DNA of 64,000 bases from assembly GCF_900129905.1 (NCBI RefSeq), contig NZ_FQXG01000006.1, forward strand, positions 330,580-394,579, written 5' to 3'. The notes beneath the pieces are model-generated. The model was given only the letters and a program-made list of their open reading frames with translations, searched no databases and was not told where the DNA came from. Source of the stretch: Ferrimonas marina. Its GTDB lineage: Bacteria; Pseudomonadota; Gammaproteobacteria; Enterobacterales; Shewanellaceae. The position numbers were made by a program, and so were the translations under genes. This document shows, one piece after another, positions 1-64,000 of the stretch; position 1 is the stretch's first letter; the number at the start of each line of letters is the position of its first letter.

Positions 1-45
1 GACGACCAATCTATGGGCATTAATGAGCAGAGGAAGTGGGCGGGT

Positions 46-624
46 ATGAGCAGTAGACCGCTGATGGTGTTGTTGTGTGGGGCGTTGCTGCTGGGTTGTG
101 GCAGCGAAGATGAACATAAGTTCGAGGCGGGACGGATCGCCCACTACTTTGACCTGGATTTTTATTCGGTGCTGGCGCTGTGCCACGACGCCCCCTGCAA
201 GCTGGAGGTGGAGTACCTCAGCGGTGACGTGGTGGCCCACTTTCGCTACGTCGACGAGTCCGCCATCCAGGGTCATCTGCACCTGAAGGACCACCAGGAA
301 GCGGGGCGCATCGGGCTGTACGAATCGGTGCTGACCGAGCTGGCCTGCGCCCCCGAGGCGGTGGAGCTGCTGGCGATGGCAAGCGGTGAGATCCTGCCTC
401 TGCAACTGGACAAGGACAACGGACTAGCCCTGTCCGAGCCCTATTGGGACGCCATCAGCGCCGAACAACTGGGTCATTACGACGCGGTGCAGATCCACTA
501 TCTCAAGGACACAGAAGCCTGTCAGGCCGAATCGCCCCAGTACCGGGACGATCTCAATGGCGGGGTCCGGGCGGATCTGATCACCCTGCTCAGTGGTGGC
601 CTGGCCGAGCCGGAGCCCTATTAA
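46..624 (+). CDS. Small predicted lipoprotein, function unknown
   Basis: I do not recognise the family. The ATG at 46 is preferred to the in-frame ATG at 13 because it has an AGGAAG ribosome site about 9 nt upstream and gives a compact signal peptide ending in a lipobox (LLGC, Cys about residue 18). The mature protein of about 175 residues is acidic, with four further cysteines (an early CHDAPC pair and two later ones), and has no visible membrane segment. It is therefore predicted to be membrane-anchored on the periplasmic side or at the outer membrane. A strong hairpin terminator follows. The gene is monocistronic as far as the window shows; whatever lies upstream is cut off by the window edge. 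The lipoprotein call is well supported; function is open. Confidence 0.7.
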   Translation: MSSRPLMVLLCGALLLGCGSEDEHKFEAGRIAHYFDLDFYSVLALCHDAPCKLEVEYLSGDVVAHFRYVDESAIQGHLHLKDHQEAGRIGLYESVLTELACAPEAVELLAMASGEILPLQLDKDNGLALSEPYWDAISAEQLGHYDAVQIHYLKDTEACQAESPQYRDDLNGGVRADLITLLSGGLAEPEPY

Positions 625-644
625 CCGGTCGGCTATTCGGTAAC

Positions 645-671
645 AACGGCGTCCCTCGGGACGCCGTTTTT
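645..671 (+). terminator. Rho-independent terminator after the lipoprotein gene
   Basis: Inverted repeat CGGCGTCCC / GGGACGCCG (647-655 and 658-666) with a minimal loop, followed by TTTTT at 667-671. It lies 21 nt after the stop codon of the lipoprotein gene. Confidence 0.85.
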
Positions 672-699
672 GCTGGGAGTCCAGGTATCGCCTGCCCTA

Positions 700-1581
700 T
701 CAAAAGCGATAGGCCAGCTTGGCCATCGGCCCATAGAAACGGTGGGTCACGTTCAGGTCGGTGTGCTCTGGCTGGTAATCGACCCCCACCTGAAAGTAGC
801 TGTACGCCGCGGTGACACTGAGGGCATCGGTGATCTGGTAGCGTGCGGCGATCTCCGCCTCCCCCATCCAACCGGAGATCTCTCCCGCGCTCAGGTAGAA
901 GGCTTGGAGATGGCTTCTGATCTGCCACTTCTTGCCCAGCTGGTACTCCATCTGCAATCCCAGGCTTGGCAGCGGCGCAGTGACGCTGTTGGCCACCTCC
1001 AGCTCCAGTTCGCTGTCGGAGCTGGGTTGCCCAGTAGGGGCGGCGGTCATCTCCAGGTCACCACGGAAACCCAGCTTCAGATGGGTGATGTGGAGGCCGG
1101 TGAGCAGATCGGCGGCGATCTTGTCCGATTGATAGAAGCGGTAGCCATAGCCGAATCGAACGATGTCGATGTTCAGCTCGGTGGCCAGGTAGGAGCCGGC
1201 GTCCACCTGGTAGCGCTGGTTGTCCCAGGTGAACTGGAACGGGTCCATCACGCTGTGGTTTTCGCCAGAGCGGTGCAGGCGGCGCCAGTCCAGGTAGATC
1301 ATGTGGCGAGGCTGGAATCGATACTCCAGATCCAGGTAGGCCAGGGTCTGGTCGTGGGGCAGGTTCAGCTCGGATTCGAAGTTGAGCAGGCGGTTCTGCT
1401 CAAAGATGGGGTCGTACACTGTCAGATCGGTGCTGCTCAGCGCCCAGAAAGCGCCCAGTTCGATCTCGAAGCTCTGTGCCTGGGCCCGCATCGTGCACAG
1501 GGACAGGAGGACGGCAAGCCACCAAGGTAAGTGCCAAAGCGTGGTGCTGGGGCGAGAAGCTGGCGGCAAGCGGTTGGTCAT
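700..1581 (-). CDS. Predicted outer-membrane beta-barrel protein
   Basis: The protein of about 293 residues starts with a signal peptide (hydrophobic WWLAVLLSLC, then AQAQ). It continues as alternating polar/hydrophobic, aromatic-rich strands (YLDLEYRFQPRHMIYLDW, VRFGYGYRF) and ends in AYRF. A C-terminal aromatic residue is the usual sorting signal of outer-membrane barrels. Start at 1581 is chosen because GGGGA sits 5 nt upstream; an in-frame ATG at 1593 has no clear ribosome site. Its 3' end is about 30 nt from the terminator of the convergent lipoprotein gene, which may serve both. No substrate or specific family can be named. It resembles the many uncharacterised OmpA/OprF-type or DUF-class barrels of marine gammaproteobacteria. 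Confidence 0.7.
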   Translation of the reverse strand: MTNRLPPASRPSTTLWHLPWWLAVLLSLCTMRAQAQSFEIELGAFWALSSTDLTVYDPIFEQNRLLNFESELNLPHDQTLAYLDLEYRFQPRHMIYLDWRRLHRSGENHSVMDPFQFTWDNQRYQVDAGSYLATELNIDIVRFGYGYRFYQSDKIAADLLTGLHITHLKLGFRGDLEMTAAPTGQPSSDSELELEVANSVTAPLPSLGLQMEYQLGKKWQIRSHLQAFYLSAGEISGWMGEAEIAARYQITDALSVTAAYSYFQVGVDYQPEHTDLNVTHRFYGPMAKLAYRF

Positions 1582-1741
1582 GGTGGTCCCCATCTGAGTC
1601 TGTCATGTTGGTGGCATGACTCGCCCACGAAGGGCGATGGGGCGGCATCCTAGCGGGGAACACTCGGCGGGCTAACTCGGTTTTGATGGGTGGGATCCGT
1701 CACTTATCCATGGTTAACGCAATGACTGCGTGGGGGAGGAC

Positions 1742-1768
1742 AAAAACGGCGCCCCTGGGGGCGCCGTT
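1742..1768 (-). terminator. Minus-strand terminator (ancestral uvrA terminator, now behind the sulfotransferase gene)
   Basis: On the minus strand this reads AACGGCGCCCC / GGGGCGCCGTT followed by T residues (A run at 1742-1746 on the plus strand). It lies about 20 nt beyond the TAA of the UvrA C-terminal remnant, so it is probably the original uvrA terminator, separated from uvrA by the inserted segment. Confidence 0.8.
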
Positions 1769-1787
1769 GTGGTTTCCATTTGCCGCG

Positions 1788-1841
1788 TTACTTCAGCATC
1801 GGCTTAAGGAAACGGGCGGTTTGGGACGCCTTGCACTGAGT
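1788..1841 (-). pseudogene. Displaced 3' end of uvrA (C-terminal remnant)
   Basis: Read on the minus strand, the last 17 codons before the TAA at 1788-1790 give [17 protein letters not shown]. The end of the intact UvrA reads [17 protein letters not shown], so 11 positions are identical ([11 protein letters not shown]). At DNA level 1793-1827 matches 2983-3017 at 33 of 35 positions, including an exact 19-nt block. This is a real relic of a uvrA 3' end, not chance, and it marks one boundary of the inserted sulfotransferase segment. Confidence 0.85.
1793..1827 (+). repeat. Direct repeat, distal copy (att-like, uvrA 3' end)
   Basis: Matches 2983-3017 with two mismatches (positions 1812 and 1821). 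The exact core is TCAGCATCGGCTTAAGGAA. The two copies are in the same orientation, 1190 bp apart, and bracket the sulfotransferase gene. Confidence 0.85.
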
Positions 1842-1848
1842 CAAGGAA

Positions 1849-2826
1849 CTAATCGAGCCCTCTTAGAACTGAGTTGATACGTTTAGTTTGTAAGAGCTTT
1901 TTCTTAATAAACTCGCCGCTGGGCCGAGCTTGATGAGCAAGTTGAAAGTAGTATTCCGCTTGGGCTAGATTTCCTGTCGACTCCATCAATAAACCAACAT
2001 CTCGATAGATGTCGGCTGACTGGCTCTTATCCTTAGCTACGAACTTAAAGGCTGGCTTTGTTGACTGGTGCCTTTTCAACTCTGCACGCAGTATTGGCCT
2101 GCGAAAAAGCTTGAACAAAAGAAACATCAATTGATAAGCCCAAGAGACACGTTGCTTTTGATGGATGGAAGCTGGGATATCATCGATGTTGACTGATTCT
2201 GTATAGCCGAACTCAGAGAAATCTTTCTTATATAATTTCTTTAACTTATTCTTTTGTTCGCTGGTTAACTCTTCAACTGACTTATTTGATTGAGTTCTTT
2301 GCCCGCCTGCTTCGTAGTTAATCCCATGAGCCGAGAGATATTGGATGACTTCATCCATTTTCTCTAATCTGCCTATAAATGTTGGCTTGATAAATCTTGA
2401 GTGTAGATTGAGTACTTGAGGACGAACATGGGGATCCTCTCCTATCCATGTCGACTTACTCAGCAAAATATCCAGGTACTCGTCAAAAGATATCTTTTTG
2501 CTTGGGTCGAGCCTATGGCGCTTACAAAAAGCCAACCAGACATTATCGTCTTTGTTAGGCCCTATCTTATTATTAAAGCAGGAAAGCGCACGGGTGTATG
2601 GGTGGCGTGTTAAACCAAACAACTCAATATCTGAGTTCGTTGGGTAATCAAAGTAAATTCGTTTGTGCACCTCTTTCCCAGACTTGAATCCAAGCATGGA
2701 TTCTTTAATCGAGGTGCAGGCGACCTTGGGGTTAGATAAGAAGCCCAGATGGCTACTTATGTCAACGAGGATATTGCGCATCTCTAATTTGTCAATCTCG
2801 TCAATGGGTGCAAGGACTGTGCGCAT
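1849..2826 (-). CDS. Sulfotransferase family protein with C-terminal TPR-like segment, probably acquired
   Basis: The 325-residue protein looks like a carbohydrate sulfotransferase (sulfotransferase family 2 type) that would move sulfate from PAPS to a glycan or other acceptor. The 5'-phosphosulfate-binding segment is NPKVACTSIK (about residues 32-41). The 3'-phosphate-binding segment is LTRHPYTRALSCF (about 72-84), with its Arg and Ser. After about residue 250 there is a TPR-like helical pair (GLLMESTGNLAQAEYYFQLA). No signal peptide is present, so it is probably cytosolic. The gene is visibly AT-rich (Lys, Asn and Ile codons ending in A or T) against a GC-rich background. It sits between two copies of the uvrA 3' end and has no glycan-biosynthesis neighbours. 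Start is uncertain: Met16 (2781) is an alternative and neither has a strong ribosome site. Acceptor is unknown. Confidence 0.75.
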   Translation of the reverse strand: MRTVLAPIDEIDKLEMRNILVDISSHLGFLSNPKVACTSIKESMLGFKSGKEVHKRIYFDYPTNSDIELFGLTRHPYTRALSCFNNKIGPNKDDNVWLAFCKRHRLDPSKKISFDEYLDILLSKSTWIGEDPHVRPQVLNLHSRFIKPTFIGRLEKMDEVIQYLSAHGINYEAGGQRTQSNKSVEELTSEQKNKLKKLYKKDFSEFGYTESVNIDDIPASIHQKQRVSWAYQLMFLLFKLFRRPILRAELKRHQSTKPAFKFVAKDKSQSADIYRDVGLLMESTGNLAQAEYYFQLAHQARPSGEFIKKKLLQTKRINSVLRGLD

Positions 2827-2913
2827 TCTATGTCACTGAGTTCTGGCAGCCAAGTTGAACCGTGGTGGAAGGTTAATATCAAAGCAATATCGTATGTAAC
2901 TTATTACAAAATA

Positions 2914-2953
2914 TGGTATTTAGAATCCACCCGTCGGTGGATTCTAAATACCA
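2914..2953. repeat. Perfect 18-bp inverted repeat between uvrA and the sulfotransferase gene
   Basis: The arms 2914-2931 and 2936-2953 (TGGTATTTAGAATCCACC and its exact complement) are separated by a 4-nt loop, CGTC. The hairpin lies 25 nt past the uvrA stop. On the minus strand it is followed by a loosely T-rich run (TATTTTG), so it could terminate uvrA transcription. Its perfection and AT-richness also fit an element-end or recombination hairpin. Which role applies cannot be decided from sequence alone. Confidence 0.85.
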
Positions 2954-2977
2954 GCCCTACCAGAAGCTCAGCTCGCT

Positions 2978-5800
2978 TCAGCTCAGCATCGGCTTAAGGA
3001 AGCGGGCGGTGTGGGACTCGGCGCACTCGGCCACCTGCTCCGGGGTACCGGTGGTGAGGATGGTGCCGCCACCAGCGCCGCCCTCGGGGCCAAGATCGAC
3101 GATCCAGTCGGCGGTCTTGATCACGTCCAGGTTGTGCTCGATCACCACCACGGTGTTGCCGTGGTCGCGCAGTCGGTGCAGCACGTCCAGCAGCATCTGG
3201 ATGTCTTGGAAGTGCAGGCCGGTGGTGGGCTCATCCAGGATATACAGGGTCTTGCCGGTATCACGCTTTGACAGCTCACGGGCCAGTTTGACCCGCTGGG
3301 CCTCACCGCCAGACAGGGTGGTGGCAGCCTGACCCAGGCGGATGTAGGAGAGGCCCACGTCCATCAGGGTCTGCAGCTTGCGGGCGATGGCCGGTACCGG
3401 ATCGAAGAACTCGCGGGCTTCCTCCACGGTCATCTCCAGCACCTCGTGGATGCTCTTGCCCTTGTACTGCACCTCCAGGGTCTCGCGGTTGTAGCGCTTG
3501 CCCTTGCACTGGTCACAGGGAACGTAGACGTCCGGCAAGAAGTGCATCTCCACCTTGATCACCCCGTCGCCCTGACAGGCCTCACAGCGGCCGCCCTTAA
3601 CGTTGAAGGAGAAGCGACCGGGCTTGTAGCCGCGGGCACGGGACTCCTGGGTATTGGAGAACAGCTCACGGATGGGGGTGAAGATCCCGGTGTAGGTGGC
3701 CGGGTTGGAGCGCGGGGTGCGGCCGATGGGGGACTGGTCGATGTCCACCACCTTGTCGCAGCGATCCATCCCCTTCACCTTCTTATAGGGAGCCGGCTCA
3801 TCCACGGTGGCCCCATTGAGCTCGCGGTGGGCGATCTTGTAGAAGGTGTCGTTGATCAGGGTGGATTTTCCGGAGCCGGAGACCCCGGTGACGCAGGTCA
3901 TCAGCCCCACCGGGATGCTCAGATCGACGTTCTTCAGGTTGTTGCCGCTGGCACCAAACAGGGTGATCTCGTTGCCCTTCTCAAACGGGGTACGCTCGCT
4001 GGGCACGGCGATACTCTTCTTGCCTGACAGGTACTGGCCGGTTAAGGAGTGCTCACTTTCCAGGATCTCCTGGTAGCTGCCGTCGGCCACCACTTCGCCA
4101 CCGTGTACCCCGGCACCGGGGCCGATGTCGATGATGTGATCGGCGGCGCGGATGGCGTCTTCGTCGTGCTCCACCACCAACACGGTGTTGCCCAGGTCAC
4201 GCAGGTGGATCAGGGTCTGCAGCAGCCGCTCGTTGTCGCGCTGATGCAGGCCGATGGAGGGCTCATCCAGCACGTACATCACCCCCACCAGGCCGGCACC
4301 GATCTGGCTGGCCAGGCGGATCCGCTGGGCTTCACCGCCGGACAGGGTGTCGGCGGAGCGGGACAGGTTGAGGTAGTTGAGGCCGACGTTGACCAAAAAG
4401 CCCAGCCGGTCGTGGATCTCCTTGAGGATCTTCTCGGCGATCTTGGCCTTCTGACCCTCGAACTGCACCTCGCTGAACCATTTCAAGGCGTCGCCGATGG
4501 ACCACTCGGTCAGCTGCGGCAGGGTGGTTTCGCCGACGAACACGTTGCGGGCCTCTTCCCGCAGGCGGGAGCCGTTACAGCTGCGGCAACTGGTGGTGGA
4601 GATGTACTTGGCCAGCTCCTCCCGTACCGAGTTGGACTCGGTCTCCTTGTAGCGGCGCTGCAGGTTGTTGAGGATCCCCTCGAACGGGTGGCGACGCACC
4701 ACGGTATCGCCGCGGTCATTAACGTACTTGAAGTTGATGGTCTGGCGGCCGGAGCCGTCCAGCACGATCTTCTTCACCGACTTGGGCAGGTCCTGCCAGG
4801 GGGTCTCGATGTCGAAGTCGTAGTGCTCCGCCAGCGACTTGAGCATCTGGTAGTAGTAGAAGTTGCGCCGGTCCCAGCCACGGATGCAGCCCCCCGCCAG
4901 GGAGAGCTCCGGGTTGGTCACCACCCGCTCCTCGTCGAAGAACTGCTGGATCCCCAGGCCATCACAGGTGGGGCAGGCCCCCGCCGGGTTGTTGAAGGAG
5001 AAGATCCGCGGCTCCAGCTCGCTCATGGAGTAGCCACAGATGGGGCAGGCGAAGTTGGCGGAGAACACCAGCGGCTCAGCATCGCCTTCCATCGGCGCCA
5101 CGTTGGCGATGCCGCCAGACAGCTCCAGCGCGGTCTCGAATGACTCGGCCAGGCGCTGTTTCATGTCCGGGCGCACCTTGAAGCGGTCAACCACCACCTC
5201 GATGGTGTGTTTGACGTGCAGATCCAGGGTCGGCGGATCCGACAGGTCGCACACCTCACCGTCGATACGGGCGCGGATGTAGCCCTGGGCCGCCAGGCTC
5301 TCCAGCAGCTTGATGTGCTCACCCTTGCGGCCCTGGATCACCGGCGCCAGCAGCATCTGCTTGGAGCCCTCTTCCAGCTCCAGCACCTTGTCCACCATCT
5401 GGCTGACGGTCTGGGCCGCCAGTGGTGCACCGTGGGTGGGGCAGCGGGGCTCGCCCACCCGGGCATAGAGCAGACGCAGGTAGTCGTAGATCTCGGTGAT
5501 GGTGCCCACGGTGGAGCGTGGGTTGTGGGAGGTGGACTTCTGCTCGATGGAGATCGCTGGCGACAGCCCCTCGATGTGGTCCACGTCCGGTTTCTCCATC
5601 AGCGACAGGAACTGGCGGGCGTAGGCGGAGAGGGATTCGACGTAGCGTCGCTGTCCCTCGGCGTAGAGGGTGTCGAACGCCAGCGAGGACTTGCCGGAGC
5701 CGGACAAGCCGGTGATCACGATCAGCTTGTCCCGGGGGATGGTGAGGTTGACGTTCTTCAGGTTGTGGGTGCGGGCACCACGAACTTCTATTTTGTCCAT
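2978..5800 (-). CDS. uvrA: UvrABC excinuclease subunit A
   Basis: UvrA is the DNA-damage recognition ATPase of nucleotide excision repair; it dimerises, scans DNA and loads UvrB. The 940-residue length equals the usual family length. Visible are two ABC ATPase halves: Walker [10 protein letters not shown] near residue 31 and GVSGSGKST near 640, and signature LSGGEAQR in each half. The CxxC zinc motifs are CPICG...CPTC, CRSC and CEAC...CDQC. Start at 5800 ([14 protein letters not shown]) matches the family N-terminus; the longer open frame to 5851 adds an unconserved leader. Its last codons (ARFLKPMLS) form the proximal copy of the duplicated 3' segment. No match to a CTG-N10-CAG LexA box was seen by eye in 5801-6006, although uvrA is SOS-controlled in many relatives. 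Confidence 0.98.
2983..3017 (+). repeat. Direct repeat, proximal copy (inside the 3' end of uvrA)
   Basis: Same 35-nt segment as 1793-1827, 33/35 identical, here forming the last codons of the intact uvrA. Being at the very end of a conserved gene and able to restore its reading frame, it has the layout of an attachment site used by 3'-end-targeting elements. No integrase is present in the window. Confidence 0.8.
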
Positions 5801-6006
5801 CGGTAAGGCAGTTAGGAAGCAAAGTGTTACCAGTATCGCATAACTCCACAACCAGCGGCACTGTCGCCAATCTTTGGTTGTCTATCGAGCCAATCGCTTT
5901 TAGCCTCGATCCCCTTGGCATCAGTGACCAATGCATTACATAACCGCAACCTTTGGTACACTGGCGCCCGTTGTGCCGGATTCGATGGATTGTTTAGGAG
6001 AGACGA

Positions 6007-7365
6007 GTGAGTCAAGGGCTTAACCCGATAGAGAAACGCGCGGCCTTCAGCCTGGCAGGCGTGTATGGCCTGCGCATGTTTGGCCTGTTTCTGATCATGC
6101 CGGTGCTGGCCACCTACGGTCAGGACCTGGAAGGGTTTTCGCCCCTGTGGGTGGGGATTGCCATCGGTGCCTACGGTTTGACCCAGGCACTGTTGCAGAT
6201 CCCGGCGGGGATGGCCTCCGACCGCTTTGGTCGCAAGCAGGTGATCACCCTGGGGCTGATCCTGTTCGCCCTGGGCTCGGTGGTGGCCGCGGTGGCCGAC
6301 TCCATCTACATGGTGGCGGTGGGTCGAGCGCTGCAGGGCGGCGGCGCTGTGGCCTCGGCGGTGCTGGCGCTGGCCTCGGATCTGACCCGGGATGAGCAGC
6401 GACCCAAGGTGATGGCGGTGATCGGCTCCTTTATCGGCGTGGCCTTTACCCTGGCCCTGGTGGCTGGCCCCATCCTGGCGCAAAGCCTGGGCCTGTCCGG
6501 CCTGTTTGCCCTCACCGCGCTGCTCTCCATTGCCGCGCTGGTGGTGGTGCACACCCTGGTGCCCAACGCAGTGCAGAAGGCTCCCAGCGGCGACCTGGTG
6601 GCGGTACCCCAGCGCCTGGCGGCGCTGCTGAAGGACCCGCAACTGCGTCGCCTCGACTTCAGCATCATGCTGCTGCACCTGCTCATTACCGCGCTGTTTG
6701 TCGCCCTGCCGCTGGCCCTGCTGGACGCCGGTCTGGCGGCGGATCGCCACTGGACCCTGTACCTGCCGGCGATGCTGCTGGCCTTTGTCAGCATGATCCC
6801 CATCATCCTCTACGGGGTGAAGCGCAACACCAGCCGCGGCCCCTTCCTGTTCGCCGTCGCACTGATGGGCCTGGCCTGCCTGGTGCTGGCCCTGGGCATC
6901 GGCTCGGTCTGGTGGCTCACCGTCGGCGTGGTGCTGTTCTTTACTGGCCTCAACTACCTGGAGGCGGCCCTGCCCAGCCTGATCTCCCGCTTCAGTCCGC
7001 CGGGAGACAAGGGCTCCGCCATGGGGATCTACTCCACCGCCCAGTTCGGTGGTGCCTTCTTAGGTGGTGTCTTGGGGGGCGCGCTGTTCCAGGCCTTCGG
7101 TGCCAGCACCGTGTTCTGGCTCGGTTTTGTCGCCATCCTGTTCTGGTTTGGCTACATGTGGCAGATGCAAAACCCACGAAAAACCCGTAGTTTGACCTTA
7201 GAGGCGCCGAACGCGGACGCAGCCCAGGCCAATCGCCTGGCCAGCTCGCTCAGCGCCCTACCCGGGGTGGTGGAGGTGATCCTCATCCCTGAACAGAAGG
7301 CGGCGTACCTCAAGGTGGAAGACAGTTTCGATCTGGAACAGGCGAGGTCCCTGCTGACAACCTGA
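6007..7365 (+). CDS. yajR: MFS transporter, YajR family
   Basis: A 452-residue inner-membrane proton-driven transporter of the major facilitator superfamily. Twelve hydrophobic segments are readable. The conserved motif-A loop is ASDRFGRKQ (about residues 75-83), and the N-terminus (VYGLRMFGLFLIMPVLA) is typical of YajR. After the last membrane segment a soluble domain of about 65 residues remains (from about 390, containing VVEVILIPEQKAAYLKV). It corresponds to the ferredoxin-like YAM domain that distinguishes YajR from other drug-efflux-like MFS proteins. The GTG start has TTTAGGAG 6 nt upstream. The gene is divergent from uvrA and is followed after 25 nt by the FimV-like gene, probably in one transcript. 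The transported compound is not known. Confidence 0.9.
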   Translation: MSQGLNPIEKRAAFSLAGVYGLRMFGLFLIMPVLATYGQDLEGFSPLWVGIAIGAYGLTQALLQIPAGMASDRFGRKQVITLGLILFALGSVVAAVADSIYMVAVGRALQGGGAVASAVLALASDLTRDEQRPKVMAVIGSFIGVAFTLALVAGPILAQSLGLSGLFALTALLSIAALVVVHTLVPNAVQKAPSGDLVAVPQRLAALLKDPQLRRLDFSIMLLHLLITALFVALPLALLDAGLAADRHWTLYLPAMLLAFVSMIPIILYGVKRNTSRGPFLFAVALMGLACLVLALGIGSVWWLTVGVVLFFTGLNYLEAALPSLISRFSPPGDKGSAMGIYSTAQFGGAFLGGVLGGALFQAFGASTVFWLGFVAILFWFGYMWQMQNPRKTRSLTLEAPNADAAQANRLASSLSALPGVVEVILIPEQKAAYLKVEDSFDLEQARSLLTT

Positions 7366-7390
7366 TCGTTTTTGCCCAGGGAGGGGGACG

Positions 7391-8035
7391 ATGAGAGCGT
7401 GGGCGCTGTGCCTGGCGCTGCTGTGCGGCAGTGCCCAGGCAGTATCGATAGAGCAGTTTCAGGTTGACCGGCTGAGCCGGGATGCGCAGGGCCAGACCCA
7501 GATCTGGTTAACCACTGAGGTCAGCCAAAACACCGCTCGACGGCTGCGCTATTTCCTGGTGCAGGATGGCCAGCTGGAGTCCCTCAGTGGTGAGGTGACC
7601 GGACCCGGTCAGCTGGTGCTGCACAGCGCGGCCCAGGCCAAACCCGGGGCCGAGCTGTGGATCAGCGCTCAGCTGAACCGAGAGCCGGATGCGGTGGGGC
7701 GACTGCCGCTGCCAGCGCCACTGGCGTCGATAGCGCCACTGGCACAAACCGACCTGCTGTCTGCACCTACGCCCATTCAGTCTGAGCCAACCCCGGATTG
7801 CAACCTGTTGCCGGAGGAGACCCTATGGCGGGCCTCTGAGCGGCTGGCACCGCAGTTCCATCTGGGGCGGTTTGGCATGATTTGGGCCCTGTACGAGGCC
7901 AACCCGGCCCGCTTTACCGGCTCGGTGCACCGCCTTAAAGGACGAACCCTGCGTTGTCCCGGACCGGTACTGCAGGCCCGTTGGCAAGATGAGTCACAGG
8001 CTCAGCAAGAGTTCGAGGCTGTGGCGACAAGATAA
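7391..8035 (+). CDS. Secreted FimV-like protein with LysM-type C-terminal domain
   Basis: A 214-residue protein with a clear signal peptide (MRAWALCLALLCGSAQA). Residues 18-110 resemble the beta-rich N-terminal domain of FimV-type proteins (SIEQFQVDRLS...LWISAQLNREPD). A short Pro-rich linker follows. Residues about 138-185 carry a LysM/FimV-like motif (EETLWRASERLA...MIWALYEANPARF...HRLKGRTLRCP), which in the family binds peptidoglycan and helps polar or pilus assembly. It is much shorter than true FimV and lacks the TPR/acidic C-terminal half. AGGGAGG upstream of the ATG supports the start. It sits between yajR and ssb, 11 nt-scale spacing from yajR, and only about 1 kb from the MSHA locus, so a link to pilus assembly or cell poles is possible but unproven. 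Confidence 0.65.
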   Translation: MRAWALCLALLCGSAQAVSIEQFQVDRLSRDAQGQTQIWLTTEVSQNTARRLRYFLVQDGQLESLSGEVTGPGQLVLHSAAQAKPGAELWISAQLNREPDAVGRLPLPAPLASIAPLAQTDLLSAPTPIQSEPTPDCNLLPEETLWRASERLAPQFHLGRFGMIWALYEANPARFTGSVHRLKGRTLRCPGPVLQARWQDESQAQQEFEAVATR

Positions 8036-8105
8036 GTGATCCCATCCCGCCGCCTATGGTAGGCTTGGCGGATCAAAATTTGCGTTATTTGCGTTGGAGA
8101 AAACG

Positions 8106-8783
8106 ATGGCCGGTGGCATCAACAAAGTGATCCTGGTTGGCAACCTGGGGCAAGACCCGGAAGTGCGTTACATGCCGAACGGCAACGCCGTAGCCAACAT
8201 TACCGTAGCAACCTCTGAATCCTGGAAAGACCAGCAGGGTCAGCGTCAGGAGCGGACCGAGTGGCACCGCGTGGTGCTGTTCCGTCGCCTGGGTGAGATC
8301 GCCGGCGAGTACCTGAAGAAGGGCTCCAAGGTCTACATCGAAGGCAAGCTGCAGACCCGTAAGTGGCAGGATCAGAACGGTCAGGACAAGTACACCACCG
8401 AGATCGTTGCCAACGAGATGCAGATGCTGGACTCCCGCGGCAGCGGCCAGGGTGGCGGCAACTTCGGTGGCGGCCAGCAGGGCGGCGGCAACTTCGGTGG
8501 CGGCCAGCAGGGCGGCGGCAACTTTGGTGGCGGCCAGCAGGGCGGCGGTAACTTCGGTGGCGGCCAGCAGGGCGGCAACTTCGGTGGCGGCCAGCAGGGC
8601 GGCAGCAACTTCGGTGGCGGTCAGCAGCAGGGCGGCAGCTTCGGTGGCGGTCAGCAGCAAAGCGGCCAGCAGGCCTCTCGTCCGGCCCCGGCGGCCAAGC
8701 CGGCCCAAGGTCAGCAGAACCAGCAGAACCAGAACTTCACTCCGGACCTGGACGAGGGCTGGGACGACGATATCCCGTTCTGA
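8106..8783 (+). CDS. ssb: Single-stranded DNA-binding protein
   Basis: SSB coats single-stranded DNA in replication, repair and recombination and recruits partners through its C-terminal tip. Residues 1-112 form the OB fold ([38 protein letters not shown]). Residues about 115-185 are a low-complexity linker with seven FGGGQQ repeats. The last residues [10 protein letters not shown] are the conserved acidic partner-binding tail. At 225 residues it is longer than the roughly 178 of E. coli because of the repeat linker. Start 8106 is chosen because GGAGA lies 6 nt upstream; the upstream TTG at 8094 overlaps that site. A strong terminator follows directly. Confidence 0.97.
8451..8660 (+). repeat. 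Tandem 27-33-nt repeats encoding the SSB Gly/Gln linker
   Basis: About seven consecutive units with the core GGTGGCGGCCAGCAGGGC, nearly identical in DNA for the first five, encode NFGGGQQG(G). Exact 30-nt units occur at 8461-8490 and 8491-8520. Near-identity at the nucleotide level suggests recent expansion by slippage or recombination, so copy number may vary between strains. Confidence 0.9.
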
Positions 8784-8816
8784 GCCTTGCCTCAGACCGG
8801 ATAACAGTCGCTGACC

Positions 8817-8842
8817 AACCCCACCCTTGCGGTGGGGTTTTT
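8817..8842 (+). terminator. Rho-independent terminator after ssb
   Basis: Stem CCCCACC / GGTGGGG (8819-8825 and 8831-8837) followed by TTTTT, 33 nt after the ssb stop codon. Confidence 0.9.
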
Positions 8843-8967
8843 GTGTCTGGGCAGAAAAGCGACTGGATGGCATCATAGCCCCATGCCAGTGAAGGCAGCG
8901 TTCAGTCCAGGCGGGCTAAGATCCGCCTTAAGCAAGAGCACCCCCCGCGCGCAGTAGGAAGGCCGCC

Positions 8968-10863
8968 ATGAAACGAAATCGAGAACAGAGCCAAAGGTTG
9001 ATCCAGTTTTGGATCCTGTCGCTGCTGTTCGTCACCCTGAGCATGCTGCTCAGTGCCTGGACCACCAGCTACTCCCACACCAATCACAACCGAGAGACGA
9101 CGGTCAATGCCGTAGTGCAGTTGATGGAGGATCAGTACGCCCGGGGGCTTAGCCTGGATGATATGCGCCCCTGGCTGCCCGACCTGCTCAACGGCATCAA
9201 GGCCAAGCAGATGATCCTCTACCGGGGTGAGAGCGTCGAGTTCCAGTGGCAGCCCAAGGGGGTCTACGAGGTGGCCACCATGCACTACCGGCGCGACCTC
9301 AATAACGGCCTGAAGATGAACCTGGTACTGACCCGCACCCCCTTGGTGCCGGCGTTCAGCTCCCAGGAGTGGTTGCTGGTGGCCATCGGCTTGGTGGCGG
9401 CGTTGGGGATGGTCTGGTTTGGCCGCGGCTGGCTCGAGCGGGAGATGTCCGGCATCGAGTTACTGGCGTTGCGGGCCTCCCGCATCAATGGTGGCGACGT
9501 CGAGGCGGCGGGGGAGCTGGTTAAGGGCGAACGACCGCTGTCGGTCAGTCGGGCCCTGCGCAAGCTGCATCGCAACTGGCAGCAGGAGCGTGAGGCCAAG
9601 CTGGAGCTGGATCGCCAGATCCGTACCCGGGCCTTCATCGATCATGAAACCGAGCTGGGCAACCGGATGTTCTTCGAGCGGCGGCTCGCCGCCCTGGCTC
9701 CCAACCACCGCTTCCGCAACCAGGGGGTGCTGTGCCTGCTGCAGTTTGCCGGCCTGGAGGAGGTGGAACCGGCACGCCGCCTGCCGGTACTCAAGGCGTT
9801 TATCGAGCATTGCCAACCTATATTGCAGGAGCACCCGGATGCGGTCTTTGCCCGGTTGAACTGGCTGCAGTTGGCGCTGGTGATCCCCATGCTGCCACTG
9901 AAAGAGGCCGATCAGCTGGCGGTGAAGCTGCACCGTATCGGCGCCCGCCTGCCGCTGCCGGAGGGGGCGGTCAAATCGGAGCTGCTTAACATCGGCCTGG
10001 CCTACTTCTCCCGCGAGGAGCCGCTGGAGCAGGCCCAGGAGGAGGCGGAGCAAGCGCTGCGTGCGGCCCAGCTGCAGGGGGAGAGCAGTTGGTTTATGTA
10101 CGACAAGGGCGCGGTGGATCGGGAGCTGGCCCAGGGCTCGGTGCGCTGGCGCAGCCTGATTGAGAACGCCCTGACCCAGAAGCGCTTTGTCACCCTGTTC
10201 CAGCCGGTGCTGGATGAGAACGGCGCGGTGCTGTGCCGGGAGATGTTCAGTCGTATCCGTGACGGTCAGGGCAAGATCCTGCGGGCCTCGCTCTATCGCC
10301 CCATGGCCCGGCGCTGTGGGCTGATCCCCCGGGTAGACCGCGAGCTGCTGGCACTGGCACTGCAACAGATGCAGGCCCATGGCTGGCAGCAACCCCTGGT
10401 GGTCAACCTGGCCTGCGAGTCGGTATTGCACCCTCGCTTCGCCAAGTCCTTCATCATGCTGCTGGCCAACTACCACATTCGCCGCACCCAGCTGGTAATC
10501 GAGGTGAACGAGCGGGAGCTGGTGCAAAACGCCGAGCGGATGATCCCGGTGCTTAAGGAACTGAAGCGCACCGGTATCCAGCTCTCCATCGACGGCGTGG
10601 GCTACACCGTGGAGGGCACCCACTACATCGAGCGGTTACCGGTGGAGTGGATTAAATTGCACCCCAGCCTGGTGCACCAGGTGGAGCATCGACCGGAGAG
10701 CCAGCTGGTGATCACCAGCCTGACCCAGGCGTTGTCCAACCGAGGGCTGACCATCCTGGCGGAGGGGGTAGAAAGCGCCGAAGAGGGGCGTTGTTTGCTG
10801 CAGTTGGGGGTGGATGGCGTTCAAGGCCGACACTATGGTGAGGCGGCGCCCACAACAGAATAA
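8968..10863 (+). CDS. mshH: MshH / CsrD-like protein with degenerate GGDEF and EAL domains
   Basis: A 631-residue inner-membrane regulator. Two membrane segments (about 12-32 and 129-148) flank a periplasmic region, followed by a helical linker. A GGDEF-like domain (from about 218, FIDHETELGNRMFFERRL) lacks a GGDEF signature. An EAL-like domain (from about 400) has REM where EAL should stand (CREMFSRI, about 423-430). CsrD in E. coli is similarly degenerate and promotes RNase E decay of the CsrB/C RNAs instead of making or breaking c-di-GMP, and it heads the MSHA locus in Vibrio and Shewanella. Catalytic inactivity is read from the motifs; the role in Csr control is inference by homology. AGGAAGG precedes the ATG. 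Confidence 0.88.
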   Translation: MKRNREQSQRLIQFWILSLLFVTLSMLLSAWTTSYSHTNHNRETTVNAVVQLMEDQYARGLSLDDMRPWLPDLLNGIKAKQMILYRGESVEFQWQPKGVYEVATMHYRRDLNNGLKMNLVLTRTPLVPAFSSQEWLLVAIGLVAALGMVWFGRGWLEREMSGIELLALRASRINGGDVEAAGELVKGERPLSVSRALRKLHRNWQQEREAKLELDRQIRTRAFIDHETELGNRMFFERRLAALAPNHRFRNQGVLCLLQFAGLEEVEPARRLPVLKAFIEHCQPILQEHPDAVFARLNWLQLALVIPMLPLKEADQLAVKLHRIGARLPLPEGAVKSELLNIGLAYFSREEPLEQAQEEAEQALRAAQLQGESSWFMYDKGAVDRELAQGSVRWRSLIENALTQKRFVTLFQPVLDENGAVLCREMFSRIRDGQGKILRASLYRPMARRCGLIPRVDRELLALALQQMQAHGWQQPLVVNLACESVLHPRFAKSFIMLLANYHIRRTQLVIEVNERELVQNAERMIPVLKELKRTGIQLSIDGVGYTVEGTHYIERLPVEWIKLHPSLVHQVEHRPESQLVITSLTQALSNRGLTILAEGVESAEEGRCLLQLGVDGVQGRHYGEAAPTTE

Positions 10864-10970
10864 AATGCTGGTGTTCGGCGTCAAGAATTCGCCATAATGG
10901 CGCCTCAATAACAATAGGCAAATTTCCGGTTGTACCCGGAGCGGCCAGGATAGGCCGATGAGGGATTAAC

Positions 10971-11828
10971 GTGTTTGGATTAACAAGGAAAGTTGAGGTG
11001 CGCCGGATAATTGGCGCCTGCCTGATGGGTGATCAGCAACTTTGGCTGAGTGATGGCCAGCAGGATGCCCAGATCGACCCCACTAACGCCGAAGCCTGGC
11101 AGCAACTGCTGCAGACCTTTGGCCCCTCGCGCGTACACCTGGTCCTCACCGGCAACCAATACCAACTGCTCAGCATCGAGCGCCCCCCGGTGGAGGCCGA
11201 TGAGCTGACCCAGGCGCTGCCTTTCCTGGTCAAAGACCTGACCAGTATCGCTCCGGAACATCTGCAGCTCGATCATTTCCAGCTGGCGGTCCAACCCGCT
11301 GACAGCAACACCCTGCAGGTCGTCGCGGCGGATCGCCGTCGCCTGGTGAGCATGGTTGAGCCCGCCTTCCAGGCCGGTTTCCAGCTGGACTTCATTACCA
11401 TCGAAGAGCTGGCACTGCTGGATCTGCTGCCCAGCCACAGCCGACCTCACCTGATGCTCTGGCACCTGCCCGGCCAACCCCTCAAGCTCTCCCTCGCCCT
11501 CGATGGCCAGCTGCTGCTCAGCCGCAACATCCGCGGCTTCAACCAGCTGGATCTGCTCAGTGAAGAGGAGCTGCGCCAGGGGCTGTTTGATGCCTTGCTG
11601 CTGGAGCTGCAACGGTCACTGGATTACCTCGAACGTCAACTGCGTCAGCAGCCTGTCGCCGGCCTGACCCTGGTATTGCCATTGCGTCAGCAGCAGTGCC
11701 TGGCGGAGCGGCTGGGTCAAGAGCTGGGGCTGCCGGTCCAGGCGCTGGTGGACGCCGATCGCGGGCCTTACCAGGTACTGGCCCATGCCGCCGCCATGGC
11801 GAGGGGGAACGATGAAAACACGGATTAA
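10971..11828 (+). CDS. mshI: MSHA biogenesis protein MshI (PilM-like)
   Basis: A 285-residue cytoplasmic protein with no signal peptide or membrane segment. It is recognised by position and by its resemblance to the PilM/actin-like fold proteins of type IV pilus alignment complexes (for example the SRPHLMLWHLPGQPLKLSLA and LLSRNIRGFNQLDL regions). In the family it docks to the short cytoplasmic N-terminus of the PilN-like partner encoded next. The GTG start is preceded by GAGGG at 7-8 nt. The reading frame overlaps the next gene by 17 nt, the first of a chain of overlaps running to mshQ. The 107-nt gap upstream may hold the promoter of the assembly genes, but no convincing -35/-10 pair was seen. 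Confidence 0.85.
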   Translation: MFGLTRKVEVRRIIGACLMGDQQLWLSDGQQDAQIDPTNAEAWQQLLQTFGPSRVHLVLTGNQYQLLSIERPPVEADELTQALPFLVKDLTSIAPEHLQLDHFQLAVQPADSNTLQVVAADRRRLVSMVEPAFQAGFQLDFITIEELALLDLLPSHSRPHLMLWHLPGQPLKLSLALDGQLLLSRNIRGFNQLDLLSEEELRQGLFDALLLELQRSLDYLERQLRQQPVAGLTLVLPLRQQQCLAERLGQELGLPVQALVDADRGPYQVLAHAAAMARGNDENTD

Positions 11829-12414
11829 CCTGTTCTCGCCGGAGATGCGGCCGGCTCAGCCCCGGCTGACCCTGGCCCGCGGCCTGTTCGGCTGCGCCGC
11901 GGCACTGGCACTGCTAGTGGGGCTGGGACAGTGGCAGAGCCTCAACAACCAACGACTGCAGCAGCAGCTGGATCTGGCCTATGAGCAGCAAAGCGAGCTG
12001 GGGGACGAGTTGGCCCGGCTCAGTACCGAGCTGGCCAGTCATCGTCCGGATGAACAGCTGCTCACCGCCGTCGCCCAGGCCAAGGCACGCATTGATGGCC
12101 TGGCCCGGTTGTCGCAACTGCTGGACCAGGATGAGCTGCTGATCCAGCCCGGCTTCTCCAACCTGATGCGGGATCTCTCCAACAGCGCCGACCGCCAGGT
12201 CTGGCTGCAGCAGTTTGATGTGGCCCAGGCTCAGCTTCGCCTGGCCGGTCAGGCCCAGCGCGCCGCCGCCGTACCGGCCTGGATCGACCGCCTGGGGCAG
12301 CAGCCCTCGTTGGCCGGCCGTGCCCTCAGCCGGCTGGCCATTGATGGTGATGGTGACGGCCCGGTGCGGTTCGAGGCCAGTCACGGTCTCAGCGATAACA
12401 AGGAGGCCCGTTGA
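11812..12414 (+). CDS. PilN-like MSHA biogenesis protein (MshI2 type)
   Basis: A 200-residue bitopic inner-membrane protein. The short cytoplasmic N-terminus MKTRINLFSPEMRP is the PilN-type docking peptide (consensus around INLLP). One membrane segment (about 24-42, LFGCAAALALLVGLGQW) and a periplasmic coiled coil rich in Gln, Leu and Glu follow. It should pair with the PilO-like MshJ to form the periplasmic alignment complex. Start 11812 is chosen over 11785 because GAGGGGGAAC lies just upstream and the docking peptide then begins at the N-terminus. Its stop overlaps the mshJ start (TGATG). Confidence 0.85.
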   Translation: MKTRINLFSPEMRPAQPRLTLARGLFGCAAALALLVGLGQWQSLNNQRLQQQLDLAYEQQSELGDELARLSTELASHRPDEQLLTAVAQAKARIDGLARLSQLLDQDELLIQPGFSNLMRDLSNSADRQVWLQQFDVAQAQLRLAGQAQRAAAVPAWIDRLGQQPSLAGRALSRLAIDGDGDGPVRFEASHGLSDNKEAR

Positions 12415-13091
12415 TGAAGTGGTGGCAGAAGGTCGATGGCGCCTTTACGGCGCTGAGCCAACGTGAACGGGTGATGCTGATGGGCGCGCTGCTGGTGGCG
12501 GTGGTGCTGGCCAGCATGAGCTTCTGGGTGGAGCCGATGCAGGCACAACACCGCAGCCTGACCGCCCGCCTGGCCCAGGCCGAGCAGGACAACCTGGCCC
12601 TGAGCCAGGAGATCACCCTGGTGGAACACAAGCTGGAGCAGGACCCGAATGGCCCGCTGCAGCAGGAGCTGAGCCAACTCAATCGTCGCCTGGAGCGACA
12701 GCAGCAGGCGCTGGAGCAGGAGCTGGTGGATCTGATCCTGCCGGAGCAGATGGCCGGCTCTTTGGCGATGCTGCTGGGCCGGGCCGAAGGGGTCCAACTG
12801 GTGCATCTGAATATCCTGCCCAGCCAGCAACTGGTGCCGGAGGGCGGGCTCTACCGCCACGGCGTCCAGCTGGAGCTGGCAGGCAGTTATTTCGATCTGA
12901 TGGGGGCGCTGGAGCGGATGGAGCAGCTGGAGCAGCGCTTCTACTGGCGTCAATTGAGTTACCGAGTCACCGACTACCCCGAGGCCCGACTGCAGCTGCA
13001 GCTGGACACCCTGGGAACCGAAGAGGAGCCGATCCGTGTTGGCCACGATCATACTACTGCTGCTGCTGGCACTGCCGGCCAGCGCCGCTGA
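12414..13091 (+). CDS. mshJ: MSHA biogenesis protein MshJ (PilO-like)
   Basis: A 225-residue bitopic protein: cytoplasmic tail, membrane segment at about 21-38 (MGALLVAVVLASMSFWV), a long coiled coil (about 45-105), then a ferredoxin-like beta region (VQLELAGSYFDLMGALERME). This is the PilO architecture of type IV pilus systems; the protein pairs with the PilN-like subunit. Start at 12414 is fixed by a perfect AAGGAGG 7 nt upstream and the one-base overlap with the preceding stop; the TTG at 12411 is rejected. The 3' end overlaps mshK by 56 nt. The C-terminal tail after about residue 208 (GHDHTTAAAGTAGQRR) is read from DNA also coding the mshK signal peptide and is probably unconserved. Confidence 0.88.
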   Translation: MKWWQKVDGAFTALSQRERVMLMGALLVAVVLASMSFWVEPMQAQHRSLTARLAQAEQDNLALSQEITLVEHKLEQDPNGPLQQELSQLNRRLERQQQALEQELVDLILPEQMAGSLAMLLGRAEGVQLVHLNILPSQQLVPEGGLYRHGVQLELAGSYFDLMGALERMEQLEQRFYWRQLSYRVTDYPEARLQLQLDTLGTEEEPIRVGHDHTTAAAGTAGQRR

Positions 13092-13353
13092 CGGCATCGA
13101 TCCCACTGAGCCGCCAAGCTGGCTGCCCAGTGCGCCGGTGACCAGCAGCGCCAACCAGGTGCTGGAATCGATCCTGATCTCCGGCCAGCAACGACTGGCG
13201 GTGATCGGCGGAGAAACCTATCGCGAAGGCGACCGCTGGGGCGAACGGCGGATCCGAACCATCTACCGCGACCGTGTGGTATTGAGTGACGGCCAGACCC
13301 TGCGTCTGTTCCCGTCATTGAGTGAATTGAGCCAGGAGGGCAAATGGGAGTAA
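13036..13353 (+). CDS. mshK: MSHA biogenesis protein MshK (PilP-like)
   Basis: A 105-residue periplasmic protein. It has a signal peptide (LATIILLLLLALPASA), a Pro-rich stretch (DPTEPPSWLPSAPV) and a small beta domain (VLESILISGQQRLAVIGGETYREGDRW...IYRDRVVLSDGQTLRLF). The last segment is the hallmark of PilP/GspC-type homology regions that contact the secretin. The GTG start (13036) gives the complete signal peptide; TTG at 13039 would serve equally. It overlaps mshJ by 56 nt and mshL by 10 nt. Confidence 0.85.
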   Translation: MLATIILLLLLALPASAADGIDPTEPPSWLPSAPVTSSANQVLESILISGQQRLAVIGGETYREGDRWGERRIRTIYRDRVVLSDGQTLRLFPSLSELSQEGKWE

Positions 13354-15008
13354 GGGTTAAGCACTGGGGTTGGTGGCTGGGTTTGTTGCTGCCGCTCTAT
13401 GGCTGTCAGAATTTGCCCAAGGACCGCGTTGAGCCACAGAGCAGCAAGGCGGCCCTGGCCGAGGCGATCGCCGCCAGTGAGTCACCGGCGCTGCCGCCGC
13501 CGCTGCCCAGCTCGGTGCAGCAGCAGATGTTCAACAGTGCGCCGTTGCCCAGCAGCGTCAGCCAGGGGCCGCTCATCGACGTGGCCGCCAACGGCGTCGA
13601 CGCCAAGCTGTTCTTCGCCAGCCTGGTCAACGACAGCGACTACAACGTGGCGGTGCACCCGGGCGTGCAGGGCAGCATCTCGCTGGACCTGCGCCGGGTT
13701 ACCCTGGAGCAGGTGCTGGACACGGTACGGGACATCTATGGCTACGACATCCGCCGCCAGGGCCAGGTGTTGCAGATCTATCCGGCGGGCATGCGCAGCC
13801 AGACCTTCCCGGTCAACTACCTGCTGATGCAGCGCAACGGCCTGAGCATGACCTCGGTCAACTCCGGCCGTCTCAGTGATGAGCGCGATAACAACAGCAA
13901 CTCCAGCTACAACGGCTTTGGCGGCGATCAGTCCAACCAGGGCAGCGGCAGCCTGTCGCGCAATAACAATGGCCGCAACAGCAACGGCACCTTTATCGAG
14001 ACCCGCACCGAGACCGACTTCTGGGCACAGCTGGAAGAGATGCTGTCCGGCATGGTCGGCAGTGGTGAGGGCCGCTCGGTGCTGGCCCTGCCACAAGCCG
14101 GCCTGGTGACGGTCAAGGCCTACCCGGATGAATTGCGTGAGGTGGGCGCCTTCCTCGAACGGGCCCAGGCCAACCTGTCCCGTCAGGTGGTGTTGGAGGC
14201 GCGGATCCTGGAAGTGAAGCTGGATGACGCCTATCAGCAGGGCATCGAGTGGGACGGGGTGATCGGCACCCTGGGCTCCGGTGGCAGCGTGACCGTTGGT
14301 GGCAGTACCAGTGGCGGCAACTTCGGCAATGCCATCACCGAGGCGATCGGCGGCATCACCGGGCTGACCTTCACCGGCACCGATTTCACCACCATGGTGA
14401 CCCTGCTGGATACCCAGGGCGACGTGGACACCCTGTCCAGCCCCCGGGTGACCGCGGTCAACAACCAGAAGGCGGTGATCAAGGTGGGTACTGACGAGTA
14501 CTTCGTTACTGACGTCAGCACCACCACGGTGGCCTCCACCACCCCGGTCACCAGCCCGGACGTGGAGCTGACCCCCTTCTTCTCCGGCATTGCGTTGGAT
14601 GTCACCCCGCAGATCGGCGAGAACGGCGACGTGCTGCTGCACGTGCACCCCTCGGTAACCGACATCACCGAGCAGAACAAGGTGATCACCGCGCTGGATA
14701 CCGAGCTGTCCCTGCCCTTGGCACAGAGTGAGATCCGCGAGTCTGACACCTTGATCCGCGCCCGCAGCGGCGACGTGGTGGTGATCGGCGGCCTGATGAA
14801 GACCCTGACCGAGCAGGTGGAATCCCGCGTGCCGGTACTGGGCCACATCCCCTGGGTGGGCGAGCTGTTCACCAACCGCGCCAGCCGCAACAGCAAGACC
14901 GAACTGGTGATCCTGCTGCGCCCGGTGGTGGTCGAGCCGGACACCTGGCAACAGCAGTTGCAGCGCAGCGCCAACACCCTCGACGGCTGGTACCCGGAGG
15001 GCCGCTAA
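13344..15008 (+). CDS. mshL: MSHA outer-membrane secretin MshL
   Basis: A 554-residue lipoprotein secretin that forms the outer-membrane gate for the pilus. The N-terminus has a lipobox (LLLPLYGC, Cys near 19). It is followed by an STN/N0-type domain (about 75-150, FFASLVNDSDYNVAVHPGVQ), a Ser/Asn/Gly-rich linker (about 180-215), an N1-type domain and the C-terminal secretin channel (from about 280: VVLEARILEVKLDDAYQQGI; VVVIGGLMKT; ELVILLRPVVVEP). CAGGAGGG precedes the ATG. The GSGGSVTVGGSTSGG stretch at about 310-325 is probably in the gate region. It acts with MshK and MshM. Confidence 0.93.
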   Translation: MGVRVKHWGWWLGLLLPLYGCQNLPKDRVEPQSSKAALAEAIAASESPALPPPLPSSVQQQMFNSAPLPSSVSQGPLIDVAANGVDAKLFFASLVNDSDYNVAVHPGVQGSISLDLRRVTLEQVLDTVRDIYGYDIRRQGQVLQIYPAGMRSQTFPVNYLLMQRNGLSMTSVNSGRLSDERDNNSNSSYNGFGGDQSNQGSGSLSRNNNGRNSNGTFIETRTETDFWAQLEEMLSGMVGSGEGRSVLALPQAGLVTVKAYPDELREVGAFLERAQANLSRQVVLEARILEVKLDDAYQQGIEWDGVIGTLGSGGSVTVGGSTSGGNFGNAITEAIGGITGLTFTGTDFTTMVTLLDTQGDVDTLSSPRVTAVNNQKAVIKVGTDEYFVTDVSTTTVASTTPVTSPDVELTPFFSGIALDVTPQIGENGDVLLHVHPSVTDITEQNKVITALDTELSLPLAQSEIRESDTLIRARSGDVVVIGGLMKTLTEQVESRVPVLGHIPWVGELFTNRASRNSKTELVILLRPVVVEPDTWQQQLQRSANTLDGWYPEGR

Positions 15009-15011
15009 GCC

Positions 15012-15938
15012 ATGTACCTGTACCACTTCGGGCTTAACCGGTTGCCCTTTGCCCTGACCCCCAACACGCAGTTCTACTGCGAGTTGCCGCCGCACCAGGA
15101 GGCGTTGCAGGTACTGCACACCGCCCTGGCGGCGGGGGAGGGCTTTATCAAGGTGACCGGCGAGGTGGGTACAGGCAAAACCCTGCTATGCCGCAAGCTG
15201 ATCAATGATCTCAGCGATCGCTTCCAGATCGCCTATCTGCCCAACCCCTACCTGACCCCGGATGAGATGCGCCGTCATGTCGCCTCGGAGCTGGGGCTGG
15301 ATGCCGAGGGCGACCAGGGCCAGTTGACCGCCCGCATCAGCGAGAAGCTGCTGCAGTGCGCCATGAATAATACCCCGGTGGTGTTGGTGCTGGATGAGGC
15401 CCAGGCCCTGCCGGACGACACCCTGGAGGCGCTGCGGTTGTTCACCAACCTGGAGACCGAGACCTTCAAGCTGTTGCAGGTGGTGATGTTTGGTCAGCCT
15501 GAGCTGGACCAGCGTCTGGCCCAGTCCCACCTGCGCCAGCTGCGTCAACGCATCACCTTTGCCTACAACCTGCGTGGCCTTAGTGAGGACGAGGTGGATG
15601 CCTACCTCAACCACCGTGCCGGTGTCGCCGGTTTCCAGGGCCAGCCGCTGTTCAGCGAGACCGTGGTGCGGCTGCTGTGGCGAGCCAGCGGTGGTATCCC
15701 CCGCCTGCTCAATGTGTTGGCTCATAAGAGCTTGATCCTGGCCTACGCCGATGGCTGTCAGCAGCTCGGCACTGGCCAGATCCGCCGCGCGGTGGAGGAC
15801 ACCGAAGCGGCCAACCCACTGCGGTTCTGGGATGGGATCCTGTTTGCCCGGGTCGCCCAGCTGACCCTGGCCGGTGGTGTGCTGGGACTGTTGGTGTTGG
15901 GCATGGCACTGCGGCTGAACCTGGGGGCCAGCGCATGA
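15012..15938 (+). CDS. mshM: MSHA AAA ATPase MshM (ExeA/GspA-like)
   Basis: A 308-residue protein of the ExeA-type AAA ATPases. Walker A is GEVGTGKT (50-57), Walker B VVLVLDEAQ (about 121-129), and an arginine-rich sensor region (SHLRQLRQRITF) and a C-terminal membrane segment (about 283-303) are present. Family members couple ATP use to peptidoglycan passage or secretin assembly. MYLYHFGLNRLPFALTPN is the typical opening of this family. It follows mshL by 3 nt and overlaps mshN by 4 nt (ATGA). Confidence 0.92.
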   Translation: MYLYHFGLNRLPFALTPNTQFYCELPPHQEALQVLHTALAAGEGFIKVTGEVGTGKTLLCRKLINDLSDRFQIAYLPNPYLTPDEMRRHVASELGLDAEGDQGQLTARISEKLLQCAMNNTPVVLVLDEAQALPDDTLEALRLFTNLETETFKLLQVVMFGQPELDQRLAQSHLRQLRQRITFAYNLRGLSEDEVDAYLNHRAGVAGFQGQPLFSETVVRLLWRASGGIPRLLNVLAHKSLILAYADGCQQLGTGQIRRAVEDTEAANPLRFWDGILFARVAQLTLAGGVLGLLVLGMALRLNLGASA

Positions 15939-17110
15939 GCGTGATCAACGAGGCGCTGAAGAAGCTGGAACTGTCCGGTCAGCGCGGCGGCATTCCCGCC
16001 CGCATCCCGATGTCACCCAAGCAGGCTGAGCCGCCCCGCCGGCGTTGGCGTTGGCCCTTGGCCCTGTTGGTATTGGCGCTGCTGCTGTGGCTATGGTGGC
16101 CCTGGCTGAGCGCCTCCCTCGACCAAACTTCGCCGCCGGCCGCACCGATGCCAGCCCAACTGAGCTTGTCGGCAGCTGAGAGTGAGCCGGTTCGCGAGGT
16201 GGCCCCCGAGGTGGTGGTGGCGGCGCTGGAGGCGGCGGTCATCGCCCCTGAGCCTGCCGAGCCCATGGCCCCGGCTCAGGGCAGACAGACCACAGAGCCT
16301 GCAACAGAAACCGCATTGAGCCTGGCCAACCAGCCTGAGACGCTGGCGGACCCGGTCGAGGCCACTTTGGCGGAGCCCATTTTGGCGAAGCCCAGTTTGG
16401 TGGAGCCGATCCCGGAGCCCACTCCAGAGCCGGCATTAGAGCTGGCGCAGCTGAGCGTTTCGCCCTCGCTGCCGGCAGAGAATACCGTCATGACCGAGCC
16501 TGAACTGGCCCACACCGAGCCGCAGGTTGCACCAGCGCCGGTGGTGCGCCCCTCGGCCATGAGTGATGCAGAGCGAGCCCAAAGATTGTGGCAGCAGGCC
16601 CAGGGCAGTGCGCGGGCAGAGCAGCTGCTGGCCCAGGCACTGGCGTTGGATCCGGCTTTGCACGGTGCCCGCCACCAGTGGTTGGCGCTGCAGCCGCAGC
16701 AACGTCTGCTGGCCGAGGTGCAGCAAGCCGCTGAGCACTACCCTGGCCATGGCGGCTACCAGGTGGTCCTGGCCCAGGCGCTGAGCCAGGAGGCCCAGCC
16801 TGAGGCCGCTCGGGCGGTACTCAGTGCTATCCCGACCCACACCCTGGATATCCAGTGGCGCAGCCAGCGGGCCCAGCTGGCCCAGCAGCTGGATCTGCAC
16901 AGCCTGGCCAGCGCCGATTGGCGTGCCCTGCTGACGGAACACCCCAATCAGCCCCACTGGTGGCTGGGACTGGCTTACAGCCTGGAGTTTGAGCGGGCCT
17001 ACGCCGAAGCGGCGGAGGCCTATGGTCGTGCCCTGGCGCTGCCGGGCCTCAGCCCGGAAGCGCAACAATACGCCCGTCAGCGGCGCCAGCAGATAGGAGA
17101 GCGGGGATGA
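15935..17110 (+). CDS. mshN: MSHA biogenesis protein MshN (TPR protein)
   Basis: A 391-residue bitopic inner-membrane protein. It has a short cytoplasmic head (MSVINEALKKLEL, resembling GspB-type partners of ExeA ATPases), a membrane segment (about 39-57), a long Pro/Glu/Ala-rich periplasmic linker (about 65-210) and C-terminal TPR-like helices (about 215-390). Pairing with MshM is inferred from adjacency and the GspA/GspB analogy. The linker is built of degenerate repeats such as LAEPILAKPSLVEPIPEP. Overlap of 4 nt with both neighbours implies translational coupling. Confidence 0.88.
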   Translation: MSVINEALKKLELSGQRGGIPARIPMSPKQAEPPRRRWRWPLALLVLALLLWLWWPWLSASLDQTSPPAAPMPAQLSLSAAESEPVREVAPEVVVAALEAAVIAPEPAEPMAPAQGRQTTEPATETALSLANQPETLADPVEATLAEPILAKPSLVEPIPEPTPEPALELAQLSVSPSLPAENTVMTEPELAHTEPQVAPAPVVRPSAMSDAERAQRLWQQAQGSARAEQLLAQALALDPALHGARHQWLALQPQQRLLAEVQQAAEHYPGHGGYQVVLAQALSQEAQPEAARAVLSAIPTHTLDIQWRSQRAQLAQQLDLHSLASADWRALLTEHPNQPHWWLGLAYSLEFERAYAEAAEAYGRALALPGLSPEAQQYARQRRQQIGERG

Positions 17111-18852
17111 AACGCCAACTGAAGAAACGCTTGGGAGACCTGCTGGTTGAGCAGGGGGTGATCAGCGGCGAACAGCTGGCCCAGGCCCTGGCCTCGCAGA
17201 AGCAGGACGGTCGCAAGCTGGGTAAGACCCTGGTGGCCAATGGCGCCCTCAGTGAGGAGCAGCTGCTGACCTTCGTGGCCCAGCAGATGGCGATCCCCTT
17301 CCTCGACATCAGTCGTCGCCGCATCGCCCCTGAGCTGGTGCAGTTGCTGCCTGAGGTGCACGCCCGTCGTCACCGTGCTCTGCTGGTGGAGGCGGATCAG
17401 GATCGGGTGTTGCTGGCGATGAGCGACCCCGCTGATCTGGCCGCGCTGGACACCCTGGAGACCTTGCTAGCCCCCCGTCGGGTGGAGCTGGCGGTGGCCA
17501 CCGAGGGCCAGCTGCTCGATGCCTTTGACAACCTCTACCGCAAGACCGAGAAGATCGCCTCCATTGCCGGCGAGCTGGAGCAGGAGTACGGCGATCAGCC
17601 GGAGTTCTCCCTGGCCGGTGCCCTGGGGGACGCCGACGAAAGCGACGCCACCGTGGTGCGGCTGCTGCAGTCGATCTTTGAGGAGGCACTGCAGCTGCGG
17701 GCCTCCGATATCCACATCGAGCCCGGCGACAAGGTGCTGCGGATCCGCTACCGGGTGGACGGTCAGTTGATGGAGAGCACCCTGAGCGAGTACCGGGTCA
17801 GCAACGCGCTGGTGCTGCGGATCAAGCTGATGGCCGGGCTGGATATCTCTGAGAAGCGTTTGCCCCAGGATGGCCGCTTCCAGTTTGGCGTGCAGAGCCA
17901 CGAGGTGGATGTGCGAGTCTCGACCCTGCCAACCCAGCACGGTGAGTCGGTGGTGATGCGTCTGCTCGACCAATCCCTGGGCCTGTTGGCACTGGAACAG
18001 ACCGGCATGCCGGATCCGCTGGTGGCCAAGCTGCGCCACCAGGCGTCGCGTCCCCACGGCATGATCCTGGTGACCGGCCCCACAGGCTCCGGTAAAACCA
18101 CTACCCTGTATGCCCTGCTCAGCGAGCTGAACCAGCCCAACCGCAAGATCATCACGGTGGAAGACCCGGTGGAATACCGGCTGGAGCGGATCAGCCAGGT
18201 TCAGGTCAACAGCAAGATTGAGCTGGATTTTGCCCGGGTGCTGCGCACCGCCCTGCGTCAGGATCCGGACGTGATCATGGTGGGGGAGATGCGCGACCAG
18301 GAGACGGTGGAGATCGGCCTGCGCGGCGCCTTGACCGGTCACCTGGTGCTGTCGACCCTGCACACCAACGACGCGGTCAGCTCGACCTTGCGTTTGATCG
18401 ACATGGGGGCGGCACCCTACTTGGTCGCCTCGGCGCTGCGGGCGATCCTGGCCCAGCGCCTGGTGCGGCGGGTGTGCCGCCACTGCGAAACCGAACATCG
18501 GCCCGACGTGGCGGAGCAGGCCTGGCTGCACCACGTGGGGGGAGCGGAGCTAGCCAACGCTCGCTTCCGTCGTGGCAGCGGCTGCCAGCGCTGTAACCAG
18601 ACCGGTTACCGTGGCCGCATCGGCGTGTTTGAACTGCTGGAGCTGGATGAGCCCATGGTGGACGCCCTGCGCAGCGAGGATCCCCAGGCCTTTGCCCAGG
18701 CGGTGAAGGCCAGCGGCCAGTTCCGTCCGCTGGCGATGGCGGCGCTGGATTATGCCCGTGAGGGGATCACCACAGTGGCGGAGGCGATGCGCCTGGCCGA
18801 GGACATCAGCCTCAATGACGAGGGGTTGTTGCGCGGGAGCGACGCCGGATGA
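17107..18852 (+). CDS. mshE: MSHA pilus extension ATPase MshE with c-di-GMP-binding N-domain
   Basis: A 581-residue GspE/PilB-family hexameric ATPase that powers pilus extension. The N-domain holds two copies of the MshEN-type motif: RLGDLLVEQGVISGEQLAQA (from residue 8) and KLGKTLVANGALSEEQLL (from about 37). In the family this pair binds c-di-GMP. Walker A GPTGSGKT is near residue 323, the Asp box and Walker B (DPDVIMVGEMRD) near 387, and a tetracysteine zinc site (CRHC near 456, CQRC near 495) follows. It overlaps mshN by ATGA. The motifs strongly suggest second-messenger control of pilus extension. Confidence 0.96.
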   Translation: MKRQLKKRLGDLLVEQGVISGEQLAQALASQKQDGRKLGKTLVANGALSEEQLLTFVAQQMAIPFLDISRRRIAPELVQLLPEVHARRHRALLVEADQDRVLLAMSDPADLAALDTLETLLAPRRVELAVATEGQLLDAFDNLYRKTEKIASIAGELEQEYGDQPEFSLAGALGDADESDATVVRLLQSIFEEALQLRASDIHIEPGDKVLRIRYRVDGQLMESTLSEYRVSNALVLRIKLMAGLDISEKRLPQDGRFQFGVQSHEVDVRVSTLPTQHGESVVMRLLDQSLGLLALEQTGMPDPLVAKLRHQASRPHGMILVTGPTGSGKTTTLYALLSELNQPNRKIITVEDPVEYRLERISQVQVNSKIELDFARVLRTALRQDPDVIMVGEMRDQETVEIGLRGALTGHLVLSTLHTNDAVSSTLRLIDMGAAPYLVASALRAILAQRLVRRVCRHCETEHRPDVAEQAWLHHVGGAELANARFRRGSGCQRCNQTGYRGRIGVFELLELDEPMVDALRSEDPQAFAQAVKASGQFRPLAMAALDYAREGITTVAEAMRLAEDISLNDEGLLRGSDAG

Positions 18853-18876
18853 GCCTAGGGATGGGGGAGCGCTGAG

Positions 18877-20097
18877 ATGATCCAGTATCAATACCGCGGT
18901 CGCGACAGCCGGGGTCAGCTGGTGACTGGCGAGCTGGAGGCGAACAACGCCACCAGCGCGGCGGACCAGTTGATGCGCCGGGCCATCGTGGTGCTGGAGC
19001 TGACCCCCCGTAAGGCGGGACAGCAGCACTCCTGGCTCAATCAACTGAAGCGGCGGGTACCCCTGCCGGTACTGATGCTGTTTACCCGTCAGATGCAGTC
19101 GCTGACCCGCTCCGGTGTGCCGCTGCTGCAGGCCCTAAATGGCCTGGCGGAGAGCCAGCACCACCCGATGATGCGCGACACCCTGGTGGAACTGAAAGAG
19201 CAGCTGGTGGCCGGTCGCACCCTGTCGGCGGCGATGAATGACCACCCCCGGGTGTTCAGTGACATGTACGTGGCGATGATCCACGTCGGTGAGAACACCG
19301 GTAAGCTGGATGAGTCGTTCGAGCGGCTCTACCGTCACCTGGAGCGGGAGCAGGATACCCGCCGTCAGATCGCCTCGGCCACCCGTTACCCCATCCTGGT
19401 GGTGGCGGTGATCACCCTGGCCCTGCTGGTGCTGAACCTGCTGGTGATCCCCAAGTTTGCCGACATGTTCAGCAAGTTCAATGCGGATCTGCCCTGGCCG
19501 ACCCAGGTGCTGATCAGCACCTCCAACTTCTTCGTCAACTACTGGTACCTGATGCTGCTGGCGCTGCTGGCCGCGGTGCTGGGCTGGGTCTGGTACACCC
19601 ACACCGAGGCGGGCGGGATCCGCTGGGATCGCTGGAAGCTCAAGTTGCCGCTGGTGGGCACCCTGCTGCAGCGCGCCTCCTTAAGCCGCTTTGGCCGCAG
19701 CCTGGGGATGATGCTGCGTGGCGGGGTACCGGTTAACCAGGCACTGCAGTTGGTGGCGGCGGCGGTGGACAACCGCTTTATGCACGGTCGCATCGTTGCG
19801 ATGCGCCGGGCCATTGAGGGCGGCGACAACCTGCACCGCTCCGCCCGCCAATCGGAGCTCTTTACCCCGCTGGTGCTGCAGATGCTGGCGGTGGGGGAGG
19901 AGACCGGTCGGACCGACGAGCTGCTGGACGACCTGGCGGAGTTTTACGACCGCGAGGTGGAGTTTGAGCTGAAGTCGCTGACCGCCAAGATCGAACCCAT
20001 CCTGCTGGTGGTCGTGGCGGGCATGGTGCTGGTGCTGGCCCTGGGGATCTACCTGCCGATGTGGGACATGTTCTCCGCCATCCAGGGCGGGCGTTAA
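18877..20097 (+). CDS. mshG: MSHA inner-membrane platform protein MshG (PilC-like)
   Basis: A 406-residue GspF/PilC-family protein that forms the inner-membrane platform coupling the ATPase to pilin insertion. Two GspF domains are readable: FTRQMQSLTRSGVPLLQALN (about 69-88) and FGRSLGMMLRGGVPVNQALQ (about 271-290). Membrane segments lie near 170-190, 215-240 and 375-395. The N-terminal YQYRGRDSRGQLVTGELEA is typical. It lies 24 nt after mshE, with GGGGGAG before the ATG, and mshF follows within 2 nt. Confidence 0.95.
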   Translation: MIQYQYRGRDSRGQLVTGELEANNATSAADQLMRRAIVVLELTPRKAGQQHSWLNQLKRRVPLPVLMLFTRQMQSLTRSGVPLLQALNGLAESQHHPMMRDTLVELKEQLVAGRTLSAAMNDHPRVFSDMYVAMIHVGENTGKLDESFERLYRHLEREQDTRRQIASATRYPILVVAVITLALLVLNLLVIPKFADMFSKFNADLPWPTQVLISTSNFFVNYWYLMLLALLAAVLGWVWYTHTEAGGIRWDRWKLKLPLVGTLLQRASLSRFGRSLGMMLRGGVPVNQALQLVAAAVDNRFMHGRIVAMRRAIEGGDNLHRSARQSELFTPLVLQMLAVGEETGRTDELLDDLAEFYDREVEFELKSLTAKIEPILLVVVAGMVLVLALGIYLPMWDMFSAIQGGR

Positions 20098-20099
20098 CC

Positions 20100-20504
20100 G
20101 TGCGCCGGCCCTGGCTGATGCTGGCGTTGACCCTGCTGCTGGTGGTCGTGTGGTTGGGCCGGGGCTGGTTTTTGCCCCAGTCGCCGCCGGTGCCGCCGGA
20201 GCTGGTGCAGCAGCGTTTGCTGGACTCGCTTAACGAGGCTCGGGGCCAGTGGCTGATGCAGGGCCGCAGCGAGCGGATCCAGTGGCAGGGGCCGGATAGC
20301 CAGGCGGGGGTGTTGAAGATGAACCGCCAGGGCTGGCCCGAGCCGCAGTCGGATTGTGCCGGGCTGTGGGGCAGGCTGATGGGGCAGCCGGGGCTGGCGC
20401 TGATCCAGGCCAGCGAAGGCTCGCCCTCGGTATGTCGATTTGATTTAACCGGCGATGGGGTACTGACCTATTACCCTGCCACTGGCAGCTTGATTTTAGG
20501 TTGA
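20100..20504 (+). CDS. mshF: MSHA biogenesis protein MshF
   Basis: A 134-residue protein with one N-terminal membrane segment (LMLALTLLLVVVWLGRGWFL) and a small periplasmic domain with two Cys (SDCAGLWG, SVCRFDL). MshF is a poorly understood MSHA component recognised by its place between mshG and mshB. The GTG at 20100, 2 nt after the mshG stop, gives a normal bitopic protein. The longer open frame from 20061 would overlap the mshG C-terminus with no ribosome site. It ends the assembly half of the locus; a 104-nt gap precedes mshB. Confidence 0.75.
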   Translation: MRRPWLMLALTLLLVVVWLGRGWFLPQSPPVPPELVQQRLLDSLNEARGQWLMQGRSERIQWQGPDSQAGVLKMNRQGWPEPQSDCAGLWGRLMGQPGLALIQASEGSPSVCRFDLTGDGVLTYYPATGSLILG

Positions 20505-20608
20505 AAAATAACCGGTCGCTCTTTCACTGACTAGTTCAATACACCAGTTTGTGCGAGGGTGACCACAGCGGCTCCGCTAGGGGTGCAACGTTTTTTTGCG
20601 AGGGAATT

Positions 20609-21196
20609 ATGCGTCATCAAAAGGGCTTTACCTTTGTCGAGCTGGTCATCGTGGTGGTGATCCTCGGCCTGCTGGCCGCGGCGGCCTTGCCGCGATTTAT
20701 CAATATCACCGATGAGGCCGAGCGTGCCGCGTCGGAAGGGGTTGGCGGCGGCTTTGCCTCTGCCGTCGGGGTGACCCGTGCCCAGTGGGAGGTGGACAAC
20801 CGCCCGGCGGACGAGGTGCTGCTGTCCGGCGTGCCGGTGGCGGTGAACGCCTTTGGTTACCCCTCCGGTGGCGGTGCCCCGGATGGCATGAGCGAAGCGC
20901 AATGCGCCACCGCCTTCAGCGATATCCTGCAAAGTGCACCGCCGACGGCGCTGCAGGGTGAAGACGCCAGCACCGCACGCTACTACGTCACGGTACGCAG
21001 TGGCGGCGGCAACGCCACCACCCCGGCCGGGGATGAGATCACCGGCCTGAGCCGCTGTGTCTACCACGCCATCACCTCGCTGGAACTGAACGCCAACACC
21101 GGTGTGCCCAGCCCGGCGACCCCGAACCCGGACAGCGTGGGCACCGGCTTTATCTACAACAGCGGCACCGGCCAGGTGATCAGCTTTACCAACTAA
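20609..21196 (+). CDS. mshB: MSHA minor pilin MshB
   Basis: A 195-residue type IV prepilin: leader MRHQKG, then mature FTFVELVIVVVILGLLAA with Glu at +5, the signature cut and methylated by the prepilin peptidase. The C-terminal domain has two Cys (EAQCATAF, LSRCVYH) likely to form the D-loop disulfide. GAGGGA lies just upstream of ATG 20609; the upstream frame from 20549 has no leader-like start. It follows a 104-nt gap after mshF, so the structural genes may have their own promoter, as reported for MSHA loci elsewhere, but no clear -35/-10 was found. Confidence 0.9.
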   Translation: MRHQKGFTFVELVIVVVILGLLAAAALPRFINITDEAERAASEGVGGGFASAVGVTRAQWEVDNRPADEVLLSGVPVAVNAFGYPSGGGAPDGMSEAQCATAFSDILQSAPPTALQGEDASTARYYVTVRSGGGNATTPAGDEITGLSRCVYHAITSLELNANTGVPSPATPNPDSVGTGFIYNSGTGQVISFTN

Positions 21197-21243
21197 GGAT
21201 TCGGCCCCAGGGCCATTTTGGGATTGTTATAGGAGTCAATACG

Positions 21244-21750
21244 ATGAAACAGCAACGCGGTTTTACCCTGATTGAGCTGGTGGTGGTGATCGTGATCCTC
21301 GGGATCCTCGCCGTTTACGCCGCACCGAAATTTATCAACCTGCAGACCGATGCCCGCGCCGCCACCCTGGACGGCATGTCCGGCGCGCTGAAGGGCGCCA
21401 ACTCCCTGGTCTACTCCAAGGCGGCGATCGCTGGTGTTGAGGGCACGGATTGTTCCGACGCCACCTCCGCTTGTACTATCGCCATCGATAACGCGACGAC
21501 TCCGACCACCGTGGTGCCGGTGTTTGGTTACGTTCAGGGCGCGGTGGCCGATGTGACCGCCATCCTCGACATCGACACCACCAACGAGTGGGGTGTGGCG
21601 GTTCCGGATGCCGCGGTTTCCTCCGCCGATATCATTATTTATCCTCAGCAGATCGCGCCGACCACCTCTGCCAAGTGCTTCCTGGAGTACACTCAGCCCT
21701 CCGCGGCGGGTGATCTCCCGGTGTATGACGTGGTATCAACCAACTGCTGA
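21244..21750 (+). CDS. mshA: MSHA major pilin MshA, first copy
   Basis: A 168-residue prepilin: leader MKQQRG, mature FTLIELVVVIVILGILAVYA with Glu +5. The globular domain has four Cys (GTDCSDATSAC, AKCFLEY and the terminal TNC). It is closely related to the next gene over the first 60 or so residues (APKFINLQTDAR, LKGANSLVYSKAAIAGVEG) and diverges after that. AGGAG is 9 nt upstream. A hairpin with a T-rich tail directly after the stop (21765-21796) could terminate most transcripts here, as expected for an abundant major pilin. Confidence 0.92.
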   Translation: MKQQRGFTLIELVVVIVILGILAVYAAPKFINLQTDARAATLDGMSGALKGANSLVYSKAAIAGVEGTDCSDATSACTIAIDNATTPTTVVPVFGYVQGAVADVTAILDIDTTNEWGVAVPDAAVSSADIIIYPQQIAPTTSAKCFLEYTQPSAAGDLPVYDVVSTNC

Positions 21751-21764
21751 TCGGCGTTAACCTT

Positions 21765-21796
21765 GGGCGCTCTGAGTTTGAGCGCCCCTTTGCTTT
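21765..21796 (+). terminator. Hairpin between the two mshA copies (partial terminator or processing site)
   Basis: Stem GGGCGCTC / GAGCGCCC (21765-21772 and 21780-21787), 7-nt loop, tail CTTTGCTTT. It lies 15 nt after the first mshA stop. The interrupted T run suggests incomplete termination, so the first pilin would be made in excess over downstream minor pilins. It may also protect the upstream mRNA from 3' decay. Confidence 0.65.
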
Positions 21797-21831
21797 ACCT
21801 ATTTAGGGTTGTTCCAGTTCAGGAAGAGACA

Positions 21832-22323
21832 ATGAAAAAACAACAAGGCGGCTTTACCCTGATTGAGCTGGTGGTGGTGATCGTGATCCTGGGGATCCTG
21901 TCGGTCTACGCCGCACCGAAGTTCATCAACATCCAGAGCGATGCCCGCATCGCCACCCTGCGCGGTGCGGAAGGGGCGATCAAGGGTGCCAATGCGCTGG
22001 TCTACTCCAAGGCTGCCATCGGTGGTGTGGAAGGGGCGGCGGATGACACCGTAACCATCGACGGCGTCGACACCAAGATCGCCTACGGCTATGTGCAGGA
22101 GGATTACGCCTCCATCGCCAACATCCTGGATGCCGACATTGAGCAGCTCACCGCCACCACCGATGTGGCCGCTGCCGAGTGGGGGATCTACGTCGATACC
22201 ACTGCCAGCAACCTCAAGGTGGTGCCCAAGGGCTTCTCTGCGGGCCAGGCGTGCCATCTGATCTACGTCGAGGCCACCAATACCACGCGCCCGGATTACA
22301 GCATCCTGGCCACGGACTGCTAA
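21832..22323 (+). CDS. MSHA pilin MshA paralog, second copy
   Basis: A 163-residue prepilin: leader MKKQQGG, mature FTLIELVVVIVILGILSVYA with Glu +5. The first 60 mature residues nearly equal those of the preceding MshA. The C-terminal half is different and has only two Cys (GQACHLIYV and the final TDC) instead of four. Start 21832 is set by AGGAAGAG 6 nt upstream; the frame open from 21763 has no leader. Either copy could be the major subunit; tandem duplication with divergence of the exposed half is the simplest reading. Confidence 0.9.
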   Translation: MKKQQGGFTLIELVVVIVILGILSVYAAPKFINIQSDARIATLRGAEGAIKGANALVYSKAAIGGVEGAADDTVTIDGVDTKIAYGYVQEDYASIANILDADIEQLTATTDVAAAEWGIYVDTTASNLKVVPKGFSAGQACHLIYVEATNTTRPDYSILATDC

Positions 22324-22340
22324 GTAACCCCACGTAACGA

Positions 22341-22360
22341 GGGGGAGCATCGCCTCCCCC
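22341..22360 (+). promoter_or_regulatory. Hairpin between the second mshA and mshC
   Basis: Stem GGGGGAG / CTCCCCC (22341-22347 and 22354-22360) with a 6-nt loop, no T run after it, 10 nt before the mshC ATG. It could stabilise the upstream pilin mRNA or limit access to the mshC start, which lacks a clear ribosome site. Its effect is inference. Confidence 0.5.
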
Positions 22361-22370
22361 ACAAAGCCCT

Positions 22371-22784
22371 ATGCAGTGTTCTCGTGGCTTTACCCTGATC
22401 GAGCTGGTGGTGGTGATCATCCTGGTCAGCATCCTATCGGTGTTTGCCCTGCCGCGTTTGCTGGGGGCTTCGTCGTACCAGACCGAAGTGACCCGGGATG
22501 CGCTGATCGCGGATCTGCGGGTGATGCAGCAGCATCGCCTGGCGGGGCAAGGCTGCCAGTTAATCGCTGGCAGCGACGCCTATCGGCTCGATGGCGACTG
22601 CGAGGGAGGTCGCTCCCTCTCCGGCCTTAGCCTGTTCCTTGGCAGCAGTGAATCCTTCACCCTCACCATGGACGCCATGGGTCGACCCACCGGCGATTGC
22701 GATAATGGCTGTGCCCTGCAGTTGGTGGGGCAAAGCAATCTGTCCATCTGTTTGGAGTCGGAGGGCTATGTCCATGGCTGCTAA
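22371..22784 (+). CDS. mshC: MSHA minor pilin MshC
   Basis: A 137-residue prepilin with leader MQCSRG and mature FTLIELVVVIILVSILSVFA (Glu +5). It has several Cys in the globular part (GQGCQLIAG, DGDCEGG, GDCDNGC, SICLE, final HGC), more than the other pilins here. No strong ribosome site is visible and a hairpin sits immediately upstream, suggesting low or coupled translation. The 3' end overlaps mshD by 11 nt. Confidence 0.85.
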   Translation: MQCSRGFTLIELVVVIILVSILSVFALPRLLGASSYQTEVTRDALIADLRVMQQHRLAGQGCQLIAGSDAYRLDGDCEGGRSLSGLSLFLGSSESFTLTMDAMGRPTGDCDNGCALQLVGQSNLSICLESEGYVHGC

Positions 22785-23286
22785 ACCGGGAACTGTGCGC
22801 CGACTGGCCGGGTTTACCCTGGTGGAGATGGTGGTGGGCATGGTGGTGCTGGCCATCGCCCTGGTGCTGATCGCTACCTTGTTGTTCCCCCTGGGGGAGC
22901 GTGCAGCGCTGAGCGTGCACCGGGCTAAATCGGCCCAGCTCGGTCAGGCGGTGCTGGCGCAGATGGCTGGCCGCCGGGTCGACCGGGACACCCCCGCCGG
23001 GGGCGGACGGATCGCCAGCCTCAGTTGCTGCGATCAGGACAGCAGTGTTTGTGCCCAGAGCGGGACAGCGCCCGCTGACTGGACCTGGCTGGATCAATTC
23101 CACGGCTACCAGGGAACCCCTCAAGCCCTGTTGGGTAACGACCACTACCAGCAGTTTACCCTGGCGATCCAGGTTCAATGCCTCAGCGACAGTGCCTGGC
23201 CCGACGGGGTCAAGGCGGTGGACCTGTCGGTTACCGCACCGGATGGCGAGGTGTTCCTGTTCACCCAGCTGCGGGGTAATTACTGA
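22774..23286 (+). CDS. mshD: MSHA minor pilin MshD
   Basis: A 170-residue prepilin: leader MAAKPGTVRRLAG, mature FTLVEMVVGMVVLAIALVLI (Glu +5), with CCDQDSSVC and a later QCLSD as likely disulfide Cys. GGAGGG is 8 nt before the ATG at 22774 but only 2 nt before the in-frame ATG at 22768, so 22774 is preferred. It overlaps mshC by 11 nt and mshO by one base (TGATG). Confidence 0.85.
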   Translation: MAAKPGTVRRLAGFTLVEMVVGMVVLAIALVLIATLLFPLGERAALSVHRAKSAQLGQAVLAQMAGRRVDRDTPAGGGRIASLSCCDQDSSVCAQSGTAPADWTWLDQFHGYQGTPQALLGNDHYQQFTLAIQVQCLSDSAWPDGVKAVDLSVTAPDGEVFLFTQLRGNY

Positions 23287-24044
23287 TGCGTCGATATGGC
23301 CCCCTTCGTCGGCGCATGCTCGGACTGACCCTGGTGGAGATGGTGGTGACCCTGGTGGTGATGTCGGTGCTGGCCATTGGCGTCACCGGCTTCCTCACCT
23401 ACGGCACCCGCATCTACGTGGAGGGCCACACCTGGCAGCAGCACCTCAGCAGTATCCGCTTTGCCAGCCAACGGCTGTCCCGGGAGCTGCAGCATGCCCT
23501 GCCGGGTACTGTCGAGATCAGCGGTGGCTGTATCGCGTTTCGCCCGGTGGTGGCCGCTAATCGCTATCTGGGACTCAATCAGGACGAGCTGCGCGGCTAC
23601 CCGCCCCAGTGCTGGGCCGGCAGTGATTGCACCGACTGCGGCGGTTGTACCGATCTGACCCTGGCACTGCTGGAGGGCTACCGGCCTCACCTAGCGCAGC
23701 TGGATCAGCTGGATGTCTCCGCCGGGGAAGCCACCCTGGCTTTCTCCCCCAGCTTGCCGCCGCTGAGCCAAACCGAAGGGCAGCGCTACTTCCTGCTGGA
23801 CGAGGCGGTGACCTGGTGCCAGGTGGGCGAGTCCCTTGAGCGCAACGGCGTGCTGATGGGTGAGGGATTGATCAACGACTTGGCGGTCTGCAATGCCGAG
23901 GGCGCCGACTCCAGCCAGTGCCCGTTCGTGATGACCGCGCCGGGACAGACCCAGAATGCTTTGGTTCGCACCCAGTGGTGGGTGACCGATGGCGACGTAT
24001 CTCAGCGCTTCAGCCAGGAGGTGCAGCTTGTTCACGTACCCTAA
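23286..24044 (+). CDS. mshO: MSHA minor pilin-like protein MshO (PilW-like)
   Basis: A 252-residue prepilin-like protein: leader ending RRRMLG, mature LTLVEMVVTLVVMSVLAIGV with Glu +5 but Leu instead of Phe at +1. It is Cys-rich in the middle (CWAGSDCTDCGGCTDL, about 113-128) and resembles PilW/GspJ tip subunits. The ATG shares a base with the mshD stop. In type IV systems such proteins prime pilus assembly and may present a tip adhesin, here plausibly MshQ. Confidence 0.85.
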   Translation: MRRYGPLRRRMLGLTLVEMVVTLVVMSVLAIGVTGFLTYGTRIYVEGHTWQQHLSSIRFASQRLSRELQHALPGTVEISGGCIAFRPVVAANRYLGLNQDELRGYPPQCWAGSDCTDCGGCTDLTLALLEGYRPHLAQLDQLDVSAGEATLAFSPSLPPLSQTEGQRYFLLDEAVTWCQVGESLERNGVLMGEGLINDLAVCNAEGADSSQCPFVMTAPGQTQNALVRTQWWVTDGDVSQRFSQEVQLVHVP

Positions 24045-24498
24045 GGCCACCGCGCCAGGCCGTTCCCTCAAGCGACAACAGGGCGCGACCCTGATCGTCG
24101 CCGTGTTCGTGCTGACGGTGATGACCCTGCTGGCCACCGTGCTGATCTCTGCCTTGACCCAGGAAAGCCGCAGCGTCGGCTTGGAAACCAACGGCACCCG
24201 GGCCTGGGCGGCGGCGCAAAGCGGCATCGATTGGGGGCTGGCCCAGGTGCTCAATCGCGGCAGCACCGATGCCGTTCAAGCCTGTGAGGGCAGCGGCGGT
24301 GTAGCAGGCAGCACCCTGACCCCTGGCACTGGCCTGGTGGACAGCAATGGCTTCTATAACTGCGAAGTCCAATTGACCTGTCAGCACCAGGACGGCCTGG
24401 ACGGGGTCGAAAATCAATTCATTATGACCGCTGTAGCCCGTTGTGGTGCCGACGCCATTGCCGCCCAGCGACAGATCGAGGTGCTGGCCTATGACTAG
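24028..24498 (+). CDS. mshP: MSHA minor pilin-like protein MshP (PilX-like), TTG start
   Basis: A 156-residue protein with leader FTYPKATAPGRSLKRQQG and a hydrophobic start ATLIVAVFVLTVMTLLATVL that lacks Glu +5, as in PilX/GspK-type tip pilins. Two C-terminal Cys pairs (QACEG, NCEVQLTC, ARCGAD) are visible. No ATG fits; the TTG at 24028 has AGGAGG 6 nt upstream and is the best-supported start. It overlaps the end of mshO by 17 nt and mshQ by 8 nt. Confidence 0.82.
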   Translation: MFTYPKATAPGRSLKRQQGATLIVAVFVLTVMTLLATVLISALTQESRSVGLETNGTRAWAAAQSGIDWGLAQVLNRGSTDAVQACEGSGGVAGSTLTPGTGLVDSNGFYNCEVQLTCQHQDGLDGVENQFIMTAVARCGADAIAAQRQIEVLAYD

Positions 24499-27400
24499 GC
24501 TGATGGCCGTACTGCTGGCCGGCGTGTTTCTGGCCTTACCGAGCCAAGCCCAGGCGCAGCCTGCCTGTGCCGATCTTTTTACCGATCCCTACCGGGGCTA
24601 TCAGGGCAGCCTGGATACGCCGGTGGGTAATGCCAAGCTGCAGATCAAAAATGGCAACAGCCGGACCTTGTATGCCAATCAATCCCCCTATTACTACGAC
24701 GAAATCCTGATTGATGACGACAGCAAGCTGTTGATCGATGGCCAACCGGGTCAGACCGTGACCATCTTTGCTAACAAGATCACCATGGGTGAGGCAGCCA
24801 AGGCCAATGAGGGGGGAGATAGCAGTGCCTTACTATTGGTGATCCACGAAAAGGGTGACATCAAGGAAGACGCCGAGATCTATGGCTTCGTTTGGTTCGA
24901 TGATGAGGCGGTCCTGAAAGAGGGCGCCAAGATCCACGGTGGTCTAGGTGGGGGTGGCAAGCTCGATGTGGAGGAGGATTTCCAATACCACTTCGAGGAG
25001 GATAAATGGAAGGAGGGTGACTTCTCCCTGCTGTGCGACGGCAGTGAAACGGAGCCACCGCCACCGCTGGGCCATCTGGAGCAGTGCGTTGAGCGCTACC
25101 CTGGCCCGATCAGTGGCATGACCACCGGGGTGAAGCTCAAGGGCGATGACGAGCCCGCCTTTGTTTACGGCACCCACAATTTCTGGCTCAACATGGGCGG
25201 TGATGTCAGCTGGGACAAGGCTGACCACTGGGTATGTGACGGCAAGGAGTGCTCAGCAGAGGGACCGCTGGCATTGGATGCGGAGATGCCGGCCTTTATC
25301 GACACCGACAGCAACACCAAGCTGGAGGTAAAAAGTGGCGAGGTTGTTGTGCTCACCGCCGCCGACGGGGTCGAATACAAAGAGATCACCATCAAGAGTG
25401 GCGGTAGCCTGACCTTTGCCGCAGATCAGCGCTACCTGATCACCACGCTGGAGATGGAGAAAGCCAGCCACCTGGTGATGCCTGCCGGCAACTATTACGT
25501 CAACGACTTTACGACCAAGGCGGGAAAGGACGAAAGCGAGGAGGCGGTGATCGAGGTTACCGGCACCATCACCGTGGTGGTGGAGGATAAGTTCGAGCTG
25601 GGGGAGTACGGTCGCTTTAACACACCCACGCGAGGCGAGGCCGGCCCCTCTGAGCTGGTGGAGTTTTGGGGCTTTGACCATTTGCACATCAATGCCGGTA
25701 GCGTGTTTTCCGGTTACCTCTACTCCAGTACCGAAGATGGTCACCTGCGGGTGAAGAAGGACGCCACCCTGTACGGTGCCGCCACCATTTACAAGGAACT
25801 GGAGCTGGAGGGGAATGCGGTAGTGGATGGCAGTCAGCGTTGCCAGAGCCGGATCCCGGAGCCCACCGTCTACAGAGTGCAACACCGCGGCCAGGCAGTG
25901 CAATGTGAAGGGGGGATGGTGACCCTACAGGCCTGTGCCGACCTTGGTTGCACCAAGTTGATGACCACCCCCACAACGGTGGCTTTGAATCCTTCACAGG
26001 GTTGGGATGTGGACGATGCCAGCGCCTTTACCTTTACCGGTGAGGCCACAATACGCTTGCGCAGCAACAATCTGTCAGAGCGGATCCAACTGGGTACAGA
26101 TCTGGCACAGAGTTGCCTGGTCAATGGCCTGCCATCGACTGACTGTGAGATGACCTTTGTTGAGAGTGGCCTGGTACTGGAGTCGCTGGTACCCCAGGGG
26201 TGCAGCACCGAAACCCTGCAAGTGCGGGCGATACAAAGCGCGGATGACCCACAGGTATGTGTCGGCGCTCTGACAGGCTCCCAGCCTCTGACCTTCCAGC
26301 TGTCAGCCGTGGCACCATCGAGCCCCGTCGGCAGCCCCAGCTTTACCCTGGCTGGGAGCAGCCTGCCCTTTGATCAGAGCATGGACTTGACCCTGGATTT
26401 TGATGACCAGGGCGTCGCAACGCCGGAGTTTCGCTACGACGATGTCGGACTGCTGCAACTGACCGCACAACACGTGGCCGAGGATGGCCTAGAGCTGTAT
26501 GGCAGCGCCAGTTTGGTGATGGCACCCTCCCGTTTTGTCTTGACCAGCGAAGACCCGGCCGGGGTCTGTGCTGCCGGCGACAGCAGCTGCACTGCGTTTC
26601 GTCGTGCCGGTGAGGCCTTCTCCTTGCAGGTGCAGGCCCAATGCGGTGGCGATGTCGATGGTGTTGGCTCCTCGCCCGCCAACAACTTTGAGCACAGCGG
26701 CATTAAGGTACAGCCGGAGCTGGTCGCCCCCAGTGACGGTCGCAATGGTGTGGCCAGCGTCGATACCGTGCCGATCAGTCTGGGCAGTCAGGGGGTTGGT
26801 CGGGTAACGATGTCGATCAGCGAGGTCGGCGTGTTCAAATGGGCGCTGGATGGCGCGGTGGATTACCACGGTCGTGCCATCAGCCAGCAACGCAATGACG
26901 CACTGGGGCGCTTTATTCCCAGCTACCTGGAAGCGGTACCCAATAGCCCGAGTCTATCGGCCTTTTGCGCAAGCTGGGATGAAGCCAGCCAGCCCTACGA
27001 CTTTACCTACCTGGAACAGCCACTGGGCTTTGCCGTTTACCCAGAGCTGGTGTTACGTGGCCGCAACCGGGCTGGAACTCAGACCTACAACTATGTCGGC
27101 GAGTTCTGGCGAGTGGCAGACCAGCAGCCGCTGTTTAGCTACCACGAGGCCAGGGTGGGCGCGGCCAATGCGCAAGCGTTCGAGTTTAAGCGCTACGAGA
27201 ACGAGCGGCGCCTGGATTGGGAGAATGGCGAGGTGCGCTTCAGCTCTGTCGACCTTCACGCTCGCTTTGCTGCTCAGTTGTCATTGTCGCTGAGTGCCGA
27301 CGACGTTACCGATCTCGATGACGTCTGTGTTCAGGCGAATGCCGACGGCGGCTGCCTGGGTGTCGACTTTACCGGCATTGGTGGCACTGAGCTGGTCAGT

Positions 27401-27835
27401 GGCCGGATGATGCTCGGCAACGTGTTTGGCAGCGAGAGCCAAACCCTGGACCTGCCAGTCTACGCCCAGGCCTATGATGGTCGCTACTTTGTCACCCACC
27501 GGGCCGATCAGTGCACCACCATCGACCCGGATCAGCTGGAGCTGGCCAACGATGAGATCAGCCCCAGTCCGGGACAAGCGATGACCGACGGACGGGCCAC
27601 CGTGGTGCTGAGTGGAACGGGGCAGGCGTTGGAAACCGAGGTGGAGTACCTGCTGGGCTATCCTCACTGGCTGCAGTGGTTTTGGATGCGGCAACCTGAT
27701 CAGGACGACGTAAACCGGCAATGTCAGCTACCAAGTGGCGAGGGAATGCGCTGCAACCCCAAATCCTTGGCCACTTTTGGTCGCTTTCGGGGTCATGACA
27801 AGGTGATTTATCGCCGGGAGATACCGCCACTCTGA
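24491..27835 (+). CDS. mshQ: Large secreted MSHA protein MshQ (DUF6701), candidate pilus-tip adhesin
   Basis: A 1114-residue protein with signal peptide MTRLMAVLLAGVFLALPSQAQA. The N-terminal 450 residues contain two related beta-rich blocks resembling polymer-forming/beta-solenoid repeats (KEDAEIYGFVWFDDEAVLKE near 145; NAGSVFSGYLYSS...LYGAATIYKELELEG near 410-450). The centre is Ig-like. The C-terminal 350 residues match the MshQ-type domain (GRFIPSYLEAV, FTYLEQPLGFAVYPELVLRG, FGRFRGHDKVIYRREI). At least 15 Cys suggest disulfides. ATG 24491 overlaps the mshP stop. Position after PilW/PilX-like pilins and size suggest a tip adhesin by analogy with PilY1, though it shares no recognisable beta-propeller. 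Function is inference. Confidence 0.85.
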   Translation: MTRLMAVLLAGVFLALPSQAQAQPACADLFTDPYRGYQGSLDTPVGNAKLQIKNGNSRTLYANQSPYYYDEILIDDDSKLLIDGQPGQTVTIFANKITMGEAAKANEGGDSSALLLVIHEKGDIKEDAEIYGFVWFDDEAVLKEGAKIHGGLGGGGKLDVEEDFQYHFEEDKWKEGDFSLLCDGSETEPPPPLGHLEQCVERYPGPISGMTTGVKLKGDDEPAFVYGTHNFWLNMGGDVSWDKADHWVCDGKECSAEGPLALDAEMPAFIDTDSNTKLEVKSGEVVVLTAADGVEYKEITIKSGGSLTFAADQRYLITTLEMEKASHLVMPAGNYYVNDFTTKAGKDESEEAVIEVTGTITVVVEDKFELGEYGRFNTPTRGEAGPSELVEFWGFDHLHINAGSVFSGYLYSSTEDGHLRVKKDATLYGAATIYKELELEGNAVVDGSQRCQSRIPEPTVYRVQHRGQAVQCEGGMVTLQACADLGCTKLMTTPTTVALNPSQGWDVDDASAFTFTGEATIRLRSNNLSERIQLGTDLAQSCLVNGLPSTDCEMTFVESGLVLESLVPQGCSTETLQVRAIQSADDPQVCVGALTGSQPLTFQLSAVAPSSPVGSPSFTLAGSSLPFDQSMDLTLDFDDQGVATPEFRYDDVGLLQLTAQHVAEDGLELYGSASLVMAPSRFVLTSEDPAGVCAAGDSSCTAFRRAGEAFSLQVQAQCGGDVDGVGSSPANNFEHSGIKVQPELVAPSDGRNGVASVDTVPISLGSQGVGRVTMSISEVGVFKWALDGAVDYHGRAISQQRNDALGRFIPSYLEAVPNSPSLSAFCASWDEASQPYDFTYLEQPLGFAVYPELVLRGRNRAGTQTYNYVGEFWRVADQQPLFSYHEARVGAANAQAFEFKRYENERRLDWENGEVRFSSVDLHARFAAQLSLSLSADDVTDLDDVCVQANADGGCLGVDFTGIGGTELVSGRMMLGNVFGSESQTLDLPVYAQAYDGRYFVTHRADQCTTIDPDQLELANDEISPSPGQAMTDGRATVVLSGTGQALETEVEYLLGYPHWLQWFWMRQPDQDDVNRQCQLPSGEGMRCNPKSLATFGRFRGHDKVIYRREIPPL

Positions 27836-27930
27836 TCGGCGCTTATCCGAGCTGAGTTTGAATTCGCTACCGCAACGAGATCCGCGGCGCGTTTTTTGGC
27901 CATCGCCCTCAAAGCCTTTGCAGATGCGGC

Positions 27931-29051
<1,121 letters not shown>

Positions 29052-29059
29052 GGCGCTTA

Positions 29060-29878
29060 ATGAAGCCTTTTTTCCTTCGGGGACTCTCGCCTCAGTACCG
29101 CCTCGCCATGGCGGTACTCTTTTCCCTCGGGCTGATTGTGTTCAACAATCAGCTCACGCCGGTGCGCTCCGCTCTGGCCACCCTGGTCAGTCCGATCCAG
29201 TACCTCGCCGCCATGCCCAGCATGGTGATCGATGCCCTCTCCAATAACCTTGCCACCCGCAGCATGCTGCTGGAGCAGAACCGCCAGATGCAGCAGGAGC
29301 AGCTGTTGATCAGTGAGCGCCTGCAGCGGATGGAGCATCTGGAGCAGGAAAATCAGCGCTTGCGTACCCTGCTGGACTCCCCCGCCAGCGCCGATTCCCG
29401 GCGCATGGTGGCGGAGGTGCTGGCGGTGGATCAGGACCCGTTCAAGCACCTGGTGCTGATCGACAAGGGCGCCCTGCATGGCGTTTACCCCGGGCAGCCG
29501 GTGCTGGACAACAACGGGGTGGTAGGCCAAGTGGTGGAGGTCAGTCAGACCAACGCCCGGGTGCTGCTGATCTCGGACTTGACCCACGCTATCCCGGTGC
29601 GGGTGGCGAGCAGCGACGTGCGGGCGGTGGCCCACGGCAGTGGCCACACCGACGAGCTGGAGCTGCCCCACGTGGCGATGAACACCGATCTGCAGGTGGG
29701 CGATCTGCTCAACACCTCCGGATTAGGCGGGCGCTTCCCTGAAGGCTATCCGGTGGCCCGGATCACCGACGTCCAGCGCACCGAAGGGCAGACCTTTGCC
29801 CTGGTGACGGCGGAACCCACCGCCAACCTGGATCGAATCCGCTACCTGCTGTTGCTGTGGCCCGGGGAGGACGTATAG
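29060..29878 (+). CDS. mreC: Rod-shape-determining protein MreC
   Basis: A 272-residue bitopic protein of the elongasome linking MreB to PBP2/RodA. It has a short cytoplasmic start, a membrane segment (about 15-33), a coiled coil (about 60-105) and a periplasmic double beta-barrel (AEVLAVDQDPFKHLVLIDKG...GQPVLDNNGVVGQVVEV...LNTSGLGGRFPEGYPVA). It lacks the long C-terminal tail of E. coli MreC (367 residues). It is followed by mreD within 1 nt. Confidence 0.96.
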   Translation: MKPFFLRGLSPQYRLAMAVLFSLGLIVFNNQLTPVRSALATLVSPIQYLAAMPSMVIDALSNNLATRSMLLEQNRQMQQEQLLISERLQRMEHLEQENQRLRTLLDSPASADSRRMVAEVLAVDQDPFKHLVLIDKGALHGVYPGQPVLDNNGVVGQVVEVSQTNARVLLISDLTHAIPVRVASSDVRAVAHGSGHTDELELPHVAMNTDLQVGDLLNTSGLGGRFPEGYPVARITDVQRTEGQTFALVTAEPTANLDRIRYLLLLWPGEDV

Positions 29879-29879
29879 C

Positions 29880-30365
29880 GTGGAAAGTCATTCTGGCCGA
29901 GGCATTATCTGGTCGTCGCTGCTGATAGCGACCCTGTTGCAGGTGATGCCCCTGCCGCAACTGCTGCAAGGCTGGCGCCCGGACTGGGTGCTGCTGGTGA
30001 TGGTCTACTGGGTGTTGACCATGCCGCACCGGTTCAACATCCTCTCCGCCTGTGTGGTGGGGGTGCTGCTGGACATCCTGGTGGGCAGCACATTGGGGGT
30101 GCGAGGCCTGGCCTTCTCCATCGTCGCCTACCTGGTGGCGCTGCAGTACCAGAAGCTGCGCCATTTCGCCCTTATCCAACAGATGTTGATCGTCGGCTCG
30201 CTGTCGGTGCTGCTGCATCTGGTGGTATTCTGGGCCGAATACCTCAGTAACCCCGGCGTCAGCATCGACTGGGCCTACCTGCAACCGGCCTTAATCTCGC
30301 CATTGCTCTGGCCCTGGGTGTTCTGGCTGCTGGGCCGCATTCGTCGCGGTTCCAAGATCCGGTAA
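29880..30365 (+). CDS. mreD: Rod-shape-determining protein MreD
   Basis: A 161-residue polytopic inner-membrane protein with five or six hydrophobic segments ([56 protein letters not shown]). The RPDWVLL and GLLxDxxxGxxLG motifs are typical of MreD. The GTG start lies one base after the mreC stop. It belongs to the mreBCD elongasome operon. Confidence 0.94.
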
Positions 30366-30369
30366 CCCT

Positions 30370-30954
30370 ATGCACGCACTCTGCCTCGCTTCCAGCTCGC
30401 CACGCCGCCAGGCCCTGTTGGCGCAGCTGGGCTACCAGTTTGAGCTGGTGATCCCTGATATCGATGAAACCCCTCGAGCCGGTGAAACACCGGCTCAATT
30501 GGTGGTGCGGCTGGCCCAGGAGAAGGCCAGCACCGGGTTGGCCATGCGCCAGAAGCAGGGCCACCAGGGCAACCTGGTGCTGGGCTCTGACACCATCGTG
30601 GTGCAAGATGGACGGGTACTGGGTAAGCCGGCCAACCGGGATGAGGCATTGGCGACGCTGCGCGCCCTCTCCGGTCGCGAACACCAGGTGATGACCGCGG
30701 TGGCACTAGCGGCAGAGGATGGCTGCGAGCATCGCTTGATCACCACCCAGGTGCAGTTTTGTGCTCTCACCGAGGCACAGATGGCCGCTTATTGGGACAG
30801 TGGTGAGCCAGCGGACAAGGCGGGCAGCTATGGTATCCAGGGACTGGGCGGCAATTTTGTCCGCGCCATCCAAGGCAGCTACTCCGCCGTGGTGGGCTTG
30901 CCCCTGGTGGAGACCCGAGAACTGATTGAACAGATGCAGGCAAAACAGGCATAA
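30370..30954 (+). CDS. maf: Maf family nucleotide pyrophosphatase (YhdE type)
   Basis: A 194-residue Maf-family house-cleaning pyrophosphatase acting on non-canonical nucleoside triphosphates (dTTP/UTP in the YhdE subgroup). Motifs seen: [12 protein letters not shown] (7-18), the EKA helix, VLGSDTIV with its catalytic Asp (about 74-81), [12 protein letters not shown] and [13 protein letters not shown]. It follows mreD by 4 nt and shares its last base with the rng ATG (TAATG), the usual mre-maf-rng order. Confidence 0.95.
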
Positions 30955-32453
30955 TGGGCATACAACAACAAGCCAATGGGGTCAGTGCTGAGCTGCTGAT
31001 CAACTCCTCCCCTACCGAGACCCGCGTGGCCCTGGTGGAGCACGGCATGCTGCAGGAGGTGCAGATCGAGCGCAGCAAGCGGCTGGGGATCGTTGGCAAT
31101 ATCTATCGCGGCAAGATCACCCGGGTACTGCCGGGGATGCAGGCCGCCTTTGTCGACATCGGCCAGGAGCGCGCCGCGTTTCTGCACGCCTCCGACATCG
31201 TGCCCCACACCGAGTGTGTGGACGACGCCGAAGCCAAGAATTTTCGCAGTGAGGATATCGCCTCACTGGTACGCCAGGGCCAGGACATCATGGTCCAGGT
31301 GGTCAAGGATCCCCTCGGCACCAAGGGGGCCCGGCTGACTACCGACATCACCCTACCTTCCCGCTACCTGGTGTTCATGCCCGGCAGCGCCCATGTTGGG
31401 GTTTCCCAACGGGTGGAGGATCCCGCTGAGCGGGATCGCCTCAAGGACATCGTTGGCCAGTTCGTCGACAGCGACGGCGGCTACATCATCCGCACCGCGG
31501 CGGAGAACGCCAGCGAGATCGAGCTGGCCCATGACGCCGCCTTCCTGCGTCGAGTCTGGCGCAAGGTCAGTGAGCGTCGCCGCCGTCCCGGCAAGGCAGT
31601 GCAGCTTTTGTACGAGGAGCCGTCGCTGCCGCTGCGCATCGTGCGCGACATGGCCACCCGCACCCTGGACCGGGTACAGACCGACTCGCAGATGGTGTTC
31701 GACCAGCTGCGGGAGTTCTCCTCTGAGTTCATGCCCGAGGTCTCCACGGCGCTGGAGCTGTACCGCGGCAAGGCCCCCATCTTCGACCTGTTTGACGTAG
31801 AGAACGAGATCCAGCGGGCGCTGCAGCGCAAGGTGGAGCTTAAGTCCGGCGGCTACCTGATCATCGACCAGACCGAGGCGATGACCACCATCGACATCAA
31901 CACCGGCGCCTTTGTCGGCCATCGCAACCTGGAAGAGACCATCTTTAACACCAACCAGGAGGCGACCCAGGCGATCGCCCGCCAGCTGCGGCTGCGCAAC
32001 CTGGGCGGGATCATCATCATCGACTTCATCGATATGATCTCCGAGGAGCATAAGCAGCGGGTGCTGCAGTCGCTGGAGCAGGCGCTGTCCCACGATCGGG
32101 TTAAGACCAGCATCAGCGGCCTGTCTCAGCTGGGACTGGTGGAGATGACCCGCAAGCGCACCCGGGAGAGCCTGGAGCATGTGTTGTGTGGCGAGTGCCC
32201 CGCCTGTCGCGGCACCGGCCAGCTGAAGACCCCGGAAACCGTCTGTTACGAGCTCTATCGGGAGATCATCCGGGTCGACCGGGCTTACGATGTGGACGAG
32301 TTCGTCGCCTACGTTGCCCCCTCAGTCCAGGCGATGCTGGAGGGCGATGAGGCCCACAGCCTGGCGGAGCTGGAGGTGTTCCTGGGTAAACGGGTCAAGA
32401 TCAAGCCGGAGCCGCTCTACAGCCAAGATAAGTTCGACGTGGTGATGATGTGA
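30954..32453 (+). CDS. rng: Ribonuclease G
   Basis: A 499-residue RNase E/G-family endoribonuclease that matures the 5' end of 16S rRNA and degrades selected mRNAs. It has the S1-like domain (about 45-130, GNIYRGKITRVLPGMQAAFVDIGQERAAFL), the catalytic DNase-I-like part (TIDINTGAFVG; IIIIDFIDM) and the zinc-link CGECPACRGTG (about 412-422), which joins subunits. Compared with E. coli RNase G it has about ten extra residues at the N-terminus ([10 protein letters not shown]). It overlaps maf by one base and yhdP by GTGA. Confidence 0.97.
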   Translation: MGIQQQANGVSAELLINSSPTETRVALVEHGMLQEVQIERSKRLGIVGNIYRGKITRVLPGMQAAFVDIGQERAAFLHASDIVPHTECVDDAEAKNFRSEDIASLVRQGQDIMVQVVKDPLGTKGARLTTDITLPSRYLVFMPGSAHVGVSQRVEDPAERDRLKDIVGQFVDSDGGYIIRTAAENASEIELAHDAAFLRRVWRKVSERRRRPGKAVQLLYEEPSLPLRIVRDMATRTLDRVQTDSQMVFDQLREFSSEFMPEVSTALELYRGKAPIFDLFDVENEIQRALQRKVELKSGGYLIIDQTEAMTTIDINTGAFVGHRNLEETIFNTNQEATQAIARQLRLRNLGGIIIIDFIDMISEEHKQRVLQSLEQALSHDRVKTSISGLSQLGLVEMTRKRTRESLEHVLCGECPACRGTGQLKTPETVCYELYREIIRVDRAYDVDEFVAYVAPSVQAMLEGDEAHSLAELEVFLGKRVKIKPEPLYSQDKFDVVMM

Positions 32454-35400
32454 CCCTGCTGCGTTTCGGAAAACGGGTCTGCTGGGGCTGTTGGTACAGT
32501 CTAGCGGGCCTGTTGGTGCTCTGTGCCCTGCTGATCAGCCTGGCACGCTCACTGCTGCCGCAGCTGGATGGCGCCCGGGATCACCTGGTGGTCTGGCTGC
32601 AGGAGCAGACCGGGATCCAGTTCGAGGTGGCCCAATTGGGTGCCGGCTGGCACGGTGGCGGCCCGCGGCTGCAGCTGAAGCAGCTGGCGCTGCCGCCAGA
32701 GCAGGACTTGCCGGTGTCCTTCACCATCCAACGGATGGAACTGCACCTGGATTTCTGGAACAGCGTGTTCAGCCTGACTCCCCAGTTCAACGAGGTCTCT
32801 TTCTACGGCGTCACCCTGGATCTCAGCCTGGGCCAGGGCAGTGCTGGCGGTACCAACACCGCTGCGTTGGAGCAGCTCAGGGAGGTCCTGCTGCAACAGC
32901 TGGGCCGACTCAATATCGAGGACGTGACCGTCCAGGTGGCGGTCAAAGACCACCAGTTTGCCCCCATCCATCTGACCGAACTGAACTGGCGTAACCGCGG
33001 CCATCGCCATCTTGGTGAGGGGCTGATCTCCCTGGATCAGGGCAATGAGGCGCTGATGCTGGCGCTGGAGCTGAACAGCCAGGACAACGGTGAGTTGCAG
33101 GGCCGGGCCTACCTGCAGGGGCAGCGCCTGCCCCTGGGCCAGTGGCTGTCCCGCCGACTGGAGCACAACCCTTACGACTACAGCGGTGAGCTGGACCTGG
33201 AGGCCTGGCTGAGCCTCGACGGCGATGGTATCCACCTGGCGCAGATCCAGCTCGACAACAGTAACTTCAGTTGGCAGCTCGATGGCGAGCAGCGGATGGC
33301 GGTCCAGACCGGCCGGTTCCAGTGGCGTCCCATGGCCGAGGGCGGAGAGCTGCGCAGCCACGGTCTGCAGCTCACCAGCAACGGCCAAGCCTGGCCTGAG
33401 AGCCAGCTGGCGCTGCGCCATGGCAATGGTGAGTTGGACCTCTACCTCAGTGAACTGCCGCTGTGGGGGCTGCAGCCGCTGTTGGGCCTGGTGCCGGGGA
33501 TCGGGGCTGAGCCGCTCAAGGCGCTCACCGCCACGGAGGCCCGCGGCACCCTGGGCCCGCTCAAGCTGCAGCACCGGGACGACCAGTGGCGCTGGCAGTT
33601 GCCCTTCGACCAGCTGGGCTGGGACGCCGCCGCCGGTATCCCCGGCGTTGATGCCCTCAGTGGCAGCCTGACCGGCCAGGATGACTGGCTCCGCCTAACG
33701 CTGCCAACACAAGCACTGAGCCTGGACTGGCCAGGACAGTTTGAGCAGCCGCTGGCGCTCAATGAACTGGGCCTGACCGCCGAGTGGCTGGGCCATGGTG
33801 ATGGGCGTCAGCTGAGGATCCCCAGCCTGACCCTGGCGACCCCGGAGTTGACCGCACAGCTGCAGTCGGCTTTGGCCTTTAGCGAGGATGCCGCGCCGCA
33901 ACTGCAGCTGTACGGCAACCTGGCTATCCAGGATGCCGGTCAGGTGGCCAAGCTCTACCCCCGCAAAGCGATGGGGGAGTCCCTGGCGGATTACCTGGAT
34001 AAGGCGCTGCAGGCCGGTGAGACCAACAACGCCCAGCTGCTTTGGCATGGCCCGCTGGATCAGTACCCCTATGCCCAGCAGCAGGGGCGCTTCCAGGCCG
34101 GTTTCGAGATGACCGGGGTGCACTTCGACTTCCTCGATGAGTGGCCGGCGGTGACCGACGGCCGGCTGCTGGCCCTGTTTGAAAACGATCGCATGGATCT
34201 TCGAGTGCGCGAGGCCAAGCTGGCCGATGTGCTGATCGAGGATATCTTTATCGGTATTCCCCATCTCAATCACAGCGCCGCGCTGGAGATCCAGGGCAGC
34301 CTGATGGCGGATGAGGACAAGGCCCGTAGCGTGCTGACCGGCACCTTCCTCGAATCCTCGGTGCTGGGCACCCTGGACTCGCTCAAGCTGATGGAGCCGG
34401 TGCCGCTGGCGCTGGACATGACCTTCTACCTCGGTCGCAAGGTCACCCATCAACCGGACTCGGTCAAGGGCCGTCTGGTGCTGTGGGAGACCCCGCTCTA
34501 CATCGCGCCGCTGGATCTGGAGCTGGAGCAGGTGCGCGGTGAGCTGCGCTTCCACAACGCCAAGATCGAAGCGCGCAACGTCCAGACCCGGATCTACAAC
34601 CAGCCTACCGAGCTGAATCTCCACGCCGACAGGGAAGAGACGGGCTACGGCATCAACATTGACCTCAGCAGCCGCTGGCAGACCTATCGCTTGCCGCCGC
34701 TGCTGCAAACCCCGCTGGACCCCTTCCTCAGCGGGGGCGCGCCTCTGGACGCCAAGGTGGCACTGAACCTGGGGGACAACGGCTTTCACTACCGCTTGGA
34801 GGTCAACAGTGAGTTGACCGGACTGGAGATCGATCTGCCGGCGCCGCTGGGTAAGGCGCTGGAGCAGCCGCGCCCGACTCAGCTGGCGCTCAGTGGCGAT
34901 ACCGAGGGGGCCGAGGTGTTCTTCCACCTGGGGGACAGCCTGCGCTTTGTCGGCGACATGAGCTACGCCAGTGGCGCCGGCTTTGATCGCTATCACCTGG
35001 CGCTGGACCGGGCGGAGCCCACCTTGCCTGAGTACAACACCGGCTTGATCTCGCTGCGCAGTGAGCGCATCGAGATGGACGATTACCAGCCGCTGATAAG
35101 CGCCTTTGCCGAGGCCCCACCGCGTCCTGCCCGGGACAAGCGCCCGCTGTACCCCGCCATCGACAAGATCCAGGTAGACAGCGAGGATCTGCGGGTGCTG
35201 GGCCAGTCTCTCGGCGCCGGCCGCCTGGTGGCCAGCCCTAACCGGGATGGCTGGGGGCTGCGTATCGATGCCGAGCGGGTCGCCGGCCAGGCCCTGGTGG
35301 GGCAGGGCATGGACCAGCTTGGGGTCCAGTTCAATGCGGACTACCTGGTGCTGACTCGGTCAGAACAGAGCGAGCAGACGGAATCGCGAAGCATCGCACC

Positions 35401-36454
35401 GGCGCTTTGGCTCGACCGGGTGCCGGCACTGGATGTGCACATCGCCAAACTGCGGCTGGACCAGCAGCTGCTGGGCGAGGCTCGCTTTATGGGCTTTCGT
35501 GAAGGGCCGCTGTACCGGGTGCAGTCGTTTGAGCTGAGCCAGGACGAACACCGCCTGGCGGGCAGCGGGGTGTGGCAACCGGATGGCGAGCTGACCCAGA
35601 CCCGGTTCGAGGGGCAACTGACCAGCCCGGACATCGGCGATCTGGCTGAGCACCTGACCCTGGGGCCGGGCATTGAGGATGCCGAACTGGCGGTGGATTA
35701 CCAGCTCAGTTGGGAAGGTGCTCCCTGGGAGCTCAGCGCCGATCGCCTGGACGGGGCCCTGAGCTACCAGCTCAGCAACGGCCAGCTGTCCAGCGTGTCT
35801 GATCGCGGCGCCCGCCTGCTTTCCTTGTTCAGCCTGGAGTCGCTGGTGCGCAAGATCTCGCTGGATTTCTCCGACGTGTTCGCCAGCGGCATGCACTTCA
35901 GCGACTTTAGCGGCAACGTGCAGTTCGACGACGGCGTGCTCAGCACCGAAGACAGCGTGATGGACGCCACCGCCGGTACCCTGCGGGTGGCGGGTTGGAC
36001 TGATCTGAACGACCGCAGCCTCGAATACGAGATTGCCTTCTCCCCGGCGCTGGCCTCCAGCGTCCCGGCGGTGGTCTACCTGAGCACCGGTGCCTGGACC
36101 GTGGGTCTGGGCGCCTTTGCCGTTACCAAGCTGCTGGAGCCGGTGATCGAGGTGGTGACCCAGTTGCGTTACCATCTTACCGGGACTCTGGATCAGCCCG
36201 AACTGGTGGAGGTCAGCCGGACCAGCCGCGAGGTGCGCATCCCCGAAGAGGCGCAAACCGAGCTGGGCCAGGAGGCGGCCGAGGCCCAGGCCGAGCAGCT
36301 GCAGGAAGCACTGATCGAGGCGATCGAAGAGCAGAGCATGGACAAGGAGGCGGCCGATGCAGGTGCACCTGCTGCAGATGAACAGCCAACCGGCATCAGC
36401 GCAAAACCTGGCGCTGATCCAACAACAACTGGAGAGGCTCCCCCAGGGCCCTAA
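32450..36454 (+). CDS. yhdP: YhdP, AsmA-like envelope lipid-transport protein
   Basis: A 1334-residue inner-membrane-anchored periplasmic protein of the AsmA-like bridge family. YhdP and its paralogs TamB and YdbH are thought to carry phospholipids from inner to outer membrane. One N-terminal membrane segment (about 12-36) is followed by a very long beta-strand-rich repeat region and a C-terminal DUF3971/AsmA-type part (FASGMHFSDFSGNVQFDDGVLSTEDSV; LSTGAWTVGLGAFAVTKLLE; LRYHLTGTLDQPELV). The last 80 residues are a Glu/Ala/Gln-rich tail. It is slightly longer than E. coli YhdP (1266). The GTG start overlaps the rng stop; the 3' end overlaps the nitrilase gene by 98 nt, all in the low-complexity tail. 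Confidence 0.93.
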   Translation: MTLLRFGKRVCWGCWYSLAGLLVLCALLISLARSLLPQLDGARDHLVVWLQEQTGIQFEVAQLGAGWHGGGPRLQLKQLALPPEQDLPVSFTIQRMELHLDFWNSVFSLTPQFNEVSFYGVTLDLSLGQGSAGGTNTAALEQLREVLLQQLGRLNIEDVTVQVAVKDHQFAPIHLTELNWRNRGHRHLGEGLISLDQGNEALMLALELNSQDNGELQGRAYLQGQRLPLGQWLSRRLEHNPYDYSGELDLEAWLSLDGDGIHLAQIQLDNSNFSWQLDGEQRMAVQTGRFQWRPMAEGGELRSHGLQLTSNGQAWPESQLALRHGNGELDLYLSELPLWGLQPLLGLVPGIGAEPLKALTATEARGTLGPLKLQHRDDQWRWQLPFDQLGWDAAAGIPGVDALSGSLTGQDDWLRLTLPTQALSLDWPGQFEQPLALNELGLTAEWLGHGDGRQLRIPSLTLATPELTAQLQSALAFSEDAAPQLQLYGNLAIQDAGQVAKLYPRKAMGESLADYLDKALQAGETNNAQLLWHGPLDQYPYAQQQGRFQAGFEMTGVHFDFLDEWPAVTDGRLLALFENDRMDLRVREAKLADVLIEDIFIGIPHLNHSAALEIQGSLMADEDKARSVLTGTFLESSVLGTLDSLKLMEPVPLALDMTFYLGRKVTHQPDSVKGRLVLWETPLYIAPLDLELEQVRGELRFHNAKIEARNVQTRIYNQPTELNLHADREETGYGINIDLSSRWQTYRLPPLLQTPLDPFLSGGAPLDAKVALNLGDNGFHYRLEVNSELTGLEIDLPAPLGKALEQPRPTQLALSGDTEGAEVFFHLGDSLRFVGDMSYASGAGFDRYHLALDRAEPTLPEYNTGLISLRSERIEMDDYQPLISAFAEAPPRPARDKRPLYPAIDKIQVDSEDLRVLGQSLGAGRLVASPNRDGWGLRIDAERVAGQALVGQGMDQLGVQFNADYLVLTRSEQSEQTESRSIAPALWLDRVPALDVHIAKLRLDQQLLGEARFMGFREGPLYRVQSFELSQDEHRLAGSGVWQPDGELTQTRFEGQLTSPDIGDLAEHLTLGPGIEDAELAVDYQLSWEGAPWELSADRLDGALSYQLSNGQLSSVSDRGARLLSLFSLESLVRKISLDFSDVFASGMHFSDFSGNVQFDDGVLSTEDSVMDATAGTLRVAGWTDLNDRSLEYEIAFSPALASSVPAVVYLSTGAWTVGLGAFAVTKLLEPVIEVVTQLRYHLTGTLDQPELVEVSRTSREVRIPEEAQTELGQEAAEAQAEQLQEALIEAIEEQSMDKEAADAGAPAADEQPTGISAKPGADPTTTGEAPPGP

Positions 36455-37193
36455 CCCCAGCCTGGTGGTGCTGCCCGAAGCCTGCCTCGGCTTCGGCGGT
36501 GACCGCCCCTGGTCTGAGGGGGCGGAGATCGCGGGGCAGGGGCCGTTGCAATCGGCACTGTCAGCCCTGGCCCGGCAACACCATTGCTACCTGGTGGCAG
36601 GCACCCTGCCGCTGCTGGCGGCGGATGGCCGTGCCTACGCCAGTACCCTGGTGTGGAACCATCGCGGTGAGCCGGTGGGCCGCTATGACAAGATCCACCT
36701 GTTCGATGCCGAGGTGAAGGATGGCAGCCAGTACCGGGAGAGTCGCCATACCCATCCTGGCCGTCAGCCCGTGGTGATCCCCACCCCCTGGGGGCGACTT
36801 GGCTTGGCGGTGTGCTACGATGTCCGCTTTCCCAGGCTGTTCGAGGCCCTGTCCGCCGCCGGAGCCGAGCTGATTGCCCTGCCCAGTGCCTTTACCCATA
36901 GAACGGGTCAGGCCCATTGGGAGGTGCTGGTTCGCGCCCGAGCCATCGAGAGCCAGTGCTACCTGCTGGCGGCCAACCAGTGGGGCCAACACCAGGACGG
37001 TCGTCAGACCTGGGGACAAAGCATGGTGGTTGACCCCTGGGGGCAGATCCTGGACCAACGACCAGAGGGCACAGGCTGGGTTTCCGCCGAACTCTCTCGC
37101 CAATACATTACGCAGGTGCGGGCCGAGATCCCCGCGCTGCAACATCGCCGCCCACTGGGGCCGGCCAACGCGATTAAGACAGAGGACGCATGA
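36357..37193 (+). CDS. Nitrilase-superfamily amidohydrolase (deaminated-glutathione-amidase-like)
   Basis: A 278-residue carbon-nitrogen hydrolase with the Glu-Lys-Cys triad: E41 in [11 protein letters not shown]112 in [14 protein letters not shown]153 in [14 protein letters not shown]. The [13 protein letters not shown] stretch with ESRHTHPG is characteristic of the Nit1/YbeM group, which hydrolyses deaminated glutathione as a repair enzyme; substrate assignment remains by similarity only. AAGGAGG 6 nt upstream strongly supports the ATG at 36357, even though this places 98 nt of the gene inside yhdP. It ends in ATGA overlap with tldD. The same gene between yhdP and tldD is common in Shewanella-type genomes. 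Confidence 0.9.
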
Positions 37194-38638
37194 GCTTCGA
37201 TACCGTTACCGCATCACTGCTGGCCCCGGCGCAGCTGGATCCCCAGGCCCTGGAGCGGGCCCTGTCCGAGCTGCACCATCACCGCCTGGACTACGCCGAC
37301 ATCTACCTGCAGTCCAGCCGCCATGAGACCTGGGTGCTGGAGGACGGCATTGTCAAAGAGGGCAGCTTTAACATCGAGCAGGGTCTGGGTGTTCGCGCCG
37401 TGCATGGCGAGAAGACCGGCTTTGCCTACGCCGACGAGATCAGCGCCCTGGCGTTGAAGCAGTCCGCGGAGGCGGCCCGAGGCATTGCCGCTGTCGGTGG
37501 TGATGGCCGGGTAAAGGCGCTGTCCCGCACCCAGGCCCCCAGTCGCTACCAGCCGGTGGATCCCATCAATGCCATGGCGGCGGACGCCAAGATCGGCCTG
37601 CTCAAGCAGATGGATGCCTACACCCGTGAGCTGGATCCCCGGGTGACCCAGGTGATTGCCAGCCTCAGCGGCGTCTACGAACAGGTGCTGGTAGCCGCTT
37701 CCGACGGCACCCTGGCGGCGGACATTCGCCCACTGGTGCGCCTCAACTGCTCGGTGATCATGACCGAGGGCGAGCGCCGGGAGCGCGGGTCTGCCGGGAT
37801 GGGCGGGCGCTATGGCTACGACTGCCTGCTGGAGCTGGACAGCGAGGGCAAGCTCAAGGCCTTTGAGTTGTGCCGCGAGGCGGTGCGCCAGGGCCAGGTC
37901 AACCTCGAAGCGGAAGAGGCCCCGGCTGGCGAGATGCCGGTGGTGCTGGGCGCGGGTTGGCCCGGCGTGCTGCTGCACGAAGCGGTAGGCCACGGTCTGG
38001 AGGGAGACTTCAACCGCAAGGGTTCCAGCCTGTTCTCCGGTCGCATCGGCGAGAAGGTGGCCTCAGAGCACTGCACCATCGTTGACGATGGCACCCTGTC
38101 GGATCGACGTGGCAGCCTCAGCGTCGACGATGAGGGCACCCCGGGCCAGTACAATGTGCTGATCGAAAATGGCATCCTCAAGGGCTACATGCAGGACAAG
38201 CTGAACGCCCGACTGATGGGCGTGGCCCCCACCGGTAACGGCCGGCGTGAATCCTACGCCCACCTGCCGATGCCGCGGATGACCAACACCTACATGCTGG
38301 CCGGCCAGCACAGCCCGGAGGAGATCATCGCCTCGGTGGATAAGGGGATCTACGCTCCCAACTTCGGCGGTGGCCAGGTGGACATCACCTCCGGTAAATT
38401 CGTGTTCTCCGCCTCCGAGGCCTACCTGATCGAGAACGGCAAGCTGACCAAACCCATCAAGGGCGCCACCCTGATCGGCAATGGCCCGGAGGCGATGAAG
38501 ACCGTCTCCATGGTGGGCAACGATCTGGCGTTGGACAAAGGCGTAGGCGTCTGCGGCAAGGAGGGGCAGAGCGTCCCGGTGGGGGTGGGTCAGCCCAGCC
38601 TCAAGCTGGACCGCCTGACCGTCGGCGGCACCCAGTAG
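37190..38638 (+). CDS. tldD: TldD, metalloprotease subunit
   Basis: The 482-residue zinc-bearing half of the TldD/TldE (PmbA) protease, which degrades unfolded peptides and in some hosts matures microcins or CcdA. The HExxxH metal site is [13 protein letters not shown] (H263, E264, H268). Other family marks are [10 protein letters not shown] near 34, FDDEG-type region [11 protein letters not shown], and the C-terminal [21 protein letters not shown] strong terminator follows. The partner pmbA lies only 5.3 kb away, beyond an exporter operon and darP. Confidence 0.97.
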
Positions 38639-38657
38639 CGTGCAGCGCAGTAACATC

Positions 38658-38683
38658 AGCGGACCCAAGGGGTCCGCTTTTTT
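38658..38683 (+). terminator. Rho-independent terminator after tldD
   Basis: Stem AGCGGACCC / GGGTCCGCT (38658-38666 and 38670-38678) followed by a T run; ends the long mreB-to-tldD gene run. Confidence 0.92.
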
Positions 38684-38750
38684 GTGCCTGCTTTTTAACC
38701 GGTTGAGGGCGTATCATTAGGCTAAGGTTCAGAAAAGGAATGATAACCTG

Positions 38751-38768
38751 ATAGAGTTTTTACTCTAT
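38751..38768. promoter_or_regulatory. Palindrome upstream of the exporter operon (possible operator)
   Basis: ATAGAGT-TTTT-ACTCTAT, a perfect 7-4-7 inverted repeat, lies 27 nt before the ATG of the TolC-like gene and beyond the tldD terminator. It may be an operator for an unlinked repressor or a leader hairpin (a T run follows). No regulator gene is adjacent. Role is inference. Confidence 0.5.
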
Positions 38769-38794
38769 TTTGGGGCCATTAAAAGGAAAAGGTT

Positions 38795-40126
38795 ATGAGA
38801 CGAGCGTGGTTGCTGTTGGCCCTGTTCAGCACCGGGTTGGCGGCAGAGCCGGTGTCACTGGCGCAAGCCTGGCAAACCCTGGACAGCCAGGGCTCATTGC
38901 TACTGGCGGAGCGCCAGGCCAGTGAGCGGGCGCTGGCGGCCCGGGAGGCGGCCAATGCCGCGGCCCACCCCAACCTGTCACTGGGCTCCAGTTACATCTA
39001 CCAGGAGAAGCCCTGGTCACTGGATGCCGCCAGCCTGGCACCGGATCTGATCCCCCCCGGGCTGTTGCCGCCCATCGACATCACCGAGCGGGCGATCTAC
39101 CGCACCTCGCTGACCGGCAGCTGGCCCATCTACGCCGGCGGTCGGATCCAGGCGGCGCAGCAGGTCAAGCAGGCGGAGTACGAGGCCCAGTTGCAGCAGC
39201 TGGAGATCCGCCGCCGTGAGCAGTTCAACCTGCTGGTGGAGCGCTACTACGGCGTGTTGCTGGCACAGCGAAACGCCGATCTGCGGGGTCAGCAGGTGAC
39301 CGCCCGCGAGACCCACTATCGTCACGCCCAGTTGCTGGCGGAGCAGGGCCAGATCGCCGAGGTGGAGCGATTGAACGCCCAGGTGGCGCTGGATAGGGCC
39401 CGGGTGGCGGCACGTGCCGCCGACAACCAGGCCAGCATCGCTGCCAAGGGGCTGGACAGCCTGCTGCAGCAAAACGCGTTGGAGCCGGTGCCCTATCGCG
39501 CCGCCGCTTTGGAGGTGCCGCCGCTGTCGCCGTTGCGGGAGCAGATGCTGGCGGGCCATCCGGCACTGGCCTTGTTCGATGCCAAGCAACGTCAGGCGCA
39601 GCAAAGTGCCAAGGGTGAGAAGGGCCGCTACCTGCCCACCATGGGACTGTTCGGTAGCTACACCCTGGCGGAGGACGACAGCCTGCTGTCGGAGATCGAG
39701 CCGGAGTGGTTTGTCGGGGTGCGGGTCACCGTCCCCATCTTTACCAACGACGGCCGCAGTGGCCGGCTCAAGGCGGCACGTAGCGCTGAGCTGGAGGCCC
39801 GTCACCGCCGTAACCAGGCACAGCAGGACCTATTGCTGTTGCTGGAGGCTCAGCACCAGGCACTGGAGCAGGCGGCGTTCGAGTACCAGACCTACGACAG
39901 CACCATCGCCCTGGCGGAGGAGAACCGGCGCCTGCGCCAGGTGGCCTTTCAGCAGGGCCTGGCCACCTCGGTGGAGCTGGTGGATGCGGATCAGAGCCTG
40001 GTGGCAGCCCAGTTGGGACAGGCCCAGGCGCAGTACCAATACCTGCGGGCCCTGGCCCAGGTGATGACCCTGGGGGGGGAGATGGAGCGGATGTTTGCGT
40101 GGTTGAAGCGGGAGTCAGCACAATGA
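38795..40126 (+). CDS. TolC-family outer-membrane efflux protein
   Basis: A 443-residue outer-membrane channel of the TolC superfamily. It has a signal peptide (MRRAWLLLALFSTGLAA) and two repeats of the outer-membrane efflux domain with long Ala/Gln/Glu-rich helices (about 25-215 and 235-435). The barrel-forming segment is near 65-105 and the helix-turn signatures VYGVLLAQRN-like (YYGVLLAQRNADLRGQQVTA) and GLATSVELVDADQSL are present. AAAAGGAAAAGG precedes the ATG. ATGA overlap with the next gene. It should join the periplasmic adaptor and permeases encoded downstream into a tripartite exporter. Confidence 0.93.
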   Translation: MRRAWLLLALFSTGLAAEPVSLAQAWQTLDSQGSLLLAERQASERALAAREAANAAAHPNLSLGSSYIYQEKPWSLDAASLAPDLIPPGLLPPIDITERAIYRTSLTGSWPIYAGGRIQAAQQVKQAEYEAQLQQLEIRRREQFNLLVERYYGVLLAQRNADLRGQQVTARETHYRHAQLLAEQGQIAEVERLNAQVALDRARVAARAADNQASIAAKGLDSLLQQNALEPVPYRAAALEVPPLSPLREQMLAGHPALALFDAKQRQAQQSAKGEKGRYLPTMGLFGSYTLAEDDSLLSEIEPEWFVGVRVTVPIFTNDGRSGRLKAARSAELEARHRRNQAQQDLLLLLEAQHQALEQAAFEYQTYDSTIALAEENRRLRQVAFQQGLATSVELVDADQSLVAAQLGQAQAQYQYLRALAQVMTLGGEMERMFAWLKRESAQ

Positions 40127-41100
40127 AGAACCTCAAAGGGGTGTTGGCCCTGGTCGCCGTGGTGGTGCTGATAAGCACCAGCTTTTACGCCATGCAGCGG
40201 GCCTTTCAGCCACAGCCGCAATGGCTACAGGGACAGATCGAGGCCCGGCAGTACCAGATCTCCTCCAAGGTGGCGGGGCGGCTGGAGCAGCTGCACGTGC
40301 GCCGGGGTGATCAGGTCAGCGCCGGTGAGCTGCTTTACCGTATCGACAGTCCGGAGCTGGAGGCCCGCTTCAACCAGGCCCAGGCCGGGGTTAGCGCCGC
40401 CGACGCGATGCGGGAGGAGGCAGACGCCGGTGCCCGCAAGCAGCAGATCCAGGCGGCCTATGACGACTGGCAGCGGGCCCAGGCGGCGCAAGACCTGGCC
40501 GAAGCCACCTACGAGCGGATCCAGGCGTTGTTTGATGAGGGGGTGATGTCCCGGCAAAAGCGCGACGAGGCCTATGCCCAGTTCCAGGCGGCCCAGCATC
40601 AGAGCAGCGCCGCCAATGCCCTCTACGAGATGGCCCAGGAGGGGGCGCGCAGCGAGACCCGACAGGCCGCCCAGGGCCAGGCGGATGCGGCCAAGGCGCA
40701 GCTGGCGGAGGTGAAGGCGGTGCTGGAGGATATGCAGATCCGCGCCCCCCGCAGCGGCGAGATCAGCCAGGTGCTGCTGCACCAGGGCGAGCTGGTGCCC
40801 CAGGGCTTCCCGGTGATGACCCTGATTGATATGGAGGACGCCTGGGCCCTGTTCCAGGTGCGGGAGGATCGGCTGGCGGGGCTGGAGGAGGGCAAGACCC
40901 TGTCGCTCTACCTGCCGGCACTGGATCAGAGCCACGACTTCACCGTTGCCTACCGGGCGGTGCAGGGCGAGTTTGCCACCTGGCGGGCTACTGAGAGCGG
41001 CAAGGATTACGATCTGCGCACCTTCGAGGTGGAACTGCGCCCCACTGCACCCATCGCCGGACTGCGGGCCGGCATGACGGTGTTGTTCGAGGCACCCTGA
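40123..41100 (+). CDS. HlyD-family periplasmic adaptor protein
   Basis: A 325-residue membrane-fusion protein: membrane anchor (about 5-24), lipoyl/barrel-sandwich start (QGQIEARQYQISSKVAGRLEQLHV...GDQVSAGELLYRID), an alpha-helical hairpin (about 85-205), the second lipoyl half (IRAPRSGEISQVLLHQGELVPQGFPVMTLID split over about 205-240) and a C-terminal beta-barrel. Start 40123 (MKNLKG) is chosen by the ATGA overlap with the TolC-like gene. It resembles YbhG/YhiI adaptors of ABC-2 exporters. Confidence 0.93.
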   Translation: MKNLKGVLALVAVVVLISTSFYAMQRAFQPQPQWLQGQIEARQYQISSKVAGRLEQLHVRRGDQVSAGELLYRIDSPELEARFNQAQAGVSAADAMREEADAGARKQQIQAAYDDWQRAQAAQDLAEATYERIQALFDEGVMSRQKRDEAYAQFQAAQHQSSAANALYEMAQEGARSETRQAAQGQADAAKAQLAEVKAVLEDMQIRAPRSGEISQVLLHQGELVPQGFPVMTLIDMEDAWALFQVREDRLAGLEEGKTLSLYLPALDQSHDFTVAYRAVQGEFATWRATESGKDYDLRTFEVELRPTAPIAGLRAGMTVLFEAP

Positions 41101-41101
41101 G

Positions 41102-42133
41102 TTGGCCTGGCTACGACGGGACCCCTGGCAAGCCTTTATCCTGCTGTTGGCAGCCCCGCTGACGGTGGCGCTGCTGTACAGCATCTTCTCGGTGCGGACC
41201 CCCACGGCACTGCCGGTGGCCTGGCTGGACGAGGATCATAGCGTGCTGTCCCGTCAGCTCGGTCGCCAGCTGGAGGCCAGCCCCGCCATCCGGCTGCAGG
41301 GCGTGGCCGACAACAACGAGGCCAAGGCCGCGCTGGCTCAGGGCCAGGTGTATGCGGTGGTGCGGATCCCACCGGGCTTTACCGCGGCGGTGCAACGGCA
41401 GCAACCCACCCAGCTGGATGTGCGCTACAACGGCCAGTACCTGCTGCTGGCCCGCCGGCTGGCCACCCCACTGCAACAGGCGATGGGCAGTGCGCTGCAG
41501 CAGCAGGGCGGTCTCGCACTGGCGGCGGCCGGGGTCCCCGCGGTGGCGGTGGCGGCCCAGATTAGCCCGGTGCAGTTGCAGCTGACGGCGCTGAATAACC
41601 GGGCGATGGATTACGCGGACTTTTTGATCCCGGCCCTGGCCCTGGCGGTGTGGCAGGTGGTGCTGCTGTTTGCGGTGCTGAACCTGTGTCAGCGCCCGCC
41701 CTGGCCGGCTAAACGCGCCTTGGTTGGCGTGCTGGCGTGGCTCTGGTTAATGGGCGGACTGGGCCTCTGGGCCATGCGCGACCTGTTGCTGCTGCCGGAG
41801 GGGGCACCGCTGTGGCCGTTGTGGCTGGGACTGCTGCCGCTGATGGTGCCCATCGCCACCCTGGCGCTGCTGCTGGTGCGCAGTGGCCGGGAAGCGGTGC
41901 AGCTGGTCAGCACCGGCGCGGCGTTTCTCACCCCGGCGATGACCTACATGGGGGTAACCATGCCCACCGCCGACATGCCGGTGGCCGCCCAGTGGTGGGC
42001 GGGGCTGATCCCCAGCAGCCACTACCTGCCGCTGTTGCAAAGCTTTCGCGGGGTAGGGGAGGCGGACTGGCTCAGTCTGTGGCCCTTGCTGCTGCCAATG
42101 CCATTGATGCTGTGGCTCTGGAGTAAGTTATGA
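41102..42133 (+). CDS. ABC-2 type exporter permease, first subunit (TTG start)
   Basis: A 343-residue ABC-2 membrane protein: one N-terminal membrane segment (about 12-30), a large periplasmic domain (DEDHSVLSRQLGRQLEAS...QVYAVVRIPPGF) and five C-terminal membrane segments from about residue 175. This is the YhgE/ABC-2 layout (YbhS/YbhR and YhhJ relatives). The TTG one base after the hlyD-like stop is the best start because MAWLRRDPWQAFILLLAAP gives the standard cytosolic head. ATGA overlap with the next permease. Confidence 0.88.
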   Translation: MAWLRRDPWQAFILLLAAPLTVALLYSIFSVRTPTALPVAWLDEDHSVLSRQLGRQLEASPAIRLQGVADNNEAKAALAQGQVYAVVRIPPGFTAAVQRQQPTQLDVRYNGQYLLLARRLATPLQQAMGSALQQQGGLALAAAGVPAVAVAAQISPVQLQLTALNNRAMDYADFLIPALALAVWQVVLLFAVLNLCQRPPWPAKRALVGVLAWLWLMGGLGLWAMRDLLLLPEGAPLWPLWLGLLPLMVPIATLALLLVRSGREAVQLVSTGAAFLTPAMTYMGVTMPTADMPVAAQWWAGLIPSSHYLPLLQSFRGVGEADWLSLWPLLLPMPLMLWLWSKL

Positions 42134-43293
42134 CGGTGTCCTGGCGTGCGCTGTGGCGCGAGCAGGCCCAGGCTCTGCTCAAGGACACCCCGGTACTGCT
42201 GACTTTTGTGGCCGGCTTGCTGCTGTACGTGGTGCTCTATCCGCTGCCTTACCTGCACCAGGTGGCCACCGAGCAGCCGGTGATCCTGCTGGATCATGAC
42301 CAAAGTGACGCCAGTCGGCGCCTGGTGCGGGCACTGCAGGCGACGCCGGGGATCCGCATCGACGCCACCGCCACCGAGCTGCCCCAGGCACTGCGCCAGG
42401 TGCGCGCCGGCGAGCGCAAGGGCTTGGTGTTGATCCCCGCCGACTTTGGCTGGGATCTGCGTCGTGGCGGCAGCGCCACCGTGGTGGTGGCCGCCGATGG
42501 TAACTACTTCCTGGCCTACGGCGCCATCGCCGAGAGCGTGGTGCGTGCAGGCATGGTACTGGGGGGCGAGGTTCGTCTGGCTCGCCAGGTGCTGCTGGGG
42601 GATGGGCAGGCCCTGCTCAAGGCCGAGCGCGGTGGCGTGGGGCTCAACCTGGTGCCCGCCAGTAACCTCAAGATGGGCTACCTGGATTACGTGTTGCCCG
42701 GGCTGTTTGTATTGATCCTGCATCAGCTGATGCTGATCTGTGTCGGGATCAGCACGGTGCGGCAACGACGCACGCCCGGGCTGTGGCAGCAGGCCAGGCT
42801 GTGGCAGCTGCTGACGGTGCAGGCCAGTTTGATGATCCCCCCCTTTGTGCTGGCGGGATGCTGGTACCTTGGGCCGGCGCTGCGGGGCTATGGCGTAACC
42901 TTGTTAGGGAGTGCCGGAGAGACCGCGCTGCTGCTGCTGCCCTTCTTCCTGGCCACCTTTGCCCTAGGGACGGTACTGGGTCACCTGTTTCTGCACCGCG
43001 ACAGCCTCAGCCAGGCGTTGGTGCTCAGCTCCATGCCGCTGCTGTTCAGTGCCGGCTTTGTCTGGCCGGTGGAGTCACTGCCCCTGGCCTGGACCGCGCT
43101 ATGGGGCCTGGTGCCCTCGCAGCCGATGATCCAGGGCATGTTGCAGCTTAACCAGATGGGCGCGCCGATGGCGGCGCTGCAGCCGTTGTGGGGAATTTTG
43201 TGGGCCCTGGTGTTGGGCTGGGGTGGGTTGGCCGCGCTGCTGTGGCAGCGCAGCCTGAGGCTCAATCGGCCAGTTGGGCGCGAAGCAGCTTGA
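42130..43293 (+). CDS. ABC-2 type exporter permease, second subunit
   Basis: A 387-residue paralog of the preceding permease with the same layout: one N-terminal segment (about 18-38), periplasmic domain (LLDHDQSDASRRLVRALQAT...KGLVLIPADF) and C-terminal membrane bundle. Its stop lies 32 nt inside the convergent darP gene. No ATP-binding subunit is encoded anywhere in this operon, so the pair either borrows an ATPase from elsewhere or uses another energy source. Substrate unknown. Confidence 0.88.
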   Translation: MTVSWRALWREQAQALLKDTPVLLTFVAGLLLYVVLYPLPYLHQVATEQPVILLDHDQSDASRRLVRALQATPGIRIDATATELPQALRQVRAGERKGLVLIPADFGWDLRRGGSATVVVAADGNYFLAYGAIAESVVRAGMVLGGEVRLARQVLLGDGQALLKAERGGVGLNLVPASNLKMGYLDYVLPGLFVLILHQLMLICVGISTVRQRRTPGLWQQARLWQLLTVQASLMIPPFVLAGCWYLGPALRGYGVTLLGSAGETALLLLPFFLATFALGTVLGHLFLHRDSLSQALVLSSMPLLFSAGFVWPVESLPLAWTALWGLVPSQPMIQGMLQLNQMGAPMAALQPLWGILWALVLGWGGLAALLWQRSLRLNRPVGREAA

Positions 43294-43774
43294 ACAGCTC
43301 GCGGCTGGACTTGGGCGGCTTCTGCTGCGACTGCTCCTTCTTGGCAGCGCGGATCAGCTGACGCAGGCGCTGCATCTCGTCCGCCAGGGCGGGGTGCTCG
43401 GCCAGTACCGCCTGCAGGGTGTCGTTGTCGCCCTGCACCAGCTGATCACGCAGCTGCTCCAGCTTGTGGAACTTGGCATTGGCGGCACTGTGACTGTTAC
43501 GCAGCACATTCAGCGCCGCTTCAATCGGCTCAGGATCCCGGCTGCGCATCAGCTTGCCGATAAACTGCACCTGGCGGCGGTAGGCCTCGTTCTTGTTGCG
43601 GATCCGATGGGCCAGCGCCAGGGCATCGTGCAGATCCTCGTCCAGCGGGATCTTGGCCAGCTCTGTCGGATTCAGCTTGAGCAGCTCCAGTCCCAGGGTC
43701 TGCAACGCTTCGGCTTCCCGCTTCAGCTGCGTTTTACTGATGAAATCGTCATCAAAGTCGTCATGTTCGGCCAT
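43262..43774 (-). CDS. darP: Ribosome-associated protein DarP (YjgA)
   Basis: A 170-residue DUF615 protein that promotes assembly of the 50S ribosomal subunit (YjgA/DarP). It is highly charged and helical (SKTQLKREAEALQTLGLELL, ELAKIPLDEDLHDALALAHRI, RRQVQFIGKLMR). Start 43774 is fixed by GGAGAG 6 nt upstream and the acidic family opening MAEHDDFDDDFISK; the longer frame to 43831 has no ribosome site. It is divergent from pmbA, the order found in E. coli too. Its 3' end overlaps the convergent permease gene by 32 nt with no terminator between. Confidence 0.95.
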   Translation of the reverse strand: MAEHDDFDDDFISKTQLKREAEALQTLGLELLKLNPTELAKIPLDEDLHDALALAHRIRNKNEAYRRQVQFIGKLMRSRDPEPIEAALNVLRNSHSAANAKFHKLEQLRDQLVQGDNDTLQAVLAEHPALADEMQRLRQLIRAAKKEQSQQKPPKSSRELFKLLRAQLAD

Positions 43775-43888
43775 CGCGGCTCTCCGGCGTGCAAAAACCC
43801 TCATTTTACCAATCTTGCAAGGCGCTGCCACCGGCGGGCGTGCTTTGTTATCCTAACGACTCATGCATTATGGGAGCACAACGGTCAG

Positions 43889-45226
43889 ATGAGTGAGCGA
43901 TTAGAGCAGCAGCGTGGCGAGCTGGAACAGGCGGTCAGCCGCGCCCTGGAGGAAGCCGCCCGGTTAGGGCTGGACAGCGCCGAGGTGGCGATCCAGAAGC
44001 AGCAGGGCCTCTCAGTGGCCACCCGCAATGGTGAGGTGGAGACGGTGGAGTTCAACAAGGACGGTGCCATGGGGATCTCCGTCTACCGCGACGGTGCCAA
44101 GGGTAACGCCTCCACCTCGGATCTGTCGCCCCAGGCGATCGCCGCCACGGTGCAGGCGGCCGCCACCATCGCCAGCCAGACCACCGCCGATCCCCACAAC
44201 GGCCTGGCGGAGCCGGCACTGATGGCCTCCGAGCTGCCGGAGCTGGATCTCTACCATCCTGAGTCGATCGATCCCCAGCAAGGGGTCGAACTGGCGGCCC
44301 GGGCCGAACGGGCGGCACTGGCGGTAGACAAACGCATCGTTAACTCCGACGGTGGCAGCTTCAATAGCCACGAGAGCCTCAAGGTCTATGGCAACAGCCA
44401 TGGCTTTATCGGCAGCTACGCCTCCTCCCGCCATAGCCTGTCGGCGGTGGTAATCGGCCAGGATGAGCACGGCATGGAGCGCGACTACGACTACGGCGTG
44501 GCCCGTCGCTTTGCTGATCTGCCCAGCCCGGAAGCGATCGGTGAGAAGGCCGGTCGTGATACCGCCGCTCGCCTGGGCGCGCGCAAGATCGACACCTGCA
44601 CCGTGCCGGTACTGTTCAACGCCACCCAGTCGGTGGGATTGATCGGCCACCTGATCGGCGCCATCAGTGGTGCCAGCCTGTACCGCAATGCCAGCTTCCT
44701 CAAGGATCATCTGGGTCAGGCGATCTTCCCGGAGTGGCTGACCCTGGAGGAGCGCCCGCACCTCAAGGGTGGCTTGGCTTCCGCGCCTTTCGACGGCGAG
44801 GGTGTCGCTACCCAGGATCGCACCCTGGTGGAGAACGGGGTGCTGCAAAGCTACCTGCTGACCGCCTACTCCGCCCGCCGCCTGGGCATGGCCAACACCG
44901 GCCACGCCGGCGGCATCTACAACTGGCAGCTGGCGCGCAACGGTGGCGATCTTGCTGCCATGCTGAAGCAACTCGACACCGGTTTGTTCGTCACCGAGCT
45001 GATGGGCCAGGGGGTCAATGGCGTCACCGGCGATTACTCCCGCGGCGCGGCGGGCTTCTGGGTTGAGAAGGGCGAGATCCAGTTCCCGGTGCATGAGATC
45101 ACCATCGCCGGCAACCTCAAGTCGATGTACCGCAACATGGTGGCGATGGGCTCCGACGTGGATCCCCGCCACTCGCTGGCAGCGGGCCCTATCCTGCTGG
45201 AATCGATGAAGGTGGCAGGTAACTGA
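43889..45226 (+). CDS. pmbA: PmbA (TldE), metalloprotease partner subunit
   Basis: The 445-residue catalytically silent partner of TldD; E. coli PmbA has 450 residues. The family fold is clear (LGLDSAEVAIQKQQGLSVATRNGEVETVEF; the later KDHLGQAIFPEWLTLEERP and GVNGVTGDYSRGAAGFWVEKGEIQFPVHEITIAGNL). As expected, it has no HExxxH site. Start MSERLEQQ at 43889 is family-like; the frame is open far upstream over darP but that part is antisense. A terminator follows. Confidence 0.95.
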   Translation: MSERLEQQRGELEQAVSRALEEAARLGLDSAEVAIQKQQGLSVATRNGEVETVEFNKDGAMGISVYRDGAKGNASTSDLSPQAIAATVQAAATIASQTTADPHNGLAEPALMASELPELDLYHPESIDPQQGVELAARAERAALAVDKRIVNSDGGSFNSHESLKVYGNSHGFIGSYASSRHSLSAVVIGQDEHGMERDYDYGVARRFADLPSPEAIGEKAGRDTAARLGARKIDTCTVPVLFNATQSVGLIGHLIGAISGASLYRNASFLKDHLGQAIFPEWLTLEERPHLKGGLASAPFDGEGVATQDRTLVENGVLQSYLLTAYSARRLGMANTGHAGGIYNWQLARNGGDLAAMLKQLDTGLFVTELMGQGVNGVTGDYSRGAAGFWVEKGEIQFPVHEITIAGNLKSMYRNMVAMGSDVDPRHSLAAGPILLESMKVAGN

Positions 45227-45243
45227 GTTACCCCGCTCTCAGC

Positions 45244-45274
45244 AGCCCGGCATCGGCAGATGCCGGGCTTTTTT
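45244..45274 (+). terminator. Rho-independent terminator after pmbA
   Basis: Stem AGCCCGGCAT / ATGCCGGGCT (45244-45253 and 45260-45269), loop CGGCAG, followed by TTTTT. Confidence 0.93.
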
Positions 45275-45379
45275 GTGCCTTGAGCTGAGGCTTAAGCCCG
45301 GTTGTTGGGCAACAATCTGGTGGATATCCACGATGCCAAGTACACTTGCCGCCTCGCTACTGTTCAAAGGCCCTGCTCC

Positions 45380-45850
45380 ATGCTCAACAACGATCTGCTG
45401 CGCCAACTGCGCTATGCCCTCAAGATGAACAACCCCGACGTGATCGAGGTGTTCACCCTGATGAACTACCCCATCAGCAAGGAGGAGCTGGATCCTTTGC
45501 TGAAGAAGGAGGAGGAAGCGGGTTTTATCCCCTGTCGGGATCGGACCCTGGCGGCCTTTCTTGATGGCCTGATCATCAAGCACCGCGGCGTGCAGGAGGG
45601 GCGGGAGCCTCAGCTGCTGCCGGCCAAGTCACGCCTGAGCAACAACGACATCCTGCGCAAGCTGCGCATCGCCCTGACCCTGAAGGACGAGGACATCATT
45701 GCCATCCTGGCACTGTCCAACTTCCGCATCTCCAAATCCGAGCTGTCGGCGCTGTTCCGCAAGCCGGACCATCGCAACTACCAGCCCTGTGGCGATCAGC
45801 TGCTGCGTAACTTTGTCCGCGGCCTGGGTATCCGCAACCGGGCGGACTGA
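45380..45850 (+). CDS. yehS: YehS-like DUF1456 protein
   Basis: A 156-residue cytoplasmic protein of two DUF1456 repeats (LLRQLRYALKMNNPDVIEVF...; ILRKLRIALTLKDEDIIAIL...), each ending in a short conserved helix (FLDGLIIKHRG, FVRGLGIRNR). Length equals that of E. coli YehS. Start at 45380 (MLNNDLLRQLRYAL) matches the family; the longer frame from 45302 adds an unconserved leader. No function is established for the family. The ribosome site is poor. Confidence 0.9.
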   Translation: MLNNDLLRQLRYALKMNNPDVIEVFTLMNYPISKEELDPLLKKEEEAGFIPCRDRTLAAFLDGLIIKHRGVQEGREPQLLPAKSRLSNNDILRKLRIALTLKDEDIIAILALSNFRISKSELSALFRKPDHRNYQPCGDQLLRNFVRGLGIRNRAD

Positions 45851-45911
45851 GTGACCATCGGGTAAAGCTGCGGGGCCATGGCTATGCTTGCTCTAACCGA
45901 GGGAGGCTGCC

Positions 45912-46580
45912 ATGGCATCACTGTCGCCCGTTGGACTGGGCTATCTCACCGCGCTGCTGCCGCTGGCGACCACCCATCTCTGCTATGGCCTGAGTCGCTG
46001 GCAGGGCCATGTTCCCCCCTGTAACCCCTACTGGCGCGATTGTGTCAGCATCAGTGCCACCGGTCGCGAAGGGGTGGCCTACTTCCTGTTCAAGGGGGGG
46101 ATCCTCCCCACCTGCGTGCTGCTGGCCCTGTTCTGGGCCCTGAGCCTGGCCTGGGTACGGCAGCTGGGCGAACCCCGTCGTGCTGCCTGGTTGGGTGTTG
46201 CCCTGCTGGGCTCGCTGGCATTGGCCGCGTATGCCCTAGCACTGGGCCACAACACCGGTTACCTGCCGGTCATTCGCCGGGTCGGGGTGGCCCTGTTTAT
46301 CTTTTGCACCTTTTCCTTGCAGGTGATCATTGCCGATGCGCTCTATCGTCTGCCAAGCTGGCACAAGATGGGTCTACGCCTGTTGTGGTTCAGCGTGCTT
46401 ATCCTGGCGATCGCCCTGTCGACGCTGGCACTGGATCTCTGGCTTGGGCTCGGTTATCAACGATTGGAGAACGCCTTTGAGTGGTGGCTGTTCCTGCTGC
46501 TGAACCTGCATCTGCTGACCATGGCGGACTGCTGGCGGCGGGGCGGGCTGCAACTTGGGGTAAGGATCAAGGAGGAGTGA
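45912..46580 (+). CDS. Hypothetical polytopic membrane protein (Frag1/DRAM-like layout)
   Basis: A 222-residue inner-membrane protein with six hydrophobic segments (about 8-25, 58-80, 90-110, 120-145, 155-178, 190-210). The loop after the first segment (PPCNPYWRDCVSISATGREG) and the late FEWWLFLLLNL recall Frag1/DRAM/Sfk1 proteins, but I cannot confirm membership. GAGGGAGG lies 6 nt before the ATG. It overlaps the DM13-domain gene by one base (TGATG), so the two are translationally coupled and may act together. Confidence 0.7.
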   Translation: MASLSPVGLGYLTALLPLATTHLCYGLSRWQGHVPPCNPYWRDCVSISATGREGVAYFLFKGGILPTCVLLALFWALSLAWVRQLGEPRRAAWLGVALLGSLALAAYALALGHNTGYLPVIRRVGVALFIFCTFSLQVIIADALYRLPSWHKMGLRLLWFSVLILAIALSTLALDLWLGLGYQRLENAFEWWLFLLLNLHLLTMADCWRRGGLQLGVRIKEE

Positions 46581-47059
46581 TGAATCGATTGGTACTGCTG
46601 TTCAGCCACCTGGCCGCGCTGCTGCTGGGGGTGGCTTTGGGGATCTACTTCCTGCCGATCTGGACCGCCGAGGCGCCTCCGCCGGCCACACAACTCAGTG
46701 AGCTGGCCCAGCAGGCCCAATATCAAGGTGAATTCAGCCGCGAGCGCCAGGACAGTGATGCCCTGCATTGGGGCGAAGGGGTATTGTCGATCCGCGATGG
46801 GGTGGTGGGATTCCAGGGCCAGTTGGCACCGGGACCGGCCTATCGTCTGTACCTGTCGCCCAACTTCATCGAGACCGAATCTGCCTTTCTGGCCCAGCGC
46901 GAACAGATGGTGGCCGTTGGAGAGATCCGCTCCTTCGAGGGCTTTATGCTGACCCTGCCCGATGGGGTGGACCCTGCCGCTTACACCACGGCAGTGATCT
47001 GGTGCGAGGCCTTCGACCAGTTCATCAGCTCCGCTTCATACCAGTCCGGTCCGGGTTAG
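46580..47059 (+). CDS. DM13-domain membrane-anchored protein
   Basis: A 159-residue bitopic protein: membrane anchor (LVLLFSHLAALLLGVALGIYF), a short linker and a DM13-type domain (about 45-155: GVLSIRDGVVGFQGQLAPGPAYRLYL...AVIWCEAFDQFISSASY). The single conserved Cys in VIWC with the following FxxF is the mark of DM13 domains, proposed to handle electrons or haem-like groups. ATG 46580 has AAGGAGGAG directly upstream and shares a base with the preceding stop. It is followed by a truncated haemoglobin gene 49 nt downstream. Confidence 0.8.
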   Translation: MNRLVLLFSHLAALLLGVALGIYFLPIWTAEAPPPATQLSELAQQAQYQGEFSRERQDSDALHWGEGVLSIRDGVVGFQGQLAPGPAYRLYLSPNFIETESAFLAQREQMVAVGEIRSFEGFMLTLPDGVDPAAYTTAVIWCEAFDQFISSASYQSGPG

Positions 47060-47108
47060 TCGATTTGGTCTATGCTCCGGGGTTGCGCAAGCCAACGGAG
47101 AGACAACC

Positions 47109-47465
47109 ATGACATCCCTATATGAGCGCCTGGGAGGCAGCGACGGGATCACCCGTATCGCCTCGGACTTGGTGGATATCCATCTGAATAACCCCAGAAT
47201 CTCATCCCGCTACGTGGATTCTGACGTGGCTGCCCTGAAACACGGTGCCGCCACCTTCTTCATTGCCGGCACCGGTGGACCGGCGGTGTACGGCGGTAAG
47301 GACATGCGCACCACCCACCGTGGCATGAACATCGACGCGGAGGAGTTTATGGCGGTGCTGGACGATGCCCTGCAGGCCTTGCAGAAGAACGAGGTCGGCC
47401 AGCGCGAGCAGGAGGAGGTGCTGTTCGTGCTCTACAGCATGCGTGGCGAGATCATGCGGTTGTAG
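47109..47465 (+). CDS. Truncated haemoglobin, group I
   Basis: A 118-residue trHbN-type globin. It opens with SLYERLGGSDGITRIASDLV (helix A/B), has the FIAGTGGPAVYGGKDM turn before helix E-F, and the proximal His in THRGMNIDAEEF (about residue 75). Family members bind O2 or NO and often detoxify NO. GGAGAGACAACC precedes the ATG. It lies downstream of the DM13 gene and may share its transcript. It ends just before a CTAG-rich heptamer repeat array. Confidence 0.93.
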   Translation: MTSLYERLGGSDGITRIASDLVDIHLNNPRISSRYVDSDVAALKHGAATFFIAGTGGPAVYGGKDMRTTHRGMNIDAEEFMAVLDDALQALQKNEVGQREQEEVLFVLYSMRGEIMRL

Positions 47466-47470
47466 GCTTG

Positions 47471-47519
47471 CTAGGAGCTAGGAGCTAGGAGCTAGGAGCT
47501 AGGAGCTAGGAGCTAGGTG
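47471..47519. repeat. Tandem heptamer array (CTAGGAG) x7
   Basis: Seven head-to-tail units of CTAGGAG, the last being CTAGGTG, fill the gap between the convergent haemoglobin and npr genes. Because the unit is 7 nt, TAG falls in all three frames; the reverse complement also carries CTAG. CTAG is generally a rare tetramer in gammaproteobacterial genomes, which makes seven in 49 nt remarkable. Confidence 0.97.
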
Positions 47520-47533
47520 CTGGGGGCGTCGGG

Positions 47534-47812
47534 CTATTCGGCTTCGTCGAAGCGGGCGGCAAACAGGTTGCACACCGCCTCCATGGCGTCGTCGGCATCG
47601 GGGCCCTGGCACCGCACCGTCACGGTTTTGCCCTGGCTGCCCTGCAGCAGCAGGATCCCCAGCACGCTGTCGGCTTCGGCCTGTTGCTCACCCTGGCTCA
47701 GGCAGATCTGGGCATCAAAGCCGGCGGCCAATTGCACCAATCGGGTTGCAGCCCGGGCGTGCAGCCCGAGCTTGTTGATCACCTCAACGTCCCGCTCGAT
47801 CCACTCACTCAT
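47534..47812 (-). CDS. npr: Nitrogen-PTS phosphocarrier NPr
   Basis: The 92-residue HPr-like carrier of the nitrogen-related phosphotransferase system. The phosphorylated His is H18 in NKLGLHARAATRLV, and the second phosphate-handling helix follows ADSVLGILLLQGSQGKTV. It passes phosphate from PtsP to PtsN. Its ATG overlaps the rapZ stop (ATGA). It is the last gene of the lpt-rpoN run. Confidence 0.95.
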   Translation of the reverse strand: MSEWIERDVEVINKLGLHARAATRLVQLAAGFDAQICLSQGEQQAEADSVLGILLLQGSQGKTVTVRCQGPDADDAMEAVCNLFAARFDEAE

Positions 47813-48654
47813 TCGCTCAGTTCGCGGTGTCTAACCTGAACACTGTCCCGGTGGGCACGGAAGCGTTGCGCCAGGGCATCGGCAACGTAAACGCTGCGGT
47901 GCTTGCCACCGGTGCAGCCGATGGCCACCGTCAGGTAGGCGCGGTTGTTGCGCTCCAGCATCGGTAGCCAGTTGAGCAGGAAGCGCTCGGTGTGGTCGAT
48001 AAAGCGTGCCACGCTGCCGTGCTGCTGGAAGAACTGGGCCACCGGCTTATCCAACCCGGTCAGGGGGCGAAGCTCCGCTTCCCAGTGAGGGTTGGGCAGG
48101 AAGCGCACGTCAAACAGGTAATCGGCCTGTTTAGGCATGCCGTGCTTGAAGCCGAAGGACTCAAACACCAGCATCATCTCGCTCTCAACCTGGCCAAGCA
48201 GGCGGGTTCGTAACTCGTCCGCCAGTTGGTAGACCGAGAGATTATCGGTGAGGATGTGGTGGTCGCACTCCTGCGCCAGCGGAGCCAGCAATCGGCGCTC
48301 CTGGGCGATGGCATCCGCCAGGGACAGTCCATCGCGGGACAGGGGGTGCATCCTTCGGGTCTCGCTGTAGCGCTTGAGCAGGTGCTCATCGCCAGCGTCC
48401 AGGAAGAACACCTGCAGATCGATGTCGGGATCCAGCCGCTTCTTCAGCCGGGGGATGTCGAGCTGCTCCAACGGCAGGTTACGGATATCCAGGCTGACGG
48501 CGATGTCGCTGCGCTGGCTGACTTTGCTGCGCAGCAGTTGCGGCAGCAGTTCCAGCGGCAGGTTATCGACGCAGTAATAGCCCAGGTCTTCCATGACCCG
48601 CAGGGCGACGGTCTTACCCGCCCCGGAGCGACCAGATAGGATGATCAGCTTCAC
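47809..48654 (-). CDS. rapZ: RNase adapter protein RapZ
   Basis: A 281-residue RapZ (YvcJ) family protein; in E. coli it binds the sRNA GlmZ and hands it to RNase E, controlling GlmS. Walker A is SGRSGAGKT at about 7-15; the C-terminal part has GCTGGKHRSVYVAD and DSVQVRHREL. The GTG start (48654) overlaps the ptsN stop by four bases (GTGA); the frame extends upstream to 48711 without homology. E. coli RapZ has 284 residues. Confidence 0.95.
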   Translation of the reverse strand: MKLIILSGRSGAGKTVALRVMEDLGYYCVDNLPLELLPQLLRSKVSQRSDIAVSLDIRNLPLEQLDIPRLKKRLDPDIDLQVFFLDAGDEHLLKRYSETRRMHPLSRDGLSLADAIAQERRLLAPLAQECDHHILTDNLSVYQLADELRTRLLGQVESEMMLVFESFGFKHGMPKQADYLFDVRFLPNPHWEAELRPLTGLDKPVAQFFQQHGSVARFIDHTERFLLNWLPMLERNNRAYLTVAIGCTGGKHRSVYVADALAQRFRAHRDSVQVRHRELSE

Positions 48655-49097
48655 TCGGTTACCAATTCGTAGAGGAGGTGGTTGTCGTCCGCCTTGCGCA
48701 GGGCTCGGCAAAGATCCTTCTGACTCAGTTTACGAGCAACCTCGGCCAAGGTCGAGAGATGCTCCTGGCACTCGTTTTCCGGCACAAACAAGCCAAACAG
48801 CAGGTCAACCGGTTGATGATCAATGGCATCAAAAGGGATGGGTTCATCGCACTTGAGCATCACCGCCACCGGCTTGGTGATGCGGCTGAGCCGGCCATGG
48901 GGCAGGGCGATGCCCTTGCCGATGCCGGTACTGCCCATCTTCTCCCGCGCCATCAGGCTTTCAAACAGCTCGTGACGGGGAAGGTCAGGGCACTGTTCCG
49001 ATGCCAGCTCGCTGATCATCTCCAGTGCCCGCTTTTTGCTCAGGCCGGGCGCAACACAGCGGGTGCGCTCCGGCGTTAACAGTTGCTCTATCTCCAT
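48651..49097 (-). CDS. ptsN: Nitrogen-PTS EIIA component PtsN
   Basis: A 148-residue EIIA(Ntr) protein. The active His is H67 in GSTGIGKGIALPHGRLSR. It regulates potassium uptake and other targets according to its phosphorylation by NPr. It overlaps rapZ by GTGA and abuts hpf (one-base overlap). Slightly shorter than E. coli PtsN (163), at the C-terminus. Confidence 0.96.
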   Translation of the reverse strand: MEIEQLLTPERTRCVAPGLSKKRALEMISELASEQCPDLPRHELFESLMAREKMGSTGIGKGIALPHGRLSRITKPVAVMLKCDEPIPFDAIDHQPVDLLFGLFVPENECQEHLSTLAEVARKLSQKDLCRALRKADDNHLLYELVTE

Positions 49098-49384
49098 CAG
49101 TGCCTGGATATTTTCTCTTTATGCTTAATCACTTGCCGGTCGAGCTTATCAACCAGCCCATCGATGGCGGCGTACATGTTCTCGTGCTCGTGGGTGGCGA
49201 ACACCTCCCCCCCATTCAGGTGCAGCTTGGCTTCGGCGATCTGCTGCAGCTTCTGCACGTTCAGGATCACGTGAACGTTGTTGATGTGGTCGAAGTGGCG
49301 TTCCAATCGCTCAAACTTTTCATGCACATAGTCTCGCAAGGCTTCGGTAATATCGATGTGGTGCCCGGTAAGATTGATCTGCAT
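49097..49384 (-). CDS. hpf: Ribosome hibernation promoting factor, short form
   Basis: A 95-residue short HPF that binds the 30S subunit in stationary phase and supports 100S dimer formation. Typical sequence MQINLTGHHIDITEALRDYV, FDHINNVHVILNV, AIDGLVDKLDRQVIKHKEK. Located between rpoN and ptsN as in E. coli. AGGTCATC-type ribosome site upstream. Confidence 0.96.
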   Translation of the reverse strand: MQINLTGHHIDITEALRDYVHEKFERLERHFDHINNVHVILNVQKLQQIAEAKLHLNGGEVFATHEHENMYAAIDGLVDKLDRQVIKHKEKISRH

Positions 49385-49408
49385 AAGATGACCTCCGTTG
49401 CGCGCCGA

Positions 49409-50872
49409 TTACAGCATTTTGCGCTGGTTCGAGGGGGGAATGGAGAGCGCCTCCCGGTACTTGGCGATGGTCCGCCGCGCCACCTGGATGCCCTGCTCCG
49501 CGAGAAGCTGTGCCATTTTGCTGTCGCTGAGAGGCTTCTTCGGGCTCTCAGCCGCCACCAGTTTCTTAATCAGCGCACGAATGGCGGTGGAGGAACACTC
49601 ACCACCGGTATCTGTGCTGACGTGACTGGAGAAGAAATACTTTAGCTCGAAAATGCCTCGAGGGGTATGGATGTATTTTTGCGTGGTCACCCGACTGATG
49701 GTGGACTCGTGCATCTCCACCGCCTCCGCCACGTCGTTGAGCACCATCGGCTTCATGGCTTCGTCGCCATACTCGAGAAAGCCCTGCTGAAACTGGACGA
49801 TGCAGTTGGATACCTTCATCAGGGTTTCGTTGCGGCTCTCCAGGCTCTTGATGAACCATTTGGCCTCCTGCAGGTGGCCGCGAATGAACTGGCTGTCACC
49901 GCTGTTGCGGTTGCCGCGGGAGAGGGCCGCGTATTGTTCGTTGATGCGGATCTTGGGGACGGCGTCCGGGTTGAGTTCGACCACCCAGCGGCCCTGCTTC
50001 TTGCTGACCGAGACATCTGGGATGACGTACTGACTGCTGCTGGCGGCGATGCTGCTACCGGGCCGGGGATTGAGTGATTGGATCAGTTCCATGGCGGTCC
50101 TTAACTCATCTTCACTGAGTTTAGTGCGCCGCAGCAGGGTGCGAAAGTCGCGATTTGCCAACAGATCCATATGATCCTGCAACAGGTTGCAGGCCTCCTG
50201 GCGGAACGGGGTCTGCGCCGGCAGCTGGGCCAGCTGCAGTTGCAGGCACTCGGCCAGGTCGCGGGCGCCACAGCCGATGGGATCGAACTGCTGTACCCGC
50301 TTAAGTACCGCGATCACCTCATCCAGCTCCAGCTCCGCCACCCCCTGAGCCTCCAGCACCTCCTCGGCGCTGATGGTGAGATAGCCGTGCTCGTCGATGG
50401 CGTCGATGATGGCGGTGGCGATGGCCCGATCGGTGTCGGTCATCGGCGTCAGCTCCATCTGCCACATCAGGTGGGTGTGCAGGTCATCGTGGGTTTCACC
50501 CTGGTAGAGCAGGTCGTCATCGTCACGCATCGGTCCGGCCGGGGTGGCCGGAGCCGCGCTGTAGACGTCGTCCCAGGTACTGTCCAACGGCAGGTCGTCG
50601 GACATATCGGTCTGGCTCAGGGCCTCCGGGGTCTCCATGGCGGCCTGTTCCACCACCTCGTCGCCGGCGTTGCCATCCGCCTCGGCACCGTTGCTCTCGC
50701 CCTCGGCCTGACCCAACTCTTCGGCACTTTCCAGCAGCGGGTTGGACTCCAGCGCTTCCTGAACCTCCTGTTGCAGGTCCAGCGTCGACAGCTGCAGCAG
50801 GCGAATGGCCTGTTGCAACTGCGGCGTCATCGTCAGCTGTTGACCCAACTTGAGCTGGAGTGATGTCTTCAT
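49409..50872 (-). CDS. rpoN: RNA polymerase sigma-54 factor
   Basis: The 487-residue sigma-54 that directs polymerase to -24/-12 promoters activated by enhancer-binding proteins. The Gln/Leu-rich region I ([20 protein letters not shown]) is present, then an acidic region II (about 60-120), a core-binding domain and a helix-turn-helix. The RpoN box is read as [15 protein letters not shown] (about 465-479). E. coli RpoN has 477 residues. It lies 61 nt after lptB and 24 nt before hpf. Confidence 0.97.
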
Positions 50873-50933
50873 GGTTGGCCCAATCCTTTTATCGTTCTGA
50901 CTCGAGCACTGTCACAGTGGGCGGAGTGTGGCG

Positions 50934-51665
50934 CTAGAGCTTGAATTGATCACCCAGGTATACCGAGCGAACCAACTTATTATTGAGCACATCGTCTGGC
51001 GCCCCTTGGGCGATCATCTCGCCGTGGCTGACGATGTAGGCGTATTCGCAAACGTCCAGAGTTTCCCTCACATTGTGGTCGGTGATCAAGACGCCCAGCC
51101 CCCGCTGTTTCAGGTGCTGAATGATCTTCTTGATGTCGATAACCGAAATCGGGTCAACGCCGGCAAAGGGCTCATCCAGCAAAATAAATTGCGGGTCCGC
51201 CGCCAGTGCCCGGGCGATCTCCACCCGGCGGCGCTCCCCCCCGGACAGGCTCATGCCGAGGCTATCGCGGATGTGGGTGATGTTGAACTCCTGCAGCAGT
51301 TGCTCCAGCTTCTCCTGGCGCTCACCCTTGCTCAGGTCCTTACGGGTTTGCAGAACCGCCATCAGGTTGTCGTGCACCGACAGCTTGCGGAAGATGGAGG
51401 ACTCCTGGGGCAGGTAGCCGATCCCCTTACGCGCCCGTGAGTGCATCGGCAGCAGGGTGATGTCCTCCTGATCGATGCTGATCCGGCCCTTATCGTTCTG
51501 CACCAGCCCCACCACCATGTAGAAGGTGGTGGTCTTACCGGCCCCGTTGGGGCCCAGCAACCCGACGATCTGGCCGGTCTTCACCTCCAGGCCGACGCTT
51601 TTCACCACCTGGCGGCCGTTGTAGCTCTTGGCCAGCTGCTCCGCTTTCAGCAGGGATCCACTCAT
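50934..51665 (-). CDS. lptB: LPS export ABC ATPase LptB
   Basis: The 243-residue ATPase that powers LPS extraction from the inner membrane with LptFG. Walker A GPNGAGKT (about 38-45), signature LSGGERRR, Walker [13 protein letters not shown] and the H-loop [12 protein letters not shown] are all present. Overlaps lptA by ATGA. Confidence 0.98.
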
Positions 51666-52228
51666 GGTTGAGGCTGCTCCTCTTGCTCGGAGCCGGATTC
51701 CGGCTGCTCATCACCTTCTTTGCCGGCATTGTCCGGCAGATCGGCGGGCATGAAGATGGTGGTGATCTGCTGTTGTTCGCTGCCCTCAGCGGAGAGACGC
51801 TGCAGCGCCGCGTTGTAAACGATGCGCTCAGCGCGGACCACACTGTCTTCCTGGCTTAGCTCGGCGTCGCCGGTCATCACCAGCTCCTGGGTGTTGATGT
51901 CGTAGCGGATCTCATTGGCCTGGGCCTTGGCCATCAGACCATTCTCCATCATCTGCTGGTAGGTGGCCGGGGACCCGGTGGCCACCATCACCTGCTGACG
52001 TTTGTCCTCGGTCGAGACCAACACCAGCTTGTCCGCTTCGATCCGCAGGCTGCCCTGGACGATCAGCACGTTATCGATGTACTCCAGGGTCCGGCTGTTG
52101 TAATCCCCCTGGGTGTGATCGGCGGTGACCTTAACCGGCTGCAGGAAGTCTGCCTCGGTGGCCTGGGCCAGCGGCATCAATAGCAGACTGGCGGCGATGA
52201 GAAGCTTATTGCACTTCATAGGTTGCAT
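51662..52228 (-). CDS. lptA: LPS transport periplasmic bridge protein LptA
   Basis: A 188-residue periplasmic protein of the Lpt bridge. Signal peptide [20 protein letters not shown], then OstA-fold ([19 protein letters not shown]...EADKLVLVS...[20 protein letters not shown]). It has a low-complexity Glu/Gln tail. The ATG at 52228 has AAGG at 4 nt; an ATG at 52219 is the alternative. It overlaps lptC by 23 nt. Confidence 0.95.
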
Positions 52229-52757
52229 TGACCTTGCGTTGTAATTTCATTTGGTTGCTATTGAGATCTGCCCATAGACCCTCGGCGCTGAGGGTGAAGG
52301 TGTTGCCCTCGGCCTCGATGATGGCATCGGAGGTCATCACCATGGTTTGCAGATCGACCGACAGGGCGGTGGTGCTGAGTCGGCTCAACGGCTCATCCGG
52401 CTCGATGGCGGTGACCAGCACCTGCTCGGTGAGCTCCAGGTAGCGGTTTTCGGTCAGCACCCCGGCGCTGGCCTCAACCTTCCAGGCGCCGTCGCCATTC
52501 TCCGGATGGATCAGGGTGACCGGACGCTCAAACTCGGTCAGCTGCTGCTCCTCGAAGTGCTGCATGCTGTCGGCGGCGATCTCACCGGTCAGCCGGCCCC
52601 GTTCGTCGAAGGAGCGGATCTTCAGTGCCCGGGCGACGAAGTCCGGATCTGAGGCACTGTCGTAGGCCGGGGCGTTGTCTTCCAGCTGCACCGAGCGCCA
52701 GTAAAGGCCCCCGGCCATGGCCAGCATCAACAGTCCGGCCAGCAACTCACGCTTCAT
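52206..52757 (-). CDS. lptC: LPS export protein LptC
   Basis: A 183-residue bitopic protein of the Lpt bridge: membrane anchor (LLAGLLMLAMAGGLYW) and an OstA-like periplasmic domain (DPDFVARALKIRSFDERGRLTGEI...QHFEEQQLTEFERPVTLI). It accepts LPS from LptB2FG and passes it to LptA. Overlaps kdsC by ATGA. Confidence 0.95.
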   Translation of the reverse strand: MKRELLAGLLMLAMAGGLYWRSVQLEDNAPAYDSASDPDFVARALKIRSFDERGRLTGEIAADSMQHFEEQQLTEFERPVTLIHPENGDGAWKVEASAGVLTENRYLELTEQVLVTAIEPDEPLSRLSTTALSVDLQTMVMTSDAIIEAEGNTFTLSAEGLWADLNSNQMKLQRKVNATYEVQ

Positions 52758-53308
52758 ACTGACATGCCCTTGGCGTCCGCCAGCTTGCCTTGCGCCTGCA
52801 GCAGCAGGTCACACAACTCCCGCACGGCGCCGAAGCCACCGGGCAGACTGGTGCGGAAATGGGTGTGGGGCAGCAGCGCCGGATGGGCGTCGTGCACCGC
52901 TACCGACAGACCCACCTGCTGCATCACCGGCAGGTCAACCAGGTCGTCGCCGATGTAGGCACACTGCTCATCGGTCAGCCCCAGGTCCTGCTTCAGTTGG
53001 GTATAGGCGGAGAGTTTGTCCTCACAGCCCTGGATGATGTGACTGACCCCCAGGGCGGTCATGCGGCGCTGGACGATCTGGGACTGGCGCCCGGTGATCA
53101 CCGCCACCTGGACCCCGGCATGCTGTACCGCCTTGACGCCGAAGCCATCGCGGGTGTGAAACGCCTTCAGCTCCTCGCCGTCGTTACCCAGGTAGATGCG
53201 GCCATCGGAGAACACCCCGTCCACATCGCAGACCAGCAGTTTGATCCCCGATGCCCGGTCGATTACATCTTTGGCCACCGGGCCATAGAGGGTGACTATG
53301 GGTTCCAT
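52754..53308 (-). CDS. kdsC: 3-deoxy-D-manno-octulosonate 8-phosphate phosphatase
   Basis: A 184-residue HAD-type phosphatase making Kdo from Kdo-8-phosphate. Motif I is LLVCDVDGVFSDGRIYL with both catalytic Asp; motif III/IV is AYIGDDLVDLPVMQQVGLSV. It overlaps kdsD by one base and lptC by four, forming the Kdo-Lpt operon. Confidence 0.97.
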   Translation of the reverse strand: MEPIVTLYGPVAKDVIDRASGIKLLVCDVDGVFSDGRIYLGNDGEELKAFHTRDGFGVKAVQHAGVQVAVITGRQSQIVQRRMTALGVSHIIQGCEDKLSAYTQLKQDLGLTDEQCAYIGDDLVDLPVMQQVGLSVAVHDAHPALLPHTHFRTSLPGGFGAVRELCDLLLQAQGKLADAKGMSV

Positions 53309-54282
53309 CAGATCACTCCCGCTTTGAGCATGTCCATCATATTGAGCGCACCCTCGGGTTTGCCTTCGTCATCCAGGATCAACAAGCCGTTGATCTTGCG
53401 TTGCTCCATCAGTTTAAGTGCTTCTGCCGCCAAAAGGTGGCCGGACACCGTCACCGGGTTCTTGGTCATCACCTGACCGATGGGGGTATCGTGGATCGCC
53501 ACTCGCGCATCCAGAACCCGGCGCAGGTCGCCATCGGTGAACAGCCCGGTCAGCCGGCCATCGGCATCGGTGACTGCGGTCATCCCCAGCCCCTTGGCAG
53601 AGATCTCCAGCAGGGCTTCGGATACGGTGACATCTTGATTCACCCGGGGCAAGCGCTCACCGCTGTGCATGAGATCCGCCACCCGTAGCAGCAGCTTGCG
53701 CCCCAGGGCACCGCCGGGGTGGGACAGGGCAAAATCGTCGGCGGTAAAGCCCCGGGCCTGCAGCAGTGCCACCGCCAGGGCATCGCCCATTACCAGGGTG
53801 GCGGTGGTGGAGGAGGTGGGGGCCAGACCCAGCGGGCAGGCTTCCTCTTCCACCTTGATGGAGAGATGGTGCTGGGCCAGCTTGGCCATGCTGGAGTTGG
53901 CGTTGCCGGTCATGGCGATGATCGGCAGGCCGAGTCGCTTGATCACCGGGATCAGGGTCATGATCTCGCTGGCCTCACCGGAGTTGGAGATGGCGATGAC
54001 CACATCTTTGGCCCCCAGCATGCCCAGGTCACCGTGACTGGCTTCACCGGGATGGACAAAAAAGGCCGGGGTGCCCGTGCTGGCCAGGGTGGCAGCGATC
54101 TTGTTGCCGATGTGGCCGCTTTTCCCCATCCCCATCACGATTACCTTACCCTGGCAGGCCAACAGGGTTTCGCAGGCGGCAATAAAGGCGCCGTCGATCT
54201 GCTGTTTGAGGTTTTGGATCGCGCCGACCTCAATGTCGATGACCCGTTTTGCCCAGGTTTGCCACTGTGTTGCTGTGGACAT
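53308..54282 (-). CDS. kdsD: Arabinose-5-phosphate isomerase KdsD
   Basis: The 324-residue enzyme converting ribulose-5-P to arabinose-5-P, first step toward Kdo. N-terminal SIS domain (MGMGKSGHIGNKIAATLASTG, HPGEASHGDLGML, SNSGEASEIMTL) followed by two CBS domains (about 205-324). ATG 54282 is preferred because GGGAG lies 5 nt upstream; the TTG at 54294 overlaps that site. Confidence 0.96.
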   Translation of the reverse strand: MSTATQWQTWAKRVIDIEVGAIQNLKQQIDGAFIAACETLLACQGKVIVMGMGKSGHIGNKIAATLASTGTPAFFVHPGEASHGDLGMLGAKDVVIAISNSGEASEIMTLIPVIKRLGLPIIAMTGNANSSMAKLAQHHLSIKVEEEACPLGLAPTSSTTATLVMGDALAVALLQARGFTADDFALSHPGGALGRKLLLRVADLMHSGERLPRVNQDVTVSEALLEISAKGLGMTAVTDADGRLTGLFTDGDLRRVLDARVAIHDTPIGQVMTKNPVTVSGHLLAAEALKLMEQRKINGLLILDDEGKPEGALNMMDMLKAGVI

Positions 54283-54297
54283 CGTTTCTCCCAAGGT

Positions 54298-55260
54298 TCA
54301 GCCGGTCAGATTGAACAGGCTGATTTGATAAGCAATAAAACAGAGCACCAGCAGCGCGCCCTCGGGGCGGCCGAAGCTGCGATTGCGTTTGAGCAAGAGT
54401 ACCAGCAGGGGAACCAGGCTGGTAGCCAGCATAATGTAGAAATCCCGGCCCGCAGCGGCGGCATCAATGGCACCGGGGGCAATGAGGGTTGGAATTGCCA
54501 AAACGGCCAGGATATTGAACAGGTTGGAGCCTACCACATTGCCGATGACCAGGTCGTCCTCGCCCTTGAGCAAGCCGGCGATGCAGGCGGCCAGCTCCGG
54601 CAAACTGGTGCCCACCGCAATGATGGTCAGGCCTATCACCAGGTCGGACAGGCCAAAGTGACGAGCGATCACCACCGCGTGCTCCACCATCATGTCGGCG
54701 GCGAACGGCAGCACCACCATTCCCACGGTCAGCCACAGCAGGGCTTTGGCCATGGGGATATCGGTGGGCACCTCGTCTTCCACCTCGGCCATCAGCAGGT
54801 CCTTTTCCCGGGCACGCAGGGCGGACAACACCAGGTAGCCCATCACCCCGACAAAGGCCGCCCCCAGGATAATCCCGTCCCAGCGGCTCAACTCCAGGTC
54901 GTGCATCAGGTAGCCGGCCAGGATGGTGGCGGCCAGCATCAGCGGCATCTCTTTGACCAGGGTGGATGAACTGACCAACAGTGGGCGCAGCAGCGCGCTG
55001 GCCCCCAGGATCAGGGTGATGTTGGCGATGTTGGAACCGATGACGTTGCCGACGGCGGTGTCCAGCTTGCCCTCCAGGGCAGCGCTGGCAGCGACCATGG
55101 CTTCCGGGGCCGATGAGCCCATGGAGACGATGGTCAAGCCGATGATCAAGGGCGGCAAGCCCAGGTTGCGTGCCACAGCAGCGGCACCGAAGACGAAGCG
55201 ATCCGCGCTCCAAACCAGCAGGCCCAGGCCCAGGAGCAGCAGTAGCAGGTTCAGGATCAT
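54298..55260 (-). CDS. yrbG: Calcium/sodium antiporter, YrbG family
   Basis: A 320-residue Ca2+:cation antiporter with ten hydrophobic segments in two inverted halves. The alpha repeats are GSSAPEAMVAASAALEG...GNVIGSNIANITL and GTSLPELAACIAGLLKG...GNVVGSNLFNIL. ATG 55260 gives the family-like start MILNLLLLLLGLGLLV; the frame is open much further but runs antisense to mlaF. It is divergent from mlaFEDCB and probably heads the kdsD operon, as in E. coli. Confidence 0.95.
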   Translation of the reverse strand: MILNLLLLLLGLGLLVWSADRFVFGAAAVARNLGLPPLIIGLTIVSMGSSAPEAMVAASAALEGKLDTAVGNVIGSNIANITLILGASALLRPLLVSSSTLVKEMPLMLAATILAGYLMHDLELSRWDGIILGAAFVGVMGYLVLSALRAREKDLLMAEVEDEVPTDIPMAKALLWLTVGMVVLPFAADMMVEHAVVIARHFGLSDLVIGLTIIAVGTSLPELAACIAGLLKGEDDLVIGNVVGSNLFNILAVLAIPTLIAPGAIDAAAAGRDFYIMLATSLVPLLVLLLKRNRSFGRPEGALLVLCFIAYQISLFNLTG

Positions 55261-55333
55261 GCCAGGATACGGAGGGGTCGTGGACTGGACGCGCATTGTC
55301 GCTTGAACCGAGGTAAAAGAAAAGAGCAGCGGA

Positions 55334-55362
55334 TTGTTAACTGCTTGTGCGGCGCGTAAAAT
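55334..55362 (+). promoter_or_regulatory. Candidate sigma-70 promoter of mlaFEDCB
   Basis: TTGTTA (55334-55339) and TAAAAT (55357-55362) with exactly 17 nt between them, 51 nt before the mlaF ATG, in the divergent yrbG-mlaF gap. Confidence 0.6.
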
Positions 55363-55413
55363 GGACCCCTTGCTTGCCGGTGAAAAGGAGTTTCTGGGCG
55401 GCACAGTCCCCCA

Positions 55414-56232
55414 ATGATGGCCATGCAAAATCAATCGCTTGACTCGGCCCTGGTGGAGGTCTCCGGAATGACCTTCCGCCGTGGCAGTCGGACCATTTTT
55501 CAGGATCTGACCCTCACCATCCCCCGCGGCCGCGTGACCGCCATCATGGGGCCCAGTGGCATCGGCAAAACCACCTTGCTGAAGCTGATTGGCGCGCAGC
55601 TGACCCCGGATGCCGGTTCGGTGCGCTTCGATGGCCATGATCTTCACCGCCTCTCCCGCAGCGATCTCTATCGCCAGCGCCGCCGTATGAGCATGCTGTT
55701 TCAATCCGGTGCGCTGTTTACCGACATGTCGGTGTTCGACAACGTGGCCTTTCCCCTGCGCGAGCACACCCAACTGAATGAAGACCTGATCCGCCGCATC
55801 GTGCTGATGAAGCTGGAGGCGGTGGGGCTGCGCGGCGCCGCTGAGCTGATGCCGTCGGAGCTGTCCGGCGGGATGCAGCGCCGAGCGGCGCTGGCCCGGG
55901 CCATCGCCCTGGAGCCGGAGCTGGTGATGTACGACGAGCCCTTTGCCGGTCAGGACCCGATCTCCATGGGGGTGTTGGTCAAGCTGATCCGCGACCTGGG
56001 CGATGCGTTGTCGCTGACCTCGGTGGTGGTCTCCCATGACGTGGACGAGGTGATGAGCATCGCCGACCAGGTCTATGTGATTGCCGGGGGCAAGGTGGTA
56101 GGCGCGGGCACACCGGAGCAGATCCGTGCTATCGACACGCCGGAGTTGCGCCAGTTTCTGCAAGGGGCGCCGGACGGCCCGGTGCGCTTCCATCATCCCA
56201 GCGAGGCTTACCTTAAGGAGTTGCTGCAGTGA
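55414..56232 (+). CDS. mlaF: Phospholipid transport ATP-binding protein MlaF
   Basis: The 272-residue ATPase of the MlaFEDB complex, which moves phospholipid between the inner membrane and periplasmic MlaC to keep outer-membrane asymmetry. Walker A GPSGIGKT (46-53), signature [14 protein letters not shown], Walker [13 protein letters not shown]. The exact start among Met1, Met2 and Met4 is uncertain; the nearest AAGGAG is over 20 nt upstream. Overlaps mlaE by GTGA. Confidence 0.97.
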
Positions 56233-57011
56233 ACGGCTTGGAGAGTATTGCCCGCCTGGGACGGGGTGGCCTGGCCTGGGTGACCGGGCTTGGGCGCGCG
56301 CTGCTGATGTTAATGGGGGCGTTGTTGGCGCGCCCGCAGCCGGGCAAGATGACCCCGTTGCTGATCAAGCAGCTGTACCAGATCGGGGTGTTGTCGGTGG
56401 TGATCATCCTGGTATCCGGCCTCTTTATCGGCATGGTGCTGGGGTTGCAGGGCTACATCATCCTGGTGGATTTTGGCACCGAGGAGAGCCTGGGCCCGAT
56501 GGTGGCCCTGTCGCTGCTGCGGGAGCTGGGGCCGGTGGTGACCGCGCTGCTGTTCGCCGGGCGAGCGGGGTCGGCGGTCACCGCCGAGATTGGCCTGATG
56601 AAAACCACCGAGCAGCTGGCCTCGATGGAGATGATGGCGGTGGATCCGCTGCGTCGGGTGGTGGCGCCGCGTTTCTGGGCCGGGGTGATCGCCATGCCGC
56701 TGCTCACCGTGATCTTTGTGGCGGTGGGGATCTGGGGTGGCCACCTGGTGGGGGTGGATTGGAAGGGGATCGACAGTGGCGCCTTCTGGTCGATCCTCAA
56801 CGCCTCAGTGGAGTGGCGACAGGATATTGTGAACTGTTTGATTAAGAGCCTGGTGTTTGCCTTCGTGGTGATCTGGATTGCGCTGTTCAAGGGCTACGAT
56901 GCCCTGCCCACCGCGGAAGGGATCAGCCGGGCGACCACCGAGACCGTGGTCCATGCCTCGCTGGCGGTGTTGGCGCTGGATTTTGTTTTGACTGCACTGA
57001 TGTTTGGGTAA
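56229..57011 (+). CDS. mlaE: Phospholipid transport permease MlaE
   Basis: A 260-residue membrane subunit, the same length as E. coli MlaE, with an amphipathic N-terminal helix and five membrane segments. Typical stretches are [62 protein letters not shown] and the late [20 protein letters not shown]. The GTG start overlaps the mlaF stop. Confidence 0.97.
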
Positions 57012-57015
57012 AAGG

Positions 57016-57489
57016 ATGAATTCAAAGAAAACCGAATTGGCGGTTGGCGCCTTTCTGCTGGCTGGCCTGGTGGCGTTTCTGGTGCTGGTGTTCAAGGTGG
57101 CCAACATCGATCCCCGCGCCCACAACAACACCTACCAACTGGAAGCCCACTTCGACAACATCGGCAGTCTCAAGGTGCGTTCACCGGTGAAGGTGGGTGG
57201 CGTGGTGGTAGGTCGGGTCACCCGGATTGGCTTGGACCCGATGCAGCTGACCCCGGTGGTCACCCTGGCCATCGATGTTCGCTATGACCAGTTCCCGGAC
57301 ACCAGCAGCCTGTCGATCCTGACCTCCGGTCTGTTGGGTGAGCAGTACGTGGGACTGACCCCGGGCTTCTATGACGAGGAGGAGGGCGCCTTCTTGGCGG
57401 ACGGTGACCGGGTTGAGGATACCCGTAGCGCCATGGTGCTGGAGGAGCTGATAGGTCAGTTCCTCTATAGTGTGGGACAGGGTGAATAA
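57016..57489 (+). CDS. mlaD: Phospholipid transport MCE protein MlaD
   Basis: A 157-residue bitopic MCE-domain protein that forms the hexameric ring on MlaE. Anchor MNSKKTELAVGAFLLAGLVAFLVLVF, then MCE domain (about 38-120: YQLEAHFDNIGSLKVRSPVKVGGVVVGRV...TSGLLGEQYVGL). The ATG at 57016 matches the family start, although AAAGG directly abuts it; a TTG at 57004 is the alternative. The C-terminal tail is shorter than in E. coli (183 residues). Confidence 0.96.
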   Translation: MNSKKTELAVGAFLLAGLVAFLVLVFKVANIDPRAHNNTYQLEAHFDNIGSLKVRSPVKVGGVVVGRVTRIGLDPMQLTPVVTLAIDVRYDQFPDTSSLSILTSGLLGEQYVGLTPGFYDEEEGAFLADGDRVEDTRSAMVLEELIGQFLYSVGQGE

Positions 57490-57501
57490 GGAGCAGTACC
57501 G

Positions 57502-58137
57502 ATGAGAGCGATGTTGGCAGCGGCGTTGGCCGTGATGATGTGGGCTGCACCCGCTTGGGCTGAACACGACAGCAGCGACCCTTACAAACTGGTGCAGCAG
57601 GTTGCAGAAGCCACCTTCCAGCGCTTTGAGCAGGACAAGGAGGCCATCTCGGCAGATCCTGACCACCTCAAGCTGATCGTGGAAGAGGAGATGATGCCCT
57701 ACGTCGACCACCGCTATGCGGCGCTCAAGGTGGTCGGTCCCCAGGCGCGTCAGATCGACAGGGCTGAGCTGCAAAGGTTCACGGACGTCTTCAGGCAGTA
57801 TATGATTGCCACCTTTGCTCAGGCATTCACCGAATATACTAACCAAACCGTTGAGTTTCAGCCGGGCCAGGCACCGGCGGATCGACGTATCGTGACCGTT
57901 GGCGTCACGATTGTGGATCCCAGCCGCCCGGCGATTTCAGTCCAGTTCAAAGCGCGCCGCAATAACAAGACGGGCCAATGGAAGGCGATCGACCTGATTG
58001 CCGAGGGCGTCAGTCTGCTGGCCACCAAGGAAGCAGAGATCGGCGGCCTGATCCGCCGTCAGGGGATCCGCTCAGTCAGCGATATGCTGGCGGAGCAGAG
58101 CGCCAAGCCGCTGACCCCGGCCAAGCGCGCCTCATGA
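57502..58137 (+). CDS. mlaC: Periplasmic phospholipid carrier MlaC
   Basis: A 211-residue periplasmic shuttle with signal peptide MRAMLAAALAVMMWAAPAWA and the MlaC (Ttg2D) fold: DPYKLVQQVAEATFQRFEQD, YVDHRYAALKVVGPQARQ, FRQYMIATFAQAFTEYTNQ, KAIDLIAEGVSLLATKEAEI. AAGGAG precedes the ATG. Its stop overlaps the mlaB start (ATGA). Confidence 0.97.
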   Translation: MRAMLAAALAVMMWAAPAWAEHDSSDPYKLVQQVAEATFQRFEQDKEAISADPDHLKLIVEEEMMPYVDHRYAALKVVGPQARQIDRAELQRFTDVFRQYMIATFAQAFTEYTNQTVEFQPGQAPADRRIVTVGVTIVDPSRPAISVQFKARRNNKTGQWKAIDLIAEGVSLLATKEAEIGGLIRRQGIRSVSDMLAEQSAKPLTPAKRAS

Positions 58138-58463
58138 GCGGTTTAGAGCATCGCCTTGAGGGCGATAGCCTTTGGCTCAATGGTGTACTTAACGAAGCGG
58201 TGGTGATGTCGCTGTGGTCCCAGTTGGACTCATGGCAGCAGGTCACCACCCTGGAACTCGGTGCCTTGAAGCAGATTGACAGTGCTGGGCTTGCGCTGTT
58301 GCTGGAGCTGGAGAGCCGGGCCCGTGTCCGGCAGCAACCGCTGCAGTGGCTCAGCGTGCCGGCCGCCATGCAACGATTGATGGGGCTGTATGACCTTCAA
58401 CTGGCCGAGGGCCGCTTGGGGGCACACACCGAGATCGAGGAACAGAACGATGGAACTGAATGA
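58134..58463 (+). CDS. mlaB: STAS-domain protein MlaB
   Basis: A 109-residue cytoplasmic STAS protein that binds MlaF and supports its activity. STAS core LNGVLNEAVVMSLWSQLDSW, LELGALKQIDSAGLALLLELESRAR, with the conserved Asp-Ser pair in QIDSAG. The start is set by ATGA overlap with mlaC. It overlaps ibaG by 14 nt. Confidence 0.94.
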   Translation: MSGLEHRLEGDSLWLNGVLNEAVVMSLWSQLDSWQQVTTLELGALKQIDSAGLALLLELESRARVRQQPLQWLSVPAAMQRLMGLYDLQLAEGRLGAHTEIEEQNDGTE

Positions 58464-58707
58464 GATTGAACAGCGCTTGCAGGATGCCATGGCCTTGGCC
58501 GAGGTTCATGTGAGCGCCGAGGGCACCCACTACAAGATCGTGGTGGTGGGGGAAGGCTTTGAGGGCCAGTCCAAGGTCAAGCGTCAGCAGGCGGTGTATG
58601 CCCCGCTGATGGACAAGATCACCGATGGAACACTGCACGCCTTGACCATCAAGGCATTCACGCCAGCGGAGTGGCAACGCGAAAAAATCTTCAACATGCC
58701 AAGCTGA
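58450..58707 (+). CDS. ibaG: BolA-family protein IbaG
   Basis: An 85-residue BolA-like protein. The family binds [2Fe-2S] clusters with monothiol glutaredoxins; IbaG is linked to acid response and envelope. The BolA loop is [21 protein letters not shown], and the signature is [13 protein letters not shown]. Start 58450 follows GAGGAACAG and is family-like. It lies between mlaB and murA as in E. coli. Confidence 0.95.
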
Positions 58708-58723
58708 TACTGGCGGAGAATAA

Positions 58724-59986
58724 GTGGATAAATTGCAAGTTCGGGCCGCAGGCCCCCTCGCTGGCGAGGTCACCATCTCCGGTGCCAAGAACGCCGCGTT
58801 GCCGATCCTGATGTCGGCGGTATTGGCTCAGGACACCATGACCCTGGGTAACGTTCCGCAACTGCGGGATGTGGCCACCACCATTGCGCTGCTGCGTCAA
58901 TTGGGCGCCGAGGTCAGTGACCTGGAAAACGGCACCCTGACCATCAACCCAGCCACCATCAGCCACTGTGTGGCGGAGTACGATCTGGTTAAGACCATGC
59001 GCGCCTCCATCATGCTGCTGGGGCCGCTGGTGGCCAAATACGGCCACGCCGACGTGTCTCTGCCCGGTGGCTGTGCCATTGGCGCCCGCCCGGTCAACCT
59101 GCACATCCAGGGCCTAGAGGCCATGGGCGCCGAGGTGACCGTGGAAGAGGGCTATGTGAAGGCCCGCGTTGATGGCCGCCTCAAGGGCGCCACCATCCTG
59201 ATGGACGTGGTGTCGGTTACCGGCACTGAGAACCTGATGGCGGCCGCCACCCTGGCGGACGGGGTAACCTTCATCGAGAACGCCGCCCGCGAACCGGAGG
59301 TGGTCGATCTGGCCTCCTGCCTGAACGCCATGGGCGCCAAGATCTCTGGTGCCGGCACCGACGTGATCCGCATCGAAGGGGTAGAGAAGCTCAATGGCAT
59401 CCGCTACCAGGTGATGCCGGACCGCATTGAAACCGGCACCTACCTGGTGGCCGCCGCCGCGACCCGAGGCCAGGTGGTGTGCCGCAATGCCGCCCCGGAA
59501 ACCCTGGAGCCGGTGCTGCTGAAGCTGGAAGAGGCCGGTGCCAAGGTGGAACGGGGTGACGATTGGATCAGCCTGGACATGGAGGGCCGCCGTGCCAAGC
59601 CGGTCTCCATCAAGACCGCGCCTCACCCGGCGTTCCCCACCGACATGCAGGCGCAGTTCTGCACCCTCAATGCGCTGGCGGAAGGCCACTCCAAGGTGAC
59701 CGAAACCATCTTTGAGAACCGCTTTATGCACGTGCCGGAACTGCAGCGCATGGGCGCAGTGATGGACCTGGATGGTCATACCTGCCTGATCGACGGCCGT
59801 GAGACCCTGCAGGGGGCCCAGGTGATGGCGACCGATCTGCGCGCCTCCGCCTGTCTGGTGATCGCCGGCCTAGTGGCCAGCGGCACCACGGTGGTGGATC
59901 GCATCTATCACCTGGACCGCGGCTACGAGCAGATTGAGCACAAGCTGGCGGGCCTGGGTGCCGACGTTAGCCGACTCAAGGCCTAA
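58724..59986 (+). CDS. murA: UDP-N-acetylglucosamine 1-carboxyvinyltransferase MurA
   Basis: The 420-residue enzyme of the first committed step of peptidoglycan precursor synthesis, moving enolpyruvyl from PEP to UDP-GlcNAc; the fosfomycin target. The active-site Cys is C117 in [15 protein letters not shown], so the protein is of the fosfomycin-sensitive Cys type. K22-N23 ([10 protein letters not shown]) and the late GYERIEHKL-type motif ([15 protein letters not shown]) are present. GTG start with GGAG 8 nt upstream. A two-way terminator follows. Confidence 0.98.
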
Positions 59987-60012
59987 AGCGGTTCCGGTTA
60001 GGTCCCAATACC

Positions 60013-60043
60013 AAAAACGCCCGTCAGTGACGGGCGTTTTTTT
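60013..60043. terminator. Bidirectional terminator between murA and the parA-like gene
   Basis: Stem AACGCCCGTCA / TGACGGGCGTT (60016-60026 and 60028-60038), with an A run before it and a T run after it, so it can stop transcription from both convergent genes. Confidence 0.92.
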
Positions 60044-60064
60044 GTGGCCTGCTTGAGCCCTGGC

Positions 60065-60745
60065 TTAGAGCTCCAGCCAGGCCAATAGCCGTTGCCAGGC
60101 TTGCGGGTCCAGCTCGTTGTGCCCATTTTGTACCACCGCATCGCGGTACTGCTGCCGCTCTGGCAGGCTGGCCAGCAAGGGGATCTTCAGCGGGGTCAGG
60201 AAGCGCTCCAGCAGTTCGGTCTGGTTGTCGCTCTGCAGTCGGTTAGCCAGTACGCCGATGGCCGGCTCGCGCCGGCGGAACTGGGGGTGGAACAGCAGGT
60301 CTGGCAGAAAGCGGCCCAGCGCTTTGACGTCCAGCGGGTTGGCCTGGCAGGGCAGCAGGATACGGTCGGCGTAGCCCAGCAGGCGGCTGAGCAGGGCAGG
60401 ATCCAGGTTGGCGGGGGAGTCCATCAGGATGCAGCCGGCATCTGCGGGGACCCGCAGCCGCATCGACTCCAGCCGGGCCCGGCGTGGGTCATCATCCACC
60501 GCGTAGAGATCGGGCTGCTCCTGGGCCCACTGCAGGCTGCTGCCCTGGGGATCGAAGTCCACCAGGGCAGGGCGGTGACCCTGCTGGTTGAGCAGGGTCA
60601 GCAACTGGGTGGTGATGGTGGATTTGCCCACGCCGCCCTTGTTGTTGAGGATCAGGATCCGCGGGCCAAGGTAGGCGCTTAAGCTGACCAGGCTGCGAGG
60701 GGCAGCCTGGATCGGAGGGGAAGTGAGGGAAGCAGCACTCAACAT
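60065..60745 (-). CDS. Orphan ParA/MinD-family ATPase
   Basis: A 226-residue deviant-Walker P-loop ATPase. Walker A' is NNKGGVGKSTITTQL (about 34-48), with the signature Lys before the loop's GVGKST. The DFDPQGSS motif is near 63, and SPAN in place of the usual PP(A/G) switch is near 109. Unlike plasmid or chromosomal ParA it has no ParB or parS nearby and sits alone between murA and degS. An N-terminal extension of about 30 residues (SLTSPPIQAAPRSL) precedes the first strand. Start is uncertain: a TTG at 60799 would add 18 residues, and neither has a good ribosome site. Such orphans often position chemoreceptor, pilus or carboxysome-type cargo; here the cargo is unknown. Confidence 0.85.
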   Translation of the reverse strand: MLSAASLTSPPIQAAPRSLVSLSAYLGPRILILNNKGGVGKSTITTQLLTLLNQQGHRPALVDFDPQGSSLQWAQEQPDLYAVDDDPRRARLESMRLRVPADAGCILMDSPANLDPALLSRLLGYADRILLPCQANPLDVKALGRFLPDLLFHPQFRRREPAIGVLANRLQSDNQTELLERFLTPLKIPLLASLPERQQYRDAVVQNGHNELDPQAWQRLLAWLEL

Positions 60746-60811
60746 GGGGATTCCAGCCAGGGGGTTTACCCCTTTAAAGCGACCGTCGACCCAGTGCAAT
60801 AAAGCCCCGCG

Positions 60812-61891
60812 TTAGCGCGGCGCCTCGGCCGCCATTGGCGGCTTCTCATCGATGGTGACCGGCACGCTGAAGCGACGGCCCTGACGGATCAGGGTGATGT
60901 TGACCTCGTGACCCGGCGGGGTCTCGGCGATGCTGTCCATCAGCATGTCGGTACTGACGATGGCTTCGCCATTGAAGGCCACCAGCACATCGTTGGGGCG
61001 CAGTCCGGCCCGGTCCGCCGGCCCACCTGGTTCCACCTCGCCCACGGCCACCCCCATCACCTCGGTCAGCCGAAGCAGGCGGGCAATGGTGGGATTAACC
61101 GGGCTGCCAGACAGGCCAAGATGGCCACGGATCACCCGGCCGTCGCGGATCAGCTTGCCCATGATCTTGTAGGCCAGCTCAATGGGGATGGCGAAGTTCA
61201 AGCCGACGCCGGCGTCGCCGAGCCATTGGTAGTTGGCGGTATTGATCCCCACCAGTACCCCGTCGGCATCCACCAGGGCACCGCCGGAGTTGCCCTGGTT
61301 AATGGCGGCGTCGGTCTGGATAAAATCCTGGTAGGAGGAGCTCAGACCGTTGCGGCCGGTGGCGCTGATGATCCCCTGGGTGATGGTCTGGCCCAGGTTA
61401 TAGGGGTTGCCGATGGCCAGCACCATGTCACCCACCTTGGGCTGACGCTTCAGATCCAGGGGGATCACCGGCAGATCGGACTCGGCGATCTGCAGCACCG
61501 CCAGATCGGTGTAGGGATCGGAGCCGATCATCTCGGCATTGGCCAGGCGGCCGTCCTGCAGGGCGACGAAGATCTGATCGGCGGAGCTCACCACGTGGTA
61601 GTTGGTGAGGATGTAGCCGTCACCGTGCATGATGATGCCGCTGCCCAGTCCCTGGGGCAGTAGCTGAGAGAAGTTGCCCCGGGTCTGACGATGCGAGTAG
61701 ATGTTGACCACTGCCGGTGCGGCACGACGCACCGCGCTGGAGAAGCTGGCGCGCTCGACCTGACTGATGCTGCGATCCAGCCGCGGCAAACGTTCGCGCA
61801 GGCTGGGATTGAGCACCACGATAATGATGGCCAGGGCCAGTCCGGCCAGGACCGGTTTCAAGATATAGCGTATTAAAGGTAACGCTTTCAC
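60812..61891 (-). CDS. degS: Envelope stress protease DegS
   Basis: A 359-residue inner-membrane-anchored serine protease that starts the sigma-E response by cutting RseA when its PDZ domain senses unfolded porin C-termini. Membrane anchor (about 9-28), trypsin-like domain with triad H99 (LTNYHVV), D129 (YTDLAVLQI) and S202 (GNSGGALV), then one PDZ domain (about 255-345). It follows degQ by about 100 nt, which contain a degQ terminator. Confidence 0.96.
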   Translation of the reverse strand: MKALPLIRYILKPVLAGLALAIIIVVLNPSLRERLPRLDRSISQVERASFSSAVRRAAPAVVNIYSHRQTRGNFSQLLPQGLGSGIIMHGDGYILTNYHVVSSADQIFVALQDGRLANAEMIGSDPYTDLAVLQIAESDLPVIPLDLKRQPKVGDMVLAIGNPYNLGQTITQGIISATGRNGLSSSYQDFIQTDAAINQGNSGGALVDADGVLVGINTANYQWLGDAGVGLNFAIPIELAYKIMGKLIRDGRVIRGHLGLSGSPVNPTIARLLRLTEVMGVAVGEVEPGGPADRAGLRPNDVLVAFNGEAIVSTDMLMDSIAETPPGHEVNITLIRQGRRFSVPVTIDEKPPMAAEAPR

Positions 61892-61948
61892 AGTGATAGC
61901 CTCTTCATAGTGGCTTGATCCTACCCCTCAGGCTGAATCACGACAACC

Positions 61949-61972
61949 AAAAAGGCGGCCCGCAGGCCGCCT
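61949..61972 (-). terminator. Minus-strand terminator between degQ and degS
   Basis: On the minus strand: AGGCGGCC-TGCG-GGCCGCCT followed by TTTTT (plus-strand A run 61949-61953), 20 nt after the degQ stop. It suggests that degS is mainly transcribed from its own promoter. Confidence 0.85.
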
Positions 61973-61991
61973 GTATAGGGATGGAACAGGC

Positions 61992-63356
61992 TCAGCGCAG
62001 GATCACCATCAGGGTGCTGCCATCGCGCATGACCGAAGCGGCGAAGGGGCCTTCGTAATCATCGAGCAGCTCACGCAGCTCACCCAGGTCACTGATCGGG
62101 GTGCGGCCCCGGTTCATCAGGCTGACCCCGGTAATGACGTCACCCACCTGCAGGCCGTTGCCCGCTGCGGGTGACCGATCGGCCAGCTCGGATACGGAGA
62201 CACCGCTGACATCGCCCTCCTTGAAGCTGGACAGCTTGGCGCCTTCCAGCGCCGGGTGGATAACGCTGGCCTGGACGCTCTCGCCCGGGGCTTCGTTGAG
62301 GGTCACCTCGACGTTCTCCTCCTCACCGTCGCGGATCAGCCCCAGGCTGACGGTGGCACCGGCCCCCATGGTGGCGACCTTGGCGCGCAGCTCCTGGAAG
62401 GTTTTGATCTTCTTACCGTTCAACCGAATGATGATGTCACCCGCTTGCAAGCCCGCAGCCGCCGCAGCGGAGTCCGGCAGGACCTGGCTGACGTAGGCAC
62501 CGTGCTTGGTGTCCAGGCCGAACAGCTGGGCGGTCTCGTTGTTGAGCTCGCCGCCGAGGATCCCCAACACGCCACGGCGCACCTCGCCAAATTCCAGGAT
62601 CTGACTGGTCAGGTTCTGCACCATGTTGATGGGAATAGCGAAGCCGATGCCCACGTTGCCGCCACTGGGGGCAATGATGGCGGTGTTGATGCCGATCAGT
62701 TCACCGTTGAGATTGACCAGGGCACCGCCGGAGTTGCCGCTGTTGATGGCGGCGTCGGTCTGGATGAAGCTTTGGTAGCCGTCGCCATCCAGGCCTCGGG
62801 CCAGGGCGGAGACAATGCCGGAGGTGACGGTCTGGCCCAGGCCGAAGGGGTTGCCGATGGCCACGGTAAAGTCGCCCACCTTGAGCTTGTCCGAGTCGGA
62901 CATCTTAACGGCGGTCAGCTCGTCGGCTTCCACCTGCAGTACCGCCACGTCGGTATCCGGATCGGAGCCGATCAGCTTGGCCTCAAACTCACGGCCATCA
63001 CTGAGGTTGATGACGATCTTGTCGGCGTTGTCGATCACATGGTGGTTGGTAATGACGTAGCCCTTGTCAGCGTCGACGATAACACCGGAGCCCAGGCCGC
63101 GGAACGGCCGAGACCGCTCCTGACCATGGGGATTGGGGCCAAAGAAGAAGCGAAACGGCTCGGGGATGGATTGGCGGGCAGTCTGGGTGCCCTCGACGGA
63201 CACGGAGACCACCGCCGGAGAGACCCGTTCAATCATCGGGGCCAGGCTGGGTAGCGCCTGACCCTCCACCGCATTGGGCAGTGCCGCTTGGGCGGGTAGG
63301 GCAGTCAAACCCGCTACCAGCAGGGCAGCGGAAAGTAAGGTTGTTGTTTTTTTCAT
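61992..63356 (-). CDS. degQ: Periplasmic serine protease DegQ (DegP/HtrA family)
   Basis: A 454-residue periplasmic protease-chaperone. Signal peptide (to about residue 24, ALPAQA), trypsin-like domain with triad H106 (ITNHHVI), D136 (DTDVAVLQ) and S209 (GNSGGALV), then two PDZ domains (about 255-345 and 365-450). The short loop after the first strands (PEPFRFFFGPNPHGQE) is DegQ-like, not the long LA loop of DegP. AGGAGATTGATCACTG precedes the ATG. A sigma-E-like promoter candidate is visible upstream. Confidence 0.95.
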   Translation of the reverse strand: MKKTTTLLSAALLVAGLTALPAQAALPNAVEGQALPSLAPMIERVSPAVVSVSVEGTQTARQSIPEPFRFFFGPNPHGQERSRPFRGLGSGVIVDADKGYVITNHHVIDNADKIVINLSDGREFEAKLIGSDPDTDVAVLQVEADELTAVKMSDSDKLKVGDFTVAIGNPFGLGQTVTSGIVSALARGLDGDGYQSFIQTDAAINSGNSGGALVNLNGELIGINTAIIAPSGGNVGIGFAIPINMVQNLTSQILEFGEVRRGVLGILGGELNNETAQLFGLDTKHGAYVSQVLPDSAAAAAGLQAGDIIIRLNGKKIKTFQELRAKVATMGAGATVSLGLIRDGEEENVEVTLNEAPGESVQASVIHPALEGAKLSSFKEGDVSGVSVSELADRSPAAGNGLQVGDVITGVSLMNRGRTPISDLGELRELLDDYEGPFAASVMRDGSTLMVILR

Positions 63357-63399
63357 CAGTGATCAATCTCCTGCAACCACATCACGGAAAATACCTAAC

Positions 63400-63428
63400 T
63401 TGCGACCATGCTCTCGACGGGAAGTTCC
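63400..63428 (-). promoter_or_regulatory. Candidate sigma-E-type promoter of degQ
   Basis: On the minus strand GGAACTT (63428-63422) is followed after 16 nt by TCGCAA (63405-63400), about 44 nt before the degQ ATG. GGAACTT is the standard sigma-E -35 element; the -10 is only a partial fit to TCTGA/TCAAA. It lies in the zapG-degQ gap, so it would give degQ stress-specific transcription. Confidence 0.4.
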
Positions 63429-63446
63429 ACCCGACTTGTTGAGGGC

Positions 63447-63851
63447 TTAGCCGTTGGCGGCCTTGGGGCTCTCGCTGATGATGCCATGGGACCCTTTGAC
63501 GTAGTCCTTCGGCGGCAGGCTTTCGACGCTGTCGCCGTCGCCCTTGTCCTCCAGCTTCGGCTGGTTGGCCGGCAGTGGGGTGAGCTGACCGTCGCCCAGC
63601 ATGCCTTTGGCGGAGTCGTTCCAGAAGCGATTGGCCTTGTCCAGGCTGCTGCTCAGCTGAGACATCAGCTCGCGAGACTGTTCGAAGTAGTCGGCCACTT
63701 CCTGGCGCTGCTGGTCCAGCTCAAATTTGGCCTGGGTCAGCTCCCGTTGCAGGGCCCGGTTGTCTTCGCCATTGCCCTTGAAGCGCCAATGGATCAGGTA
63801 ACCGATGCCGATGCCGATAAACAGAAAGATCAAGCTGGGTGCCCAGGTCAT
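63447..63851 (-). CDS. zapG: ZapG (YhcB) DUF1043 envelope/division protein
   Basis: A 134-residue bitopic protein: N-terminal membrane segment (PSLIFLFIGIGIGYLIHW), a coiled coil (about 25-85, RALQRELTQAKFELDQQRQEVADYFEQS) and an unstructured C-terminal tail. YhcB/ZapG links cell division, shape and envelope synthesis in E. coli and lies next to degQ there too. AAAGGAG 6 nt upstream supports the start. The 149 nt beyond it to the window edge hold no gene that I can see; TTGACC on the minus strand near 63920 could be a -35 but lacks a good -10. Confidence 0.94.
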   Translation of the reverse strand: MTWAPSLIFLFIGIGIGYLIHWRFKGNGEDNRALQRELTQAKFELDQQRQEVADYFEQSRELMSQLSSSLDKANRFWNDSAKGMLGDGQLTPLPANQPKLEDKGDGDSVESLPPKDYVKGSHGIISESPKAANG

Positions 63852-64000
63852 AAATACTCCTTTCGAGGCCGGATAAAAACGATGCCCACAGTGGTAACGT
63901 GTTGCGCTGACCTTTGGGTCAACAGCTTAGGCGCAGAGCGCCGAAACCGGTTGGTAATTGGTCAGTTTGGCTCTTGCACTACCAATATACCTCGCCATTT

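Follow-up and report, generated by a model that had tools for sequence, protein, structure and literature searches.

REP/BIME elements have a palindromic unit and are associated with RAYT transposases, and the heptanucleotide repeats of Calothrix carry the name STRR. A bacterial excess of heptamers, and the idea that slippage produces it, are already in print, and the heptameric long simple sequence repeats of prokaryotes treated by Mrazek et al. 2007 are known here by way of the same two papers (PMC4692102; PMC4679880; here and below, both are cited for the parts available). The first describes the GGGNATC and GGGGA(C/T)T repeats of Xanthomonas and Nostoc, which are dispersed over the genome within 50 bp after stops, with the G-rich strand in sense orientation; the G-runs of three to four bases of the GGGNATC type lead to quadruplexes, and four units are preferred. 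The second describes the TAACTGA direct repeats of marine Beggiatoaceae, in which one heptamer is used genome-wide, mostly just upstream of start codons, with a patchy distribution over distant phyla. What bacterial heptamer repeats do, and why they have seven bases, is left unsettled in the available parts of both papers.

The array analysed here, from a window of 64,000 nucleotides (the whole stretch of DNA under analysis) of Ferrimonas marina, is a locus of this known class, the heptameric simple repeats found between bacterial genes, as described in the accessible text of these papers (PMC4692102; PMC4679880), because of its unit length, the number of loci and their place: 7-bp units are arranged head to tail beyond chance, and many unlinked intergenic loci carry them. 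Shared with the heptameric prokaryote repeats are the tandem 7-bp unit, the non-coding location, the sporadic occurrence among relatives and the proposed slippage origin, whereas the unit CTAGGNN and the strand and edge polarity measured here set these arrays apart from the repeats described in the parts available.

Like the GGGNATC type, the arrays are dispersed over the genome with the G-rich strand in sense, and the window array lies where that type lies, 5 nt past the globin stop. In contrast to that type, each CTAGGAG unit has GG only and thus lacks runs of at least three G, which CTAGGGG arrays elsewhere in the genome would contain; the arrays, collected with a filter of at least four units, have 5 to 38 units instead of preferring four; and convergent gaps are strongly enriched (PMC4692102). 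The use of one heptamer genome-wide and the patchy spread over distant phyla are shared with the TAACTGA repeats, but the arrays here lie mostly past stops, and the window array, between two stop codons, is away from the slot upstream of start codons (PMC4679880). The Calothrix repeats, cited in PMC4692102, are likewise tandem heptamers, from another lineage. Unlike REP/BIME elements, the heptamer arrays are not palindromic, and the congener G009 has arrays yet lacks a Y1 transposase match; the hairpin modules of a composite element treated below look REP-like. Literature searches, with most subscription papers outside their reach, found no CTAGGNN family named in titles or abstracts, and the two papers matched by tandem strings of the unit have abstracts on other subjects. 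New here are this family, the other heptamer (TTGGCAG) right behind the npr stop of a congener, and the polarity of edges and strand.

The window array and the CTRGGNN family of the genome

The original prediction, made from the sequence of the window, described seven CTAGGAG-like units in a short convergent gap between a truncated haemoglobin gene and npr. Direct reading, Tandem Repeats Finder and shuffles bear out the array, and domain matches bear out the gap, most of which is taken up by the array (Table 1). The CTAGGAG units occupy 47471-47512 and the CTAGGTG unit 47513-47519 by direct reading, and Tandem Repeats Finder reported a period of 7 at 47470-47521 with 7.4 copies, 97% match and a score of 97. 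A two-unit 14-mer allowed up to two mismatches had six matches in the window, every one inside the array, compared with a mean of 0.31 and a maximum of 2 in 100 shuffles, and the perfect period-7 run at the array is 48 nt long, the runner-up in the window being 15 nt. The window array is beyond chance and is a locus of a genome-wide family.

Table 1. Genes and repeat features at the array locus, in window positions.
Feature	Position	Strand	Basis or remark
DM13 electron-transfer domain gene (PF10517)	46580..47059	+	
Truncated haemoglobin gene, Bac_globin (PF01152)	47109..47465	+	stop codon ends 5 nt before array
Full convergent gap, stop codon to stop codon, 68 nt	47466..47533	unstranded	
Heptamer array, 6 x CTAGGAG + CTAGGTG	47471..47519	+	direct reading of sequence, tandem repeat scan
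Decayed eighth unit, CTGGGGG	47520..47526	+	direct reading of sequence
npr gene, HPr-like phosphocarrier, PTS-HPr (PF00381)	47534..47812	-	stop codon 47534-47536, 7 nt past decayed eighth unit

The rarity of CTAG and the stops that the array was said to place in all plus-strand frames, with CTAG on both strands, also held. There are 27 CTAG in the 64 kb, seven of them in the array, against 59.8 expected from trinucleotides. As CTAG is its own reverse complement, TAG occurs at the array in all six frames, and these six-frame stops would be a mere by-product of CTAG. A scan of 46900-47900 found no promoter-like or terminator-like sites. The folding energy was -12.0 kcal/mol for the antisense strand compared with -24.7 kcal/mol for the G-rich sense strand, but neither was better than shuffles (z 1.1 and 1.2), and a hairpin in the array was therefore rejected. 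Elsewhere in the window, a 30-bp tandem repeat in roughly seven copies, Gly-rich in one frame, was seen by eye at 8448-8658.

The same heptamer, which the original prediction proposed looking for elsewhere in the genome, is present as at least two perfect CTAGGAG units at 11 places on seven contigs. The pattern of four consecutive CTRGGNN units had 348 overlapping matches and its reversed pattern none. In all, 33 arrays of at least four units were collected, including the window array, which is therefore part of a genome-wide family; one locus (L196) was left out of this set because it duplicates the contig end in L195. These two loci (C5:142225-142334 and C14:192-301) apparently represent one CTAGGGG array closing one contig and opening another, so the repeats may have broken the assembly. 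Some of the long arrays include unread bases (N), and the unit counts given for these are minimum values. Over 43 runs of at least four units, all four bases (T, A, G and C) occurred at position 6, and G was the usual base at position 7; the other five positions are fixed or limited by the search pattern itself, so that conservation of CTAGG cannot be derived from it. Adjoining units were identical in 299 of 398 cases and units of different arrays in 28%, and because adjoining units are so much more alike, the arrays appear to have been homogenised one by one. In 200 kb of the genome, perfect runs of at least three units occurred at two places for period 7 (the source of all 12 period-7 runs), at two for period 5 and at none for the other periods from 4 to 15, so that this sample does not demonstrate an excess of period 7.

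The place of the arrays was assessed with gene calls made here by codon score, without database support. The calls placed all 33 arrays outside genes, and a start codon lay within 25 nt of only one (L188, 17 nt). Twenty were in convergent gaps, six in codirectional gaps with the G-rich strand in sense, five in codirectional gaps with it in antisense and one in a divergent gap, and one lacked a neighbour on one side. Gaps without arrays served as controls if they spanned 60 nt or more and contained a G-skewed 28-nt window; those of this genome came from 264 kb (the window and 200 kb of contig C6), and only stops were counted in them. Convergent gaps made up 20 of the 32 cases with both neighbours, compared with 12 of 91 control gaps (Fisher p = 2.3e-7). 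Frequent identical arrays at random sites had been named as a finding that would reduce the locus to a common simple repeat: frequent the arrays are, with 33 collected, but random they are not. Convergent gaps are over-represented among their sites, and many arrays start at a gene end.

The edges of the arrays are polar. A sense stop codon lay within 25 nt of the G-rich strand's 5' edge in 16 of 33 arrays, and seven more had an intrinsic terminator there, whereas the 3' edge had a stop codon in one of 33 and a terminator in two. Counting either signal within about 30 nt, 20 arrays had one at the 5' edge only, none at the 3' edge only, three at both and ten at neither. With stops alone, the one-sided cases divided 15 to 0 in favour of the 5' edge; in the control gaps, the windows with the strongest G skew gave 6 vs 14 (p = 1.8e-5 for the comparison), and the polarity in this genome is therefore not made by base skew. 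Within the limits of these gene calls the edge polarity in this genome is firm. The abutted gene has the G-rich strand as its sense strand; for the window array this gene is the haemoglobin gene. A test on the distance to the nearer neighbour, dropping arrays without both neighbours, gave 22 vs 6 (p = 0.0037), and 14 of 28 arrays were on the G-rich strand of their locus.

Arrays in relatives and in distant genomes

The gene order around the window array is the sole case of its kind among the 14 genus genomes in which the npr locus was read: the haemoglobin gene intervenes between DM13 and npr (window 46580-47812). No such gene separates DM13 from the npr it faces in the congeners G001, G009 and G010; in G004, haemoglobin gene and npr are 1.2 kb apart. 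Among 30 npr-like loci of about 3.3 kb each, a perfect period-7 run of at least 2.4 units was present in this genome and G009 only. In G009 the gap between npr and the DM13 gene contains a TTGGCAG array of 11.1 units (L152 / L249), which begins 5 nt past the npr stop with its G-rich strand in sense for npr. That genome has 28 overlapping matches to three TTGGCAG units at four places, and an AGTTGTC array besides; five of its arrays gave 2 one-sided cases at the 5' edge vs 0, and by eye the G009 arrays L248 and L250 seem to stand behind stops left unassigned by the caller.

Three consecutive CTAGGAG units were absent from the other 59 genomes searched. Four consecutive CTRGGNN units were present in 14 of 77 genomes, comprising this one, one of 13 congeners (G006, unit CTGGGCT), nine genomes from a second genus in the family and three other genomes. 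Six arrays from two genomes of that second genus (G068 and G063) were without polarity (1 vs 1). Over 299 genomes of the phylum, four CTAGGNN units were found in nine, including this one, and the reversed pattern in two; this genome alone had 299 matches and the next genome 15.

Beyond the phylum, three CTAGGAG units were present in at least 116 stretches, many from metagenome assemblies, with labels among the matches listed that include Acidobacteria, Planctomycetes, Verrucomicrobia, Bacteroidetes, Chloroflexi and others. Three IMG/VR stretches also carry three CTAGGAG units; viral spread was considered and set aside. The foreign loci (L031-L146), chosen by the presence of three CTAGGAG units and thus giving no rate over genomes in general, come from at least 82 genomes according to a grouping made here; several come from one genome, and a count with one vote per genome was made as well. 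Foreign arrays in which G equalled C were omitted from every test. Among the matches listed, period-7 places away from CTAGGAG numbered 29, and periods 4, 5, 6, 8, 12, 14 and 15 numbered 12, 3, 10, 5, 2, 7 and 1, in loci that were selected for holding heptamers.

Polarity in these loci had the same sign as in this genome. Among the matches listed, the one-sided cases at the 5' and 3' edge were 42 vs 7 of 152 arrays for all heptamers, 31 vs 7 of 118 for CTAGGAG and 12 vs 0 of 50 for other heptamers, and 28 vs 7 of 82 genomes with one vote each. With stops alone, however, the ratio of 39:9 in the listed loci was not clearly above the 18:10 of G-skewed control gaps from those same loci (p = 0.11), and 69 of 110 foreign arrays among the matches listed lay on the G-rich strand of their locus. 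Since arrays follow the G-rich strand of the locus and the control comparison gives p = 0.11, a general polarity is a candidate claim only. Among the matches listed, the nearer-neighbour distance test gave 66 vs 44 for foreign arrays (p = 0.045) and a non-significant 45 vs 36 for CTAGGAG arrays alone. An excess of convergent gaps was not clear in the listed foreign loci, with 20 of 106 arrays with both neighbours compared with 26 of 177 control gaps.

CTAGGAG arrays at corresponding places of four Pseudoalteromonas loci (L055, L086, L127 and L130), which align at 77-84% identity, consist of 12.3, 7.1, 8.6 and 7.3 units respectively, and 10.7 units are present in each of L047 and L143 (83% identity). 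The alignments of the Pseudoalteromonas loci suggest that the places of arrays persist while unit numbers drift, and much the same is described for two xanthomonads in the available text of PMC4692102. At a matching locus of Shewanella benthica (L126 and L059), one strain has 9.9 perfect CTAGGAG units and the other a longer array in which CTAGGAG and CTAGGAAA units are mixed.

Origin of the arrays and competing explanations

The favoured reading, to which a probability of about 0.6 is given, is that slippage builds and homogenises arrays in the free space after gene ends. What is observed is the family, the unit length, the homogeneity within arrays and the place outside genes, mostly at 3' ends. 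Replication slippage or unequal exchange would add, remove and homogenise units, and arrays would survive where coding and promoter sequence is spared, that is, in the gaps behind stop codons and terminators. The strand polarity may derive from a transcription-linked asymmetry, possibly the exposure of a G-rich non-template strand past the last ribosome. This process requires no special function of the array. The slippage-prone locus that was among the original suggestions is supported indirectly by the likeness of units within arrays and by the variation in unit number at the matching Pseudoalteromonas loci. Slippage alone explains neither the polarity nor the use of one unit at some thirty unlinked loci while a congener uses another. 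Polar growth or decay of the arrays was considered and dropped, as a sign test that omitted arrays too close to the end of a locus gave 14 vs 11 in this genome (p = 0.69) and 63 vs 54 in the listed foreign loci (p = 0.46); six of seven CTAGGAG-type arrays here give the impression of units that decay in the 3' direction.

A functional explanation, unlikely although parts of the placement data favour it, is that the array acts as a putative shield of the 3' end of the abutted gene from opposing antisense transcription. The opposing transcript would read the C-rich strand, whose CTCCTAG repeats are C-rich, G-poor and little structured and could load Rho, or else the opposing RNA polymerase might stall on a G-rich template. 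The convergent excess in this genome is consistent with such a barrier, as are the many arrays that abut the gene to be shielded, the lack of a terminator-like site in the scan of the window gap, the weaker folding of the antisense strand and the position of GGGNATC-type repeats on the same side and strand (PMC4692102). Seven arrays, however, are already behind an intrinsic terminator, the listed foreign arrays have no clear convergent excess, the folding of both strands is within the range of shuffles, and the available text of PMC4692102 identifies no role in gene regulation for its repeats. Extended to bacterial heptamer arrays in general, the idea that they serve as polar boundaries where transcription units end is doubtful. 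Under such a rule the G-rich strand would be in sense, with its 5' edge directly at a stop codon or terminator, and each lineage would have its own 7-letter unit (CTAGGAG here, TTGGCAG by npr in the congener) in a constant slot; with the unit exchangeable while the slot stays, the rule would therefore lie in period, strand bias and place, not in sequence.

That the array is a leftover or an end part of a dispersed modular element, with solo arrays left after loss of the body, is improbable. A composite intergenic element does exist outside the window, in 11 alignable copies (L187-L194, L202, L206 and L207), with CTAGGTG or CTAGGGG heptamers and repeated, CTAG-bounded hairpins. In these 11 of the 33 arrays the heptamers run into a common body of about 45 bp (AGGCTAGCC ... 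GTCAACGCTTTTCCT), behind which follow 11-mers AGGCTCTTCCT and then hairpin modules CTAGAAGGGCNNNGCCCGCCCTAG. The common 3' flanks score up to 40, compared with at most 13 for shuffles, and by eye CTAG stands at most joints of heptamers, 11-mers and hairpin modules, both in favour of such an element. The window array itself lacks the shared body in the flank comparison: its flanks match no other array, the best scores of 11 and 10 being below the shuffled tops of 14 and 13. The exact core pattern has eight matches here and none in 76 relatives, while CTAGGAG arrays are present in many other genomes, and this genome has no RVT_1 match, though it has two neighbouring Y1 transposase matches.

A protein-binding array, also among the original suggestions, here taken as putative sites of a CTAGG-recognising protein or RNA regulator, is very unlikely. 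Variation at positions 6 and 7 would fit such sites, with the reservation that the remaining five were constrained beforehand by the search pattern, which thus does not establish conservation of CTAGG, and the nine of 299 phylum genomes with the pattern, this one included, compared with two for its reverse, would fit them as well. Against them speak the AGTTGNC unit that G009 uses instead, the single array near a start codon and the wide range of unit numbers.

Vsr repair acts at CTWGG. The Vsr domain (PF03852) was found in seven of 77 genomes and not in this one; six matches were over the cut-off and the seventh, in G028, was weak, in a genome with arrays. Because genomes without arrays are mostly without Vsr too, Vsr explains nothing. 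Reverse transcriptase (PF00078) was found in four of 21 genomes, which include neither this genome nor G009, and Y1 transposase in ten of 21, with the two neighbouring matches in this genome and none in array-bearing G009. None of the three tracks the arrays in the genomes searched. No Rfam family reached its gathering score in six array loci of this genome other than the window array.

A phase-variable switch or one-off rearrangement scar is scarcely credible: tandem repeats of variable number and a haemoglobin gene between DM13 and npr in this genome only, among the 14 of the genus read, would suit them, but no array was called in a gene and only one is near a start codon, the window array lies between two stops with no promoter-like site in 46900-47900, on which grounds a contingency locus was rejected, and the scar of the original prediction, although the haemoglobin gene does separate DM13 from npr here, is unlikely because arrays at some thirty other places speak against a single event.

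For annotation, the array is accordingly an unlikely switch for either neighbouring gene, haemoglobin or npr. A rule of place and strand that is independent of the unit is strong in this genome and is reported for the Xanthomonas and Nostoc repeats in the available parts of PMC4692102; if true, it would narrow the explanations of such arrays to transcription or its ends.
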